From the NCBI GenBank assembly GCA_900208305.1, contig OAPG01000005.1:124001-188000 (forward strand): a stretch of DNA of 64,000 bases, given 5' to 3'. The stretch is from Melanopsichium pennsylvanicum. Taxonomy: Eukaryota; Basidiomycota; Ustilaginomycetes; Ustilaginales. The stretch's first letter is position 1. Every line of letters starts with the position of its first letter. Under the pieces are notes generated by a model, which did no database searches, was not told the origin of the DNA, and worked only from the letters and a program-made list of their open reading frames with translations. Below, in pieces: positions 1 to 64,000 of this stretch. The translations under genes were made by a program, and so were the position numbers.

Positions 1-1151
1 TTTCTCCCATCCAGGAAGCTCAGATGACCACGGTGCTCGACGACAATGTACACAACGTTTCCGTTCAAGGAACCTTTGACGACTGCCAAGATGTAGTCAA
101 GGCGCTATTCTCCGATGCCGAGTTCAACAGGAAGCACAGACTCGGTGCTGTCAATTCTATCAACTGGGCTCGTATCCTCGCTCAAATTGTCTACTATTTT
201 TCGGCCTACTTTAGCTGGAAGAAGCAGTTCGGAAACGCGGCGTCGGAAGCGTTGGAGTTTGTCGTGCCCACGGGCAACTTTGGTGATATTCTCGCAGGGT
301 ACTATGCAAAGAAGATGGGATTGACGATCAAGAGGTTGGTAGTGGCGACCAACGAAAATGACATTCTGCAGAGATTCTGGGCTACTGGAAGGTACGAGAA
401 GAACGGAGCAACCTCGAATACTGGCGCCCCTCAGACCGAGGTCGCCCAGGGCTCTTCTGACGGCGCGCAACAGGCGCAGGGCGGTGTTCGTGCAACGCTC
501 TCTCCCGCCATGGACATTTTGGTATCGAGCAACTTTGAGAGGCTGCTATGGTACATTGCGTACGAATCCCAGCAGTCGTTATCCAACACTGGCTCGGATT
601 TGGAGAAAGAAGAGGCAGCAGGAAAGCAGCTGGCCACTTGGATGGAGTCTTTGAAGTCCACCGGGAGCATGCAAGTTTCTCAATCCCAACTAGAGATCGC
701 TCGCCGCGATTTCGCCGCCGAACGTGTCTCGGACGGTGAAATTCGCGAAACCGTTTTGCAATACTTTACCCGTTCGCCCACAGCCGCTTATCCTGCTGGT
801 AGCTACCTTGTCGACCCTCATACAGCCGTAGGCTTCAAGGCGGCCCACAACGTCCTCGCCAAGGACAATGTGGTGAAGCCGCACCAGATTGTGCTCTCCA
901 CAGCCCACCCGGCAAAATTCGCCGAGGCGGTGACGAGCAGTTTGGAGAAGGCGGGAGCCGAATTTGATTTCGAGCGAGATGTGTTGCCCAAGGAGATGGT
1001 GGGGTTGCTAGAGAAGGAGAGACGCGTCATCAAGGTCAAGCCAGAAGGCAAGCCTGGGGTAGAGGGATTGGTGACTGCGGTCAAGGGCGTCGTCGAGAAG
1101 CAGGCGGATGTGGTCAAGGCTCGAGCTGGTGCCAACACCGCAAGCGTCTGA
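1..1151 (+). CDS. THR4: Threonine synthase, C-terminal part (5' truncated by window edge)
   Basis: Threonine synthase is the PLP enzyme that converts O-phosphohomoserine to threonine in the last step of threonine biosynthesis, in the cytosol. The reading frame is open from the first base: residues SPIQEAQ precede the ATG at 24, matching the conserved interior of fungal threonine synthases, so that ATG is internal and the true start lies outside the window. Visible family landmarks are TTVLDDNVHNVSVQGTFDDC near the start, PTGNFGDILAGYYAKKMGL (phosphate/PLP-binding region) and VATNENDILQRFWATG. The PLP lysine should lie upstream of the edge. About 383 C-terminal residues are present, ending in a short Ala/Lys-rich tail; the stop is at 1149-1151. 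An Ala/Gly/Gln-rich stretch around residues 125-160 of the visible part looks like a lineage-specific loop. Identification is by family motifs and is confident. Confidence 0.93.
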   Translation, partial: SPIQEAQMTTVLDDNVHNVSVQGTFDDCQDVVKALFSDAEFNRKHRLGAVNSINWARILAQIVYYFSAYFSWKKQFGNAASEALEFVVPTGNFGDILAGYYAKKMGLTIKRLVVATNENDILQRFWATGRYEKNGATSNTGAPQTEVAQGSSDGAQQAQGGVRATLSPAMDILVSSNFERLLWYIAYESQQSLSNTGSDLEKEEAAGKQLATWMESLKSTGSMQVSQSQLEIARRDFAAERVSDGEIRETVLQYFTRSPTAAYPAGSYLVDPHTAVGFKAAHNVLAKDNVVKPHQIVLSTAHPAKFAEAVTSSLEKAGAEFDFERDVLPKEMVGLLEKERRVIKVKPEGKPGVEGLVTAVKGVVEKQADVVKARAGANTASV

Positions 1152-2509
1152 GGCTTTGGCGACTATGTCCTCTGTATACTACACTTTCAAGAATGTCCCA
1201 ATTCATGCCTCTTCGAGCACACTCATACGTTGGCTTTGTTCCGGTGAGCAACAGGGTGCCTTGTGACGATGATGATGGGCCAGCCTAGCAACAAATTTCG
1301 CGTGGGTAATCTAGCAAGATTCGGATTACGTAATCCTTACTTGTGGGCATGTGTGTGCAGCCCGCAGTTATGTTTTTTTTTTATCTCTTTTTTTCCTTAC
1401 TCTTGCTGAGAAAGAGAGAGAAGCTTTTCTTCTGAAACGTGCACCACAGCTGGAAGCACAAGATCCTTGAGCGTCTTCTCGCAGGCCTCACTTCACTCCC
1501 ACATCTCTCCCTCTTCCATCATATCTTACATCGTCCAACAAGCTTCGAAGCTGCCCTAACCCAGCATGTGTACTCCTTCGCAGAAGTTGATCTAGATACT
1601 CCCGCGTCCCTCAAACCTGCCTTTTCTCTGCTCAGCTCAAGTGTCCCCATCAGCACGACTCGAATTTGCTCCTCGCTCAGCTCACTCCCTCCATCGCATC
1701 ATGTCCAACCCCACACACCGTCCCTTTGTGCTCCATCCATGAGAATATTCTTTTTTTTTTTCCTTCATCCTACCCCGGTCTTTCCCTCCTTCTCAGCTTT
1801 ACGCCGCCTCATCCGCTCGATTTCAACGAACCCAAGCTCGTTGGAACAGGTGCTTTTTGAGGATGGCTCTTTCGAAGCCCCACTTCCTAGTCTCTCCCCT
1901 TTCTTCTTCTTCAATGGAGAAGCGGGGGGATCGCAGGCTCATAGGTTGATTGTTTTGATTTTTTGGGGTCAAAAAAGTAAGCCTAGATCGATTTTTTCAA
2001 TCAGAGCAATATTAATGGTCGTGTGTTAGCTAGGCTACCAATGCCCAAAGGTTAATGCACACTACCCAATTGCACTACATTTCCTATTCCCTTCAAATCT
2101 CCTTTGTCCACTGATCCTTTTGCCTCTTTGGACGGATGCTATCGCTATAACCCAAGGACCCCCCCCCCCCCCCACCTCTCGCTTTGAACCACGCGTTTTG
2201 CAATACAAGAGTTCACCCACTTGACTCACACACACTCAACCCTGGGAACTGACCCATCGCGCCGTTAAGATACTGCAAGTGAAGGATTGACTTGAGAGAC
2301 AAAGCTCGTTCTAACAAGGCTTGAACGAATCGAAAGAAAGTGTGACAAGCATCTCGGAAGAACGAAATAAGCGAATGTGATTATGTTGGAAAACGTCGGG
2401 TTCAGACTAATTTCAAGCGAAACATAGGGAGAATGGGAGAGACACCCAAGCAGAAGGAGCTGGAGCAAATAATGAACGAGGACATGAAAGCGAAGAGGCG
2501 GAGGCGAGC
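1152..2509. other. Convergent intergenic region with no supported gene
   Basis: This holds the 3' flanks of the threonine synthase gene (+) and the dibasic-site protein gene (-). It is pyrimidine-rich on the + strand with several T runs. A 14-bp palindrome, GGATTACGTAATCC, lies near 1323-1336. The long + frame at 1439-2029 begins with GTG, is Ser/Phe/Pro-rich and low in complexity, and I do not regard it as a gene. Confidence 0.6.
2159..2173. repeat. Homopolymer run of 15 cytosines
   Basis: Fifteen consecutive C residues in the convergent intergenic region. Such runs are unstable in replication and sequencing, so the exact length in this assembly may be unreliable. Confidence 0.9.
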
Positions 2510-5500
2510 TCACCCGAGACCGTTGAACGTCATCGAAGCTCCTGCGCCCCCACCTAAGATGGCTACGGCTTTCTTGAAACTCATTCCCTTTTTTACCGGT
2601 TCCTCCACGGCACGGTCTAGCGAACCCATTTCACCGGCGAACGCAGCGGCCTTTGGATCACCTCCCATCCCCTGCTGCTGCGTCAAACCATTCGGAGCAG
2701 GCCTACCAACACCATCCGAAAGACCTTCCAGGGTGGCAGGCTTGCCGGCTTCACCTGTGCGACCGAAATTTGGAATCGTTGCCGGTCTAGACGTACCCCA
2801 CTCTGCAGGGTTTGTCCTGAACGTGTTCACATATGCGCTCTCTCCTGCCATCGAATTGCGTCCGAAAGCACCTAGGCCAGCTTCTGAAGCAAATGCACCC
2901 TCTCGAGGGAATCGAGAGTACCCCGGCAGAGCGCTGAACCGGCTATTAGCCGCGCCTACCCCAAGTCGGGAAGTGGCACCGACACCAGTTTCTGTCACCA
3001 CGGGCGCTTTCGAGAGAAGCGAAGCAGCTCCGCCCGCGGACTCGGCCAGAACGGGGCCTTTGGTGAAAAGAGACGCAGCGGCGCTTTCAGCTTCTACCGC
3101 ACCCGCAAATCCCAGAGGTGCGCGTTTGTCGAAGGTCTGCGTGCTTCGCTTCTTGAGTACTGGAGCTGGTCCATCGGCTTCATCGTAGCTTTGCGGAGAA
3201 ATGGTCGTGCCGCCGTTATTGAACACACCGTTCAAAATGGGAGGAGCGCCATTGGCATACCTACCACTGTAAGCGGGAGTAAAACCAGGCGAGGTCGTAG
3301 CTAGAGAATTGGAAGAAGCAGGCGTGCCAGCAGCCATACTATATCCACCCATTTGCCCAGCCCCTACTCCAAACCCAGCACCAGCACCAGTCGTCGCAGG
3401 TCTCTTCGACATCAGATATTGGGTGTAGAGGTCACCACCAGGAACCATAGGACCAAGAGTATTGGCATTTGGCGTAACGAGAGGAACTGGCTTGTGCTTT
3501 TGCTTCTCCGCGACTACAAGATTGGCACCGAGCGTTCCGACGAACATGGCCGTTCCCCCTACACTGAGGAAAGTGCCAATACCAGGTGCGCGCTTTGAGA
3601 GCGATTGAGCTTCATGTTCGTTGCCAGTGGTTTTGGGCAGGTCGCGCTTTCTAAGCGATACAGTGTTGCCCCCGGCACTATAACTACCAGCTTGCATACC
3701 AGCAGCAGAGTTGAGCGAAGATGCGAGTGACGGAGAACCTCCTCCTCCAGTGAAACCACCACCGCCGCCGCCGCCGCCGCCGTAGTAAGAGCTGCCTACC
3801 ATGCTAATGCCCGATCTATAAGTAGGAGCAGCACCGTAACCACCAGCACCCGCTCCACCAGCTCCTGATGCAGAGTAAACACCAGTAGATGCATACCCAT
3901 CGCCTGCCGCAGGATAAGCGATACCCACACCGCCAACTGGATCTCCTGCAGCAACTGGAAGGCCGGCGAAACTACCAGCTCCTCCACCACCACTTCCGGG
4001 AGGACTTCCACCATACGAAGCAGCCTGCTGTGCAGCCATGGCCTCCGCTTCCTGCTGCTTCCGCTCACGCTTTTTTTGGTCCCTTTCCTCGTCTTTGTCT
4101 CCAGGAAACATCGTCACTGACTGGGCATACCCCAAAAGTAATCCTGCGGCACCAAGACCCATGTTGAACAACGTGCCACGCTTGTGCAAACGGGTCTGGG
4201 CACGATGTGAATCTCTTTTTCGCAATACAGGCTGTGCATCGGTGGTTGATGGCTCACCGTTGATAGTTGTAGACGAAGAAAGTGCCATCTGATTGCGTTG
4301 ATATTCACGCAATGCGGCCGCCTGATCCGCGAGGTACTGCTGCTGTGAAGCTGTCTGAGCGTTCGCTTGCTGTCGTAATTGCTGGGTTTGGAGCTGCGTC
4401 ACGTAGTTGGTATAGCCTGGCATGGCGTTAGTGGCTAGCTGGCCGGGGATGCGACCGGGAACACCCACCGCGCCGTACGTGGGCGTGTCGTCGAGATCCT
4501 TGAGAATGTCGCGGTCACGAGTGTTGTATTGTCGCCATCTAGTATGCTTCAAAGTGGTTATCATCAGAGGTATGACGCTACCAATTGTAACTGCAGTTGC
4601 GACCCTTCCCCAAGGTCCACCAGCGAACATGCGCTTGTCGATACGCGATCTGGCTTTAGCTTTGTCGTTCTTGACATCAGTCTTGTGCTCAGATACAAGT
4701 GCCCTCTTGCGAAGCACAGGCTGGGGTGAAGCAGAGGTCGATGAAGCAGTGGAATCTCCACTATAATCGTGAGCGCTACCGGTGCTGGTTGAGAAAGCTT
4801 GTTGATAGTAAGGAACGTAATGGGGTTGAGGCTGAATTTGCAACTCAGGGCTGTAGGCCGAGTCAGGGAATCTGATGTCAGCCATGTCGGGAGGTCCAGA
4901 AGCAGGGTTCCCGAGAGCATTGCCAAAAGCTTGCGATTGTGGTGGGGCAAGCACAGGCAGGGCCTTATTTGGGTCAGCAGCGGCAGCAGCAAACTCGTCC
5001 TTCTGCTTAAGCATGTTTGGGTCATAAGGATCGAAAGGCGGTTTGTCGATCACGGGCTTTTTGCCCATGACCATCGAAGGAACTCCAGGAACGATCGCCG
5101 CTCCGAGTATCAGGCCAATACCTGTTGCTGCAAGCATTCTCTTCTTCACATTCTCAGCTTGACCTTTGTGGTGCTCGCGATCGCGAGACACCTTGCGTTT
5201 GACCATTCGATTTTGGACGTGACTTGAAGCATCAACCTTGTCGGAGAGGCTGCGCTTCTTCAGGTACTTCTGAGCACGGATTACGGGAATACTGCGCCTT
5301 TGCTTCTCACCCGACCCACTAGAATCATGGCTGACCTCGGGCACGGGCATGATGTCGTAATGGCTTCCGTCCCAGCGAGCAGCCGTGTCGATCAGCGTCG
5401 GGGGAGTCGGAGGAGCGGAGAATTGAGATGTCGACAAGGCTGTCGTTTTGGCTGCAAACAAAAAGTTGACCATGTTCAGAATGCCGGATGTGATACCGAT

Positions 5501-6024
5501 GGCACTGCCAATTCGCTGAGGTAACGACGAGAAGCAATTAAAAGGAATTGTGTGAGCGAGAAGTCATAATAGAATGGATTCTGTTGCGACGAACTTACAG
5601 TGATTGTCGGGAACTTGGGAGGTGGCCTGCCAGTTTCAGCAATGTGTAGTGCATCCTCGACATGCATGGATTGTTTCTTGTCCTTGTAAGCCTGACGACC
5701 TTTGGCCTCAATATCCGCGATCTCATCTTCGAGGCGAGCAAGGACATGCTCTTGCAGCTTCAGGTTTGATGTAGCTTCTTGAGCAACTTGAATTTCGGTC
5801 AGTGGTGGGACGCCGCGAGTCTTCTTGGGGCTCGACTCGTGGTGTTTGTGGAGAGATTGGCCAAGATGGGAAGCGTTCTTTAGCTTTGCCTTTTCACGTT
5901 TGCTTTCAAAGCTGCGCTTCTTGAATTTATGGTGCCTAAGTGCATCTTGAGCCGGCCCCGGCGCTGCTTGCGCCGTAAAGGCCAGGCAAGCCAAGCTGAG
6001 GAGGAGCAAGAGCTCGACTCGCAT
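2510..6024 (-). CDS. Secreted protein with repeated dibasic (KEX2-type) sites and hydrophobic Gly-rich segments; unrecognised
   Basis: Two exons: 6024-5599 (142 codons) and 5515-2510, joined across an 83-nt intron with a GTAAGT donor and CAG acceptor; splicing stays in frame and gives about 1143 residues. The N-terminus has a clear signal peptide (MRVELLLLLSLACLAFTAQA). The rest is built from a recurring pattern: a PVL[RK]KR-like site, a short basic spacer of 8-24 residues, a second KR, then at once a hydrophobic Gly/Ala-rich segment of 20-27 residues. KR pairs directly preceding such segments lie at about residues 267, 436, 587, 783 and 939. A further hydrophobic segment is formed at the exon junction (about 143-169), and the protein ends in another. 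Linkers are rich in Gln, Tyr, Gly and Ser, including a poly-Gly run near residue 720. KEX2 cleavage in the Golgi would release these pieces; that is inference. Alternatively they are membrane-spanning helices with basic flanks. I recognise no known family. Confidence 0.8.
5516..5598 (-). other. Spliceosomal intron in the dibasic-site secreted protein gene
   Basis: The sense strand begins GTAAGTTCG and ends TTACCTCAG. Removing these 83 nt joins two ORFs in phase 0. Without splicing, the signal-peptide ORF stops at 5476 and the downstream 987-codon frame would lack a secretion signal. The in-frame join that also creates a hydrophobic segment supports the intron; no transcript data were available. 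Confidence 0.8.
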
Positions 6025-7521
6025 GACGAGTTGGTCACTGAAAACTCAAAGACTCAGCTGGATGTAGGTGAGGCCAGCCTCTGAGGGGATCGTTCTTGTC
6101 CGGCAGTGTTGTATACTGTAGCTACTTGAAAAATCCTATCGAGGTTGAAGGATATGATGGTGGAAGCGAGCCAAGAGCAAGAGATGTGGTGGGACTGCCA
6201 TACTACACACAGGATAGTTCGGAGCGAACCGAAAGAGGGCAGGCCTGACCTGCAGTAGTATGCTGTGTGTTACCGTGATGTACTCACGTATGAAGTCAAT
6301 TTGGCTGCGCGTGACTTTCATCGTATCGTGGGCTCATTGGCGAAAGCTCGGTATTGCTCAGATGAAGCCGTGCTTAAGTACTCAATACCTCCTAAGTGTA
6401 CTCAATACCTCCTAAGAGTACTTAATACCTCCAAAAGACTGATTGATCCTTTCGACTCATCGCGTCAAAGTCAGATAAACAACTTCCTCACAACAACGCT
6501 TGCAGCAGTGTGCAATGCGTATTGGAAGCTCAGCAAGCCGTTGTGGCGAAGTCGTAGTGACCACAAAAGAAGGAAGAGAGGGTTGAAGGGCTTCTTCGAA
6601 TCGTGGCTCCAAGGTGGGTGAGTGATGGTGACAAGATTCATTTCCATCCATCGCCAGGCGTGGGTGAACATGTCTCGCGCTGTATCATACAGTATACGAA
6701 AATGACCCACTAAAGATATCAAGCTGGAATGAATGAGAAAATTCAGAGAGGGTTTCCAGGCTGATTGTTACAGCGAGCAGATGCTCAAGCTAAGGACGGG
6801 GTGTGATTGCGCTTCAGAGAGTTGGTGGGAGCGGATCCCCTGGCGGTGAAATGAAGCCACATAGTCACAATCACGCACCGCTCTTAGCACAGTTCCGATC
6901 AAATATTACGACCCAATGTTGTCCCAAAATGCAGCAGATACAATCACGAATACCTTCAACGCAACCACCGTCACTTCACTTCTGTTGAACCCACTGCGCC
7001 CAAGCGGTTACCGTCCTCACAATTCTAAGCGTGGGTGATCCGATCGTGCTAGATACGGTAGCGAGATTAAGCCATCCAGCCTCGACTAATGAGTTGTCAT
7101 ACTCGTCCTCGCTCACAGGCGGATAGGTCCCGCATCAATGATTGAAGATTTGTTGCTCCTCGAAGTGGGCTGTGCCTTCCGCTCTCTTCAACATCGAATG
7201 CAGTCTAAGTCTTTTGCAAGGGACAGTGAAGTTCGAAGGGACCACAGCGGTGGCTTTCTGATCTGGTTGCAGCCAAGAGCAAGTCACAGGTGCGTCGTCT
7301 TCTCCGCATACTGTAGCTCCCTACCAAAGTTCGCCGGGCAGAGAGAATGCACTTGCTCTACAAGATCGAGTCGACATCGTCAAATTGATCCAAATCACGT
7401 CAGGCAGAGTCCTTCATACCTTCCATCGTTGTTATCTATCGTTCTTATACCCGAGTGTTTTAGCTTAGGTTGGCTTTCCTCTCCACATTCCCTACATTTT
7501 TTCCGCTTTTCCTCTGTTACG
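6025..7521. promoter_or_regulatory. Divergent intergenic/promoter region between two secreted-protein genes
   Basis: This 1.5 kb stretch separates the starts of the dibasic-site protein (-) and the CAP protein (+), so it must hold both promoters. Apart from the 20-bp tandem repeat at 6375-6432 I see no recognisable gene. An ATG at 7138 is in frame with the CAP protein but is treated as upstream sequence because a clean signal peptide starts at 7522. The last 60 bases before 7522 are pyrimidine-rich, as is common just upstream of fungal start codons. Confidence 0.6.
6375..6432. repeat. Three tandem copies of a 20-bp unit (TAAGNGTACTCAATACCTCC)
   Basis: Three adjacent copies of 18, 20 and 20 bp share the core GTACT(C/T)AATACCTCC; the first lacks two bases and the third has one C-to-T change. 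They lie about 350 bp upstream of the dibasic-site protein gene and about 1.1 kb upstream of the CAP gene. They could be a cis-regulatory cluster or a minisatellite. Confidence 0.85.
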
Positions 7522-8967
7522 ATGGCTCGGTTTTCGCATGCTGTCAGCATGGCGCTGGTCGCCATGATCTGCATTGCATGTTGTGCCCCGGTTCTAGCTG
7601 TGGCGAATTTTGTTCCTCGCTCGGTTCATTATACTCACCAAGGCATTCTTCGAGCTTTAATTGCGAAAAGGGCTTCAGCCGTAGACAATCCGGACAGCAA
7701 CGGCTCGCTCGGATCATATCTTCAAGACCAGATCAAAAAATTGTCTTCTGCCTCGGCCAAAAAAGGGGGTCAAGAGCAGGTGAAGGAAGCTGACTTGCTG
7801 GGTCAGCATGTTCAGATCAAAGCTCAAAGTGATCTGACGGGCCCTTCCAAGTCTTGGTCCTGGTCCTGGTCCTCTCACTTGTCCTCTTCGTCTTCTTCTT
7901 CCAATCATAGAGATAAGAGCTTCAAGAGCTCGGACGACAGTAGCTTCCAACAAAACCAGTCTGAAGACCATGCAACAGAGAAGCAAAGCGACTATGACAC
8001 TCAGCGCCATAGTGCCCCTCAGCCAGTCCAGGCGCATGTCGAGGACTATTCCAGTCATACTGAGCACCATCATGACTCTAGCCACCAAATTTCGACCTGG
8101 GTAACCGACAAGGAAGGCAAAACGAGCAACAAGAGTTCCATGTCCAAGACATCATCCTCGACGTTCACCTCTTCGTACAGCCATTTTATGAATGTTTTCA
8201 AATACGTCATTAGCGGCAATACCGATCAGTCAGTCAACCCTTCTCCTTTCACGGACGTTCACGTGGAGTGGAGTCGATCGCCCGTGTCTTCAGCTGCCAA
8301 CGCGATCATTCAAGCCACAGGCCAACCTATCGCCCGACCAGCCAGAGCCGATACTTGCAACCGTCGTTTTCCCTTCACCAACAAGTCATATACTATTCAA
8401 GACAAGGATCACCGTTTCGACACTGCCTTCCCTAAGGAAGCTCTCGACCCCGTGTCCAAGGCCGCACTTGACATTCACAACGCTGAACGTGCTCGCTACA
8501 ATCTTCCTTCCTTGCAGTGGAATGTCGAGTTGGCCAACATGGCAGCTTGCTGGGCTGATCTCAAGGCATACGGACACTCTGAGGATCACTTTTGCGCTTC
8601 GGGCGAGAACATTGCCGTGGGACTAGGCGACCCCTGCTACAGCGATCCGATGATTGGGATGAAGAACGCAATCATGTCCTTTTTGGATGAAGACCGCAAC
8701 TGGGCTCAAAGCCCTCATGTTTCGGAAAGCACCGGCCACTGGTCTCAGATAGTGTGGAAGGATACACTTTTTGTGGGTTGTGCTGTGTCCCAACGCAAGG
8801 GGTTCATGCAAGACTACAGCCCCAATGACAGAGCGTCGATGTACGTGGTCTGCGAGTACTATCCTCCTGGAAACGTGGACGGAGAATATGATAGGCAGGT
8901 GCCAACTGTCGCACCTATGCCGCAGCTGCGCTCTACCTGCTCGGCCAACGAGAAGCACGGCAGCTAA
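7522..8967 (+). CDS. Secreted CAP/SCP (PR-1-like, PRY) protein with Ser-rich region
   Basis: The 481-residue product starts at ATG 7522, where a signal peptide (MARFSHAVSMALVAMICIAC...) begins; the frame is open back to 7138 but that part has no domain. Residues about 25-310 are low complexity: a Trp/Ser patch (SWSWSWSSHLSSSSSSS, about 109-125), His- and Ser/Thr-rich stretches and KSSMSKTSSSTFTSS. The CAP domain spans about 313-450: HNAERARYNLPSLQW, a GHS histidine, GENIAVGLG, the CAP1 signature GHWSQIVW (about 405) and the CAP2 signature YVVCEYYPPGNV (about 440). CAP proteins of yeast (Pry) bind sterols and export hydrophobic compounds; smut PR-1-like proteins with a Ser/Thr-rich region are reported as surface-located virulence factors. 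This looks like that architecture. At the position of the CNYD motif, the reported cleavage site releasing CAPE-like peptides, this protein has CEYY followed by PPGNVDGEY. Confidence 0.9.
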   Translation: MARFSHAVSMALVAMICIACCAPVLAVANFVPRSVHYTHQGILRALIAKRASAVDNPDSNGSLGSYLQDQIKKLSSASAKKGGQEQVKEADLLGQHVQIKAQSDLTGPSKSWSWSWSSHLSSSSSSSNHRDKSFKSSDDSSFQQNQSEDHATEKQSDYDTQRHSAPQPVQAHVEDYSSHTEHHHDSSHQISTWVTDKEGKTSNKSSMSKTSSSTFTSSYSHFMNVFKYVISGNTDQSVNPSPFTDVHVEWSRSPVSSAANAIIQATGQPIARPARADTCNRRFPFTNKSYTIQDKDHRFDTAFPKEALDPVSKAALDIHNAERARYNLPSLQWNVELANMAACWADLKAYGHSEDHFCASGENIAVGLGDPCYSDPMIGMKNAIMSFLDEDRNWAQSPHVSESTGHWSQIVWKDTLFVGCAVSQRKGFMQDYSPNDRASMYVVCEYYPPGNVDGEYDRQVPTVAPMPQLRSTCSANEKHGS

Positions 8968-9417
8968 CTCGCACGGCACTCCCGATTAAATAGGCTGGAT
9001 TCATAAACCACCACACAGGCATCCGTTTTCACCAGCCTAGAATTCTCCTCGTTTGCTCCTCCTCAGATTCTTCTGTTTCTTCGCCTTTCTCTCTGTGCTT
9101 TCTTACTTTTCCAGTCCTGGTTTGGGAGTCGGCTTTGTCATTCTTTTACACGCTCCTTTTCCTGTCCTGAGCCATACGCATGGTTTCAGACATCGCTTCT
9201 ATTGTCAAAGCATGGCGCTGTCGCCTCGTTTGATTCTTCACTGTTGCTCACGGCCTGCACAAAATTAAAAATTTGTTCTTCTGTGTATCTGTTCAACCCG
9301 ACTTGATCAAATGGCCTTTCTTTGTGTCGCCATCTGTTTGTCATCTGTGGAGTACCGAAGGTGAAACACAGTTGCAATTATAATTGCAGTTCATTTTTTA
9401 TTTAACCAATCAGTCTA
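8968..9417. other. 3' flank of CAP gene; no gene seen
   Basis: A T- and C-rich stretch between the CAP gene stop and tRNA-Lys. The short ORFs here have no domain or signal I can support. Confidence 0.5.
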
Positions 9418-9522
9418 TCCCGGCTAGCTCAGTCGGTAGAGCGTCAGACTCTTAGTTCAAGGGTTTCCGAGATTATCTCGGTGTATATCTGAATGTCGTG
9501 GGTTCGAGCCCCACGTTGGGAG
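9418..9522 (+). tRNA. tRNA-Lys (anticodon CTT), intron-containing
   Basis: The acceptor stem TCCCGGC pairs with GTTGGGA (two G-T pairs), the D arm is GCTC/GAGC, and the T arm is GTGGG-TTCGAGC-CCCAC, which also forms the B-box promoter. Anticodon stem TCAGA/TCTGA carries the loop C-T-CTT-A/A with anticodon at 9451-9453. A 32-nt intron (9455-9486) follows position 37, the standard eukaryotic location. The mature tRNA is 73 nt with a G discriminator; CCA is not encoded. Confidence 0.95.
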
Positions 9523-9525
9523 AAA

Positions 9526-9531
9526 TTTTTT
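9526..9531 (+). terminator. RNA polymerase III terminator (T6) of tRNA-Lys(CTT)
   Basis: A run of six T residues starts four bases after the tRNA 3' end. The final five belong to the first copy of a 15-bp direct repeat (TTTTTGAGGGTAGCA at 9527-9541 and 9542-9556), so a second T5 backup terminator follows at 9542-9546. Confidence 0.8.
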
Positions 9532-9556
9532 GAGGGTAGCATTTTTGAGGGTAGCA
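9527..9556. repeat. Two tandem 15-bp copies of TTTTTGAGGGTAGCA
   Basis: A perfect direct duplication just downstream of tRNA-Lys(CTT). It duplicates the T run that ends Pol III transcription. It could be simple slippage or a footprint of insertion at a tRNA flank. Confidence 0.85.
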
Positions 9557-9974
9557 CAAATCAGCGTGCCATTACACTGGTCGTCTCTTCAAATATAGTT
9601 TGATGCAGCGCCTCCACAGGCCGCACAGCTGGGCTGAGCTGGGCAAAAAAAAAAAAGATGAAAAGATAGAAAAAAGGCTCAGCTGCAGCTTACTGTAGTC
9701 CGAGCTGGACCCTAGAAAATTGGTTCGGAACAGGCCACAATCATGTGTCGAGCTCTCTCAATCAACACCATATACATCCACTATATATCCTCGCAAGCCC
9801 CATTATTTTGTCCATTGTCGCAGCAAGCCCAGCAATTGCCTTACACGTCACGACACTTCTTCTCGCAGCATCACTTCCAGTGTGACCCGCCCATGCGCTC
9901 ACATTAGTTATCAACGCTTGCGGTGCGATCCGAGAAGCATTGACAGGGGCATTGGCCAGGAGATCGCTCTCACC
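9557..9974. other. Upstream region of the XPG-family nuclease gene
   Basis: This holds an A12 run near 9645-9656, the motif AGCTGGGCTGAGCTGGGC near 9630 and a TATATAT stretch around 9780-9788. The nuclease frame is open back to 9720, but that end is a TTG and the first in-frame ATG is 9975. Confidence 0.5.
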
Positions 9975-12185
9975 ATGCGAGCTTCATCGTCAGCATACGG
10001 TATCAAGGGCATCTTCCCACTTGTTCGGACGCTCACGCCACAGGCTGTTTCACGTCCGTTTGCTCTTCCAGCGCTGAGAGGCGTACGACTCGCTATCGAC
10101 GCCACATTGTTAGTACAGCGTCTCCACTTCGCCGACGACCCACACCCATCACGCCACGTGATCGGCTTCTACCGCCTCATCACATCGCTACGACAACATG
10201 ACGTTGTACCAATCATGGTCTTTGACCACCCGAAAAAGCGACTGGCCCTCAAAGATCGCGAACATGTCAAGCGCAGGCACAAGCGTGAGCTCGACCGAAT
10301 CCGCAGCCGGCTCGAACACGAACGACGAGGACGTCTACAGGAGCTGCAAACGCATCTGGACGCGTTGTCCGAATTACAGGAGTCGGAACGACGTCAGGTA
10401 GGCGAGCTGCTGGATCAATGGCGGATGCCACCGTCGAAATCAAATGCTCCACCACCGACACTGTCAGCTCCGCCACCGTTACCTCCAGGTCCGTTACCTC
10501 CAGGTCCGTTACCTCCAGGTCCGTTACCTCCAGGTCCGTTACCTCCAGGTCCGTTACCTCCAGCACCTACGACACCCCAAATAGTAGCCCAAAGCATGCA
10601 CACAAACTGGCTTCAGCTCGAAGAAACCCTCCGCAACGCTGGCACTGGCCAGTCCAAAGGACAGAAGATGCTTGCGCAAGCAGAGCAGTCACTGTACGAA
10701 ACAATTGCAACCCAACTCATCTCCGGCCAATCTCCTCAGCCACTGCCGCCCCTTGCGTCAGACCTGCTTTCTACTGCTCCGTCGGCTGAGGTTGCTCCAC
10801 AGCATTCTCTGAGCTCGTTGACAGCCATGCACACGTCTCTAACCAAAACTTACGCTCGCGCCACAACGCCTCTCTCTGCCGCCATCTACCAGGACTGCGC
10901 CACGCTGTCCTCACTCATGGCCGTGCCTGTGTTTTGGACCGGCGACGGCACCCGGACTGGGGGAGGAAGGGTGCACGAAGCCGAAGCGTACGCCGCTTCT
11001 CTTGTCCGAGCCGGTTTCGCCGACCTTGTTGCGAGCGAAGATAGTGACGTGCTGCTGTACGAGGCGCCACTGCTGCGTGGGCTGATGGGTGGGGTACGCT
11101 CGCCTGGTGTACTCACGAAAGAGGGTGGTAGGGGCAAATTGGAGGTGATCTGCGGTAATCGAGTGCGCAACGGCCTTTTCCCAAAACACGATCTCGTAAA
11201 GTTTCTCCCACTCCACCCCAGCAATGAGGCGGCCAAGACGGCGGAGGAACTATCATACGACCGTCTCACTCGATCGTTGATGCTGGACTTTGCCCTGCTT
11301 TGCGGTACAGACTTTAATCGCACAGTCCCGGGAATTGGGCCCAAAACCGCTCTTCGGCTGCTGAAGGAGCACGGCAGCATATCAACCATCTTGAAGAAGG
11401 AGAGTAAGAAATTCAGGCCTCCAGATGGCTTGAGTGTGAGGGAGTACGAGACAGAATTGAGGGGGGCGAGGATGGTATTCTTGCAACCGCCGAAAGTTAG
11501 GGCGATGGCGAGATCGATTTTGGGACCTCAGGCTGTTGAGGCGGCTGCGGATGTTGTAGAGCGACAAACGAGTTGTGTGACTGTGGAGAAGGTGTTGTTT
11601 TCGAGCGATGCTTCTGAAATGGGTACAATTGTATCTGCTTTGACGCTCGATGAGACAGCAGAATCCGATGTTGGAGCTGTGGGTGCCGAGTTGAATCTTT
11701 TCTGTACAGCAGAGCCAGCGGTCGAAAGTGAAGTGGTTAGGGTCGCTACGGATGCGATCAGTATCGTCGGAACTGACACTTCACCTGAGGACCATGTAAG
11801 CAGTCCGGTGGAAGAAGTGGTCTACGATAGGCAAAAAGTACACGACTTTTTACGTGCCCATGGCGTCTTTCGAACCTCGTTCTCAGCCTCGAATTCCTCA
11901 TTCTCTTCTCTCGACGAGTTCGATTATGAGCCCGCGCGCGAGCAAGAGTGGAGAGATTTACTCGATCTCGAACTTGGTCTCACCACATCCAATTCTTCTC
12001 CAACTTGCTCTTACTCCGATAGAAGTATGAATCAAAAAGGGGGGGAGAAAGGAAAAGTCATGGCAAGGGCATCATTGGGTGCCGACTTTTTCGGCGAGCG
12101 AAACGCAGTGGCGTGTTGGCAGCCTCATATGGAGCAACATGTGCGAGAGGGGACTAGGGCTTCAATTCGAAATGACTCTGCATGA
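9975..12185 (+). CDS. XPG/Rad2-family (FEN1-like) structure-specific nuclease
   Basis: The 736-residue protein carries the split XPG nuclease domain. The N part (residues about 10-110) has GIKGIFPLVRTL and the metal-binding Asp in RLAIDATLL, then a Lys/Arg-rich helical stretch. The I part (about 310-470) has HEAEAYAASLVRAG with the catalytic acidic pair, ASEDSDVLLY with the next two acidic residues, and LDFALLCGTDF followed by the helix-two-turn-helix VPGIGPKTALRLLKEHG. These are the active-site signatures of FEN1, EXO1 and XPG, so catalysis on branched DNA is likely. A linker of some 200 residues between N and I is unusual for FEN1 and contains six PPGPL repeats; the I-domain C-flank runs into an unrecognised tail. 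The exact subfamily cannot be decided by eye: it is longer than FEN1 (about 380) and lacks recognisable EXO1 or XPG tails. ATG 9975 is the first in-frame ATG. Confidence 0.85.
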   Translation: MRASSSAYGIKGIFPLVRTLTPQAVSRPFALPALRGVRLAIDATLLVQRLHFADDPHPSRHVIGFYRLITSLRQHDVVPIMVFDHPKKRLALKDREHVKRRHKRELDRIRSRLEHERRGRLQELQTHLDALSELQESERRQVGELLDQWRMPPSKSNAPPPTLSAPPPLPPGPLPPGPLPPGPLPPGPLPPGPLPPAPTTPQIVAQSMHTNWLQLEETLRNAGTGQSKGQKMLAQAEQSLYETIATQLISGQSPQPLPPLASDLLSTAPSAEVAPQHSLSSLTAMHTSLTKTYARATTPLSAAIYQDCATLSSLMAVPVFWTGDGTRTGGGRVHEAEAYAASLVRAGFADLVASEDSDVLLYEAPLLRGLMGGVRSPGVLTKEGGRGKLEVICGNRVRNGLFPKHDLVKFLPLHPSNEAAKTAEELSYDRLTRSLMLDFALLCGTDFNRTVPGIGPKTALRLLKEHGSISTILKKESKKFRPPDGLSVREYETELRGARMVFLQPPKVRAMARSILGPQAVEAAADVVERQTSCVTVEKVLFSSDASEMGTIVSALTLDETAESDVGAVGAELNLFCTAEPAVESEVVRVATDAISIVGTDTSPEDHVSSPVEEVVYDRQKVHDFLRAHGVFRTSFSASNSSFSSLDEFDYEPAREQEWRDLLDLELGLTTSNSSPTCSYSDRSMNQKGGEKGKVMARASLGADFFGERNAVACWQPHMEQHVREGTRASIRNDSA
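10477..10566. repeat. Minisatellite of six 15-bp units inside the XPG-family gene
   Basis: Five identical copies of CCGTTACCTCCAGGT and a sixth ending CCAGCA, encoding tandem Pro-Leu-Pro-Pro-Gly. Units are whole codons, so copy-number change keeps the frame. Near identity suggests recent expansion. Confidence 0.95.
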
Positions 12186-12363
12186 ATTTTGAACAATGAG
12201 ATTGATGAAAAAAAAAAAAAACAAACTTTATACCCAACCACAAAATAGATCCGTACGTCCTGTGTGATTGTTTGTGTATCAGTCTACAAATACGAAATCT
12301 GATAAAGGAGATGCAAAAAGAAGATGCTACCATGAAGTGGGAAGGGTAGATAGAAAATGATTG

Positions 12364-12371
12364 AAAAAAAA
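12364..12371 (-). terminator. RNA polymerase III terminator (T8) of tRNA-Val
   Basis: Eight A residues on the + strand, read as T8 on the minus strand immediately after the tRNA-Val 3' end. Confidence 0.8.
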
Positions 12372-12372
12372 G

Positions 12373-12477
12373 TGATTTCTGCCGGGTTCGAACCGGCGAC
12401 CTCCTCCGTAAGCCCTAACGATCCGAATGGAAACGGAATTGTTAAGGAGACGCGCTAACCAACTGCGCCAAGAAACC
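12373..12477 (-). tRNA. tRNA-Val (anticodon AAC), intron-containing
   Basis: On the minus strand, acceptor GGTTTCT pairs with AGAAATC (one G-T pair), the discriminator is A, the D arm is GCGC/GCGC around AGTTGGTTA, and the T arm is GCCGG-TTCGAAC-CCGGC. The anticodon stem TCTCC/GGAGG holds the loop T-T-AAC-A/C; the anticodon lies at 12441-12443. A 31-nt intron occupies 12409-12439, directly after position 37. Confidence 0.93.
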
Positions 12478-12902
12478 GTTAATGTCAGAAGCCAAACAGT
12501 ACGTATTTACTATTGCGCAATATTTTTTATTGAAATGCACACTTACGCATGTAACGCTTTAAAGCGCCATCCCAGACATTGATCGCGTAAGCATGCCTCA
12601 CCCAATTTGTGACGGTTGGTTCGCAACGAAAAGACTACCTCTCTGCTGCTTCAACAACTTGAGTCCCTGTTTCTTATTGCGTGTCCATATCCTGTCGAGA
12701 TGGTGACCGACCGACCAGAAGGCAACATGAAAACTTTCAGAGAAAAAAAAAATCCAAAGGTAAAGAGGAAGACGGCTCAGAAAGGAAAAACCAATAAACT
12801 AAAATAAAACAAATAAAATCAAAATGAGAAAAGGTTCATATTCCGTAACTGACCAGAGAGAGGAAAATTAGAAATAAAAAGGATAGAAAAAAGAAAGTTA
12901 GA
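12478..12902. other. Spacer between tRNA-Val and tRNA-Lys(TTT)
   Basis: AT- and purine-rich spacer with no supported gene. The 63-codon frame at 12616-12807 is Lys-rich and low complexity. Confidence 0.5.
12887..12892 (-). terminator. Probable RNA polymerase III terminator (T6) of tRNA-Lys(TTT)
   Basis: Six A residues on the + strand (T6 on the transcribed strand), 10 bases beyond the 3' end of tRNA-Lys(TTT). Confidence 0.65.
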
Positions 12903-13006
12903 CTCCCAATAGGGGGCTCGAACCCCTGACATTCAGATCACTGCTCGAGTTGAACTCGAAGACTTGTGTTAAAAGTCTGACGCTCTACCGACTGAGCTAA
13001 TCGGGA
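12903..13006 (-). tRNA. tRNA-Lys (anticodon TTT), intron-containing
   Basis: Minus-strand acceptor TCCCGAT pairs with ATTGGGA, discriminator G; D arm GCTC/GAGC; T arm AGGGG-TTCGAGC-CCCCT. Anticodon stem TCAGA/TCTGA with loop C-T-TTT-A/A; anticodon at 12971-12973. The 31-nt intron is 12939-12969. The mature body is close to the CTT isoacceptor at 9418, differing mainly in the acceptor and T stems. Confidence 0.95.
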
Positions 13007-13725
13007 TGGAGATGTCTACTGTTAATATACAAATCTCTGCTAACATAAATATATGGTACAAATGTTTATCAATTTTGAGCTTTTTGCTGTTTGGCATGCT
13101 TCGAGAGTTCTTCAGGCAGAGATGTCGAATGATAGCATCGCAACGCATAGGAGAGGGCGCAAGTCACTAGGTTCAAGATGACAGATGCTGCTGAAGCTTT
13201 ACATTGAAGCTAGTAGTACAGATATTGAGCGAATGAAGGGTGAGGGCATTAGGTTCGTGGATGAGTAAGCAGGGTTGAGCTCGACGCTACTCGAGGAGAC
13301 TTGGTCACAAGCCCTTTGCCGAGCAGACCAGATGCTACAATGTACAGTAAAGCAAATTGCTATACAGCTGAGTGAATTTTGACTCTGGTTGCTCAGATTG
13401 TGCAAAGACCACACTCTGCTGCGTTCAGGGCGCTCAGAGGGTCATGCTGAGCATTTGTAACAAGCATTTGCCTCGACTGACCATTCTGACCAACGCCACA
13501 GCAAAGAAAGACACGGGTAATGATCGAGAGAAGCAAAACGAACGAAGAAAACAAAGACGCAAAAGGATATTTATCTACACGAATTAGATCATGCAACACC
13601 GTACCAACCATTATCAAGGCTATGGTGGGGGTGAGACAATGTGATAATAAAGCTAAGGAGCAACAAGACCAGTGTGAAGTGCGCTCTCGGATACGGTGAT
13701 TGAGAAAAGCAGAGAGGAAAGCTTT
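13007..13725. other. Intergenic region with no supported gene
   Basis: This lies between tRNA-Lys(TTT) and the 3' end of the V-ATPase subunit G gene. Short ORFs on both strands lack recognisable features. An A-rich stretch around 13520-13580 may belong to the 3' flank of the V-ATPase gene. Confidence 0.5.
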
Positions 13726-14520
13726 TTATGCCTTTTGCTGTTGAAGCTGCAAGTTTCTGTGCAACTCAGTCTTGACTTCGACCACACGGTCAAGAAGTTT
13801 TTCGATGACCTGATCGCGGTTGGATTCAAATGCCTTGTTAAGCTGTTCGAGCTTCTGTTCCGTCTCCTTGTCTACCGTAGTCTGCGAGCTGCTGGTGGAT
13901 CCCTCGTGCTATGGACGAGTGACCAAAGATACGAGAAAGCGCGTTGGAGCGGAAGAGTAGAGGTGACCCAGTCAGTTACTGCATGACAACGAGAAGATGA
14001 AGTAAGGATTGCAGAAACGTACCTCTTTCTGGAAATCAGAGAACTCCTTTTCCTTGTTTGACTTGAGCTGCTCAATCTCTTTTGACGCCTCATTGCGCGC
14101 GTCCTTGAGCTTCTGGGTTCGGTCTGCGCGATCGCAAGGATAAGGCCAGATTCAACAAGGATTGATGGAAGGGATGACAGCGTCAGTGAATTGTCGAGCA
14201 ACGAACGGTTTGATGAACAGCATTGGGAAGATGTGAAGATGTATGATGTTGGAATGGTTGCAAGGTTGGCGATGCGTGAGGTTGCGCGATGGCTGCTAAA
14301 GGCTGCGACTTACAAGTGCGTGCCTTTTGTACGATCTTGGCGGCCTCCTTCTCGGCCTCAAGGAGGGTCTGAATACCCTGAGATTGTTGTGCGGCCTGCG
14401 AATAGATAAAGGATGCGTATTGAGAAGTGCGAAACGCAAAAGTGAGTTCGATATCCTCTGTGGATGCGGATCTTGCTTGACGATGTCTGCCAGTCATTCA
14501 GCTGCGAGAATACTAACCAT
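13726..14520 (-). CDS. VMA10: V-type H+-ATPase subunit G, four exons
   Basis: Subunit G is part of the peripheral stalk of the vacuolar proton pump, linking V1 to Vo. I assembled it from four minus-strand exons: 14520-14518 (the ATG alone), 14395-14314, 14123-14023 and 13908-13726. Introns are 122, 190 and 114 nt with donors GTTAGT, GTAAGT and GTACGT and acceptors GCAG, GCAG and ATAG. The joined frame is 369 nt, 122 residues. It begins MAAQQSQGIQTLLEAEKEA, continues AAKIVQKARTYRTQKLKDAR and ASKEIEQLKSNKEKEFSDF, and ends VEVKTELHRNLQLQQQKA. This matches the family in N-terminal signature, all-helical Lys/Glu-rich composition and usual length (about 115). Codons are split T|AC at the second junction, consistent with the family's KART-Y-R-TQKLK. 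The match at every junction makes the model strong. No single exon exceeds 61 codons, so a simple ORF scan misses this gene. Confidence 0.95.
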
Positions 14521-14985
14521 GATGTGAGCAGGGGCTTTGATCGAGTGTGGTGATGAAGCCTCTATGAAAGCAACGATGCAAAGAAGGAAAGCAAAAAGGT
14601 GGAGCAAGGTTCAGAGATGGGCACCTACAGCTGCAAGGTCAAAAGGTATGTGTGTGACACGCCTCGTTCCAGCTTGAATAAAGCATCCGTGCGCTCAATT
14701 TCCCCGATGGGCCCGATGGGCCCGATGCTGGATCCGATCTCCAAGCTCTACAAGTGGTTTTGGCTTGCATGCTCCCACACTTGGATACGTTTCTTACGAC
14801 AACGGTTGCAGCGATCAAAATACGATTCGACGACATTGCTGGTGACATTCATGGAGCACGAAGCAAGTCAATATAAGAGTTGAGCTGCTATTGAGAAGGT
14901 AAAGTAGTGTCACCATGCCAAGTTTACTGTACAGAGCTACCGACGACGAGGAGCAGAAAAAAGGGGAAAAAGAAAAGCACACAAA

Positions 14986-15018
14986 ACATTCACATTAACA
15001 TTCACAATAACATTCACA
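14986..15018. repeat. Tandem repeat ACATTCACA(A/T)TA, 2.75 copies
   Basis: Units ACATTCACATTA, ACATTCACAATA and ACATTCACA lie head to tail in the shared promoter. The core CATTCACA recurs at 15100-15107, so it may be a repeated regulatory element. Confidence 0.8.
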
Positions 15019-15102
15019 GATTAGGCAAACAGCGTGACACGACGGAGAAGCGATAATTCTACACAGTGTGCTGTGTGTGTAAAGTAAAATAAATCTTGAC
15101 AT

Positions 15103-15148
15103 TCACACACTCTCTCTGATTCAGAGTCAAGTCAAACAGAGTGTGTGA
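15103..15148. repeat. Perfect 11-bp inverted repeat in the divergent promoter
   Basis: TCACACACTCT (15103-15113) and AGAGTGTGTGA (15138-15148) are exact reverse complements separated by 24 nt. This could form a hairpin or a paired binding site; function unknown. Confidence 0.8.
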
Positions 15149-15701
15149 GTGCGGCTGTTCACAGACCAACCGAAAGCTTAGAATCCGAAAGTCGATTCCA
15201 AAATAACCAACCGACTTCCAACACAGAGAATCACAAGACTTTGTCCTCAACCTTTTCCAAATCATCTTTCAATCATTCTTCCATCACCAATCGCATCGAT
15301 TTCCCATCACATTCGATCGAGCTTGTTGAATCTTGGAACGGCATATTTGCTGCTCGCTTTCGTGCTTGCTCGACCACTTTCCACACCTTGTACTCCAAAC
15401 TTTGGTTGTACACGAGATCACATCTGTTTGCTGCGACTTGGGCACCTCTTGCGCGTTTACTCAGCCACTAACTTCAGACACAAATGCTGTTCGAATTTCG
15501 ACAACGTTGACCACACACAGCCGAGCCGCGACGGGTCTGCAAAGCATTTGCCTCGGACCTCCAAAACCACATTGTAGCCAAGTTCTCAAGAGCCAGACAG
15601 ACTTGATTTTCCTCTGCAGCCTACAGCCTCACTCACCTTTTCTTCGCGATTGTCCGGCTCAATCACGTCGTCAGACAAGCTTTTGAGCTGTATCATAAAG
15701 C

Positions 15702-17007
15702 ATGGCTGCACCCGCCAACACTGATGCGCTCGGTCTGCTGAGCGCAGCGCTCAACTCTTCCGACAAGAAAACCGAGGCCCTTCACCTCTCGGAGCTCTAT
15801 GATCTTCTCAAGGTGCAACCAGGCAACATTCCAATCCTCTTGCCTTCCCTCATCTCGCTTTTGCCAAAGTCAGGCACTTCATTACGAACATGGATCGCTC
15901 AAGTCATGGATCTCGCCTTTTGCCGTCCCGCTCTCTCTCAAGACACCAAGGCCACCTTGGCAACACATGCACCCGAAGCCATACTCTTGCTCATCAAAGA
16001 CAGAGATCCACGTCTCACCAAGATCGCCTCGCAATGCTTTGCAAGCATGTACCCCATTCTCTTCCGCCTCGTTTGTAACGATCGCGCAAAGTCCAGCCTC
16101 TGGCACACCGTCCAAAACATCAAAGCGCAAGTCGTCCATCTCTTCGACCACGCCAGTCAAGGAACCAAGCTCGCCGTCATCAAGTGCTATCAGCGCATCG
16201 TCCAAGTCCAGTCTCGTGGCTCCACCGATCCTCGTGCCCAGCTCAAGAATGATGTCAGCCTCGCCAACGTTCCATCCGCACATCCCTTCCTCAATGCCAC
16301 CAACCTTGAAGAGGAGGCAAATCGTCTCTTCGCTCAGATCGTCACATTAATTTTCACCAGCGACGTCGTTGATCTCATCATGGCCTCTGTCAACTCGCTC
16401 ACAATTCTCGCCAAATCACGCCCCCAACTCGGCTCAGTCATCCTTCGTGCCATGGCCACTTGGACCCCAGCAAGTCTTGGCAACCTCACACACACTCAAG
16501 TACGAAATGTCGAAAAGACCGTGCGCGTCTTCTGTCTTCATTTCCTCAAAAATCAGATCGCAGGTCCCGAGTCCGCGTCGCTACAGAAGGCACTGGAAGC
16601 ACAACAGAGACGTATGGAAGAAGCTGCTCAGGCGTACCAACTCAAGAAGGAGGTCGAGGCCAAGAAGAAACGCGAAAGAATCGACGAGGAACTGATCGAC
16701 GCACCCAAGAAGATCAAACTCGAGCACCAGCACCATGGTATGCCAGGCACATCCGCAGCGCAAGAGGGTGAGACCGCCGCTGCAGGAGAGGCTTTCCTCA
16801 ACGCTTCTGTTCGAACCACGGGCGGCGTCGAACGTAACCCTCTAGCTGCATTCGATGTCAAGACGCTCCCCATCGCACTCGTCATCGATCTCATCATCGC
16901 CAATCTCCAAGCGCTGTCAGAACACGACCTCCACACAGCCATCGCCAATATGCGCGCAAATCTTCCACCAGACGTATCCACTTCAACATCACCACCACCA
17001 CCACCAC

Positions 17008-17041
<34 letters not shown>

Positions 17042-17052
17042 ACAACAACAGC

Positions 17053-17102
<50 letters not shown>

Positions 17103-19445
17103 GACCAAGTATCATCGTTAGTACCCACATCGCTGCCGCCACCACCTACTCCTGGCCCTGCTCCTGGGCCACCGCCGCCGCGACCGCCCACCATACCGGA
17201 CACTTCAGCTCAGCTCAATGGCGACGGTACCCCACAACGCGCTAAAGCGGAGGAAGACGAAACCATGGCTGGCCCCGATGGCGAAGATGCTGTCAAAAAT
17301 CCACTGGAGACGGACATAGTAGAAGAGGATATCGAAGCGTTAGAAGCCACCAGTCGCTCGCGCGATGACCGCCGTCTTGCCGGGGAGGAGGAGCAAGGCG
17401 AGGAGGAAGAACTGTCCATGGCAGTGATCGAGAACTTTGCGCTCGCACCACCGGAATATCTGTCGATGAGTGAGTCTGATTTACTTATCAAAGACACGGT
17501 CTTGAGGATCTGCGAATTCGGATCTTCCGCTTCAGCTGCATTGACGGCGACCACCACGTCTGATTCGAGCACCCACGCACTCTGGTCGTCGCTCGTCATT
17601 CGTCTTGCAACTCGAGGCTTTGCGGAGCCACCCTCTGATCCAGAAGCGACATCCACTCAACCTGAGACCAAACTCATTGGTGAACAACCCATTCGAACAT
17701 TGTCAGCGCAAGCAGACATCATCCGAACACTCATGCTCGAGTTTGTCAAGGCCGACTTTCACCGCCGAACACGATTTGCTGTAACCTGGATGGCGGAGGA
17801 ATGGTTCTGTGATCGCATTCGCCCCAAATCCTCTCCTAACATCGTAGCTCGATATGCGATATGGCTGGAGAAATTGGTTCAGGCGTGGATCCCAAGCATC
17901 GACGCCAAAGATAGGTCGTTGGCAAAATTCCTAGCTGACCTACCCGAGATCCCTGCCGCAGTTTTGGATCTTGTGGCAGGGCTGAGCAAGGACAAGCTCA
18001 AGATGGTGGCAGGTATGAGTACGCTCCAAGACATATGTATGTCGAGACCGGCGATGCGGGATGAAGCAGCGGAGAGGTTACTCAAACTAACCAGGAATGG
18101 GGATAGGGGCACCAGGGCTCGGGCTATCATTGCAATCAAGCAGTGCGCTACGGCTAATGTGACGTTGGAACAGACGATCTTGAGATTCGCCAGAAGCAAT
18201 TTGGATGTTTTGATCGAAACACCAGAGCCACCATCCGAGACTGTTGAGGAGAAGCACGAGGAGGGCGAGGAGGAGCAGAAGAAATCGAATGGCGAAGTGA
18301 ATGGTGTGAATGGAGCCATCAAGGAAGTTACCAACGACACAGATGCGGCAACTCTCACGAATGCTGAAGAAGGCGAGGAAAGTATAGATGTAGAAAAGGA
18401 GGAGCCTAGCCATCCAACAACAAACGAAGATGTGCTTCGCTTTGTCGAACTGCCGTTTTCGCTCTGCACCAAGATCCCGGATTTGCTGGAAGAGATCTTC
18501 ATCACGTATCCGCGAATGCCGAAGTTTGTTCAATCGGCGATTTGTACGCACATTGTCAACCTCATCCGTGCACTCGGACCGCAACATGCACGACTTTTGA
18601 CGTTGCTTGGCAATTTTCCGAAAGGTGCGGATTCGTTGGCGTTGTGCGTGTTAAAGACGCTTACCGAAAAGTCGCGCAGTGCGACGCTGGTGGAATTGGT
18701 GAAAGATCTTGTGGATACTAGGGATGTGGATCCACGATTTTTGGTACCCATTATGGCGGATCTGGATAAAGTCGAAATAATGAAACGGTTACCTAAGGTT
18801 GTTACGATTCTTTCCACACGTGCACCTGAGGATAGGGCGTTGATCAAATCCGTTTTTCAGTCCATCGTTACTACACCTCCTCAAGGGTTTGGATCTGTGT
18901 CATCCAACCTTCCTCGAGTTCGTTGGACGGAATTGTTGACACCTGTTGAATTGATGGGATTGTTACATCATTCGGAAAGGGAGATTGGACTTAAGAATAC
19001 GGTGGCGGCGATACAGATATGTTTTTCGATGACTGATGTTTATCGATCTGAAGTTTTGGCGGCGGTTTTGAATCAGATTAGTGAAGATTCGGAATTACCA
19101 ATGTTGTTTATGAGGACGGTGATTATGGCGGTTTCGACTTATAAGAGTTTGAGTGGGTATGTTGCTAGGAATTTGTTGTCGAGGTTGATTACTAAGAAAA
19201 TTTGGTTGAATTTGCCTTTGTGGGATGGATTTATTCTTTGTGCGAAACAGACGGCTCCGAGTAGTTTTGGTGCTTTGATACAGTTACCAAAAGATCAGTT
19301 GAGGGAGGTGGTGGGTAGACAGCCGGATTTGAGGACGGGTTTGACAGAGTATTTGATATCAAAGGCAGGTGGGAATAGGGCAAGGTTGGCAAGCTTTATG
19401 GATTTGCTTGGTTCAGATTTAAAGCAAGAGGATGGGGAGGGGTGA
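15702..19445 (+). CDS. PTA1: Pta1/symplekin, scaffold of the mRNA cleavage and polyadenylation factor
   Basis: The 1247-residue single-exon protein matches the symplekin/Pta1 family, a HEAT-repeat scaffold that links the cleavage and polyadenylation complex to the Ssu72 and RNA polymerase II CTD machinery in the nucleus. The N-terminal domain (about 20-290) has the helical-repeat text LRTWIAQVMDLAFCRPAL and SLWHTVQNIKAQVVHLFDH. A Lys/Glu-rich helical stretch follows (about 290-340). Residues 436-467 are a polyglutamine tract and then a Pro-rich segment. An acidic linker precedes a second helical region. The symplekin C domain (about 910-1190) begins LPFSLCTKIPDLLEEIF and includes SGYVARNLLSRLITKKIWL. 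Codon use shifts along the gene from C-ending to G/T-ending codons. ATG 15702 is the first codon of the long frame. It converges on the OPT gene 310 nt downstream. Confidence 0.9.
17007..17102. repeat. CAA trinucleotide repeat encoding polyglutamine in PTA1
   Basis: Thirty-two in-frame codons, nearly all CAA, with one CGA (Arg) at position 8 and one CAG; 31 of the 32 encode Gln. A long almost pure CAA run is expected to vary in length between strains. Confidence 0.97.
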
Positions 19446-19754
19446 TATACAGTTCAATTAGCACAAAAAAATCCGAGTGGGAAAAAATAAAAGTAATTTA
19501 TATTTATTGCCTCTCTCCTTGTCAACAATTCTTCCTTTGACCCAAAATTTCCTTTGTAGAGCGCGGAACGCTTGTCGAGCTAAAAAAGCTTGGCGTGCGT
19601 TTTGTTCAATTCAGCGAGCGATCGCTCTGGTCAATGTATTTTGCTCACAGAATCTCATCACGCTCGTTGGTTATAAAAGTGAGGTATCAAACTTGATTAC
19701 TATAACACGTTCTAAGGATGAATCTATCCATCCATTCCTTTACTCGTTCTCTTT
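19446..19754. other. Convergent 3' flank between PTA1 and the OPT transporter
   Basis: AT-rich spacer that must contain both 3' ends and polyadenylation sites. No gene seen. Confidence 0.6.
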
Positions 19755-22181
19755 TCAACCAAAGTAAGGCCTAAAATCCTTTGGTGCGGGAGCGAAACCA
19801 TCGGCTGGAGCAGTCTTGTATGGCGTAAATGAAGCATCAGCCGTATTGCCATAAGCCGTATTACCCCACCAACCTGTAGATGCAAAGTCGCTCTGCTTAC
19901 CAGACGGATAGATCAAGCAGAAGAAAATAATGACGGCCGAAATGGCTGTACCAGTATCCAACGCGGCACCAAGAACGTAATTGTAACGAGTCCACCATCC
20001 AGTACGGTACTTCTTGACAATGTAGTTGAAAACAAAACCGCACAAAGCCCACGAAGTGAAATTGATACCCGTCGCAGGAGGCATGAGACCAGTACCAGTA
20101 AAGATGACGGGAGTGTTAACCTTACGAATGAAGGAGCGAGGGAATTTCCGGGTAAGACCCCAAATGATGACGGGGAAAATGGCACCAACCATAAACATCC
20201 AAAGCAACTTGCCGTATTGCTTACCCGGGGAAAACACCGCACCAGGACCAATGAGACCCCAAATCTGCGAAGCAGTGCCGAACACGATGAGGTAGTTGCA
20301 AGTAAACTTGTCGGCAGCTTCCGGAGTGCAGACGTTGTCAATGTTGGAAAACACCCAGCTCTGAACACCAAGAACAACAAACGATGAAACAACAATGGCG
20401 GTGACCTGGGCCACAAACATGTCCCTGGGAGGTACCTTCATGTAATGACCGAGCTTCATGTCGGCAGTGAAGGAGAGACCCTGGTAGACGGCCATGTAAC
20501 AAAACACCTTGAACATCATCATACCGGTAGCGGAACCGGGATGCATGTAACCAATGATGAACTCGGAGATAACGTTAAGACCGACCTCGACGTTAGAGAT
20601 AGCATAAACGATACCGACGGGAAGCATGAAGAAAGCACCAATGATGAGCGAGATGATGAACGCCCAGACTGGAAAGTCGGTTTGGTAACCGGCGCAGCAC
20701 CCAATACCCATCGCAAAGCAGATGACAAAGAGCACAGCGTACCAGATTTTGGGAACCTCGGGATACTTTTGCATGAGTCGGGCGTGAATGTCGCGCTCAT
20801 CATTGATGGAAGTGGTGAATTGCTTGTAGATCTGCTTGCCGTGGAAGAGAGCGACGTGAACAACGACGGCGGTGATGGACGCAAACGAGAGAGCAAACGA
20901 GATGGCGTACGTGACGGAGAAGTACTGCTCCGAATAATTGTTGTAGCCGTCGGCATCAAAGTGGAGATGGTTGGCGGTGGTGACCTTGGCGGTCTTGAAC
21001 TTGTGGCCGAATCGGTCGTAGACACCACTGGTGGAGAATGGCATGTAGGCAAAGTGCCACACGTTCTTGTAGTAGAGGATGGGACCGATGATGCAGTAGC
21101 ATACGACGAAACCACCGAGCACGTTGGCCTGTGCCCACCAAGGGGTGTAGATAGGGTTGCCGTTGTAAGAGTACTGGTTCCAGTCAAAGGTGAGAGGGAT
21201 GAGACCGAGACCTTGGGAAGTGCCAAGCATCTGATTGAGAGGAACGTTGTTGGGTGCGATGAGGCAGAACCAGTTACCAGCCGACATCAAAGCGAAGAGG
21301 TAACCGGGAAGGAAGTACCAAGCAAAGGCACTGGCGCAAGCAATCATGAAGAACTTGTACCTCGACATGTGGCTGGAACCGGTGTCGATCTGACGGTGAA
21401 GCGCGGTGAAGAGAGCCGTGTTACCAAGGTTGGCTGGCCAGATCATGGCGGCGGGCCAGACGAGCCATCTACGGAAGAAACCGGCCATGGAGAAACCGAT
21501 AAGCTGGGAGCTGAGAGTGAGGAGGATGATGTATCCAAAGCCCCAGTCGAAACCGTAGGTGATACGCTGAACGGCCGAAACATTTGATGCATAAGCTCTC
21601 TGATAGGTGACGTTGGACATGACAGTGATAACGGTGTGCTCCTTGACGTTGAAAGGGCCGGGGTTGAGGGTGAAGCTGCCGAAAGGAGTCTTGAAGGTTT
21701 TGGTGGGGAGGAGCTTGGCCATGAAGACACCCATGGGGTATGCGAGCAGCTGTGCGACAAACGAGGTGATGGTAACGGTGGGGTATCGGTAGCTGAGAAG
21801 CTGGTTTACACCAGGAATGACGATTGTGAAGAGCATACCAAGAACCCAAGTACGGAAAGTCATGACGGGCATGGTAGGGTCATCGACATTGGAAACGGCA
21901 GCACGAACTTCGGGGTATGGAGAGTCCTCCTCGAGCTCCTCCTCGATTTGGTACTCGGCCTTGTAGTCACCTTGCTCGATAACGCGCTCGATTTGATCAA
22001 TTTTGGCGGTATCCATATTGGGGTCATTGATGCGGTGGTCGAGGAAGTCAGTCTTAAGATTGTGCTCGACGTTGTTAAGCTCGGCAAGAGATGGTTGAAT
22101 GTCGAACTCGTCTTTGGAGGAGCGCTTCTCTGCGGAGCTGACATTGCTCGAGTGGCTGGCGAGATCAATGTCGTTACCCAT
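19755..22181 (-). CDS. OPT-family oligopeptide transporter
   Basis: The product is a proton-coupled importer of small peptides, located in the plasma membrane or an endomembrane. The start at ATG 22181 gives 808 residues; the frame extends to 22238 but only with a TTG. The N-terminus (about 1-115) is hydrophilic and acidic, typical of the family, and leads into the hallmark SPYPEVRAAVSNVDDPTMPV. Then come about 14-16 hydrophobic segments, including FRTWVLGMLFTIVIPGVNQL and SFVAQLLAYPMGVFMAKLLP, and loops such as FNVKEHTVITVMSNV, a conserved OPT sequence. The C-terminal end has FTGTGLMPPATGINFTSWAL and NYIVKKYRTGWWTRYNYVLG, also strongly conserved. Length fits fungal OPTs. The exact substrate (tetra/pentapeptide, glutathione or siderophore) cannot be told from sequence alone. 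The adjoining region at its 5' side is the gene-poor 2.3 kb gap. Confidence 0.93.
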   Translation of the reverse strand: MGNDIDLASHSSNVSSAEKRSSKDEFDIQPSLAELNNVEHNLKTDFLDHRINDPNMDTAKIDQIERVIEQGDYKAEYQIEEELEEDSPYPEVRAAVSNVDDPTMPVMTFRTWVLGMLFTIVIPGVNQLLSYRYPTVTITSFVAQLLAYPMGVFMAKLLPTKTFKTPFGSFTLNPGPFNVKEHTVITVMSNVTYQRAYASNVSAVQRITYGFDWGFGYIILLTLSSQLIGFSMAGFFRRWLVWPAAMIWPANLGNTALFTALHRQIDTGSSHMSRYKFFMIACASAFAWYFLPGYLFALMSAGNWFCLIAPNNVPLNQMLGTSQGLGLIPLTFDWNQYSYNGNPIYTPWWAQANVLGGFVVCYCIIGPILYYKNVWHFAYMPFSTSGVYDRFGHKFKTAKVTTANHLHFDADGYNNYSEQYFSVTYAISFALSFASITAVVVHVALFHGKQIYKQFTTSINDERDIHARLMQKYPEVPKIWYAVLFVICFAMGIGCCAGYQTDFPVWAFIISLIIGAFFMLPVGIVYAISNVEVGLNVISEFIIGYMHPGSATGMMMFKVFCYMAVYQGLSFTADMKLGHYMKVPPRDMFVAQVTAIVVSSFVVLGVQSWVFSNIDNVCTPEAADKFTCNYLIVFGTASQIWGLIGPGAVFSPGKQYGKLLWMFMVGAIFPVIIWGLTRKFPRSFIRKVNTPVIFTGTGLMPPATGINFTSWALCGFVFNYIVKKYRTGWWTRYNYVLGAALDTGTAISAVIIFFCLIYPSGKQSDFASTGWWGNTAYGNTADASFTPYKTAPADGFAPAPKDFRPYFG

Positions 22182-23482
22182 CTTGAAGATCGCGACCGGG
22201 TTTGGATCGCAGTAAATGAACAAGATAAGGCTGGACAAAGGAGGAGAAATGTAGGAAAGAGGGGGAAAAGCAGCGAGGGTTTAAGTATGGTGTTTGAGTG
22301 CTCGAGGGAAACGAGGTTGACGGAAAAGAGCGAGCCGAATCAGGTATCACCAACGGTTTGTGAGGTCAAAACTGAGTCTATCTATGGATGTGATTGTTAA
22401 CTGATGCGGGCGTTGGTGAAGCGTGAGAGAAAGCTTTTGAGGTTGGTATGATTGGCTGAAACGACACTTTGTTGCAGAAGTGGCGAAATGGCCAATCGAC
22501 GGTGAGCTTTGTGGAACATGCATTATCAAGCAGCAGTTGAGAATGAGGGGGAGTAGGTAAGGGCATGGATAGGTTCGGACAAGAGTGAGCCGACAGCATT
22601 AGGTGTCCAAATTGGCCAAATGTGTAAATGGCGCATGAATTGTGGTGCGCTATAGGAAAGCTAAGAGAAGAGAGAATGAATTTAAGCGCAGATTGGCATG
22701 TCAGATGACCAAAGAGATGGATAAGGTGAAATTGACAGTAAAAGACTTTCTGATTGGTGCCCGCACAGATTTGTATTCGATTCGAATCCAAGTTTGTACA
22801 AAAGCGAGACACAGAGAACAACTCAACTCAAATACTAATACTTTAAAATACAATGAAGCGGCGGTCGATGTATTCAATCAACCCACATTCGGAGATCCAA
22901 CATCATGCAGCGAGAAATACAAATATTTCATTTATCTCTTATTTTAATTCTTAGAAGCTTCTACAAAATCGACTGTCTCAGATTTAAGAAACCATCTGAA
23001 TTCAAACCGTAGGATCTTTTGCCACTCTTTACCGCGGCACGCAAATCTATCCCGTGACTGTCCACCAATTAGAAACCAACGCTTTGGACACGCGAAATCA
23101 CAAGATAAGCCCTCCAACCCACTGCTTAAAATTTCCCGTGCTGCGATACCAAAATAAATAAATAAATAAAAATTCAAGGTCGGATGAGGAGCAAGCGATG
23201 CGTGGGAAATAGCCAGTAGTAGATTCAGAAGCTCAAGCGGCCGTCGTCAACCATCTATCTGCTTGTTGTCTAGAGGCATTCACTTGATGCATTAATCGAA
23301 ATTTACTCTAATATAATAATACAGTCTGGTCTGAGTGTTAATCAAATCGCCAAACATGAATGAATACCTGCATTTTACTAACGGAGCACGCTCTTCCGAA
23401 TCTCTCATAATTTCACTTGAATCCGCCTTCTCTTGCCTTTGTTCCGCTGCTTTTCATTAGCTTATCGCACTCGCAAGCTCCG
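22182..23482. promoter_or_regulatory. Upstream region of the OPT gene
   Basis: Promoter side of the OPT transporter with no supported gene. Normal CpG content. Short frames on both strands lack domains. An AT-rich patch with AAATAAATAAATAAA lies near 23151-23168. Confidence 0.5.
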
Positions 23483-24143
23483 GCTTTTTAACCAAAATTT
23501 GAGGTCAGCTGATTTACCACCAACATTGCATTGCTCATCCATACCAAAGAATGCACATGATACCATTTAGGTAGGATCTAATTGCCAATCAAGTACCTGC
23601 TTGCATCTGATAAACCACCTCAGGGGATACAAATCAATTTTATAAGTGTACAATTTGGTCAAGCTCTACTTGTGTGGTTCAATGAGCTTTGAGCCAGCCC
23701 TATGCCTCTTGTCATGGTGCTGTGCTTATCACTACTCACTCCCAGAGTCAGTGGTGACTGACAGCAACTGAGCCTCATATGTGCTACACTATCCACCTGA
23801 GTCTTCCATGCTTGCTGGAAGCCTAGTTTCCTGTAACAAGTCCCTCAATAGTCCCTCTTCCATATCTACAGCATTTCACAGATCCCCAACCAAGTTTGGC
23901 TAGAACTCCCTACCTTATTGCAAGTCAAATTGAAACCCAATAAAACCAAGAGTTTTATCCAGCTTGATGTTTTACACCCTGTAACACTACCTTCCCCCAA
24001 CCTCCAACCTCCAGCAGCCATCTTCCTGGAGGTTGTGAGGGGAGCACCACTCAATACAAGTAGACTATTCCTGATCACCATCATTGTCTAGATACCTCTC
24101 ACACAAGCTCTAACTTTCCTGTGCCAAGCTGCATAGCATTCCT
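23483..24143. repeat. CpG-free segment, probable mutated transposon or repeat relic
   Basis: I checked every base pair step in this 661-bp stretch and found no CG dinucleotide, although it contains plenty of C and G and both flanks have frequent CG. It is rich in TG and CA, the products of CpG deamination. No intact gene is present: a 72-codon minus frame at 23866-24084 is open but not recognised. A 10-bp inverted repeat lies at 24005-24035. The pattern fits a methylated or RIP-like mutated repeat copy. I could not identify the element or its ends. Confidence 0.6.
24005..24035. repeat. Perfect 10-bp inverted repeat (CAACCTCCAG / CTGGAGGTTG)
   Basis: The arms at 24005-24014 and 24026-24035 are exact reverse complements with an 11-nt loop. 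It lies within the CpG-free segment and may be part of the relic's terminal or internal structure. Confidence 0.8.
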
Positions 24144-24524
24144 GCGCACCAGTGGTACAAGGCCCTTGGCGCAAAAAAACAGACGGCTCTATTCCCGGTT
24201 GTAGAACCACGCCGTTTTCTTAGTACGTGTTAGGTTTTGTGAGTCGAACAACTGGACTCGACGCCGTACGCACAATTTCGGGTCTCGGTCTTCAAAGCCG
24301 GCGAGGTAGCTTGGACCAAGATTTCCCAAGACCCTGCAGTCACCCTAAACATCATCCTCTGCATCTTGATCTTGATCGCTTCCAATACACTACTCAGGGT
24401 CGGCCTTCGAGGATTCATGATCGAGTCAACCATTACGCTCAATCTGATCAAGAACATACGGTCATCGCCATCGCATCTCCATTCAACATTCTATTGGTGA
24501 GCTAGGCTCTACAAAGCGGCCACC

Positions 24525-26519
24525 ATGCCCGCTCCCAAACACAGGCGTTCACAAGATTCCGATCTGGAAGCAGAATCCCTTATCCTTCATCGTTTGAGTA
24601 CCGACGCCTCCGGAGCATCACGTATCACCACTACCTCCACTGGTCCACGCGCCACTGATGCGTATGACGACCTCGATGAGGACTACCAAGTACAAGACGA
24701 GCGTCTTGAAAAGCTGCCTCCGCGAGGAATGCTTGAAGGTTCCAACAACTCCACTCGTATCGACAAGACCGGACGTCCTGCCTGGTTTCGTGGTGTACTT
24801 GAGGGCGATGTACCTCTTCCTGGTCTGTCCGGTCGAGGTGCTGGGATGAGCGCTACCATGGCCCAACGTAATCGAAAGCAACGTGCAAGATGCATGCGTC
24901 TATCCTTGGTCGTAGGTGGCGCCCTATTCGTCATAAGCGCATTCGTTTTCGCTCTAGGCCCCAAAATTGGCGTTAACACAACCAAAATCTACAACTATAT
25001 GGGTGACAAGTGGTACGGCGACTCGGACGTGATTCCGTTTGAATTCAACAAGTCCCCAGGTTATCCTGGGTACTATACCACTGGCGCTCCACCCGATTTT
25101 GCCGAACACATGACTCGCACAGCATCCAAACCTACCCCAACCATTGGCTCGAGCCCTATCCAGACCTTCATCCCAGGATTTCAAGACGCATCGTTTAGAC
25201 CGTTTGAACATATGGGTCCTTTGACACCCTACGTATCTTCCTCCGGTTGGGGAGTGGACGACGCAAAGTACTCTGGTACGCCTCTCGACTCTTCAGGAGC
25301 CGCTTGCACACTGCTTCAAGCCCACATGCTGCATCGTCACGGATCCAGATATCCCACGGCAGGTGGTCCACCCGATGTGCTGCGAGACTTTCTCAAATCG
25401 CACCCAAACCTTCGATACTCGGGCCCACTATCGTTCCTCAACACATACAAGTTTTCGGTGGGCCAAGAGTTACTTACGCCCGTGGGTCGTGGACAATTGT
25501 ACGACTCTGGAGTGAAATCTGCGTTGCTGTACTCCAAGCTTGTCTACTTGGATTCGCTGGAAAAGGACGCAAAGGGCAAAGCCAAAACGCTCTTGGCCAG
25601 AGCTGGTTCGCAACATCGCATTGTCGATTCTGGTCTAGCTTGGCTCAATGGTTTCTTCGGTCCGAATTGGGCTCAAAACACTTCGTTCGAGATACAGATA
25701 GAGGAACCGGGATTCAATACCACCACCGCACCCGAATTCGCTTGTCCCGCTTCGAATCGACCAGGCAATGCACCCGGGGGCGCCATGGCTGATAAGTGGG
25801 TTAACATTTATCTTCAAGATGCCGTGTTGAGATTGAAAGACTCGTTCGGTGGAGCGAATTTAAATGCGAGTTTGTTATTTGGGATGCAACAAATGTGTTC
25901 GTACGATACGGTTGCTTTTGGTTATTCTGATTTCTGTTCCTTGTTTACCAAACAGGAATGGTTGGATTACGAGTATGCTTGGGATATCAGATTTCAGAAT
26001 ACCAATGGAGCTACATCACCACTTGGTAAAGCTTATGGTCTTGGATGGGTTAATGAACTTGTTTCTCGTCTTACCAAAACTGCTTGGGATTCGACTACCC
26101 AAACGAGTGAGAATAGTACGTTGAATTTGGATGCTACCACGTTCCCATTGGATAGGAGATTTTACGTTGATTTTACTCATGATTCAACCATTGTAAGTGT
26201 TCTGGCTTCGCTCGAATTACGCGATTTTAACCAAGATGTACCGGTTCCAATTGATGGTAAAGGTGGAGATGAAAAAAGGAAGTTCAAAACGAGTAAAGTG
26301 GTACCTTTTGGTGCGAGGTTGGTGGTTGAAGTGTGGAAATGTGATGAGGAGGAGTTGGTAAGATTTCAATTGAATGATGCAATTATTTCGTTAGATCAGT
26401 ATGAACAATGTGGTAAGGGTAGAAGGGGAAGGATGGATGGATTGTGTAAAAAACAGGATTTGTTAGAGGCTTTGGAGGGGAGAAATCGAAATGGTTGGTG
26501 GCAAAAGTGTAATAAATAA
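24525..26519 (+). CDS. Membrane-anchored histidine acid phosphatase / phytase-like protein
   Basis: The 664-residue protein has a hydrophilic cytosolic N-terminus (1-120), a single transmembrane segment at about 126-146 (LSLVVGGALFVISAFVFALG) and a large lumenal or extracellular domain, so a type II topology. The catalytic motif RHGSRYP (about 270) carries the nucleophilic His of the branch-2 histidine phosphatases, and THDSTI (about 550) supplies the C-terminal HD pair with the proton donor. Several N-glycosylation sequons and Cys residues fit the exported domain. Family members hydrolyse phosphomonoesters, including phytate; the actual substrate is unknown. The ATG sits in GCCACCATG, a strong initiation context. 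Codon use drifts to T/A-ending codons from about 25860 to the end. It converges with the Sec7 gene across an AT-rich spacer. Confidence 0.9.
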   Translation: MPAPKHRRSQDSDLEAESLILHRLSTDASGASRITTTSTGPRATDAYDDLDEDYQVQDERLEKLPPRGMLEGSNNSTRIDKTGRPAWFRGVLEGDVPLPGLSGRGAGMSATMAQRNRKQRARCMRLSLVVGGALFVISAFVFALGPKIGVNTTKIYNYMGDKWYGDSDVIPFEFNKSPGYPGYYTTGAPPDFAEHMTRTASKPTPTIGSSPIQTFIPGFQDASFRPFEHMGPLTPYVSSSGWGVDDAKYSGTPLDSSGAACTLLQAHMLHRHGSRYPTAGGPPDVLRDFLKSHPNLRYSGPLSFLNTYKFSVGQELLTPVGRGQLYDSGVKSALLYSKLVYLDSLEKDAKGKAKTLLARAGSQHRIVDSGLAWLNGFFGPNWAQNTSFEIQIEEPGFNTTTAPEFACPASNRPGNAPGGAMADKWVNIYLQDAVLRLKDSFGGANLNASLLFGMQQMCSYDTVAFGYSDFCSLFTKQEWLDYEYAWDIRFQNTNGATSPLGKAYGLGWVNELVSRLTKTAWDSTTQTSENSTLNLDATTFPLDRRFYVDFTHDSTIVSVLASLELRDFNQDVPVPIDGKGGDEKRKFKTSKVVPFGARLVVEVWKCDEEELVRFQLNDAIISLDQYEQCGKGRRGRMDGLCKKQDLLEALEGRNRNGWWQKCNK

Positions 26520-26605
26520 TTAAATTAGATGCGTAAAAGTAAAAGTAAAATAAAATCTCAAGCCCCAATTCATAATATGATTTTATTCATTTCCTGTACT
26601 CGCAA

Positions 26606-26623
26606 CTCTCTCTCTCTCTCTCT
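26606..26623. repeat. (CT)9 microsatellite
   Basis: Nine CT units in the convergent spacer downstream of the acid phosphatase gene. Confidence 0.9.
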
Positions 26624-26965
26624 TTTTAGAATGAGAAAGTAAATTCAAAACCAAAACTTTTCATTTTTCGATACAATAAAACCTTTTTTTTTAAAATTAA
26701 CATAATGCATACAGTTTAATCGTAACCAAAAAAAATAAAATAAAAAAAAAATATAATACCGTTTGGCTTTGAGCTCACAACAAAATCTCACCATTCAACA
26801 TGTTTCCCTGATAAAAAAAAATGCCAGTAGTAATTCTTCATATCCTGTATGTAGCTCTCATCCATCGTCTTGACAAATCCACAAATCAATCGAAATTTTA
26901 TCTGTGGTCAGAGAAGTGATGTTTGTTTTCTAATGGTACAGAGTGAATTTACATTTATTGATTGA

Positions 26966-26987
26966 TTTTTTTTTTTTTTTTTTTTTT
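26966..26987. repeat. Homopolymer run of 22 T
   Basis: Twenty-two T residues just beyond the 3' end of the Sec7 gene. Exact length may be uncertain in assembly. Confidence 0.9.
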
Positions 26988-27031
26988 AGTCAAGCTTTTT
27001 ATTCTCTAAAAATTTCCCTCGATCGCACTCT

Positions 27032-30000
27032 CTAGACATCGCAAGATGAACCATTACTATTAACGTGTCTCAACCTCTCACCAAGTAATCGCTCTTTTTC
27101 CTTTCCATCGCTGATCAACCTCTTTCTCTGTTCCTCCTTATTTGCATCAATCATTCCTCTAGTTACACCTACCTTGTATAGAAATCCTCGAAGTGCGTCT
27201 GCAATGTCGGTAGGTAAAGGCTCTTTTGCCAACAATTCAACTGCCAAAGCGTAGAATTCTGCACTATGTTTTGTAAAAACTTTCCCTTCCCCAACCTCAT
27301 CCTCATCCTGTGTCATCTTTGTACTATCATTGAAAGTACAAATACCCGTAAAAATCTCGGCAACCACCGAACTCCAAGCACCAATATTTCTGCCTTGCGT
27401 TTCGGGATCCAAAGGAAGAAATCCACATACAATTTCGTATCCTAAAGGTACCAATCTCTTTCTCACTTCCAACTGCAACTCTACGTGCGTTCCACGCAAA
27501 TCACCATGCATCCGCACCAAAATGTGCACCAACGTTGCCGCAGAAGACGATTCCTGTTTTAGCAAGTTGGGCAATTGTTTCATAAATCCAACCTTCCACA
27601 ATGCGACTCGAAGATCTTTATCCGCGTTGAAACGTTTGCTGAACGTATAACTGTCTTCCAAGACGGTCGTGAGTCGCAATAATTGCGCAGCAGGCATGGT
27701 GAGATAGACTTCCTCGTTCTGCAATAGCTCGTGCATTGTTTCGATCAAAAGAAGTTGAAGAACGCACTTGACAATGATGGCTTTGAACGCTTTTCTCCTC
27801 TCCGCTCCACTCATCACCACAACACCGCGTTGAGTTTGTACCGTCGACTCTGACGAATCCTCTTTACCCTCACCATCACCTACTTCTGCTGCTGCTTCGA
27901 CCGCAGGTGACAATGGAACAAGAGCATTTCCCGTCGGTGAAGCATCTGAGTTGTTGGTCCGAGAAGCATCATTCTTGTTACTACCATCCGCCCTCAATGC
28001 AGGATCAAACAACTGCGTCGCAGTCGTCGTCTTGAAAAGCTGCACAAACGTATCCGCCACCAAAGCCCATTTTTCCTCGCTCAACTTCCTCACATTCTTC
28101 TCGAGCAATCCCTGCAAACAGCTCGTCCCGATCCTCGCCAACGTATCGTTCTCCTGGCAGATACACGCACAAAGCAAGTCGAGTAATCCGGGCAACAGCC
28201 TTTCCAACGTTTCAAAGTAAAAAGTCCAAAGATCCACCAAGTTGCGCAACGCCTGGATCAGCGTGGTGCTGAGCCAAACCGACATGTCTTCGTGCGACGA
28301 GAAGCGGCTCACGTCCGACCTGGATCGGAGGACGGAGAAGATGGGGAAGAGGATCTCTTGACATACCGTGTCCCAAAAATCGGGACGGAACGAGGAACCG
28401 TATTGTTTGAGGATGGAGAAAAGAGAGTCGAGGGCGACACGGCGCACTTCCAGATCTTCTCCCGTCATGATAATGTCGTGAAATGCAAAGAGGACGGGGA
28501 ACCAGAATCGGACCATCGGATCGTCGGTCATAGGTACACTTGCTGCCGGTCCCGGATCGCCACCTTCTTGAATCGGACACTCCTTCGCATTGAGCATGGA
28601 CGCCACCAACCCTCTCAACAGCTCGGTGGCTTGAAGAGAAAGCCTCTGCTTGTTGGCCTTGGCAAAGTGGGTTGCACAAATGCACAGATCTGCAAAGCTT
28701 CCATTCACAATGATCGCACCAAGGTGTTTCGAATTGAGTTGCTTGACCAGATCAAACGCATACGCTGAAACGCGTTCGCTCGGAGCACTCGCCGCCGAAC
28801 CAAATACACCAAACATGGTCCTCCATCCACTTCGAATGTTTCCCACTCGACTCTGCAACATTTGCTCCAAACATTGCAACACCATCTCCTTCGCCTCGCC
28901 ACTTCGGTTGCGTTGCATCGTCACCTCAAACGGCTTCAAAAAGTCTTTCTGGAATTTGAAATGTGGCAGTTCTTCCTTTTCCAAAAAACGCATCGCTAGT
29001 TGTCGCAACGAATCCAGACCAAAGGCAGACACATGCACATTGGGATGACAACACACCATGTTGAAATGTTCTCCGAGAATGGCCCAAATGTTACTCCACT
29101 CCAAGCGGATTCGACCCATATTGTAGTACGAAATCTCGACCAGTTTCTGCAACGAAAACAGACGAGGGTGTTCGGTGAGACCCGAAGATTGGATCTCTTC
29201 CCAAGAAACATCGGACAGCGCCTGGACAAAGTCAACGATCGCGGTACCGGATAGGGTTGGAGTGGAGGAGAACACCATATCAGCAGCCACAGTGACCTCG
29301 GATGAAGCTCCTGCCTGCACCACTTCACTGTTGGGCAGAGATGCTTGCCTCACCCTACCAGCACCGCTGGAAGCGCTCGAAGCTGTGGATCGTCGTCCGA
29401 TCTCAGGCAGTTGCCTCCCGTCCATACCACCCGAGATGAGTTGGAATCTCTCGAGCTGGCTGACACAGGTAAGCACCTCCCTCCACGAACCTTTGAGGTA
29501 GTTGCCCTCACTGTGCGCAACGCCCAGCAGCGTTTTGATCGCCTCGACATTCTTGGATTTCATCTCACCGAGATTGTTCAAGAATGTAAACTTGGCCAGC
29601 GTCGTAACAAATGCGTTCCTTTCCAATTCCAGGCCGAACAAGCTCACGATCTTGATCGCATCTCTAAAACCTTCCAAACACTTGCCTACGACCTCCTCGT
29701 CATCGCTCTCCTGCAAGGGACTGCTAATACCTGCCAAGAAGGGCATCCACGCCACCTCAAACATGGGCTTGACGTGTTCAAAGTGCGATGCGCTGAAAAA
29801 GTGTTCGGCCGCGGCACGCTGTTGAGGGCCAATCCTACGTTGTGCTCGGACCATGGTTCGGAACAAAGCTTCGGTTTTGTTGGCCATCCCTTCGGATTGA
29901 AGCACATACGCTTCTCGTTGAAGATCTCTGCCCACCGTAGCGATAGCGTTGGCCAGACCGCTACTCTTCTCTACAGGTGCGGGCGTCTGAATTTCGTCCT

Positions 30001-33000
30001 TCATTTTGATCTCGTTGTTCTGTATCTCATCGTACACCGATTTGAGGTAGTCGTCGGGCAGACTCTTTCCGTCGTCGATGCCCGAATTGTTCTTCTTAAA
30101 GTCTTCAAACGTCATGCGGTGCTTGACCTGTGGATTGTGCGCATCGGTGTTCAGCATGATGACCGAGTATGCAAACACGTAGGCCGTGTCTGCGTTGGCG
30201 AACGCGTTCGGATTCCCGTGCACGAAGCGTTCGGCGAACTTGAGCATGTACCTATCGATCTTTTGCGATTCGCCGGGAAGACGGAAGGCCTGAAGAAAAC
30301 GACGTAGAGCATCGGTGAAACCGAGATTCTCAAAGTTCATCATGTCGACAAACGCGTGCATGATCGCATTGCTCTCGGGCGTACCTTCGCCAAGGAATTC
30401 GCCAATCTGAGCTTTGCTCAGCCCGTCCGCGTACAGGAGGAAGCGGGCGATATCCGAAGCTTCACGCGAGCGAACGAATCCGTTCTTGACCAGATCATCC
30501 ACACCGCGTTTGGGTTTGAAGTTGAACTTTTTGATGCCCTCGAGCAGGATCGTTTTGCGTTGCTTGGCGTTTTCGAAGCGACTGGGGTCGTCTTGAGGTT
30601 CAGGCGTCTGACCGCGCAAGATCTCGGAACCGGAGGCACCGATGCCAAGGTTGGCAGAAGGTGTGGTGGCAGGGCTCGAATGACTCTCCATGAGATTCTC
30701 GGAGTCCAGAGCGACTGTCTCGTTGCCGATTCGGATATCTTCGCTGGGACGAGGCGATCCAGTGCTGTCGCCAGGATGACCGCTCAGATACTGCCCTGCT
30801 GCTTCAGACGTTACCGAAGCGCGGCTGGACCAAACCACAAGCGAACGAAGTACCGAGCAAAGACAGTCGAGAGACTGCCTCTTCAATCGAGCCTCGACCG
30901 ATTGATTGGCAGACGAACTGGACATGATTGAATCCTGAGACGCCTCGCCCGCTGTGCTGAGACTTGGGGGAATAGCCGGTCCTTGTCCACTCGACCGTGG
31001 TAATGCTGCCCCCTGTCCCGCTGCACCTGCTGCCTCCTTTCCTTCCGCGGTCGCCGAAACGTGGGTCTGCGAGATCTTGGAGATCACGTTCATCAGCCTT
31101 TCATAGATGTTATCCAATGCGGTCCTGTCGCAGTCATAGTTGAGGTAGATCTCGACCAAGTTCTGCGGATCCTGACATAAGCGGATGAGTACTCCGAGCA
31201 AGATTGACTTTTGCTTGGCGGTGCTGGTGCGCATCTCCAAGATGGGCAAAAAGATCTCGTTCAACAGCACCTCGATTTCCTTCTTGAGTTTGGTCCTCAT
31301 GCCATCGAGAATGAGCCAAAAGATCTCACAGCTGATCTCAAAGACCTGATTGACGCTCGACACGGCATTCCTGCTAAGACTGAGGCAGAGATACTGTTTG
31401 ACGGCCTGAACGAACTGAGTCTGTTCCCCTGTGGTGGTGCTGTGGATGATGACGGAGGGATCGGTGAAGATGACCATGTGGGATTGAATGATGGTGAGGA
31501 TGAGGTGGAGCGAGAGAAGCTTGGATCGCATGGCGTGCGATTTGAGATCGCGCTCGGACTCGGCACCGAGGGGCTTCATGGTGAGCTTGCAGAGGGCGCG
31601 GAGGACGAGGAAGGCGTCTTTGACAAACAGTTCTGAGGTAGACATGTAGGCAAGCGCGCCAGCATTGTCGCGTTCGGAAGCGCCTTCGAAGGATTTGCGG
31701 TTCTCAAAGGTTTGGAGCGTGATCTTCTCACCTTCTCCGTTGGCGGTTGCGTCCGCGTCGTGCTGACCGTTCGCTTCGGTAGCTGCTTCTGCTCGCGGGT
31801 CACCGGTGCCATTGGTGACTTTCGATTGGGTAACATCAGCCATACTTGTACTTGCAGAAATCGCAGCTGAGCCGGGCACGCCGCTTCTGGGCACTCTAGC
31901 AAAGACGTGATGCACCATCTGCGTCAAGGTTCCCTGAGCGATAGCTTGGTTCGCCGGACTCTTGCTCATCAGAAAAATGTTGTACACCGTCCTGACCGCC
32001 TTGAGCAGGCTCGATTGATGCACATGCACCGTGGTGGATAACACGCTGGCCAACAATGCCTTGATGATCTGCAGGGCCACTTTGTCGTCCAAATTCTCCT
32101 GATAGCAATCGCAGACGGTCTCTGTCACTAGATCCGCCAATGTCTGTGGCGGCTGACCAGCAGCGATGATGGCACTTGCAACCTGTTGCGGGTCGTCCTC
32201 CGCGAAGAATGCGTACGAGACCAGCTTGCTGATGCAGTCCAACGAGGTGATGATGAGGTTATTGGAACGCGTTCTGCATGCGAGACGGAGGGGCTCAAAG
32301 ACTACACGTGGGTCGAGCACGGGCTGATCGTGGTCGGCGGAGGATGGGGTAGAAGCAGCAGCTGCTTTGACCATGTCGAGGGCGGTGTTGGCTGCTTCTT
32401 TGAGCTCCTTATCCTTTCTGGCCTCTTTGGAAGCGGCGAGCGTTTCGAGAGCAGAGATGACGAAGACAGCGCTGCCTTTGTTCAGACTCCTGAGACTGGA
32501 GCGAGAGTGAACAGTGGTGGCAGCTGTGGCTGTGGTGGAGACGGAGGAAGAGCGACGCGTTTTGGCCATGCTTGCCCTTGAACTCGGAGCTTCCAGAGGC
32601 GGCAGAGCTTGTTGAGCCGTATCGGATGCAGTAGTTTGTGTGGGTTGTTCTATGACTTGACGTTTGTTTTGCTCCGGTAACGATTGTTTTGCGGGAGGCT
32701 GTGGAGCTTCTGACGCTGCTGCTGCTGATGTGTCGCCCTCCGATTGTGCAGGAGCCATATCGTGAGGGTGTGATGGGACAGCAATGGGCTCTACTTTTGT
32801 TGGTAGGGTGGCTCCTGGCACGACATTATCCGAAGCCTCCGAGACTGTGATGCCGGGTACGCTTGAGGTGGCATGAGCAGCTTCCGTCGACTCTAGATGG
32901 GCGGTTAGAGTTTGCCCGGATGCAGGGGATTGTTCTTGGCTTTGTTCTTCTGACTCCGGTGCTGTATCTTGTGGAAGTTGTTTGATGTCATTGTGTTGGA

Positions 33001-33127
33001 CTTGATCGTGACTCTGATGCGAGTCGTGATGTGCTTGCTGTGCGGTAGGAGGATGATCGACTAGACTAGCGCCAGTCGGAAGATGAGGCTTAGCACTTGA
33101 CTGGGCATCAACCTCTTGGTGTGCCAT
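27032..33127 (-). CDS. SEC7: Sec7/BIG-type guanine nucleotide exchange factor for ARF GTPases
   Basis: The 2031-residue protein activates ARF GTPases at the trans-Golgi and so drives vesicle formation. The first 200 residues are low complexity (Gln/Ala/Pro/Ser). The DCB and HUS scaffold regions follow (about 220-800), with HUS text such as NQVFEISCEIFWLILDGMRT and YLNYDCD. The Sec7 catalytic domain is about 850-1040: KFNFKPKRGVDDLVKNG, the glutamic-finger loop GEFLGEGTPESN (about 910) and FAYSVIMLNTDAHNPQVK. Downstream HDS regions include YYNMGRIRLEWSNIWAILGE and the family's FSVLRSRSD. The overall order and length match yeast Sec7 and animal BIG1/2 rather than the shorter GBF/Gea type. Single exon, ATG at 33127. 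The 3' end shows the A/T-ending codon drift also seen in its convergent neighbour. Very confident on family; the ortholog assignment rests on domain order and size. Confidence 0.93.
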   Translation of the reverse strand: MAHQEVDAQSSAKPHLPTGASLVDHPPTAQQAHHDSHQSHDQVQHNDIKQLPQDTAPESEEQSQEQSPASGQTLTAHLESTEAAHATSSVPGITVSEASDNVVPGATLPTKVEPIAVPSHPHDMAPAQSEGDTSAAAASEAPQPPAKQSLPEQNKRQVIEQPTQTTASDTAQQALPPLEAPSSRASMAKTRRSSSVSTTATAATTVHSRSSLRSLNKGSAVFVISALETLAASKEARKDKELKEAANTALDMVKAAAASTPSSADHDQPVLDPRVVFEPLRLACRTRSNNLIITSLDCISKLVSYAFFAEDDPQQVASAIIAAGQPPQTLADLVTETVCDCYQENLDDKVALQIIKALLASVLSTTVHVHQSSLLKAVRTVYNIFLMSKSPANQAIAQGTLTQMVHHVFARVPRSGVPGSAAISASTSMADVTQSKVTNGTGDPRAEAATEANGQHDADATANGEGEKITLQTFENRKSFEGASERDNAGALAYMSTSELFVKDAFLVLRALCKLTMKPLGAESERDLKSHAMRSKLLSLHLILTIIQSHMVIFTDPSVIIHSTTTGEQTQFVQAVKQYLCLSLSRNAVSSVNQVFEISCEIFWLILDGMRTKLKKEIEVLLNEIFLPILEMRTSTAKQKSILLGVLIRLCQDPQNLVEIYLNYDCDRTALDNIYERLMNVISKISQTHVSATAEGKEAAGAAGQGAALPRSSGQGPAIPPSLSTAGEASQDSIMSSSSANQSVEARLKRQSLDCLCSVLRSLVVWSSRASVTSEAAGQYLSGHPGDSTGSPRPSEDIRIGNETVALDSENLMESHSSPATTPSANLGIGASGSEILRGQTPEPQDDPSRFENAKQRKTILLEGIKKFNFKPKRGVDDLVKNGFVRSREASDIARFLLYADGLSKAQIGEFLGEGTPESNAIMHAFVDMMNFENLGFTDALRRFLQAFRLPGESQKIDRYMLKFAERFVHGNPNAFANADTAYVFAYSVIMLNTDAHNPQVKHRMTFEDFKKNNSGIDDGKSLPDDYLKSVYDEIQNNEIKMKDEIQTPAPVEKSSGLANAIATVGRDLQREAYVLQSEGMANKTEALFRTMVRAQRRIGPQQRAAAEHFFSASHFEHVKPMFEVAWMPFLAGISSPLQESDDEEVVGKCLEGFRDAIKIVSLFGLELERNAFVTTLAKFTFLNNLGEMKSKNVEAIKTLLGVAHSEGNYLKGSWREVLTCVSQLERFQLISGGMDGRQLPEIGRRSTASSASSGAGRVRQASLPNSEVVQAGASSEVTVAADMVFSSTPTLSGTAIVDFVQALSDVSWEEIQSSGLTEHPRLFSLQKLVEISYYNMGRIRLEWSNIWAILGEHFNMVCCHPNVHVSAFGLDSLRQLAMRFLEKEELPHFKFQKDFLKPFEVTMQRNRSGEAKEMVLQCLEQMLQSRVGNIRSGWRTMFGVFGSAASAPSERVSAYAFDLVKQLNSKHLGAIIVNGSFADLCICATHFAKANKQRLSLQATELLRGLVASMLNAKECPIQEGGDPGPAASVPMTDDPMVRFWFPVLFAFHDIIMTGEDLEVRRVALDSLFSILKQYGSSFRPDFWDTVCQEILFPIFSVLRSRSDVSRFSSHEDMSVWLSTTLIQALRNLVDLWTFYFETLERLLPGLLDLLCACICQENDTLARIGTSCLQGLLEKNVRKLSEEKWALVADTFVQLFKTTTATQLFDPALRADGSNKNDASRTNNSDASPTGNALVPLSPAVEAAAEVGDGEGKEDSSESTVQTQRGVVVMSGAERRKAFKAIIVKCVLQLLLIETMHELLQNEEVYLTMPAAQLLRLTTVLEDSYTFSKRFNADKDLRVALWKVGFMKQLPNLLKQESSSAATLVHILVRMHGDLRGTHVELQLEVRKRLVPLGYEIVCGFLPLDPETQGRNIGAWSSVVAEIFTGICTFNDSTKMTQDEDEVGEGKVFTKHSAEFYALAVELLAKEPLPTDIADALRGFLYKVGVTRGMIDANKEEQRKRLISDGKEKERLLGERLRHVNSNGSSCDV

Positions 33128-33857
33128 GTTGATAGTGGTGCACTTTCAGATATCAAGTGAGCAATGACGTGAGCTGGTAATGGTGTTGAGAGTCAAAAAA
33201 GGCAAGTGTTGTCGGGATGATATGGACGAGAGTGTTGATCTTTTTGGAAAAACGGCAAACGGGCCGAAGAAGATTGAGAAAATGGGCAGCAGACGGTCAA
33301 TGCGCGACACTCAAAATTACCACGACCAGCAAAGTGTTGAATGTTTATTGGCTGTGTGCTGGTTTGACCGTGTGGGCTTTGTCTTGGCTGTGCCGACACG
33401 GTAGAGCAATCGAAGCACCATTCGTGATTGCATACAGTCATCCCGATTCACAGCACATGACAGCACTTGAATTATTGCTAACCACACGCGCACGTCCACG
33501 CAGCTCAAACCCGATCAAGTTCGCGCATCAGCATTGTCTCACACTTTTTTAAGCGTAACGTGGAAGCCGAGCTGCGTTTGGCAATTTTGTGGCAGTTTTG
33601 CATTTTCCGATTTCAACTTGAAATGAAATTGGTTATGATGAAGATCTAACATAATTCAATTATTATTTTGCTACCCCGTTATAACCCACACCAACAATAC
33701 TAACTAGCCTCTTGGAAAGCTTTTTCAAAGCTTGCAAGGATAAAGCTCATTTGATCAAGAAAGAAGCAGAGAGACAAATCAACATGGCGTATATATAAAT
33801 TACAACAATACAGACAATGACCTAAGTATTGAAAGTGTGGCCCGGTTTGAGACATGT
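33128..33857. promoter_or_regulatory. Spacer between SEC7 start and MOB1 stop
   Basis: Holds the SEC7 promoter and the MOB1 3' flank. An AT-rich part around 33640-33830 includes TATATATAAATT. Short + frames at 33180-33550 are unsupported. Confidence 0.5.
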
Positions 33858-34511
33858 TCAAGCCTCTCCTAGGATAGCCTCATTCAATTCGACTAGCGGT
33901 GCCAACTCCCTCGGTTCCACCAGTTTGAACTCTGTGATGAACAGCAGGAAATGTCTGTAGCTCGTGTTCAGATGTGCCTCGATACTCAGCGCGCACACTT
34001 GCGCAAAGTGGTGGTTGTAGATATGCGCATACACCCTAAACAACCTCCTCAAAATCGACTTGACCACTGCCCCAAAGTTGTTTGGGAACGGTACACCCAC
34101 TTTGCTCGGAAACAGCTCCTCATCATCCAATTGAGCTTGAACCCAATTCATCAAGCAGTCCACATATTCCGGTGCTGACATCTTGGTAGGCCTTCGGTAC
34201 AATGCAGAAGTTGCATCCTGCCAATGGTACTCGAACCGAGGGCCAGCGCACATAACGGGGCATTCGGTCGGAGTGCAGAATTCGGTGATGGTTCCGTACA
34301 GCATGTTGACGTGATTGAAAAAGTCAACCGTGTTGACCGCAAGCCATTCGTTCAAATCCTCACCCTCGGGCAGGATCACTGCTAGCCGAAGATTGCCGGA
34401 TCCAAGCGTGGCTTCAGCATAGCGTTTGAGTTGGTATTGTTTAGTTCCTTCAGGGATGTTGCGCTTGGGCTTGAAGGTGCGAGTTTTGGAAAGACCAAAG
34501 AAAGATGACAT
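33858..34511 (-). CDS. MOB1: Mob1 kinase activator
   Basis: Mob1 binds and activates NDR/LATS kinases (Dbf2 in yeast) in the mitotic exit/septation network and is required for cytokinesis. The start at ATG 34511 (MSSFFGLSKTRTFKPKRN) gives 217 residues, the normal length; the frame opens to 34580 only with a TTG. Visible family features are KQYQLKRYAEATLGSGNLR, EWLAVNTVDFFNHVNMLYG, the zinc-site cysteines in TECPVMCAGP, FEYHWQD, and the zinc histidines in YAHIYNHHF. The C-terminal YRHFLLFITEFKLVEPREL is also typical. Near full conservation makes identification certain. It shares strand with SEC7 and the downstream glycosyltransferase, without operon-like spacing. Confidence 0.97.
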   Translation of the reverse strand: MSSFFGLSKTRTFKPKRNIPEGTKQYQLKRYAEATLGSGNLRLAVILPEGEDLNEWLAVNTVDFFNHVNMLYGTITEFCTPTECPVMCAGPRFEYHWQDATSALYRRPTKMSAPEYVDCLMNWVQAQLDDEELFPSKVGVPFPNNFGAVVKSILRRLFRVYAHIYNHHFAQVCALSIEAHLNTSYRHFLLFITEFKLVEPRELAPLVELNEAILGEA

Positions 34512-35099
34512 TTTGAATGTGAAAGCTGGGATCGAGTGTTGGATTTGGTCGTGCAAGGATGTTTTGATTTTCGAATACAATAGGATTCGTTGAGATGGGT
34601 TTCAGCTTGGCGCCGATTTCAGAGTGAATAGTACGGGAGAGAAGATGACGAAACGGAGGCTACAGGAACCAGGATGGATGATGATGGATGATAATAATAA
34701 TAATGTAGCTGGCTTCAATGCTCGATAGGGGCGCTCTTGTGTTACTTTCGACATCGACTCAATGGAAAGTCACAAACGCGTGTTTTGACTCTGTCGACCC
34801 TGCAGCACCTTTTAAGTTGCCCTAAATCAACATTTTAAATTTAGATACAAATCCTATGCATGCATTTCAAATCAAATCCAACTCTACAGTAGTCTGGCCT
34901 TGACAACTCCAACATGAACCTGCAGCACCTGCGGCCTTCTTTCTTCGTCTCGACGGCGGGCTTTGGAGCGAGACAAAGGCACAGCCATAGACTCAGCAAA
35001 AGGTGTTGAATGAATCACACGAAATGAAATCTTATTCAAGGCAGCACTGATGCGATAAGAATTTAGACAAGCTTTAACGCGGAAGCCGCTTTCCTTCCA
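34512..35099. promoter_or_regulatory. MOB1 promoter and 3' flank of the glycosyltransferase gene
   Basis: No gene seen. Contains an ATG/ATA-type simple repeat (GATGATGGATGATAATAATAATAATG near 34677-34704). Confidence 0.5.
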
Positions 35100-36542
35100 C
35101 TACTTTTTGTTTCCTCGGGCGGTAGGGTTCCACTTTTCGAACTTGATAAACTCCCTAAAGTGGCAGAAGATCGACATGAAGCTAACAATGCTGTAGTAGA
35201 ACGGAGCAAGCAAGCCAAATGCAATGATACCCATGGGATGTGTAAAGTTGGACCTGTTCTTCAACGTAATGCAGATCGTGATGAACAAACAGATCAAATT
35301 CACGCCAAGAGCCCACATGGATACCGCAAATCCTCCAAAGTCATTAAACCAAGTTTTGAGCCCTTGATGCGGGAAGCTCAAGATCAACGAAGAGACCAGG
35401 ATGAAGAGAAGCTGAGTGTTGATGTAGAAGTAGACCTCTCTGTACACCAACAGCTGGAAGAGTCCGATTCTGCTTCTCCAACCGTTGTCGTCAGTGTACG
35501 CACCTCTCCTCACAGCTGGAAGCGCGTGTCTGAATGCGACCTGTGTCCATCCTTGAGCCCATCTCATACGTTGCTTGGTCAAAGCGGCCACGGTCTCTGG
35601 TGCGAGTTCATAAGACAACACCTCGAGACGGTACTCGATCCGCGCACCAGAGATGATGGCTCGCATGGAAGAATCAATATCTTCGGTAAGCATATGCTTC
35701 TGCATCCCGAGTGTCTTTAACAAACTCGCATTCCAGTGACCATTGGATCCACCAAAGAATCCGTACCCCTGCATCGCTGCTCGACCGCTATGCATGACAC
35801 CGTAAATCATGTCAAACTCAGCCGCAACCAACCTGGTCAACCAAGTCTCGTCGTAGTTGTAAACGCAACATCGACCTTGAATGATATCGATGCCTCCTTG
35901 CAGAAATCTCCTTGCAACCCATCGAAGCGCGTTGGGATCTGGATAGTGATCCGTGTCGTACAGCGTGATGATATCGCACTTGAAGTCGAGAGAGAGGTAA
36001 TAGTTGATGTTATCCGCCTTGCTGGTCGAGTTGGGAACTTTGATCACTCGCAATCTTGCATGCGCCTTTTCGAGTTGTCTCAATTCCGTCTCCACCGGTT
36101 CAATCGGCTTGGGCGTGTTGTAGACCAGATTGATCATGAGCTTATCAGCCGGATAGTTGATCTCCCTCAAAGCATAACGAACTTGGCGCATGATGATGTC
36201 TTGCTCATTAGGCAGATAAGCCACAAGCACGATATCAATACGCGGCCATTGTTTGCCATTTTCAGTCTCTCCCCATCCTTCTTTGGCTGCCTTACGAAAC
36301 GCTCGACGTGTCTTAACACTTGGTCGGATACTTTGCATAGCCTCGGTGGAGACCGAAAGCGCAGTCAAGGTCTGCAAGGCGAGATAAATGTAGAACAGAA
36401 CCTCTTGAAGAATCGGTGGAATGACAATGTAAAAGAAGAACGAAAAGACCGAGTAGGATAGGAGGAGAATGACGGGAGTCCAGCCATATATAAAGGCCGA
36501 AAGATTGCCAAGCGATCCGCCCATGGCGGTTAAAGAGCCCAT
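35100..36542 (-). CDS. Family 2 processive-type glycosyltransferase (cellulose/hyaluronan synthase-like)
   Basis: The 480-residue membrane protein starts at ATG 36542 (the frame opens upstream only with TTG). It has two N-terminal membrane segments (about 15-75), a cytosolic GT-A domain (about 95-340) and three or so C-terminal membrane segments. Catalytic marks are IDIVLVAYLPNEQDI, the SKADNIN loop, DTDHYPD (DxD-type, nucleotide sugar and metal), the acceptor-side TEDID and the QRMRWAQGW motif (QxxRW) of processive GT2 enzymes. Such enzymes extend a polysaccharide from UDP-sugar and pass it across the membrane. The layout resembles the fungal GT2 group reported as needed for hyphal growth on solid surfaces in plant-pathogenic ascomycetes; orthology is inference. 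The product polymer is unknown. It is divergent from the acyltransferase fusion gene across a 2.6 kb gap. Confidence 0.9.
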   Translation of the reverse strand: MGSLTAMGGSLGNLSAFIYGWTPVILLLSYSVFSFFFYIVIPPILQEVLFYIYLALQTLTALSVSTEAMQSIRPSVKTRRAFRKAAKEGWGETENGKQWPRIDIVLVAYLPNEQDIIMRQVRYALREINYPADKLMINLVYNTPKPIEPVETELRQLEKAHARLRVIKVPNSTSKADNINYYLSLDFKCDIITLYDTDHYPDPNALRWVARRFLQGGIDIIQGRCCVYNYDETWLTRLVAAEFDMIYGVMHSGRAAMQGYGFFGGSNGHWNASLLKTLGMQKHMLTEDIDSSMRAIISGARIEYRLEVLSYELAPETVAALTKQRMRWAQGWTQVAFRHALPAVRRGAYTDDNGWRSRIGLFQLLVYREVYFYINTQLLFILVSSLILSFPHQGLKTWFNDFGGFAVSMWALGVNLICLFITICITLKNRSNFTHPMGIIAFGLLAPFYYSIVSFMSIFCHFREFIKFEKWNPTARGNKK

Positions 36543-39186
36543 TGTGGAACAGGTCTGGGTATATGCAAGCAAGTGATGGCGAGATGCAATTGAATAATAG
36601 CGCTTGGAGTCGTTGTCTTGAAGATTGGGCGCTGCGGGGGTCGAATAAATCGGAAAAGGAATGTGGTATTGCTGTATGAGAGCAATGTCCGTTACAACGG
36701 AGGAGTGTTAATGGAGCTGATTAGATTAATGGTGTTGAGAAAAGACGGCAGAAGATGAATGCCAAAAGACTGGTTCCACGTCCGACTTGCAGTCTCAAGA
36801 GCTGCGGCAGGTGGAGCAAATGAAGAGGTTCGCGACGAACAGAGGACTGCAGCTACGAGGGTCAGGAGCAGCGTTTCTTGCATGAAATAGCAGCGTCTGA
36901 TAAGGTGAACAAGAGAGAGTTTGCATCCAAACAGGCAAGGCGGCTATGAAAGAGAGGCCAAACAAGCCTGCTGAACCCACATTTCACGATGCTCAAATCA
37001 AGCTCACGTCGAGCAAGAATTCGTGTGTGAGCGTGTCCAAGCTGCACAGATGGATGAGAGGAACACTACTACAGCACCGAATGTACGCAGAGAACAGGCC
37101 TTTCGAGCTGCAGTGTACGAATTCAGAGAGCATCACTGGACAGCTAAATCTAAACCTGATGCACACCGTGATTCGCATAGCATAGCGCAAACTTACAAAA
37201 AGCAGTGCAATTGCAAGCGGTCCAAGATTTCGCATCGCACAATTTATCGTCGAATGCTGTGAGTTTGCTATTCGTGCACCCTGGAAAAAGGCGGCAACTC
37301 CTAAGTCAAGCCGAGAAACAGACCGAGAATCAGAATTCATAAATCATGGTGTTGCCATACGGTATTTTGGCGTGTGGCAGCGCTAGGGAAGCAGCATATT
37401 CGGCATGAAACAGCCCGTTGCTAGGAGAGCAAATGAGGTGCGAGGCTGACTGTCTCTAGACAAGAGACAACAAACATGCTTGTTGTAGTTCGTGGGGCTA
37501 TTCTGTCTCACGAAGAAAAATACAGCGGTCAAGCGGTGACTACAAAAGACACCGTGCGGCGCCCACCTACGCCTTGTCTCTCCTGATACTGAAGAGCAGC
37601 GGCAAGCGAAGAAAGCCTTTCATGCGAGAGTGAGCATAGCAATGACCAATGTGTCTGTCTCGGAAATTCTCGGTCGTCGTCTCGAAAGCATGACACCCAG
37701 ATCCAGAAGTTGGTCTTCTGCCTTGCGTCAGTTCGGAGCTCTCGTCTGCGTGTGTGCAACGTTGGACGTTTGGCTCGACGCAAGAGGAGCTGCTGCCTTG
37801 AATTTTTGCGTACAGAATATTGCGAGCGTCACATTATTTCGTGCCGCGTCAACTTAAAAAATAAATAAATTAAGATGAAACTCAAAAATTTTATTTTCTT
37901 AATAAAGATATCTCGCAGTCGTTGACAGCCGAGACATAGATCCACACGCGCACCGCCATCGCCATCGCCTCTTCTAGCTGTCTCTCTTACAAACAATGCG
38001 ATTACACATGTGTCAAGGCTCATTGAGCGGTCGCTGTTGGACCTGTGCATCTTGGTACAATGTGACAGATCTGATCTGACCATGCTTACAAGCTGAAGGC
38101 ATGAAACAATTCACTGCATCTCCCCCGTTTTCGCTTAAATTTATATACATATATTTTTTCTAATCGTTCCTCTCCTTGAGGTGGTCTTGCTGCCAATTTG
38201 AGCCTGGTGTCACTGTGCGAATACCGGCTTGGAAGTGGGCGAGGGAGGTCGGTGGGACATCACATCTGGTTGCTGAAGCAAAAGCCTCTGCTTAGTTTCA
38301 CTCGCAAGTTCAGAATCCACACCGCATGTCGATAATCGACCTCAAAGAAGCCCTCGAAACCACGGTGCACTGTTCGAGAGCATGCCATCTGATCTTAAAA
38401 CTGTGCATGGCGTGCAGATGCCGTTTCCTGCTAACTTATTACGCGTGTCTGCTATCTTTGGCGCCGTTGCCGTCATTTTGCTGCACCCATCCTATGCAAC
38501 AAAGGGCATAGCCATATTCTGTGACTCCTGCCACGCTTCACCCTCTATGTATGCTCAACCCCCTCGAACTTTTTCCTCGTCCCCACTCTGCCCTTCCAAG
38601 AATCCTACTCTAACTTGATCCCAACCACTGCACATCAAGTGAGCACAAGTCTCGCAAACAGCTTCTCCTATTCAGAAACGTTCGGTCACCCGAGGAGTTC
38701 TTCAACTCGCTTTCTCCTGTGCTTGCCGGTCACCTTTTCCAGCTTGGTTCTCGCTCTCGTATCCCCGCCGCTCATCCTCGCTTCCGATCGGAGTGGGCGA
38801 CAACATCGAGGCTCGCCAGTCGATTCACATCAGCACTGCCAAAGTTTGCAAACCTTGAAGCAAACTTGATCTGCATGTACTTTCAACGTGCACAGCTATC
38901 ATCAGCTGCAATCCGCTGCCTCCTCCACTCTTTGCGACTAACATCCCTAGCCCTATCTTCTCTCAGCACGATCCTATCTTGATCGCCCTGTTTTTCCCAA
39001 CATCAACCGACTTTGCTCTTCAGATCTTTCCCATCCGTCACCTTTACCCCTCCCCAGAGTTCACAAGATCTTTCTAACGCATCCGGGTTACGAAATTCGA
39101 TCGTCTCTTTGCTTTGCTGTAGCAATATAGACTGCACCTATCGTTTTGTGACAACGCTCACCACGACTAGTCCGTCGCGATCCAAT
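36543..39186. promoter_or_regulatory. Long divergent intergenic region with no supported gene
   Basis: This 2.6 kb gap lies between the glycosyltransferase and acyltransferase-fusion genes. Short frames exist on both strands. One minus frame at 36692-36883 begins with a signal-peptide-like stretch, but it has no further support. From about 38300 the + strand becomes pyrimidine-rich, typical of a long 5' leader for the gene starting at 39187. CpG content is normal. I see no RNA gene or repeat of note. Confidence 0.5.
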
Positions 39187-42100
39187 ATGGTGGCCTTCAC
39201 CAAATCAAAATCAGCGACTTTGGTCGCTTCAGCGCTCGTCTTCGCTGCATCCCATCTGCCACTCATCCAAGCAGCATGCGAGTGCGGATACCGCGATCCT
39301 CTCACGGATGCGCTTTGGACAGATCGTACCATCTCATATTTCAATGAATCCGGCTTCAACGATGTAGTCACCAACCCAACACAATCACCTCGCATCTACG
39401 GCGGTGCTACGGCCGGTGATACCGGAGAAGGCCAACAAGCATGGTCGCTCGTCGGAGACCACATCAACAAGTGGGAAACAAGCTTCGACGCCACCTACCG
39501 CAGTGCTGTCAGCTACAACAACACTTACATCAACGATGATGCGTTGGTGCTCCAAGTTTCACCTGCAGAGCTGACACACCGCATCGTCAATGGCTCTCAG
39601 ATCGTCACAAGGAGACGCGATATCCTGTACGGCTCCTTCCGCGCTCAGATTGAGCCAGCCATCTCTCACGGTAGCGGTGCTGCGTTCAAGTTCAGCGCTG
39701 CATATAATGACTCGGAGACGGTCAACATTGGTGTCTTTACCTCGGATAAGCCAGAGAATTCGACTCTTCAATGGTCTTGGTCTGCGTATGACCATGAGGA
39801 TGAGCCTGTAAAGCTCAACATCTCGTCCCTTGGCACCACGGACTACCTCGAGCACCGCTTCGACTGGCAGCCTGACATGCTCCAGTGGCGCAATGGTGCT
39901 CTCAATGATAGCGTTAACTTCCACTCTGTGGAAAAGGGGGTCAATGCTACTCGCCTTCCAATGACCCCGGCACCGATCAGCTTCCAAGCATGGTCCAACG
40001 GCGAGAACTCGCAGTCGCAAGGCCCTCCGATCCGTCAACCGCTCCTCACTCACGTTCGCTACACACGCTTCTTCTTCAACTCGAGTCTCGAAGAGCGTCA
40101 GTCGCAGTTCGAGTCGCAGTGCTCCACAGCTAGCGCCAACACCGATGCTATCTGTAGCACCGACGACATGGCTCTCCGCGGTAGCACTACTTTCGATCTA
40201 GCTGCGCTCAATAAGCAGAAGCCTGCCAAGCAGTCGTTCCATGCTCCACTCTATGGCATCATCTGCATCTCCGTCGCCCTTGGTGTATTCATCATGACCA
40301 TTGCCCACGGTCTTGTGGTGCGATCCATCAAGGCCAAGGACAAGAAGCGAGCAGCTGCCATTGCCGCGCAGGAGAAGGACCGCAGTGCTGCCTTAGGTGA
40401 AGGCGCGGCTCGTCCTCCGGCCATCCTGACTTCCAAAGGCTCCACTTTGAGCGACACCCCTCCCGAAACACCTGTGGAAGCCGAGAGTGTCGAAGACAAG
40501 ATTCGTCTCTTTGGCACTACCCCTGTTCATACTCCCGGAACCATGAGTCCTGTCACGGGTGCAACAGCCTTTGCCACCAAGCCTGTCCAGCTTTGGACTT
40601 CGCCTGACCTTGTCTATGGGTCCGATACTGACTCGGACGACTACAGTGATGACGACGACGACTCGGACGCACGTTCGTACAACAGCCACTTGGAGAAGCA
40701 GGCTGCTCCTAAGGGTCTGCTTCCACGCTATGGCACTGTTGCCAGCTTGAGGCCACCGAACTCGCTCAATGGTCACGAATCGCCTGCTTTTGGCAACGGT
40801 GCTGAAACTCCAAGGTGGATCGAAGACATGAACAGAACACGCGCACTTCCATATGTTGCTCCTGGTTATGCTGGTGAGCCTGCATTCTCGGCCTACTCCT
40901 ATAGTCATTCGGGACACAAAGAGTCGAGCAGCGAAGCTACGAGTCTCAAAGGTGATTACGATGAGATCGAGCTCGTCGGCAGCAGCCGTCATGACAGCTA
41001 CAACCGAGGTGAAGGTCGGAATGTACCTCTCATGGATTCCCCTCCCCCAGCTTCCAGCGTTGGCCATTCGACGCGTATGACGGACGAGCAGCTACTCCCT
41101 CGCCGCCAGCGCCCGGGCTCTTTCTCTTCGATGCGCAGTGCAGCAGCAGCTTCGTCCATGTACGATTTCCAGCACGAAAGAACGTCTCGCGCCGGCTCAA
41201 TCCACGAAGTATATGGCTCTGAAACTCATGAAGCCTTCCAGCGGCCCCAGATCATCCAGTGGCAGCAGAGAGACCTCAATGCTGCCGACGGAGAGGTAGG
41301 TGCGCTTGCCCAACCTCAACTCGGTGACGCGGTCGGTCGAAAGGCACGAGACGGAGCTAGCGCGGGAGTCAAACCGCCCGAGTCGTTCCTCCAAGCTGTG
41401 CTCCGTCGCTCCAAGGACTTCCTGTTCATCAAGGGCACCACTCAGCTCACCTCCACGGGCGCCCGTCGAATCGACTACCTCGATGGCATGCGTGGCTTCG
41501 CCTGTTTCCTTGTCTCGTTCCACCACTTTATGCTCATCTATTACTACGGCATCACCACCCCCAACGCACCTCACCACTATCCTAGGTTCGAGTTCTGGTT
41601 CCGCTCTCTCATCGGTCCTCTTGTGGTCAACCAAGGCCTGAAGCTGGGTATCTTCTTCATGCTTCCTTCTCGAACCATGACCAACCGCTACCTGCTTCGA
41701 GGAGGACTTCAAAGCATGGCCGATTCCACCGTTCGTCGTATTCCTCGACTCGCCCTTCCAGTCGCTGGTGCTGTGCTCGCGAACTACTTCCTTATGGATG
41801 TGGGCGCATTCAAGTGGGTGCCTCGCTTGGCTTCTCGAACGTGGTCCACCTGGTCGTACTGGCAGAACTTTGACAATGTCATGGTCTTCCTCGACGCCTT
41901 CATTTCTCTCTGGTGGTCTGCACCCCCTGTTCAGCCCGCGCTAGTCACCGGATATGCCACGGGTGTGCTGTGGACCATTCCTGTCATCGTTCAAGGAACG
42001 TGGACCTGTATGATCTGTGCTCTCGTGGCCCACGAGATCAAGAACGCTTACAAGCGCTTTACGTTCTACGCGCTCTGCATTGGTCTCAGCTGGTACGCAA

Positions 42101-42783
42101 ACACTTGGGACTTGTTCTTCATGGCTGGCCTGGTCGTAGCTGACCTGGATAGCAAGCTGAATTACCAAGCCAAGGCGGCCAAGGGTATTCCCCTCGTGCC
42201 TGGCGTCGTGCGACGTGCCTTGCATCTGCCTGAACACCTCGACAAGCTGAGGGTGCACGGTCAAGTGCTTGCATGGGCACTATTCTTGGCTGCTTGGGCC
42301 CAACAGTATCTCTCGCAGATTCCCACCAGCCCTGCAAGTAACTTTGACAATCTAGAGTACCAGCTGCATCCAGACTGGTCTACAGAAGAACCTCATGCCT
42401 GGACTGACAACGCTGACATTAGCTACACCGATCCTCGTGTTGCCGCCTTCGTTCTTTCGTTCAGCTTCTTCCTCCTCACCGACCTATCGAACTTGCTCCG
42501 CGCTTTCTTCCGCCTCAAATTCTGGTCCTACATCGGCAAGCATGCGTTTGCCGTGTTCTTGATCCACGGTGTGGTGTGGTGGACCTGGGCGGCTTGGCTG
42601 TGCTTGACGATGCTCGCCGCTGGTGTTCCTTACTGGGCCACGATCTTGGTCGTATTGTTAACATCGTATGCATTGCTGTTTGTCCTAGTGGAGCTGTTCA
42701 CTGCGACATTTGACTACTGGGGAGTTTTGTTCTCCAAGGCGGTTTGGAGAGCTACTTCGGGCGGCCTCGGTAGGAAAGTCTAA
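39187..42783 (+). CDS. Fusion of a GH16-like secreted domain and an acyltransferase-3 membrane domain
   Basis: The 1198-residue product starts at ATG 39187 with a signal peptide (cleavage likely after LIQA, about 28). Residues about 29-320 resemble the concanavalin-like fold of GH16-type fungal wall proteins: CECGYRDP, ILYGSFRAQIEP, FDWQPDMLQW and the ISFQAWSNG strand; there are many N-glycosylation sequons. At the expected ExDxE catalytic strand the protein reads SETVNIGVF, so the catalytic acids appear lost. A transmembrane helix (about 355-380) is followed by a long Ser/Pro/Asp-rich cytosolic linker (380-750). Residues about 760-1198 are an acyltransferase-3 domain of about ten helices, starting RRIDYLDGMRGFACFLVSFHHF and including LWTIPVIVQGTWTCM and FAVFLIHGVVWW. 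Members transfer acyl groups to sugars or other acceptors across membranes. A surface glycan-binding and acylating role is inference. Confidence 0.85.
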   Translation: MVAFTKSKSATLVASALVFAASHLPLIQAACECGYRDPLTDALWTDRTISYFNESGFNDVVTNPTQSPRIYGGATAGDTGEGQQAWSLVGDHINKWETSFDATYRSAVSYNNTYINDDALVLQVSPAELTHRIVNGSQIVTRRRDILYGSFRAQIEPAISHGSGAAFKFSAAYNDSETVNIGVFTSDKPENSTLQWSWSAYDHEDEPVKLNISSLGTTDYLEHRFDWQPDMLQWRNGALNDSVNFHSVEKGVNATRLPMTPAPISFQAWSNGENSQSQGPPIRQPLLTHVRYTRFFFNSSLEERQSQFESQCSTASANTDAICSTDDMALRGSTTFDLAALNKQKPAKQSFHAPLYGIICISVALGVFIMTIAHGLVVRSIKAKDKKRAAAIAAQEKDRSAALGEGAARPPAILTSKGSTLSDTPPETPVEAESVEDKIRLFGTTPVHTPGTMSPVTGATAFATKPVQLWTSPDLVYGSDTDSDDYSDDDDDSDARSYNSHLEKQAAPKGLLPRYGTVASLRPPNSLNGHESPAFGNGAETPRWIEDMNRTRALPYVAPGYAGEPAFSAYSYSHSGHKESSSEATSLKGDYDEIELVGSSRHDSYNRGEGRNVPLMDSPPPASSVGHSTRMTDEQLLPRRQRPGSFSSMRSAAAASSMYDFQHERTSRAGSIHEVYGSETHEAFQRPQIIQWQQRDLNAADGEVGALAQPQLGDAVGRKARDGASAGVKPPESFLQAVLRRSKDFLFIKGTTQLTSTGARRIDYLDGMRGFACFLVSFHHFMLIYYYGITTPNAPHHYPRFEFWFRSLIGPLVVNQGLKLGIFFMLPSRTMTNRYLLRGGLQSMADSTVRRIPRLALPVAGAVLANYFLMDVGAFKWVPRLASRTWSTWSYWQNFDNVMVFLDAFISLWWSAPPVQPALVTGYATGVLWTIPVIVQGTWTCMICALVAHEIKNAYKRFTFYALCIGLSWYANTWDLFFMAGLVVADLDSKLNYQAKAAKGIPLVPGVVRRALHLPEHLDKLRVHGQVLAWALFLAAWAQQYLSQIPTSPASNFDNLEYQLHPDWSTEEPHAWTDNADISYTDPRVAAFVLSFSFFLLTDLSNLLRAFFRLKFWSYIGKHAFAVFLIHGVVWWTWAAWLCLTMLAAGVPYWATILVVLLTSYALLFVLVELFTATFDYWGVLFSKAVWRATSGGLGRKV

Positions 42784-43228
42784 AAGCCACCGCATTCTCT
42801 CAGTGTTGTACACTCTAGGACCTATTTTCAGTCACTTTTCTTGTATCTTGCGCACGTCACACTCTTTCATATAAAGAACAATGTTTCAGCTCTCTACTTG
42901 TAAGGAGCAGCTTATGAGAAATCTTCTAACATGAGGCGTGGCTTTGGTGATGATGGTGACGATATATTTTTTGTGTTCAAAGATGTGAGATCGAAAGAGA
43001 GGTTTTGGTGGGAATTTAACGCAAGATGTCAACGTGGAGGACGATTTGGTGTGGCACCGAGCACAGACCCTTGCTCTCCATAGCCCTCACTGCTTGTTCT
43101 CGCCTTTACACCGCCATCTCTACACGCTTACACCATTCACATACCTACACCGCCCTCAGGTGCAAGTTGACAGCACTTCGTAACCTCTCACGTGACCTAT
43201 CGGTTTCGAAATGCCTTGCTGTTGAAAT
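42784..43228. promoter_or_regulatory. Spacer between acyltransferase fusion and HRD3
   Basis: Contains the 3' flank of the fusion gene and the HRD3 promoter; no gene or notable repeat seen. Confidence 0.5.
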
Positions 43229-46200
43229 ATGGCAACCTCTTCGGATCGACGCTCCGTGCGACGCAGTAAGGCGTTGCTGACGCTTCTGGTGGCCACGTGT
43301 CTGCTGTCAGTGACGCTTACAACACACGCCGAACAGGTTCCCTTCACACCTTCAACGAACTTAAAATCAGTGAACGAGCAGACGCCACACGAGGCATATG
43401 AAGTGGCGCTCCGCTTACTTCGAGTCACAATCAAGACCAAAGCACCTCTCATCAAAATCAGCAAAGGCTCTCCCAAGACCTCCTCATCGCAGTCACAGCA
43501 AGATGAAGCAACGACAGTCTCGTCAAAGTATGTGAGTCTTGCCGAGCTGGCTCGGTCATTGCGCCGATGGGTAGCGGACCTGTTTGATGCGGCGAACGAT
43601 GCTGCCTCATATGATGCAGCTGTCAGTGCAAAGATCAAAGGGGTCGGCCCGACCAAGAGCGATGGTGCTCATCGCTGGCAGGGGCCTCCAGTCGATGCTT
43701 CTCAACATGAATCGCAGTGGCCGAGCGCTGGTCCACTGCTATTATGGCCAGATTGGGAGATATTGCAAGAAGGAGCCGCACCAGCGAACCCCGCAGACAG
43801 CGTGTGGGAGAGTATCATGTTCGGCCCTTTCAACAGCAAGAGCAAGGCGCCATCGGATCTAGCGCTCTCTCCTCAGACTGACAGCGAATCGGGAGAAGGT
43901 GGTGAACCGGACAGGCTAGCTGCTGTTTCGCTTCTTACAAAAGCCGGCTGGGGTCGTGATGAGGTCGACTGGCAATACGAAGCCTACTCGTCCACAGCTC
44001 GTAATGCATCCGAGCTGCTCCGAACTGCTTTCATCGATGTCACTTCGACGAATCAATCCAGCGTTGGTCGCGAAACAGCATTGGCAGACGCCCTATGGGT
44101 GCTCGGCGAGCACTCGCTGTGGGGCACACACGGCAGCCAGCCCAATCTTGCACGGGCCCGAGCATGCTATCAGCGCCTCGCTGATTTTGGCCACGATCAA
44201 TTTGGCATCTCGATGGCGGGCAATGCCAGTGCGCATGCTCGTCTCGCTTTCCTGGAAGGCAGTGGCTGGGAATCAACTGTTCGGGGCGACTGGAAGCCTT
44301 TGCCGAACGAGTTCAGCACGTGGTCCTCCTTCTCCTCTCCATCGGCCGATGATGTGCGCTCAGCATGGAAACGAAGACGCGAGCTCTTTGCGCAACTCAA
44401 GACGGACGACGGTCAGAGACAAGCCAAAGCGGTACTCCATTACACGATTGCGGCCAACGCGGGACATGCCCCATCGCAGATGGCGCTCGGCTTCCGATAC
44501 AAACAAGGCATCGGTGTCACTCCCTCCTGCTGGAACGCAGTCGAACTTTACGAGAAAGCAGCAGAAGATACTTACAAGCGCTTTCAAGCAGGACCACCCG
44601 GCGGTCTCACTCTCCCCTACACCAAGATTCGAATCTCGGACCTGGACGGCGGCGCCTACGGTCCTGGTGCATCGGTTGCGTCCACAGGGTATGCTGCCGC
44701 CCTCAACCCAGCAGTGCAGGTAGCTTTGAATCGCCAGCCCGGATCAGCACGCGATCCTTCAGCGCTTGAGGACCTGCTCGAGTACCACATCTACCTAGCA
44801 GAGCACGGAGATGTGAGAAGCACGCTTTTCATGGCTCAAGTGTATTATCACGGCAGCATCTACTCGGCCAGCGAAGCGGCAGGTGCGGTGCGTCGTGACT
44901 ATCGCCGAGCTTTGACGTGGCTTCTGCGTGTCGCCAAGGAGGTATGGCCTCGCAAAGCTGGCGAAGTCGGTCGCGGTGGTCCCACCGGCTTCACGGCAAA
45001 AGAGGGAGACAAAGGCGAGGATGTGCAGCTCAAGGTAGACGACAGCACACTTGCGCACGCAGGCTCTGCAGCTGGGATGATTGGCAAAATGTACCTGCGT
45101 GGCGAGGGCGTTCAGCAAGACTTTAGACGCGCATGGGTGTGGTTCTCTCGCGGACAGAGCACAGGAGATGCCGAGTCTTATAACGGCCTTGGTATCATGC
45201 TGCGTGACGGTCTCGGAACAAAGACCGACATCGCTACAGCTACGACCTACTTTGAAGCTGCGGCAAAAGTGAAACACAGTGGAGCAAATGTTAACCTGGC
45301 CAAGATCCACATGGATATGGGTGACCTCGATGCGGCTGCCAAGTGTCTCACAATCGCCTCTGTGGGAGACAGCCGTTTTGAGGCGGTGTACCTCTTAGCA
45401 AAAGTAAACGCGAAGCTGGCACGCGAGAAGCAGTCCGGCAGCCACTGCCGCACGGCGCTAGCTGGGTTCAAGCATACGGCAGAGCACGGCGATTGGTCAA
45501 CGCGCATCTCTCACAAGGCCGAATATGCTTGGCGTCGTGGCGAGCGCCAGAAGGCACTGCTCGGTTGGTCACTGGCGGGCGAGATGGGCTACGAGTCAGC
45601 GCAGAACAACGTGGCGTATATGCTCGATCGTGCCAACTCGCGTACTCGCATTTTGAATCTCGCACTCCCGAACACCGAAGCGCACCATGAAGGCAACTTC
45701 ACCGATCGGCTTGCACTCGTCCACTGGACACGCTCCGCTGCCCAACAGAACGTCGACGCCATGGTCAAGATGGGTGACTACTACTTCCACGGCATTGGCA
45801 CGGGCAATCCTGGTCAACCGGCATACGAAAAAGCGGCAGCGTGCTATTCTGCTGCTGCTGACCGAGGTGTTTCGGCGCTCGCTTATTGGAATCTGGGGTG
45901 GATGTACGAGAACGGGATCGGCGTTGCAAGGCAAGATTTTCACCTTGCCAAAAGATACTACGACGTGGCAGTGGCGACAAACGACGAAGCGTACCTGCCT
46001 GTTGCTTTGAGTCTGGTCAAGCTTCACATCCGTGCCGTATGGGCGGCTCTGTTCCGATCCGAGTCGAGCCAGAGTGCAATCTCGTTGCTATCTAGCTATA
46101 CTAGCAGTGGTGGAGGCAAAGCGGCATTTACAGAGGCAGAGGAGCAGGCAGCGGCAATGCAGAAGAAGGAAGAAGAGAGGCAAAAGAGGATAGCAGAAGA

Positions 46201-46498
46201 GCAAGGGGGTGGATATGGCGATCCGAATGAACCCGAGACGTGGGCGGCTCGGGATGGTGAGACGGATGAGGATCTGGATGATATGATCGAGTCCGGCTTT
46301 CTGATCCTTGCACTTGGTGCATTAGCCTATTTGGCGTACATGAGACAGAATGTACAGCTGCAGTTGAGGAGGGAGCAGAGGAACCAGGATCGTCAGCAGG
46401 GAGACGAGCAGCAACAGCCAGTGGGGCACCAACCGAACCCCTGGGCCCCGCTGGGGAACGAGCCAAATGCGGCTGCCAATCTGATTGCGGGCCTTTGA
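43229..46498 (+). CDS. HRD3: Hrd3/SEL1L-type subunit of the ERAD ubiquitin ligase
   Basis: The 1089-residue protein starts at ATG 43229 with an N-terminal hydrophobic signal (ALLTLLVATCLLSVTL, about 15-30). The body carries many Sel1 repeats: AANAGHAPSQMALGFRYKQG, MIGKMYLRGEGVQQDFRRAW, NGLGIMLRDGLGTKTDIATA, MVKMGDYYFHGIGTGN and YWNLGWMYENGIGVARQD. Near the C-terminus, after an acidic segment, a transmembrane helix (SGFLILALGALAYLAYM, about 1025-1045) is followed by a Gln-rich cytosolic tail. Signal plus lumenal Sel1 repeats plus a single C-terminal anchor is the Hrd3/SEL1L plan: it receives misfolded glycoproteins in the ER lumen and stabilises the Hrd1 ligase. It is longer than yeast Hrd3 (833). 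A Lys/Glu-rich coil precedes the anchor. Confidence 0.9.
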   Translation: MATSSDRRSVRRSKALLTLLVATCLLSVTLTTHAEQVPFTPSTNLKSVNEQTPHEAYEVALRLLRVTIKTKAPLIKISKGSPKTSSSQSQQDEATTVSSKYVSLAELARSLRRWVADLFDAANDAASYDAAVSAKIKGVGPTKSDGAHRWQGPPVDASQHESQWPSAGPLLLWPDWEILQEGAAPANPADSVWESIMFGPFNSKSKAPSDLALSPQTDSESGEGGEPDRLAAVSLLTKAGWGRDEVDWQYEAYSSTARNASELLRTAFIDVTSTNQSSVGRETALADALWVLGEHSLWGTHGSQPNLARARACYQRLADFGHDQFGISMAGNASAHARLAFLEGSGWESTVRGDWKPLPNEFSTWSSFSSPSADDVRSAWKRRRELFAQLKTDDGQRQAKAVLHYTIAANAGHAPSQMALGFRYKQGIGVTPSCWNAVELYEKAAEDTYKRFQAGPPGGLTLPYTKIRISDLDGGAYGPGASVASTGYAAALNPAVQVALNRQPGSARDPSALEDLLEYHIYLAEHGDVRSTLFMAQVYYHGSIYSASEAAGAVRRDYRRALTWLLRVAKEVWPRKAGEVGRGGPTGFTAKEGDKGEDVQLKVDDSTLAHAGSAAGMIGKMYLRGEGVQQDFRRAWVWFSRGQSTGDAESYNGLGIMLRDGLGTKTDIATATTYFEAAAKVKHSGANVNLAKIHMDMGDLDAAAKCLTIASVGDSRFEAVYLLAKVNAKLAREKQSGSHCRTALAGFKHTAEHGDWSTRISHKAEYAWRRGERQKALLGWSLAGEMGYESAQNNVAYMLDRANSRTRILNLALPNTEAHHEGNFTDRLALVHWTRSAAQQNVDAMVKMGDYYFHGIGTGNPGQPAYEKAAACYSAAADRGVSALAYWNLGWMYENGIGVARQDFHLAKRYYDVAVATNDEAYLPVALSLVKLHIRAVWAALFRSESSQSAISLLSSYTSSGGGKAAFTEAEEQAAAMQKKEEERQKRIAEEQGGGYGDPNEPETWAARDGETDEDLDDMIESGFLILALGALAYLAYMRQNVQLQLRREQRNQDRQQGDEQQQPVGHQPNPWAPLGNEPNAAANLIAGL

Positions 46499-47098
46499 GC
46501 TAGGCAATCAAGGTAAGATCTTTCGTGTGTCTTCTCTCAATATAATATCATAGAGCAGCAAACAAAATTCATGACGCCTGTGTCCATGTCTTTGCCCGAT
46601 AAGTTGATACTGTCACTGTGGTCGTTGGAGCTGTTATTGGGCTGAGCTGGAGTTGTTAGATCCCACAGGCTGGTGCTCTTTGGCGAAAGCGCCTTAAGCA
46701 TCGCTGTGGTGGAATCACAGAATGTTGGCTGATGGACCCTGAAATGAGAAAAGTTGAATTTCCCGGTTTTCTCTCGCTTCTTTTTTTTTTGCCGCCAAAA
46801 TTTCTTATTGTGCCAGTGAATAAGAGAATTAAGATCTCGGGTTTCGGAGATTGAGACGCTGGACTTTGAGAGGACGCAGAGACACAGAGGCAGCATAAAA
46901 ACTTCCCTCGAAATTGGCCACTGACTCTAAAAAAAAGACTTTCTTCTTCAAAAATCAGAGCTCACCTTTGTCCAACTTACTGTATTCCGCTGCTTCACTT
47001 TCTTCATCCCTACTACGTCTCAATCATCAGTCTCACAAAGAACATCACCGTTTATTGACATCGACAACTGATGCTCGCTTGAGCTACATTCCAACAGA
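46499..47098. promoter_or_regulatory. Spacer between HRD3 and UTP20
   Basis: HRD3 3' flank and UTP20 promoter. A 119-codon minus frame at 46537-46896 shows no domain. The last 120 bases before UTP20 are CT-rich. Confidence 0.5.
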
Positions 47099-50000
47099 AT
47101 GGCTCCTACATCTTCCTCTTCGGGGAAGAAACTGTCTCGAGAGCAACAAAGAAGGAAGGCCGATAGCAAGGCCTCCAAGGTCCGCAGAGTTCAACTCGAT
47201 GCAAGCGGCAACCAAGCCAACGCCAAGCAAAAGACCTTGAAGCAGATCAACAAAAACGCAGAAAAGGTCGCCTCTCGCTTCAGATACGCTTCTTTCAACC
47301 AACGTTTGCAGGATGTCCACCTCGCTCCAGCTGCTATCAGCGCCAGTACAGGCTATCGCCCATTTTCAGGTCTGGACGCACCACTAGCTTCTTCCAGTAG
47401 TGTCACAACATCCCGCCAAGCATCGGAGGCGGACGACGATTTACCGTTGGACGAAAACGACGAGGATGCACAGTCCTCGCTCCATTCCAGGACATCGTTC
47501 TCACACGCATTACAAGCATGGACAGATCTCAACCTCTCCAATGCGTTCCACGATCTCTACCGCCAGCTCAATCCAATCACACAGTCTCTTCCTCAGCTCA
47601 TTCACCATCGCACAACCATATCCACCGTCCTTACGGACACCTTGTCAGAACGCAGTCAGTGGCTAGCCTGGGATGCAGCGCTCGACTTGCTCCCACGTCT
47701 CGCAAAGGACTTGGGATCAGAGTTTTTAACCATCTATCCTCTCATGCTTAAGAGCGCAATTCACATCACTACAACCACAAAGGACACCACAGACGGAGAT
47801 GAACGCGCGGCTGCCACTCTTGTCGAGCGTGGTTTCCAGTCCGCTGCTTGGATCCTCAAAGCGGTCAGCCCTTTTATCGTCAGCAAGGACGTAGCATCGC
47901 GTCTGGATCAGAATACGCTTCTCGATGACGGCGAAGAAGCAGTTCAGATTGGTTTGGACCTGGATGCGCAGGATGCAGAAGCGGAGGCAGAGGAGGTCGA
48001 CGAGAGGTCCCGTCGGCTGGTCGAGACTTGGACTGTCATCCGACCTTACCTGGGCTGGAAGCGCATCATAGCGACAGAGGCACAGCTGAAGGCATCGATT
48101 TTGGTTGCAGAACAAGATCCCGATGAAGAGGAAGGCGAGGACGACGAAGAGGACGACGCAGACGCTCCAACCACTGCCGAGCAACATGACACACAAAAGG
48201 ACGCAGCTGCTTTCGTCAACACCAACGTGCAACGCATCTCGCCCTTCACACGCCGATTCGCGTCGGAAGCATTCGCTCATCTTCTCCGCAAGACAAGAGG
48301 CCGTCAGCTACAGAACATCACCTTGCGCATCCTCTCCGACCTCGAGACCATGCTTCTCGACGAAGACAGACACGTACATTACCGCCACCACCCTTCTCGT
48401 CGACCTTCGGTTCGCTTCTCCAGAGGAATCGCCGGTATCTGGGCAGAAGGCTGCAAGTCGCTCGATCGGCGCTTGCACTCCAAGTGCATCTCACTGCTCA
48501 GTGTGCTTCTTCGCCCATCCCGAACTGCACCCAACTCTTCCGTCGCCAAATACCGTCACCTCACACGACTCATCCTCGGCCGACTCGCCGTCACTGCGCT
48601 CGTGCACCACTGCAACGCCACCCATTTTGCACCTGTTCTCGAGTTCTTGTCCAGTCTCGTCGATGCCAACCAGTCAAGCTTGACGTCCGAGGCAACGAGC
48701 ATTCAACACCTTGCACATCTGACAGAGTCGGTCGAATGGCTTGCATGCGCCGTGGGTGTTAGGAAGGGTACTCGCGTCCACGACACAGCCAAACCAGCTC
48801 TCTTTGCGCTGCTTCTTCGTATCTCGCCTCTGTTCCTCGACCCTGCCGTCCAAGGTTCGCAAGGCGCAGCGCTGCGCACCTCGCTTGTCTCGCTGCTTGC
48901 GCTCTCGCTTCCCATCAGCCGATTGCAGGACCTCCTCGGGCCGGGAATCAAGCTCGTTGACTCGGTCGCCCCCTCCCCTACCGCTCTGAAGTCAAAGATC
49001 TCTCTAGAGCAGCGACAGGCTCTGTGGCCTGAATTCAGCGGTCTTGTCGAGGCACTCGCGCAGCCAACACTCGAGTGGAGTGGCTTCCAGCAGTTTGTGC
49101 TGCCGTCCGTTCTCACTTCGACCGCAGAGACTGTTGCATCCCCGTCCATCTCCGCACATAGCAAAGACCAGGCTTTCATTCTGCTTGAGCGACTCGAGAG
49201 GCTCGGCAAGCTCGACGAGCTACGTTCCTCGCACCCTAGCGCTTCGCTGATTCGTTGGTCTAAGCACATTGCAGCTGAGATCGAAGAACGATTGGGCAAG
49301 CTCGCCACGCTCTTCTGCACCAGCAAGTCCAAAACGAGTCCTTCGAAAGGCAAGTTCTTCAAGTCTCGCATGCTAGCTGATCAAAAGTCGCTAGAGCCAC
49401 TCGTACCTGCGCTGCGTCTCTCCACTGTCCCCAAGACCGCTTCTTCGGCCAGCTTCGGAAGTCAGATCGCACAACTTCTTCTGGATGGCCTTCTCTCAGA
49501 TGCCTACTTTGCTTCTCAAGAGCAAGTACGAGCTAGCTACAACGAGCACATTATCAACCCCGCCCTTCTCGCCGGTCTCGCTCTTGAATGCCTTGCAATC
49601 CTGCAGGAGAGAAGCTCGGGCAAGGACTTCGAAGCAACGGCCAAGCAGCTCAAGGAACGCCTGTCCATCTTACAGATCGTCCAATGTGCTTCTTGGCACC
49701 GAGGCACCCTCCATGGCTTGAGTAAGTATCTCGCCTCGTGCCCGACTCGCTTCCGACCTCAGCTTCCCAAGCTTTCCGAAGTGTCGGAGCCCTTGTCAGA
49801 TGCGATCATGTCTTCGGATCCTGTCATTCGACTAGCCGCCCTCGAGATACTGTCGCTCATCGAGTCGGGAGAGCTCGATGGCAATGGCACTTTCGTCGAC
49901 AAGCTCGCCGAGGTTGAGCGAACACCTCTGAGTGTCGCTTCGATCCGCGATCGCAACGTTCGTATGCGCAGTGTCGGTCGTGATCTCGGCCGTGCTGCTG

Positions 50001-53000
50001 CAATGTACAAGTCTGCTGAAGTACAGCGCTTCGCACAGCGCGATGCGCTCGTCCTGCGATACATCGTCGCTAACCTCAAGGTCAACCTGCGACCAGTCTG
50101 GTCGGAAGCCATCAAAACTGTGTCCGACATCGTAGGCTCCGGTCAACGGTCAGCTGAGGACACCCTGTTTGGCATTGCCATCGTTGAGCTTGAAGCTGGA
50201 CGACAGCTTAATACCGCCGAGTTGCGGTCGATTCCGGAGACCTGGACCCGGAAGAGTGCAGGTGAGGAAGATGGCGACGACGCAGCTGAGGTGATAGTCG
50301 CTGTTGAGGTGAATCCGGATCGTGTCTTGCGTGACGATGACGAAATTGCCGGAGTTGACGACGACAAACAATTCCAAGATAATATCCTCCTAGAGAGACG
50401 TAAAGCTGTCCGCAGCTGCATTGAGCACGCTCGTATCAGCTCAGGTCTTACCGAGGACAGCAGCAGCAAGGCTGCTCTCACCACTACTCTGCAGGCTTGC
50501 GTCGAGGCTCAGCAGCCCGATGCTCGACTAGACCTCGTCAACTACCGCCACCAGATCCTCAAGTTACTCTGCGAAGTCGCACCTATTGTCGAACGCAACA
50601 ACGCTCGCTTTGTTCACATCTTCTTCCGAGATGCCGGACCTCGCAATCTCGCGGGCGTGCTGCTCTCGCCCCTTGATGACGACGACGAAGACGAAGATGC
50701 TGAGGAAGGCGCTGAGGTCGCCAAAGAGAAGGTAGCAGATGACCCTGCAGCTATGAACTTGGGCAAGAAGAACCGCCAGGCACAGCTCAATGCCTACCTC
50801 GAAGTGCTTGGCAAGCTGAAGAACCCAAAGGCTCTCTCCCGCTCCGGTGACTTGCACAGCTACCTGCTCAGTCTATGTGCCACTGCCGAGGTATCTGTTC
50901 AGAAGCTTGCACTCGACGCCATTCTTACCTGGAAGGACGAGGCAGTGCTGCCGTACACTCAGAAACTTAAAGATCTACTCGAGGCCGGCAATTTCCGTGA
51001 CACTTTGACCACCTTTACGCTATCATCCGACTCCAACGTTGTGCAACCTTATCACAGGCCCGTGCTCATGCCATTGGTCATTCGCCTACTCTTCGGCGCT
51101 CTGCTCTCCCGACGGGGAAATCGCACGAGCGGCGCTGGACAACGGGCTCGACGAGGTGCAGTGCTGGGTGCATTGGCAGATGTGGGCTCTCCAGAACTCG
51201 TCACTTTGGTCGATCTCATGCTTGCGCCCTTTGGCGACCAGACTTGTCCTCCAATTCATGGTGCGCAGTTCAAATTTGTCTCCAAGCAGCCTGTGGCATC
51301 GATTCGTCGCCAGGTAGGATACCTTACCTTGCTCGGCGACGTTGTCAAGCAGATCGGCACCGACCTGTTGCCATACTGGGACCGTCTCATTTCTGTCGCC
51401 CTCAATCTCACTTACCACGCCCACCAGGCCGTCGTACAAGTGCACGTTGACAACACCGAGAATTCTTCGCAGACCAGCAAGCCTTTGAGTGCCCGCACTT
51501 CGCGCGCTCGTCTCGTCCGTCAGGCCGGCTACAAGCGACTTTGCGACTTTTTCGGCAGGCCGCAAGCAGCCTCTGTTTTCCAGTGGATTAAGTATTTGCC
51601 ATCCATCTTTACCGAACTCATCTCGCCACGTCTTGAGGCATTGAAGGTTGAATCGAGCCAGAGCCCGTCTGCTCTCCTCGAATTGTTCCACGTCTGGTCC
51701 GGCCAGAACGAGACGATCCCTCTGCTCGGCACTTATGACGCGACGGTGCTGCCCAGCATCTTTGCTATTCTCGCTTCGCCTAACGTCAAGCCATCTTCCA
51801 TCGGGTCTGTGCTCGATATTTCAGAGCGCGTCCTGGCCGCGGCTTCTGCCGAGGCAACTGAAATGGATGTCAGCGCCGATGTCGACTACCGCAACGGTGT
51901 CACCCTACCTCTGGTCGACTTGCTTGTCAGACCACACGCATCCACATTCCTCAACAGCGTCACGCCACTTATCGAGCAGGCCTCCATGGCAGTTGGTCCT
52001 GCGGCCGCCGCTATGGGCCGAGATGACTTGCTTCGTCGCCAAATCTCACTTCTCGCAGCTCTCTCGCCATTCGTCACCGCTGCCGAAGATGCAAGTCACC
52101 TCGTCAAGCTCCTCAGCCCTATGATGCGCAAGTCGAACTTCCTCGTTCCCGAGCGAACCAAGACCGAGTTGCTCGGTATCTTTGAGCGTCTTGTCTCGCT
52201 CATCCCCGAGTTCCAGGATGAAAACTCTGAGATGTTCCAGACCACCTTTGCCATGCTCAGCGGTCTCTTTTCGCTACTCCGCTCTGCCGAGTCACGCAAA
52301 TCCCTCAGTGCCGCCTTCAATCGATGCGCCGAGGTCGATCTTGAACTCAGCCGCGTTGCCAAGTGGTGCACTCAGCTGAATGCCCTCAGTAAGCGCAGAA
52401 TGGAGGAGCGTGATTTCGACCAGCTCTTTGCCGCCTTCGACTCGATTAACGATAGCGATGTGATTGTCAAAGTCAAGGAGTGGCGGCCACTTTTACACAA
52501 TATGCTCTTCCTAATTCTTGATCCGGAGGAACTGTCGGTTCGCAGCAACGCCAACGCATCGCTCGTCAAGTTCATCACTCAGACTGCCGCAGAGTGCGAC
52601 TCAGGCGCGGACGGAGACAGCGAACTCATGCAATTGTTCCTGACTGCTGTCTGGCCAGGGCTCAAGAGAGCGGTGCGCAACCGATCTGAGCTCGTACGAA
52701 GAGACGTACTTGCTGTCATGTCGCAGGCTGCAGGACACCTTCCCAAATGCCAAGTCATGTCCGAGCTGTCCGGTTTGTTGGGTGGCGGTGATGCCGAGGT
52801 CAACTTCTTCAACAACATTCATCACATCCAGCTGCATCGAAGGACACGCGCAGTCAAGCGTTTGCCGGAGCAAGCTGCAAAGGGTGGTATGAAGAGCCGC
52901 ACCATCAGCGATATTCTCGCTCCCGTTCTTGGACACTTTTTGTTGCCGGGGTCCGTCGAGCTAAACGACCACAATCTTATCACCGAGGTCATCACCAGTC

Positions 53001-56000
53001 TTGGCTTGCTAGCCGGACAGCTAACTTGGGGCCCTTACAACGCATTGCTGTGGCAGTACCTTAAGCTTGCCAATAAGAAAGGTGCGACGGAGCGCGTCAT
53101 GGTGCGAACTGCCATGGCTATTCTAGACAACTTCCACTTTGGCATGGAGGAGGAGACCATCATGGAAGACGGTGACGAAGAGGACGGAGATGACGTCGAA
53201 GGACAGGACGAAGAAGCCGATGCCGCTGCAGCAGCAAACAGAGAAGGCAAGGAAACCGAGCGAGTCAAGATCCTTGACGCAGTCACCACGCGCTTGCTTC
53301 CTCGACTTATGGCATACCTCGATTCAAAGGACGAGACTGAGGACTCGACCAGATTGCCGATTGCTGTCGGAGTCATCCGCGTTGCTCAATGCCTTCCTGC
53401 CAAGCAACGTCAGACCCAGATCTCCAAGCTCCTCAAGACGCTCTCCAACGTCTTCCGTGCCAAAGCTCAAGACACTCGTGACCTGGCCCGTGAAACGGCC
53501 TGCAAGGTCATGTCGACCCTCGGCGCCAGCTTCCTGCCCGAGTTCTTGCGCGAGATGCGACGAGCACTCATGCGTGGCCCGCAAAAAGCCGTGCTCGCGT
53601 TCACTGTGCACTCGGTTCTGACCCACTTGATGACAAGCAAGGACGAGCCCCTGACGTCCCTCGACCAAGGGGCGAAGGAAATCATTGAGATTGCTGTCGA
53701 GGACATCTTTGGCCAGACGGCCGACGATCGTGAATCGATCGGCAGCAAGACAACCTACCGCGAAGTCAAGCACAGTAAGAGTATGGACACTTTCGAGCAA
53801 GTCTCACGTGTCGTTACGCCCAATCGCATGGCTGAGGTACTTCAACCTCTTCGAGACATCCTCCAGCAGACAGAGATCCCCAAGGTCGTCCGTCAGGTCG
53901 AAGAGTGCTTGCGTCGCATCTCAAGCGGTATCCCTGCCAATCCTCAGTTCGACTCCAACCGCTTCCTCTCGCTGTGTGCCACCCTCATCCGCCGCGACGC
54001 TGTCTTCCTTCAGGCCCGTAAGCCCGAGACCAAAGCTGCTTCGCGACACAAGTCCGCCAGGCTATACAACTACGCGGTCTTGCTGAAGCGCAAGGATGTC
54101 GAAGAGGGCGCGACAGCCGGTAAGGACCACTACTCACGAAATGCACACAAGTTTGTCGCATTCGGTTTGGAGATGCTCGTCACTTCACTGCGACGTGAGC
54201 GCTTCGACTTTCAGGACGATGAAGTGCTTGCCAAGCTCAATACTATGGTCAACATTGTCGGTGAAGCCGCATACGCCAACGAGTCTTCGGTGCTTGAGTT
54301 GTCCCTGCGTGCCATCGCGCAGATCGTCAAAGTCCCCGTCTCTCGCGTGGACAAGGCTCTTCCAGTATTCATCAAACAGATCTTTGGCATCATCCATCAA
54401 TATGGCTCTCCCCAATCGCAAATCGTCCAAACCGCATTTCGCACTCTCACCGCCATCCTTCGCGAATGCAATCAAGCCTCCCTCTCCGAAACGCACCTTA
54501 GCGGTCTGCTCAAGCTCATCGCACCTGACCTGGAAGAACCGGCTGTCCAGTCTACCCTGTTCGCTTTGCTCCGTGCCATTGTGTCTCGACGACTTGTCGT
54601 CAGCGAGGTGTACGATACCATGGACAAGGTGGCCGAGATGATGGTCACCAACCAGTCTGACTCGGTTCGAGATCTTTGCCGTTCAACCTACCTCCAATTC
54701 CTCCTCGATTACCCACAAGGGAAGCAGAGGTTGCGTAATCAGATCGGATTCCTCGCAAAAAACCTTGCGTACGAGCACCAGTCCGGTCGTCTCTCCGTCC
54801 TCGAGATCACCGATGCGATTTTGAACAAGTTCGGCGATGAGTTGCTGCAGGAGTACGCCGAGATGCTCTTTGTCGCTCTTGCAATGATGCTCGCAAATGA
54901 TACGAGCACCAAGTGCAGGGAAAAGAGCGCAATTCTCATTCGAACGTTGATGGGAGCGACGACGGATGGTCAGCAGGACAAGACCGCACTCATGGTCGAT
55001 GCTTGGTCCAGACAGGAAGCTAAGCCGGAACTCGCGAGGGTTGGTGTGCAGATCTATGGACTTCTCCTCGAAGCGCTGCCTAACAGAGGCTCCGAATGGG
55101 CAGGGAAAGCTCTGGATGTGGTTACTAAGGTCCTTGTTGAATGTGCCGACGATCTTGAGTCGCTCGAGAGCTCTGACGTGGGTGCGTTCGGATTCGAAGG
55201 CCTTGAGCTCGACTGGCAACTCCCATACCACTCTCTGCAGACGTTGGGAAGGATCACCGCCGTCATCGGAGCCAACAACGCCAAGGCAACAAAGGCAAAC
55301 GACGCAGTGCGTCGACTCCTCCTCTTCCCTCACAAGTGGGTACGTGTCTCTTCGTCGCGCATCCTGGGTGGGCTATACGCACTCAGAGAACCAGCGAGTC
55401 CAAACATGGTTCCTATCCAGCAAGATCCGATTGCAAGTCTGCCAGCATTGGTGGATGCGGCCAAAAAGTCGTGCCTTCAGTTGAGGAGTGACAAGCTGGA
55501 TGATACTTTGGCATTGCAGGTAGTCAAGAATCTGGTCTGGATAGGAAGGTCGTTTGCTTTGTTCCCCGTCGACAGGCCTGCGCTTGAGGATGTAGCACCA
55601 GTCGATGAGGGTAGTGGCAAGAAACGCGCTCGCGACGATGGCGAGGATGTCGAGGAAGCTGAAAATGCCAAGGAATTGGTTGATGCAGAGGATGATGAAA
55701 GCAGCGATGAGGAAGAAGATGACGAGAGCATGGTCGAGAACTCCAAAGCACATGAAGCGGCCATGGATGCCCCTACTGCCATTGCCACCGATCCTTTGCG
55801 TTGGCTTGTCTCCCGACTCTCTTTTCAAACCCGTCTATCACTCGCTCAGTCCAAGCCTGAACACTGGACCATCGCACCTTCCTCCATCCTGCGCTTCTTC
55901 GCTGCGCTCTCCTCATCGCTCCCGACCTCCCTGCTTCCTCACCTCTTACCCCTACTCCTCTCACCCATTATTCGTCTCGTCGAAAGTCCAGCCACAGCTC

Positions 56001-56311
56001 AGACATCATTACATGGCGGTGATGAGCTCAAGGCACTCGCCATCGAGGTGCAGGCCCATCTGCAAGCTCTCGTAGATGTGGGTAGATTCAACAAGACCTA
56101 CTCCACCTTGAAGAGGAGACAACAAGCAAAGAGGGAACAGAGGAAGACAGAGAGATTGATGCGGGGTATTCAAAATCCAGAATTGCAGGCAAAGAGGAAC
56201 GAAAGGAGGAATCAAAAGAATCACATGGCCAGAAAGAGGAGGAACCAGGTCAACTTGAAAAAAAGAGAGGCGGGCGGTAGTGGAAATACCAAACGCGCGC
56301 GAAAGGCTTGA
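47099..56311 (+). CDS. UTP20: UTP20, giant HEAT-repeat component of the small-subunit processome
   Basis: This single-exon ORF encodes 3070 residues. UTP20 is a nucleolar scaffold needed for early 18S rRNA processing. The N-terminus is basic (KKLSREQQRRKADSKASK) and followed by the typical FRYASFNQRLQDVHL and WTDLNLSNAFHDLYRQLNP. The entire body is alpha-helical repeat. Central text such as NRMAEVLQPLRDILQQTEIPK and NAHKFVAFGLEMLVTSLRRE is characteristic of the family's conserved DRIM core and C half. The C-terminus is a Lys/Arg-rich tail (GIQNPELQAKRNERRNQKNH), also typical. Yeast UTP20 is 2493 residues; the extra length comes at least partly from acidic low-complexity insertions near residues 340, 1195, 2020 and 2860. 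No intron is needed. Confidence 0.93.
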   Translation: MAPTSSSSGKKLSREQQRRKADSKASKVRRVQLDASGNQANAKQKTLKQINKNAEKVASRFRYASFNQRLQDVHLAPAAISASTGYRPFSGLDAPLASSSSVTTSRQASEADDDLPLDENDEDAQSSLHSRTSFSHALQAWTDLNLSNAFHDLYRQLNPITQSLPQLIHHRTTISTVLTDTLSERSQWLAWDAALDLLPRLAKDLGSEFLTIYPLMLKSAIHITTTTKDTTDGDERAAATLVERGFQSAAWILKAVSPFIVSKDVASRLDQNTLLDDGEEAVQIGLDLDAQDAEAEAEEVDERSRRLVETWTVIRPYLGWKRIIATEAQLKASILVAEQDPDEEEGEDDEEDDADAPTTAEQHDTQKDAAAFVNTNVQRISPFTRRFASEAFAHLLRKTRGRQLQNITLRILSDLETMLLDEDRHVHYRHHPSRRPSVRFSRGIAGIWAEGCKSLDRRLHSKCISLLSVLLRPSRTAPNSSVAKYRHLTRLILGRLAVTALVHHCNATHFAPVLEFLSSLVDANQSSLTSEATSIQHLAHLTESVEWLACAVGVRKGTRVHDTAKPALFALLLRISPLFLDPAVQGSQGAALRTSLVSLLALSLPISRLQDLLGPGIKLVDSVAPSPTALKSKISLEQRQALWPEFSGLVEALAQPTLEWSGFQQFVLPSVLTSTAETVASPSISAHSKDQAFILLERLERLGKLDELRSSHPSASLIRWSKHIAAEIEERLGKLATLFCTSKSKTSPSKGKFFKSRMLADQKSLEPLVPALRLSTVPKTASSASFGSQIAQLLLDGLLSDAYFASQEQVRASYNEHIINPALLAGLALECLAILQERSSGKDFEATAKQLKERLSILQIVQCASWHRGTLHGLSKYLASCPTRFRPQLPKLSEVSEPLSDAIMSSDPVIRLAALEILSLIESGELDGNGTFVDKLAEVERTPLSVASIRDRNVRMRSVGRDLGRAAAMYKSAEVQRFAQRDALVLRYIVANLKVNLRPVWSEAIKTVSDIVGSGQRSAEDTLFGIAIVELEAGRQLNTAELRSIPETWTRKSAGEEDGDDAAEVIVAVEVNPDRVLRDDDEIAGVDDDKQFQDNILLERRKAVRSCIEHARISSGLTEDSSSKAALTTTLQACVEAQQPDARLDLVNYRHQILKLLCEVAPIVERNNARFVHIFFRDAGPRNLAGVLLSPLDDDDEDEDAEEGAEVAKEKVADDPAAMNLGKKNRQAQLNAYLEVLGKLKNPKALSRSGDLHSYLLSLCATAEVSVQKLALDAILTWKDEAVLPYTQKLKDLLEAGNFRDTLTTFTLSSDSNVVQPYHRPVLMPLVIRLLFGALLSRRGNRTSGAGQRARRGAVLGALADVGSPELVTLVDLMLAPFGDQTCPPIHGAQFKFVSKQPVASIRRQVGYLTLLGDVVKQIGTDLLPYWDRLISVALNLTYHAHQAVVQVHVDNTENSSQTSKPLSARTSRARLVRQAGYKRLCDFFGRPQAASVFQWIKYLPSIFTELISPRLEALKVESSQSPSALLELFHVWSGQNETIPLLGTYDATVLPSIFAILASPNVKPSSIGSVLDISERVLAAASAEATEMDVSADVDYRNGVTLPLVDLLVRPHASTFLNSVTPLIEQASMAVGPAAAAMGRDDLLRRQISLLAALSPFVTAAEDASHLVKLLSPMMRKSNFLVPERTKTELLGIFERLVSLIPEFQDENSEMFQTTFAMLSGLFSLLRSAESRKSLSAAFNRCAEVDLELSRVAKWCTQLNALSKRRMEERDFDQLFAAFDSINDSDVIVKVKEWRPLLHNMLFLILDPEELSVRSNANASLVKFITQTAAECDSGADGDSELMQLFLTAVWPGLKRAVRNRSELVRRDVLAVMSQAAGHLPKCQVMSELSGLLGGGDAEVNFFNNIHHIQLHRRTRAVKRLPEQAAKGGMKSRTISDILAPVLGHFLLPGSVELNDHNLITEVITSLGLLAGQLTWGPYNALLWQYLKLANKKGATERVMVRTAMAILDNFHFGMEEETIMEDGDEEDGDDVEGQDEEADAAAAANREGKETERVKILDAVTTRLLPRLMAYLDSKDETEDSTRLPIAVGVIRVAQCLPAKQRQTQISKLLKTLSNVFRAKAQDTRDLARETACKVMSTLGASFLPEFLREMRRALMRGPQKAVLAFTVHSVLTHLMTSKDEPLTSLDQGAKEIIEIAVEDIFGQTADDRESIGSKTTYREVKHSKSMDTFEQVSRVVTPNRMAEVLQPLRDILQQTEIPKVVRQVEECLRRISSGIPANPQFDSNRFLSLCATLIRRDAVFLQARKPETKAASRHKSARLYNYAVLLKRKDVEEGATAGKDHYSRNAHKFVAFGLEMLVTSLRRERFDFQDDEVLAKLNTMVNIVGEAAYANESSVLELSLRAIAQIVKVPVSRVDKALPVFIKQIFGIIHQYGSPQSQIVQTAFRTLTAILRECNQASLSETHLSGLLKLIAPDLEEPAVQSTLFALLRAIVSRRLVVSEVYDTMDKVAEMMVTNQSDSVRDLCRSTYLQFLLDYPQGKQRLRNQIGFLAKNLAYEHQSGRLSVLEITDAILNKFGDELLQEYAEMLFVALAMMLANDTSTKCREKSAILIRTLMGATTDGQQDKTALMVDAWSRQEAKPELARVGVQIYGLLLEALPNRGSEWAGKALDVVTKVLVECADDLESLESSDVGAFGFEGLELDWQLPYHSLQTLGRITAVIGANNAKATKANDAVRRLLLFPHKWVRVSSSRILGGLYALREPASPNMVPIQQDPIASLPALVDAAKKSCLQLRSDKLDDTLALQVVKNLVWIGRSFALFPVDRPALEDVAPVDEGSGKKRARDDGEDVEEAENAKELVDAEDDESSDEEEDDESMVENSKAHEAAMDAPTAIATDPLRWLVSRLSFQTRLSLAQSKPEHWTIAPSSILRFFAALSSSLPTSLLPHLLPLLLSPIIRLVESPATAQTSLHGGDELKALAIEVQAHLQALVDVGRFNKTYSTLKRRQQAKREQRKTERLMRGIQNPELQAKRNERRNQKNHMARKRRNQVNLKKREAGGSGNTKRARKA

Positions 56312-56689
56312 GTAGTGACAGGCTTGTTTCAAGTTCGCGCTATGGATACGCAAACCGCACGATGTCTAGACTAGGTGATTTTGCTCGTAGCATCAGATCA
56401 AGATTGTTTTCAATTGGATGCCAAGTCTGTGGTTGTTTTGTTTGTGTTACAGGGATGGGGCGAGTGAAGAAGAGGTTGATGCTGGCGTTTTGGGACGTCG
56501 TTCATGGCCTCGATGTCATGGAGAGCTCTCGCGGATTGCTTCTCAATCTTTGAGGAAGGCACACTTGTGCTCTCATTGCCATTCAGAGGGTCGCAGTTAA
56601 AACACACAGATCGAATTGAAAGAACATGCAAAATTATGATTCTATGAATGGAGTGTCCCGATATGTAACAAAGAAATGCGGTGACGGCT
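56312..56689. other. Convergent spacer between UTP20 and acyltransferase-3-like gene
   Basis: 3' flanks of both genes; no gene or repeat seen. Confidence 0.6.
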
Positions 56690-58420
56690 CTAAACACGGA
56701 TCCACTTCCAGATCCAATTTGCGCCAAACAGACTGGCATCATCGATAATCCTGCTATACATCTCTGCCACACCGCAGCACGTAGGAATCAAACACAAGAA
56801 CAACACGCCCAAAACCGCTGCCTCGCTGCTCCATCCCGCACTGACTGTCAAATGGTGACGAATGAGACTGCCCAAGCTGAGCATCACGGTACCGCTGATG
56901 AGTGCGATGCTGAAAGACCATCGGCCCAAATACGCAAGTGGCTTGGCTGCAAAGACTCGCTGAAAGCTCGGGCTAATTTCGACAAGGTACAAAACACCTG
57001 TGGCGAGCATCCAGTTGTCGTATCTGGGGAAAGCTACTTGTGCAGGATCAGTGTCGTAGTTGAGTTTGCCTGTATTGCCATCAACATGGGCAATGATTTC
57101 CCTATTGGCAGCTTCGGGGAAAGCAGCGACCCAAATGTACTTGGAAAACACACCAAGTGCCAAAAAGATGACGCCTGGTAACCAGACAGGGACGTGCCTG
57201 CTAGCTCGACGGTTAAGCGGAATACCTTTAGCAGGTAGAAGCTGAAGATAAATCGTACTCCACTCTGCCAAAAGCAACCCAGTCAGGGTGTACCAAGACC
57301 ATCTGCCGACCCAAGCCGTTGTGAGAATAAGCAAGATGATCCCCAAATTCTTGTACTTGACCACAGTGTAGGGCAGTGCAAAGGCAAGGATGATCATGAC
57401 ATATGTCTGCTGGAAGAGTACAGGTACGATCCACAACGTTCCTGAGGGTGGGATGAATTGAGTCGCTCTCGCCATCCTGTAATACGATGAAGTAGAGAAA
57501 AAGAAGAGCAAGGAATTGAAATACTCCAAAGCGCTACCCCACTGGCTTGGCGGCTGAGCGATTTGATTCCCCAAAGCGGTTGACACTTCTGAGGCGTATC
57601 TAAACCCGTTGACAGCAATGACCATAGATACCAGACCCAAAGTAACAGCCATTGGAAGCAGAAATCGGAATGGCCTCTTGAAAGCTGCACCGGCGAGGGA
57701 GATTGCCACTCTACGTTCGATGAAAGTTTGCAAACTGGCTCGACCAGAGAGGATGACAAAGAAAGCAGCTTGTAGTTCTCCATCAAAGAGCACGGGACTG
57801 AGCACCTTTCGAAGAAGCGTCTGCCACTCGGGTGAACGTGAGAGGAATTGGGCAGGGTAGACACCATCTACGTCCCTATCCGCTACAATGGCTGGAGCAA
57901 AGATGCGGAAAAACGTCCATACCAACACTTGCAATCCTAGTACACCTCTCAGACCTTCGAGGTAAGCCAGGCGCGAGCGTCGTGATCGACCTTCATCGTT
58001 GCTCGTCTCCTCAGTGAATGCGTGCGAGGTCAGACCGAAACGATCCTCGCCCTTGAGTACACGATAGCCTCGGTGGTCGTAGATGACATTGGTAGTATCG
58101 AAATCGCTTTTGAGAGCACTGTCAGCGCCACCGTTGCCGCCTTTGCGAGATTCACCGCGAGTTGCACCCCGTCGAAGAGAGAGGTTTCGACGAACCGTGT
58201 GATTCACATGATCAGATTCGTTGCGAGCGTTGTCCGTGTTCCAAGCACCCTTGAATGGGACAGAGAGTTTCTCGTCTCCTTCAAAGTGCGGCTGTTGGTG
58301 TGATTGTGTGGGGAGGGGTGGATGAAATGCATTGTTGGCAGCATCAGAATTTTGAATGCTACGTCGAAGCGATTTGCGCGTAGCAGGTAACTCCGCTGTT
58401 AAGCTGTATCTCGATGCCAT
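56690..58420 (-). CDS. Acyltransferase-3-like multispanning membrane protein
   Basis: The 576-residue protein (ATG 58420) has a hydrophilic N-terminus of about 150 residues, then the acyltransferase-3 entry motif SRLAYLEGLRGVLGLQVLVW, comparable to YLDGMRGFACFLVS in the fusion protein at 39187. About ten hydrophobic segments follow, including FKRPFRFLLPMAVTLGLVSM, SGTLWIVPVLFQQTYVMIIL (the LWxxPVxxQ motif shared with the fusion protein) and LGRWSFSIALISGTVMLS. Members acylate sugars, lipids or antibiotics using a cytosolic acyl donor; the substrate here is unknown. It lacks the secreted GH16-like domain of its relative. In the first helix the usual catalytic-type His of the family is not obvious: the sequence reads LVWTFFRIF where the fusion protein has SFHHFML. 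Activity is therefore uncertain. Confidence 0.8.
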   Translation of the reverse strand: MASRYSLTAELPATRKSLRRSIQNSDAANNAFHPPLPTQSHQQPHFEGDEKLSVPFKGAWNTDNARNESDHVNHTVRRNLSLRRGATRGESRKGGNGGADSALKSDFDTTNVIYDHRGYRVLKGEDRFGLTSHAFTEETSNDEGRSRRSRLAYLEGLRGVLGLQVLVWTFFRIFAPAIVADRDVDGVYPAQFLSRSPEWQTLLRKVLSPVLFDGELQAAFFVILSGRASLQTFIERRVAISLAGAAFKRPFRFLLPMAVTLGLVSMVIAVNGFRYASEVSTALGNQIAQPPSQWGSALEYFNSLLFFFSTSSYYRMARATQFIPPSGTLWIVPVLFQQTYVMIILAFALPYTVVKYKNLGIILLILTTAWVGRWSWYTLTGLLLAEWSTIYLQLLPAKGIPLNRRASRHVPVWLPGVIFLALGVFSKYIWVAAFPEAANREIIAHVDGNTGKLNYDTDPAQVAFPRYDNWMLATGVLYLVEISPSFQRVFAAKPLAYLGRWSFSIALISGTVMLSLGSLIRHHLTVSAGWSSEAAVLGVLFLCLIPTCCGVAEMYSRIIDDASLFGANWIWKWIRV

Positions 58421-60594
58421 CCTTTGTGACTCCTATATTAGAGGTGTCTTGAGGATTCGTACGTTGATGGTGGTCGAACAAGCAGAAGCAACGACAACGA
58501 TCTTCGAGATTGAGCTGGAATGGAGATAGTTAGTCACAAGGGAAGTGGAGCGGGACAAACCGCGAACGAGAGGACAACACACAGTCTCGCGAGTCCATGC
58601 AATTCACACACATAGAGAAGGGGCCAGAGGCTAAACGGTGAACTGTATGCATGGATGCAAAGCGAAAAATCAACGGTGGGGGTTGCGGGCTGCAAAGAGG
58701 CGGCCAGTCTTGGAAGTAGCGTCGATTTGTGCAAGACGATTTCGAGGGCACTGCCCGCTCCACCTGCTGCACATCTACGTTTCATGCTCTCACAGCCATG
58801 TTGTGCGACACTCGTGACTAGATCAATGCGCAGGCAGTCTTTGATCTCAATATGCAGCTTACAGATACGGACAAGTATCAACTTGATTCGAAGTGGCTTA
58901 GCTCCAAGCGCGATTACTTTCATCCATTCATCTGTCTTTCCTGGTAGGGTCTGTGTGCTGTGCAGCCAACGTTTATGAGATTGATCACTCCCCCAAAACT
59001 CTACGCACACGCCCACATATCTGGCTTTCCTCCATCTTTTTTGACTAGAGACAAAAACTGTTTGTGTCTCGGACATTCTCAATGAGGGCCCGAGCAGATC
59101 CGAGACGACCAAACAGATCTGATCTCGAGATTGTATTACTAACACGAGACATTCCAAAGTCAGCCGAAAAATATACCCAAGTTAGTCTTCGGGTAGTCAT
59201 GCTCACAGTGCGTCAGGCGAGCTGAAAAGGGGAGAAGCAATCGAAATAGAAATCATGACGCAAGTCGCACGATTTGTCTGCCCCTGCGTTGTGGGAGTGC
59301 GTCAGCTTTGTAGTGTACGCAAAGCAAACGAGAAAAAAAAATTAAATTTTCTGGGTCCCACTCAATAGCTGCCGTCAAGCGCCCACGGCTAACGCCCACA
59401 AAATGGATGGCGTTTGGGCGACAGCCAGCCACATTGTGAGGATCCCGGACCTTGTTCCCACCCGAAAATTTAGTGTATTTCAATAATAATAATAATGAAA
59501 ATTAAAATTATCTTAATGTTATTTTTGGATTTTAGAGGGCGCACGCTTTGGTCATCCAACACCGCTTTGTTGCATCCAACACAGCTTTGACCCACCAAGA
59601 CCTCGTGAATTGCACGTTTCATGCCAGATGATGATGAAGTTCATCATGTTTTCAAAATCAAAGTGAATACGGTCTGCGTGGTAATGCCGAATCCAGCCAT
59701 ATGTTATCACAGTCTAAACCGAGAGCCCCTTTTCGATCCTCAAGAATTTCCCTGTCGACCAGGAAAGATCGAGTTGAGATGAAAACAGAAGGAGGTTTCG
59801 TACTTACCTCGGCCAATAATCAAGTGGTCTCGCTAATAGATTCTGATTTCTGACGACGCGAGCTTTCCTTTTCCCCCTTCTCTTTTCCAAGAAAATCATG
59901 ATTCCGCAGTCTTGGAAACATTTTCAAGCTCAGACCTGTCAGCTTGTGACTTTGCTTGTCGCACTCCAAAATCGTTGGAGGTGGGATTTGCAATATACCT
60001 CAGTGTCAATGTACATAGCACAGTAACATTATCCTGCTCGTGGTCGTTCTCGGTCCGATAGAGTTGCCACACGCAGCTATTTCTTGTTCCTCTTGATTAA
60101 GGCGGTAATCTTTGCTTCAGGAATCGTGTGACCACCGTCTACCGCGCAAGAATTCCGTTTTTAAGAGACAGGATCACTTGTTCCGATGGGCAAAAGGCCC
60201 ACCGCATGTTTGACAAGAGAAAGTTGAAAATGTATTGGGGAACGTGCCCCGGCTTGGCTTTAATTTATTATAGGAAACTGATAAGCGAACGGGTAAGGGC
60301 ACACAAGGGTGCATGATGTATAAGCTGTACAACAGAACCCACTGAACCTAATACCAATCTTGTAGATTCGGTGTTCCGCTCAACTTGAGCCCCACTCTCA
60401 AAATTTGGCTCTCCCACCTTCGCTCCGGGATGTAATTTCCTTTGTATACGCCGTCGTTGTCGTTACCTTCGGTTTAAACCATCACACAAGACTTCCAGTT
60501 CCGCAAGACTTGGTTTTAAACCTATAAGACCAAGACACTTCAAGCCCATCTCAAAATTTATACCTGAACTTTGTTCAAGACGACATCAAACATC
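58421..60594. promoter_or_regulatory. Divergent 2.2 kb intergenic region with no supported gene
   Basis: Promoters of the acyltransferase-like and GH30 genes. The 207-codon minus frame at 58534-59157 has no domain and looks random. There is an ATA simple repeat near 59482-59496 and a short imperfect direct repeat, CATCCAACAC(C/A)GCTTTG, near 59553 and 59573. The last 300 bases have TTTAAACC twice (60472 and 60514). Confidence 0.5.
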
Positions 60595-62427
60595 ATGCCC
60601 GTGTACGGCGCCCCATCCGGGCGTGGTGAAGCTGATCTCTACTCAGACAAGCCGCTCGCCAGTGGTCAGACCTCGCCAATGCTTCCAATATCAAGCACGG
60701 ACCGATCCGCACCCGGTGCTTCTTACCGAACCAAGCTCTCCGTATGGTGGGCGAGTCAAACCAAAACCCGCAAGATTCTTCTCGTCTCGTGCACTGCAAT
60801 CTCTCTACTAGCTTTGATCCTCGGTCTAGCTTTGGGTTTGACCCTCACCAAGTCTTCCCAAGATCCCAGCCCGTCAAGTGATTATGTCCCGGCCACAATC
60901 TCGGGTAACCGTACTTCTCTTCTCACCAGCGGCTCGTTCTACACGGCGCCCAAAGACGGAACCAACTTTGTTTGGAATTCCACCTTGCCTTCCCTCGGCT
61001 CGTATCGGGCTGACTCTCAAGGTGTAGACATCATTGTCAATACCACTCAGCGATACCAAGAGATTGATGGGTTTGGTGGTGCTCTCACCGATAGCTCTGC
61101 TTCACTTCTGAGTCGTCTCAAGACTAAGGAAGTTGAGCTTTACAATAGAGTGATGGATTTCATGTTTAACAACGCGACTGGTGTTGGGATAACGAGGGTT
61201 TCGATGGGAGCTAGTGACTTTAGCGTTGATCAGGAATATTCGTACATTCCTAACCCTCCTGAATACGATCAAGCTGCAACCGAGTTGAATGATCCCGATG
61301 CCTTGTTAAGTAGCTTTTCGGTCGAGGGAACTCAGAGTAGCCAGTATACCATTCCGGTGCTACAGGACGCTCTCAAACGAAATTCAAATTTGAAGGTGAT
61401 TCTCTCACCTTGGTCACCCCCTGCATTTATGAAGAGCAACAACACCATGAACGGAGGCTCTCTTCGTAATTCTTCCTTCATTCCCTTATTAGCTCAGTAT
61501 TACGCCACCACCGCAGATGCTTGGACCAAACTCGGTGTACGTCCTTGGGCCATGACATTGCAGAATGAACCTTCCAACGTCGCTCCGTATCCAAGTATGG
61601 GAATGAACTCGACTCAACAATCTCAACTTGCTCTTGCGCTCAAGAGTGAGCTCTCTCAACGTGGTTTGGGTTCAATTCAAATTTGGGGTCATGATGATAA
61701 TTATAGTGGTTATCAATCGGCTGCCGACATTGTGAATGATAATAGTAGTGCTATTGATGCGATTGCATTCCACTGTTATCGAGGTGAAACTTCTCAGATT
61801 TCGCAGTTTGCGTCATCCTTGCAAAATGGTGTTACCAAGGATGTGCATATGACAGAATGTACAGGTACTGGTCATCCTTCCAATCGATGGAACGGTATTC
61901 AAGGTTGGTTATCCAAAGTTTATTGGCCACTAAGTTTGCAAAATAGCAAGAGCATTATTCAATGGAATCTTGCATTGGATAGTGGGCATGGACCTCATTT
62001 GGAAAACAGCTATTGTTCGAGCTGTACTGGAAGTCTAACCTTATCGAGTCAACAAAATCCTGCCAATCCATATGTGCAGTACAATGATCAGATGTACCTC
62101 AATAACCACTTTAGTGTAGCAAGTACCGACTTGTCCAACGTGGGTGGTGGTAAAGCAGTTAGAGTCGGCGCCGAACAGGGTACTTTATATTCGCTACAAT
62201 CCGAGGATTGGCAATGCCTCAACTGGGTTGCCTACGCAGCCCCTTTAAGTGCGACGACATTGCAGAATGCAAACAACACAAATGCAGCTCAATCAAACAG
62301 GAGGGTGGGTTTGGTGATTGCCAATACTTGCCAAGACACAAAGGATGTGGTCATCTCGAGCGATGGCAGGCGCACAACCTTGCCTGTTCAAGAGGGATTG
62401 AGCACTTTTGTCTGGACAGCACCCTAG
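60595..62427 (+). CDS. Membrane-anchored GH30 glycoside hydrolase (beta-glucanase/glucosylceramidase type)
   Basis: The 610-residue protein starts at ATG 60595; the frame reaches 60571 only via a TTG. A 60-residue cytosolic tail, a transmembrane anchor (ILLVSCTAISLLALILGLAL, about 61-84) and a large outer domain give type II topology. The GH30 (clan A) barrel runs about 145-520: YQEIDGFGGALTDSSASLL, GITRVSMGASDFS, LKVILSPWSPPAFMK, the acid/base Glu in WAMTLQNEPS (E325) and the nucleophile Glu in VHMTECTGTG (E421). The terminal beta-sandwich follows, with RRVGLVIANTCQDTKDV. Related enzymes cleave beta-1,6-glucan or glucosylceramide. Anchoring at the membrane suggests wall remodelling; the substrate is not certain. 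Codon use changes to T/A-ending after about 61100. Confidence 0.9.
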   Translation: MPVYGAPSGRGEADLYSDKPLASGQTSPMLPISSTDRSAPGASYRTKLSVWWASQTKTRKILLVSCTAISLLALILGLALGLTLTKSSQDPSPSSDYVPATISGNRTSLLTSGSFYTAPKDGTNFVWNSTLPSLGSYRADSQGVDIIVNTTQRYQEIDGFGGALTDSSASLLSRLKTKEVELYNRVMDFMFNNATGVGITRVSMGASDFSVDQEYSYIPNPPEYDQAATELNDPDALLSSFSVEGTQSSQYTIPVLQDALKRNSNLKVILSPWSPPAFMKSNNTMNGGSLRNSSFIPLLAQYYATTADAWTKLGVRPWAMTLQNEPSNVAPYPSMGMNSTQQSQLALALKSELSQRGLGSIQIWGHDDNYSGYQSAADIVNDNSSAIDAIAFHCYRGETSQISQFASSLQNGVTKDVHMTECTGTGHPSNRWNGIQGWLSKVYWPLSLQNSKSIIQWNLALDSGHGPHLENSYCSSCTGSLTLSSQQNPANPYVQYNDQMYLNNHFSVASTDLSNVGGGKAVRVGAEQGTLYSLQSEDWQCLNWVAYAAPLSATTLQNANNTNAAQSNRRVGLVIANTCQDTKDVVISSDGRRTTLPVQEGLSTFVWTAP

Positions 62428-63026
62428 AACGGGATTCCATGTCAACCTGTATAGTATTAGAGACAATAATACTTTGCATATAGCATCTCAAAGCGAGACG
62501 ACTAGACAGCACGTGATGCTTGTGTAGATAATTGACAAAACATGACTTTCGAGGCGAACGACAATCTAACACTGAATGACTTCCGGAAAGAAGTTACCAG
62601 CGACTGCGAGCTGCTTCTCCAGCAAGCCGCCTTCGCCCGTGTCCTGCAGTAGCTTCCAGACGGCGATAAGTCGAGGCTGCACAAGCTACAGTATAGGCGG
62701 TTCAGCTACACTAGGGGTGGATATGGTAGGGTCGCCAGAATTCGCCGCAACCCCACACTTAGGCACCCCAACACACACCTTTAAATGCACAAGTGGCACA
62801 ACTTGGTAAAATTGGCCAGAAACTAGACGATGCAAAAGGGAATGGCTAAACAAGCTGCCAAAATGCAAGAGAACCAGATCGAAGGGACTTGAGAAGAGAG
62901 CGAGACATTGTCCGAGTCAAGAAGGACCGATTATAATGAGGTCAACATAGAACTAGCAAATCCGAGAAACACGACCAGTAGAGAATGCGAGAGACAATCG
63001 AATCAAACGAAGCATGAAGACAATAA
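62428..63026. other. Convergent spacer between GH30 and 4CL-like genes
   Basis: Holds both 3' flanks. Short frames on either strand are unsupported; no repeat of note. Confidence 0.55.
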
Positions 63027-64000
63027 TCAGGCAGCAGCGACGGGAGAGATGGGAGAGAAGATACTACCGTCTCTTTGTTCGTCCTCCTTTGCGTTGCCCG
63101 CATTGATGGTCGAGAGATTCGCAACAAGCGTACTCCTAAGCTGGTTCTTCGCGTCAGCCTTAGCGGCTTCCCTAGCAGCTTCGTCCCTAAGCAGTCTTCT
63201 CAGAATCTTGCCAGATGGACTCTTGGGGACGCTGCTGACCCATTCGATGCCCCCGCGAATCTTCTTGTGAGCGGCAACCAACGTTTCCATGTGTCCTCGC
63301 ACCCTCTTCTCCAAATCCATACACTCTTCTGGCTTGTTCAAGAGTTCGAGGTCCCTCGGTACGATACAAGCGCGGGGCACCTCGGTCATCTGAGCTGGGC
63401 ACCAGACACCAAACACGGCCACATCCGCGACTTCGGGATGAGATGTAATAACAGCCTCGAGTTCAGCCGGCGAGACTTGGAAGCCTTTGAATTTGATCAA
63501 ATCCTTGATGCGATCGACGATGAAGATTTCGGTGTTTCGCATCACGGCTACGTCACCAGTCTTGAACCATCCATCTTCGGTGAACGCGTCGCGGGTCGCA
63601 ACCTCGTTATCGAGGTAGCCCTTCATAATGGTTGGCCCACGCAGCCATACTTCGCCTGGAACACCCTCCCTACCCTGCTCCTGACCAACATCGTGGCCCT
63701 CTTCCGAAACCAGGCGCACCTCGACACCGGGTGCGATCCGGCCTGCCGCGCCCTTAGAGTTGGGCAACTCTTTAGGGCCAGAGCAGATGACTGAGGGCAA
63801 GCTTTCCGTCAGACCGTATCCGTTCAAAACTGCCATGCCGGGGTACCTCTTCTCCAAGAGCTCGAAAAGCTCTGCTGACAGCGGCGCAGCACCGCACTGA
63901 ACGCACTTGAGGCTGGACATATTGTATTTTTCCGGCACCGCACTCTTGGCCAGTTGCAGCAACACCGGAGGCACAACGAGTGAAGCGGTAGCCTGATGCT
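63027..64000 (-). CDS. AMP-forming acyl/4-coumarate-CoA ligase-like enzyme, C-terminal part (truncated by window edge)
   Basis: The frame is open from base 64000; residues HQATASLVV precede the GTG at 63974, matching the conserved interior of 4CL-type ligases, so the start is outside the window. About 324 C-terminal residues are seen. Adenylate-forming motifs are in order: GAAPLSAEL, YGLTESLPSV (YGxTE), PGEVWLRGPTIMKGYL, DGWFKTGDVAV (Asp binding the ribose), DRIKDLIKFKGFQVSPAELE (hinge) and PKSPSGKILRR with the catalytic Lys. The enzyme activates a carboxylic acid to acyl-AMP and then to the CoA thioester. The tail after the last motif is about 50 residues and ends VAAA, not a peroxisomal SKL-type signal. 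Substrate unknown. Confidence 0.9.
   Translation of the reverse strand, partial: HQATASLVVPPVLLQLAKSAVPEKYNMSSLKCVQCGAAPLSAELFELLEKRYPGMAVLNGYGLTESLPSVICSGPKELPNSKGAAGRIAPGVEVRLVSEEGHDVGQEQGREGVPGEVWLRGPTIMKGYLDNEVATRDAFTEDGWFKTGDVAVMRNTEIFIVDRIKDLIKFKGFQVSPAELEAVITSHPEVADVAVFGVWCPAQMTEVPRACIVPRDLELLNKPEECMDLEKRVRGHMETLVAAHKKIRGGIEWVSSVPKSPSGKILRRLLRDEAAREAAKADAKNQLRSTLVANLSTINAGNAKEDEQRDGSIFSPISPVAAA

Follow-up and report, generated by a model that had tools for sequence, protein, structure and literature searches.

A smut secretory precursor with a conserved Kex2 signature and its probable maturation into membrane-headed polypeptides

The precursor gene, its neighbours and its homologues

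The window considered here is a 64,000-nucleotide stretch of the Melanopsichium pennsylvanicum genome (contig OAPG01000005.1, positions 124,001 to 188,000). On its minus strand lies a two-exon gene (Table 1), which bears out the large precursor that a preliminary description, made from the DNA letters, had placed at this locus. The product begins with a hydrophobic N-terminus that we read, by eye and from hydropathy, as a secretion signal, and the same feature is found in 12 of 20 aligned homologues (P0001-P0012), in all of which the signal-peptide exon is joined in line to exon 2, as had been supposed when this exon was assigned to the gene. The other eight homologue models start later, one of them, P0018 (Ustilago bromivora), coming from an annotated genome. 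Searches of the M. pennsylvanicum genome for paralogues (21.1 Mb in 61 contigs, with the best candidates scored) returned the precursor gene alone, so that one copy was found. A Pfam scan of the 1143-residue product returned no family at an E-value of 1, in agreement with the earlier remark that its modules match no recognised precursor. Among the 21 rows of the alignment, one matched Pinin_SDK_memA (E 0.0049), and a PDB sequence search with the profile of alignment A3 gave five weak matches (four FAM155A chains and 1tyg, E 0.02 to 0.46); all of these were put down to low complexity.

Table 1. Features of the precursor locus, in positions of the window and residues of the precursor
Feature	Residues	Position	Strand	Remarks
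Precursor gene, whole		2510..6024	minus	1143 aa; exon junction in line with 12 of 20 aligned homologues
Exon 1		6024-5599	minus	ATG at 6024
Intron, GT-AG, 83 bases		5598-5516	minus	
Exon 2, including stop		5515-2510	minus	stop codon 2512-2510
Signal peptide	1-20	5965..6024	minus	by eye; KD19 peak 1.93
Hydrophobic segment 0	143-169	5435..5515	minus	without a dibasic in front
Site B1	265-268	5138..5149	minus	[KR]R with hydrophobic P4 in 21 of 21
Product 1 (predicted)	269-413	4703..5137	minus	ends in A1; head 1 with invariant GxxxG 276/280
Spacer 1 (predicted)	414-437	4631..4702	minus	ends in B2
Product 2 (predicted)	438-576	4214..4630	minus	ends in A2; most conserved module
Spacer 2 (predicted)	577-588	4178..4213	minus	ends in B3
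Product 3 (predicted)	589-766	3644..4177	minus	ends in A3; head 3 with invariant GxxxG 600/604
Spacer 3 (predicted)	767-784	3590..3643	minus	ends in B4
Product 4 (predicted)	785-932	3146..3589	minus	ends in A4
Spacer 4 (predicted)	933-940	3122..3145	minus	ends in B5
Product 5 (predicted)	941-1143	2513..3121	minus	Ala/Gly-rich, not membrane-like
CAP protein gene		7522..8964	plus	divergent neighbour, outside the precursor; CAP domain; C-terminal end like UmCAPE-Lb

The divergent neighbour encodes a CAP protein ending in PPGNVDGEYDRQVPTVAPMPQLRSTCSANEKHGS, which resembles the UmCAPE-Lb peptide of UmPR-1Lb, UMAG_04343 (PMC10505147), and the gene is probably the orthologue of UmPR-1Lb. On one side of it lies the precursor gene, with thr4 beyond, and on the other a gene encoding XPG nuclease domains. 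Several repeats lie in the surroundings: a tandem array of period 20 (2.8 copies, 6377-6432) in the divergent promoter region between the precursor and CAP genes, a perfect 15-base repeat (5.9 copies, 10476-10563) that encodes a Pro/Leu/Gly repeat in the XPG-domain frame, and a run of 32 triplet copies (17006-17102) in a symplekin frame with a long glutamine tract.

Three protein searches, which took proteins of about 600-2000 aa and would therefore miss shorter or differently modelled homologues, gave 17, 17 and 19 matches that together represent 21 different homologues. Fourteen of these carry the names of smut fungi or smut yeasts: species of Ustilago (trichophora, two entries; hordei, nuda, tritici, bromivora, loliicola and sp. 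UG-2017b) and Sporisorium (scitamineum, reilianum and graminicola), which we take to be smut fungi, together with Pseudozyma hubeiensis (two entries) and Kalmanozyma brasiliensis, from genera that we checked as Ustilaginales. None of the 21 is labelled U. maydis or Melanopsichium. Two entries are anomalous: P0017, labelled Cichorium endivia (endive; L1887_47923), belongs to the smut precursor family and is probably a smut contaminant in the endive assembly, and P0021 (650 aa) joins the N-terminal half of the family to an unrelated hydrophobic tail and looks like a chimeric contig, for which reason it was left out of the alignments. Alignment A3 accordingly holds 20 homologues and the M. pennsylvanicum product (21 rows), the homologues being 41-49% identical to the latter; percent identities were taken over the 13 rows that fall below 80% identity. 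Searches of prokaryote and viral contig collections gave 28 and 36 pattern matches, none of which was confirmed, and literature searches by locus tag returned nothing on the precursor gene itself.

Dibasic sites, spacers and hydrophobic heads

The modules of the precursor are bounded by nine dibasic sites, with P1 at residues 268 (B1), 413 (A1), 437 (B2), 576 (A2), 588 (B3), 766 (A3), 784 (B4), 932 (A4) and 940 (B5). The translation agrees with what had been reported from it: five KR pairs are immediately followed by MLAATGIGLILG, MFAGGPWG, GTLFNMGLGAAG, APGIGTFLSVGG and APLGFAGAV, and four of the five are preceded, 24, 12, 18 and 8 residues upstream, by a second dibasic (PVLRKR, PVLRKR, VSLRKR and PVLKKR). 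The sites are thus arranged as A-B pairs that flank spacers. Across 21 sequences and nine sites (189 cells, 188 of them readable), [KR]R with a hydrophobic residue at P4 is found in 187, and P4 is Leu in 180; the sole miss is P0015 at B5 and the sole gap is P0012 at A2, in a row that reads VLRR. Among the other [KR]R dipeptides of the same proteins (n = 164), P4 is hydrophobic in 83 and Leu in 14. Two non-module sites, 625 and 847, were taken as internal controls: 5 and 3 of the 21 rows, respectively, lack the basic pair there, and a hydrophobic P4 occurs in 2 and 3; at site 216 it occurs in 2 of 20. For the non-module sites with P1 at 230 and 249, the rows that have a letter there show a hydrophobic P4 in 8 of 9 cases and in all 16, respectively, and these two may be additional, less conserved cuts.

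The motif described for Kex2 has Arg at P1, with a preference for Lys or Arg at P2 and for Leu or another aliphatic residue at P4 (PMC8528282), so that Leu at P4 together with [KR]R at the nine sites matches the published preference. Asp at P3 is reported there to be unfavourable (PMC8528282); since many alignment rows carry Asp at this position of B2, that site may be cut more slowly. Within the M. pennsylvanicum precursor taken as a single protein, Leu-x-[KR]-R occurs seven times, against a mean of 0.46 and a maximum of 4 in 2000 shuffles, and a dibasic lies 0-11 residues upstream of four of the five hydrophobic peaks, an arrangement reached with a frequency of about 0.002 under circular shifting or random placing. 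The proprotein-convertase P domain is matched once in the M. pennsylvanicum genome, and the reading frame concerned carries a subtilase domain as well.

Per-position identity breaks at the predicted cuts. At the A sites it runs 0.86, 1.00, 0.88, 0.89 and 1.00 from P5 to P1 and then 0.27, 0.16, 0.16 and 0.12 from P1' to P4'; at the B sites positions P12 to P5 stay at 0.10-0.25, P4 reaches 0.77, P3 0.35, P2 0.88 and P1 1.00, followed by 0.28-0.51 downstream (13 non-redundant rows in both cases). The preliminary description had named, as the outcome that would speak against processing, homologues that keep the hydrophobic parts and lose the KR pairs; the homologues show the opposite, and the conservation of their sites supports the Kex2-type processing it proposed. 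These comparisons thus show a precursor that is conserved in smut fungi and bears a strong Kex2 signature.

Trimming of basic ends would leave the M. pennsylvanicum precursor as an N-terminal piece of 245 residues, five further pieces of 142, 136, 175, 145 and 203 residues, and spacers of 22, 10, 16 and 6 residues. With pieces of 136-203 residues bounded by the dibasics, these cuts would not be expected to free hydrophobic peptides of about 20-27 residues, the products originally envisaged. In the non-redundant rows the five modules are 44, 57, 46, 51 and 43% identical and the four spacers 24, 19, 26 and 9%. Variable spacers between conserved A and B cuts would give the picture of an excised connecting peptide. 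In prohormones, such a connecting peptide is removed during maturation. One could turn this around and take the short spacers as the active peptides, precisely bounded by sites as pheromone peptides are, with the headed pieces as their carriers; we consider this very improbable, because the spacers are the least conserved part of the chain (9-26% identity) and vary in length, the P1-to-P1 distance in the 21 rows being 5-25 residues across spacer 2 and 6-18 across spacer 4.

The predicted products 1-4 share a common layout, a hydrophobic Gly-rich head followed by a conserved motif and then by a variable low-complexity tail; for the conserved stretches after the heads, 15-residue means are 0.73 (piece 1), 0.77-0.86 (piece 2), 0.82 (piece 3) and 0.84 (piece 4). 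No homology between the modules is detectable in 21 profile comparisons of seven segments, the best hhalign probability being 26%, for segments 1 and 2 (16 columns); the single-pair E of 0.0007 for these two leaves a weak resemblance between hydrophobic stretches. An AlphaFold2 model of the exon-2 product with alignment A2 (21 sequences) consists of isolated helices at low confidence (mean pLDDT 42, pTM 0.29); it gives no assembly and speaks neither for nor against one.

By their octanol transfer sums, heads 1-4 favour the membrane in 13, 12, 12 and 13 of the 13 non-redundant rows. A Kyte-Doolittle mean of 1.6 is reached in 5, 4, 2 and 1 of 13 rows, which makes the heads borderline, and their hydrophobic moment in the M. 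pennsylvanicum product is low (0.04-0.19). Taken together, these values make the heads look like weak transmembrane helices rather than amphipathic surface peptides. The GxxxG motifs of heads 1 and 3 (Table 1) are present in 21 of 21 rows. Of the five hydrophobic KR-led modules first described, four therefore stand as having membrane-like heads, whereas segment 5 does not, its octanol sum being unfavourable in 13 of 13 non-redundant rows. A further hydrophobic segment, segment 0, had been overlooked; no KR precedes it, its octanol sum is favourable in all 12 rows that have it, and it is helical in the low-confidence AlphaFold2 model.

Proposed maturation and a possible link to Stp5

From the gene structure, the conservation of sites and heads and the variability of the spacers, we infer a route of cleavage, membrane insertion and assembly, and with it a role, in which a smut secretory precursor would act like a fungal prohormone and be cut by Kex2 into membrane-headed polypeptides; we regard this reading as probable. 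The precursor would enter the ER by way of its signal peptide, and Kex2 in the Golgi would cut the nine conserved hydrophobic-x-[KR]-R sites, where P4 is usually Leu. With each A site cut along with its paired B site, the spacer in between would be lost, and Kex1 would presumably trim the basic C-termini. The result would be the N-terminal piece plus five polypeptides, all different and 136-203 residues long; in four of them a borderline transmembrane helix, Gly-rich and non-amphipathic, would form the very N-terminus. Freed in this way, the hydrophobic N-termini would most likely insert into a membrane, be it the plasma membrane of the fungus or its interface with the plant, and the inserted heads would anchor the tails in a 1:1 ratio as a heteromeric assembly at the surface.

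The same features could belong to a polytopic membrane protein that stays intact, its hydrophobic segments numbering about five and its basic pairs being uncut loop flanks. Five borderline transmembrane segments, several of them flanked by basic residues on either side, accord with such a protein, and if the gene is stp5 (see below) its product is a plasma-membrane protein for which a full-length band is marked (PMC8159752). Loop flanks, however, require charge and not Leu at P4, and the A-B pairs around variable spacers are left unexplained. A luminal N-terminus followed by five spans would also place B1, A2, B3, A4 and B5 in the cytosol and A1, B2, A3 and B4 in the lumen, and both groups are equally conserved. 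Kex2 does not act in the cytosol, and given the equal conservation of the two groups the chain most likely enters the lumen and is cut there, the heads acting afterwards. From the first KR onward, the sites that precede each hydrophobic segment are conserved just as well as those that follow it; this weakens the polytopic alternative raised in the preliminary description, which we judge quite unlikely.

The neighbourhood offers a lead to the identity of the gene. The locus tag adjoining that of PR-1Lb, UMAG_04342, is stp5, which encodes a plasma-membrane member of the Ustilago maydis Stp complex, a set of seven proteins needed for virulence (PMC8159752). The precursor gene adjoins the probable PR-1Lb orthologue, the U. 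maydis gene order being taken from locus tags alone. A Pfam search finds two CAP genes in the M. pennsylvanicum genome, at 7522-8964 of the window and at 3660-4655 of a second locus (L007), with C-terminal ends of the UmPR-1Lb and UmPR-1La type, respectively; the second has the CNYD motif reported for UmPR-1La, UMAG_01204 (PMC10505147). About 2.7 kb from this second gene, with no frame longer than 206 aa between, lies a frame in which Pfam recognises a HAD hydrolase domain only and whose sequence beyond that domain reads like a P-type ATPase. In U. maydis, UMAG_01205 is the H+-ATPase gene pma2 (PMC9225265), so that in this one tested case neighbouring tags correspond to neighbouring genes.

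Between thr4 and the CAP gene, no frame among those of at least 80 aa makes another convincing stp5 candidate, although smaller or split genes could escape this limit. Stp5 (UMAG_04342, XP_011391052.1) is described as conserved in smuts, with transmembrane domains predicted in most Stp5 and Stp6 orthologues (PMC8159752), which fits the borderline segments of the precursor. The likeness is drawn from position and description: the expected place beside PR-1Lb and conservation in smuts. On the other side, none of the homologues is labelled U. maydis, the main text of the same paper names Kex2 sites for Stp1 only, and HA fusions except Stp6-HA had the expected sizes, the legends marking full-length HA-Stp5 bands (PMC8159752), which, if the gene is stp5, argues against complete cutting. 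A literature search from 2021 on returned Stp1 together with Kex2 in that paper alone, and in the relevant passages of two further papers Stp5 is just listed. We consider the chances that the precursor gene is smut stp5 to be about even; it may, in that case, be the counterpart of a gene that the maize smut needs for infection.

Should the gene be stp5, the membrane arm of Stp, an effector-delivery complex, might itself be matured by Kex2, with four different Gly-rich hydrophobic N-termini inserting together as a heteromeric anchor or pore at the fungus-plant interface, a proposal that we offer as a long shot. Viral fusion proteins, in which processing exposes fusion peptides, provide a comparison for heads freed by Kex2. 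The gene would then be one already known and its processing would be new, the predicted cuts would specify exact N-termini, and there would be a concrete hypothesis, open to testing, for the construction of the membrane-anchored portion of the smut Stp complex.

Comparison with known Kex2-processed systems

Like the Kex2-processed repeat proteins (KEPs) surveyed in fungi (PMC6339444, PMC7329392), the smut precursor has an N-terminal secretion signal, several conserved Kex2-type dibasic sites (here nine) and multiple predicted products per chain. It differs in that its products are long and no repeated motif is detectable between its modules; the 2019 survey required at least three similar fragments between sites and discarded proteins that TMHMM called membrane-located (PMC6339444), and the best hhalign probability between modules here is the 26% given above. 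Since its modules are not detectably homologous, the precursor is no Kex2 repeat protein, and its architecture would be left out by the rules of that survey as given there. If our reading of its maturation is correct, it represents a type of Kex2 precursor that repeat-based surveys are not designed to detect, with non-repeating, long, membrane-headed products, paired sites and a discarded spacer.

Rep1 of Ustilago maydis, compared here by description, likewise comes from a smut, is a secretory precursor and combines Kex2 sites with a hydrophobic character. In a system of this kind, the pieces would be secreted and would assemble by themselves on the hyphal wall into a water-repellent or fibrillar coat. 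This would suit the shared fungal group, the secretion signal with Kex2-type sites, and the hydrophobic Gly/Ala-rich segments with their low-complexity tails; the Rep1 peptides form amyloid-like fibrils (PMC8528282). They are, however, described as short (about 37 aa), similar to one another and amphipathic, whereas the predicted products of 136-203 residues have non-similar heads of low hydrophobic moment, and a Rep1-like coat seems to us unlikely.

Cleavage into membrane-headed polypeptides, the reading that we favour, also sets the precursor apart from Ece1 of Candida albicans, the source of candidalysin. Ece1 gives non-identical products between KR sites, one of them strongly hydrophobic, and the smut precursor would likewise give non-identical products, but Ece1p has 271 aa and its toxin 31 (PMC5784256), against a precursor of 1143 aa and products of 136-203. 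Candidalysin is a short hydrophobic toxin with KR on both sides, and in the smut precursor no conserved cut follows the heads. The resemblance to Rep1 or Ece1 first noted for this locus thus does not extend to the type of product, given the non-homologous heads, their low moment and the long tails: the smut products would be hydrophobic at the N-terminus only, and their sites are paired around a spacer.
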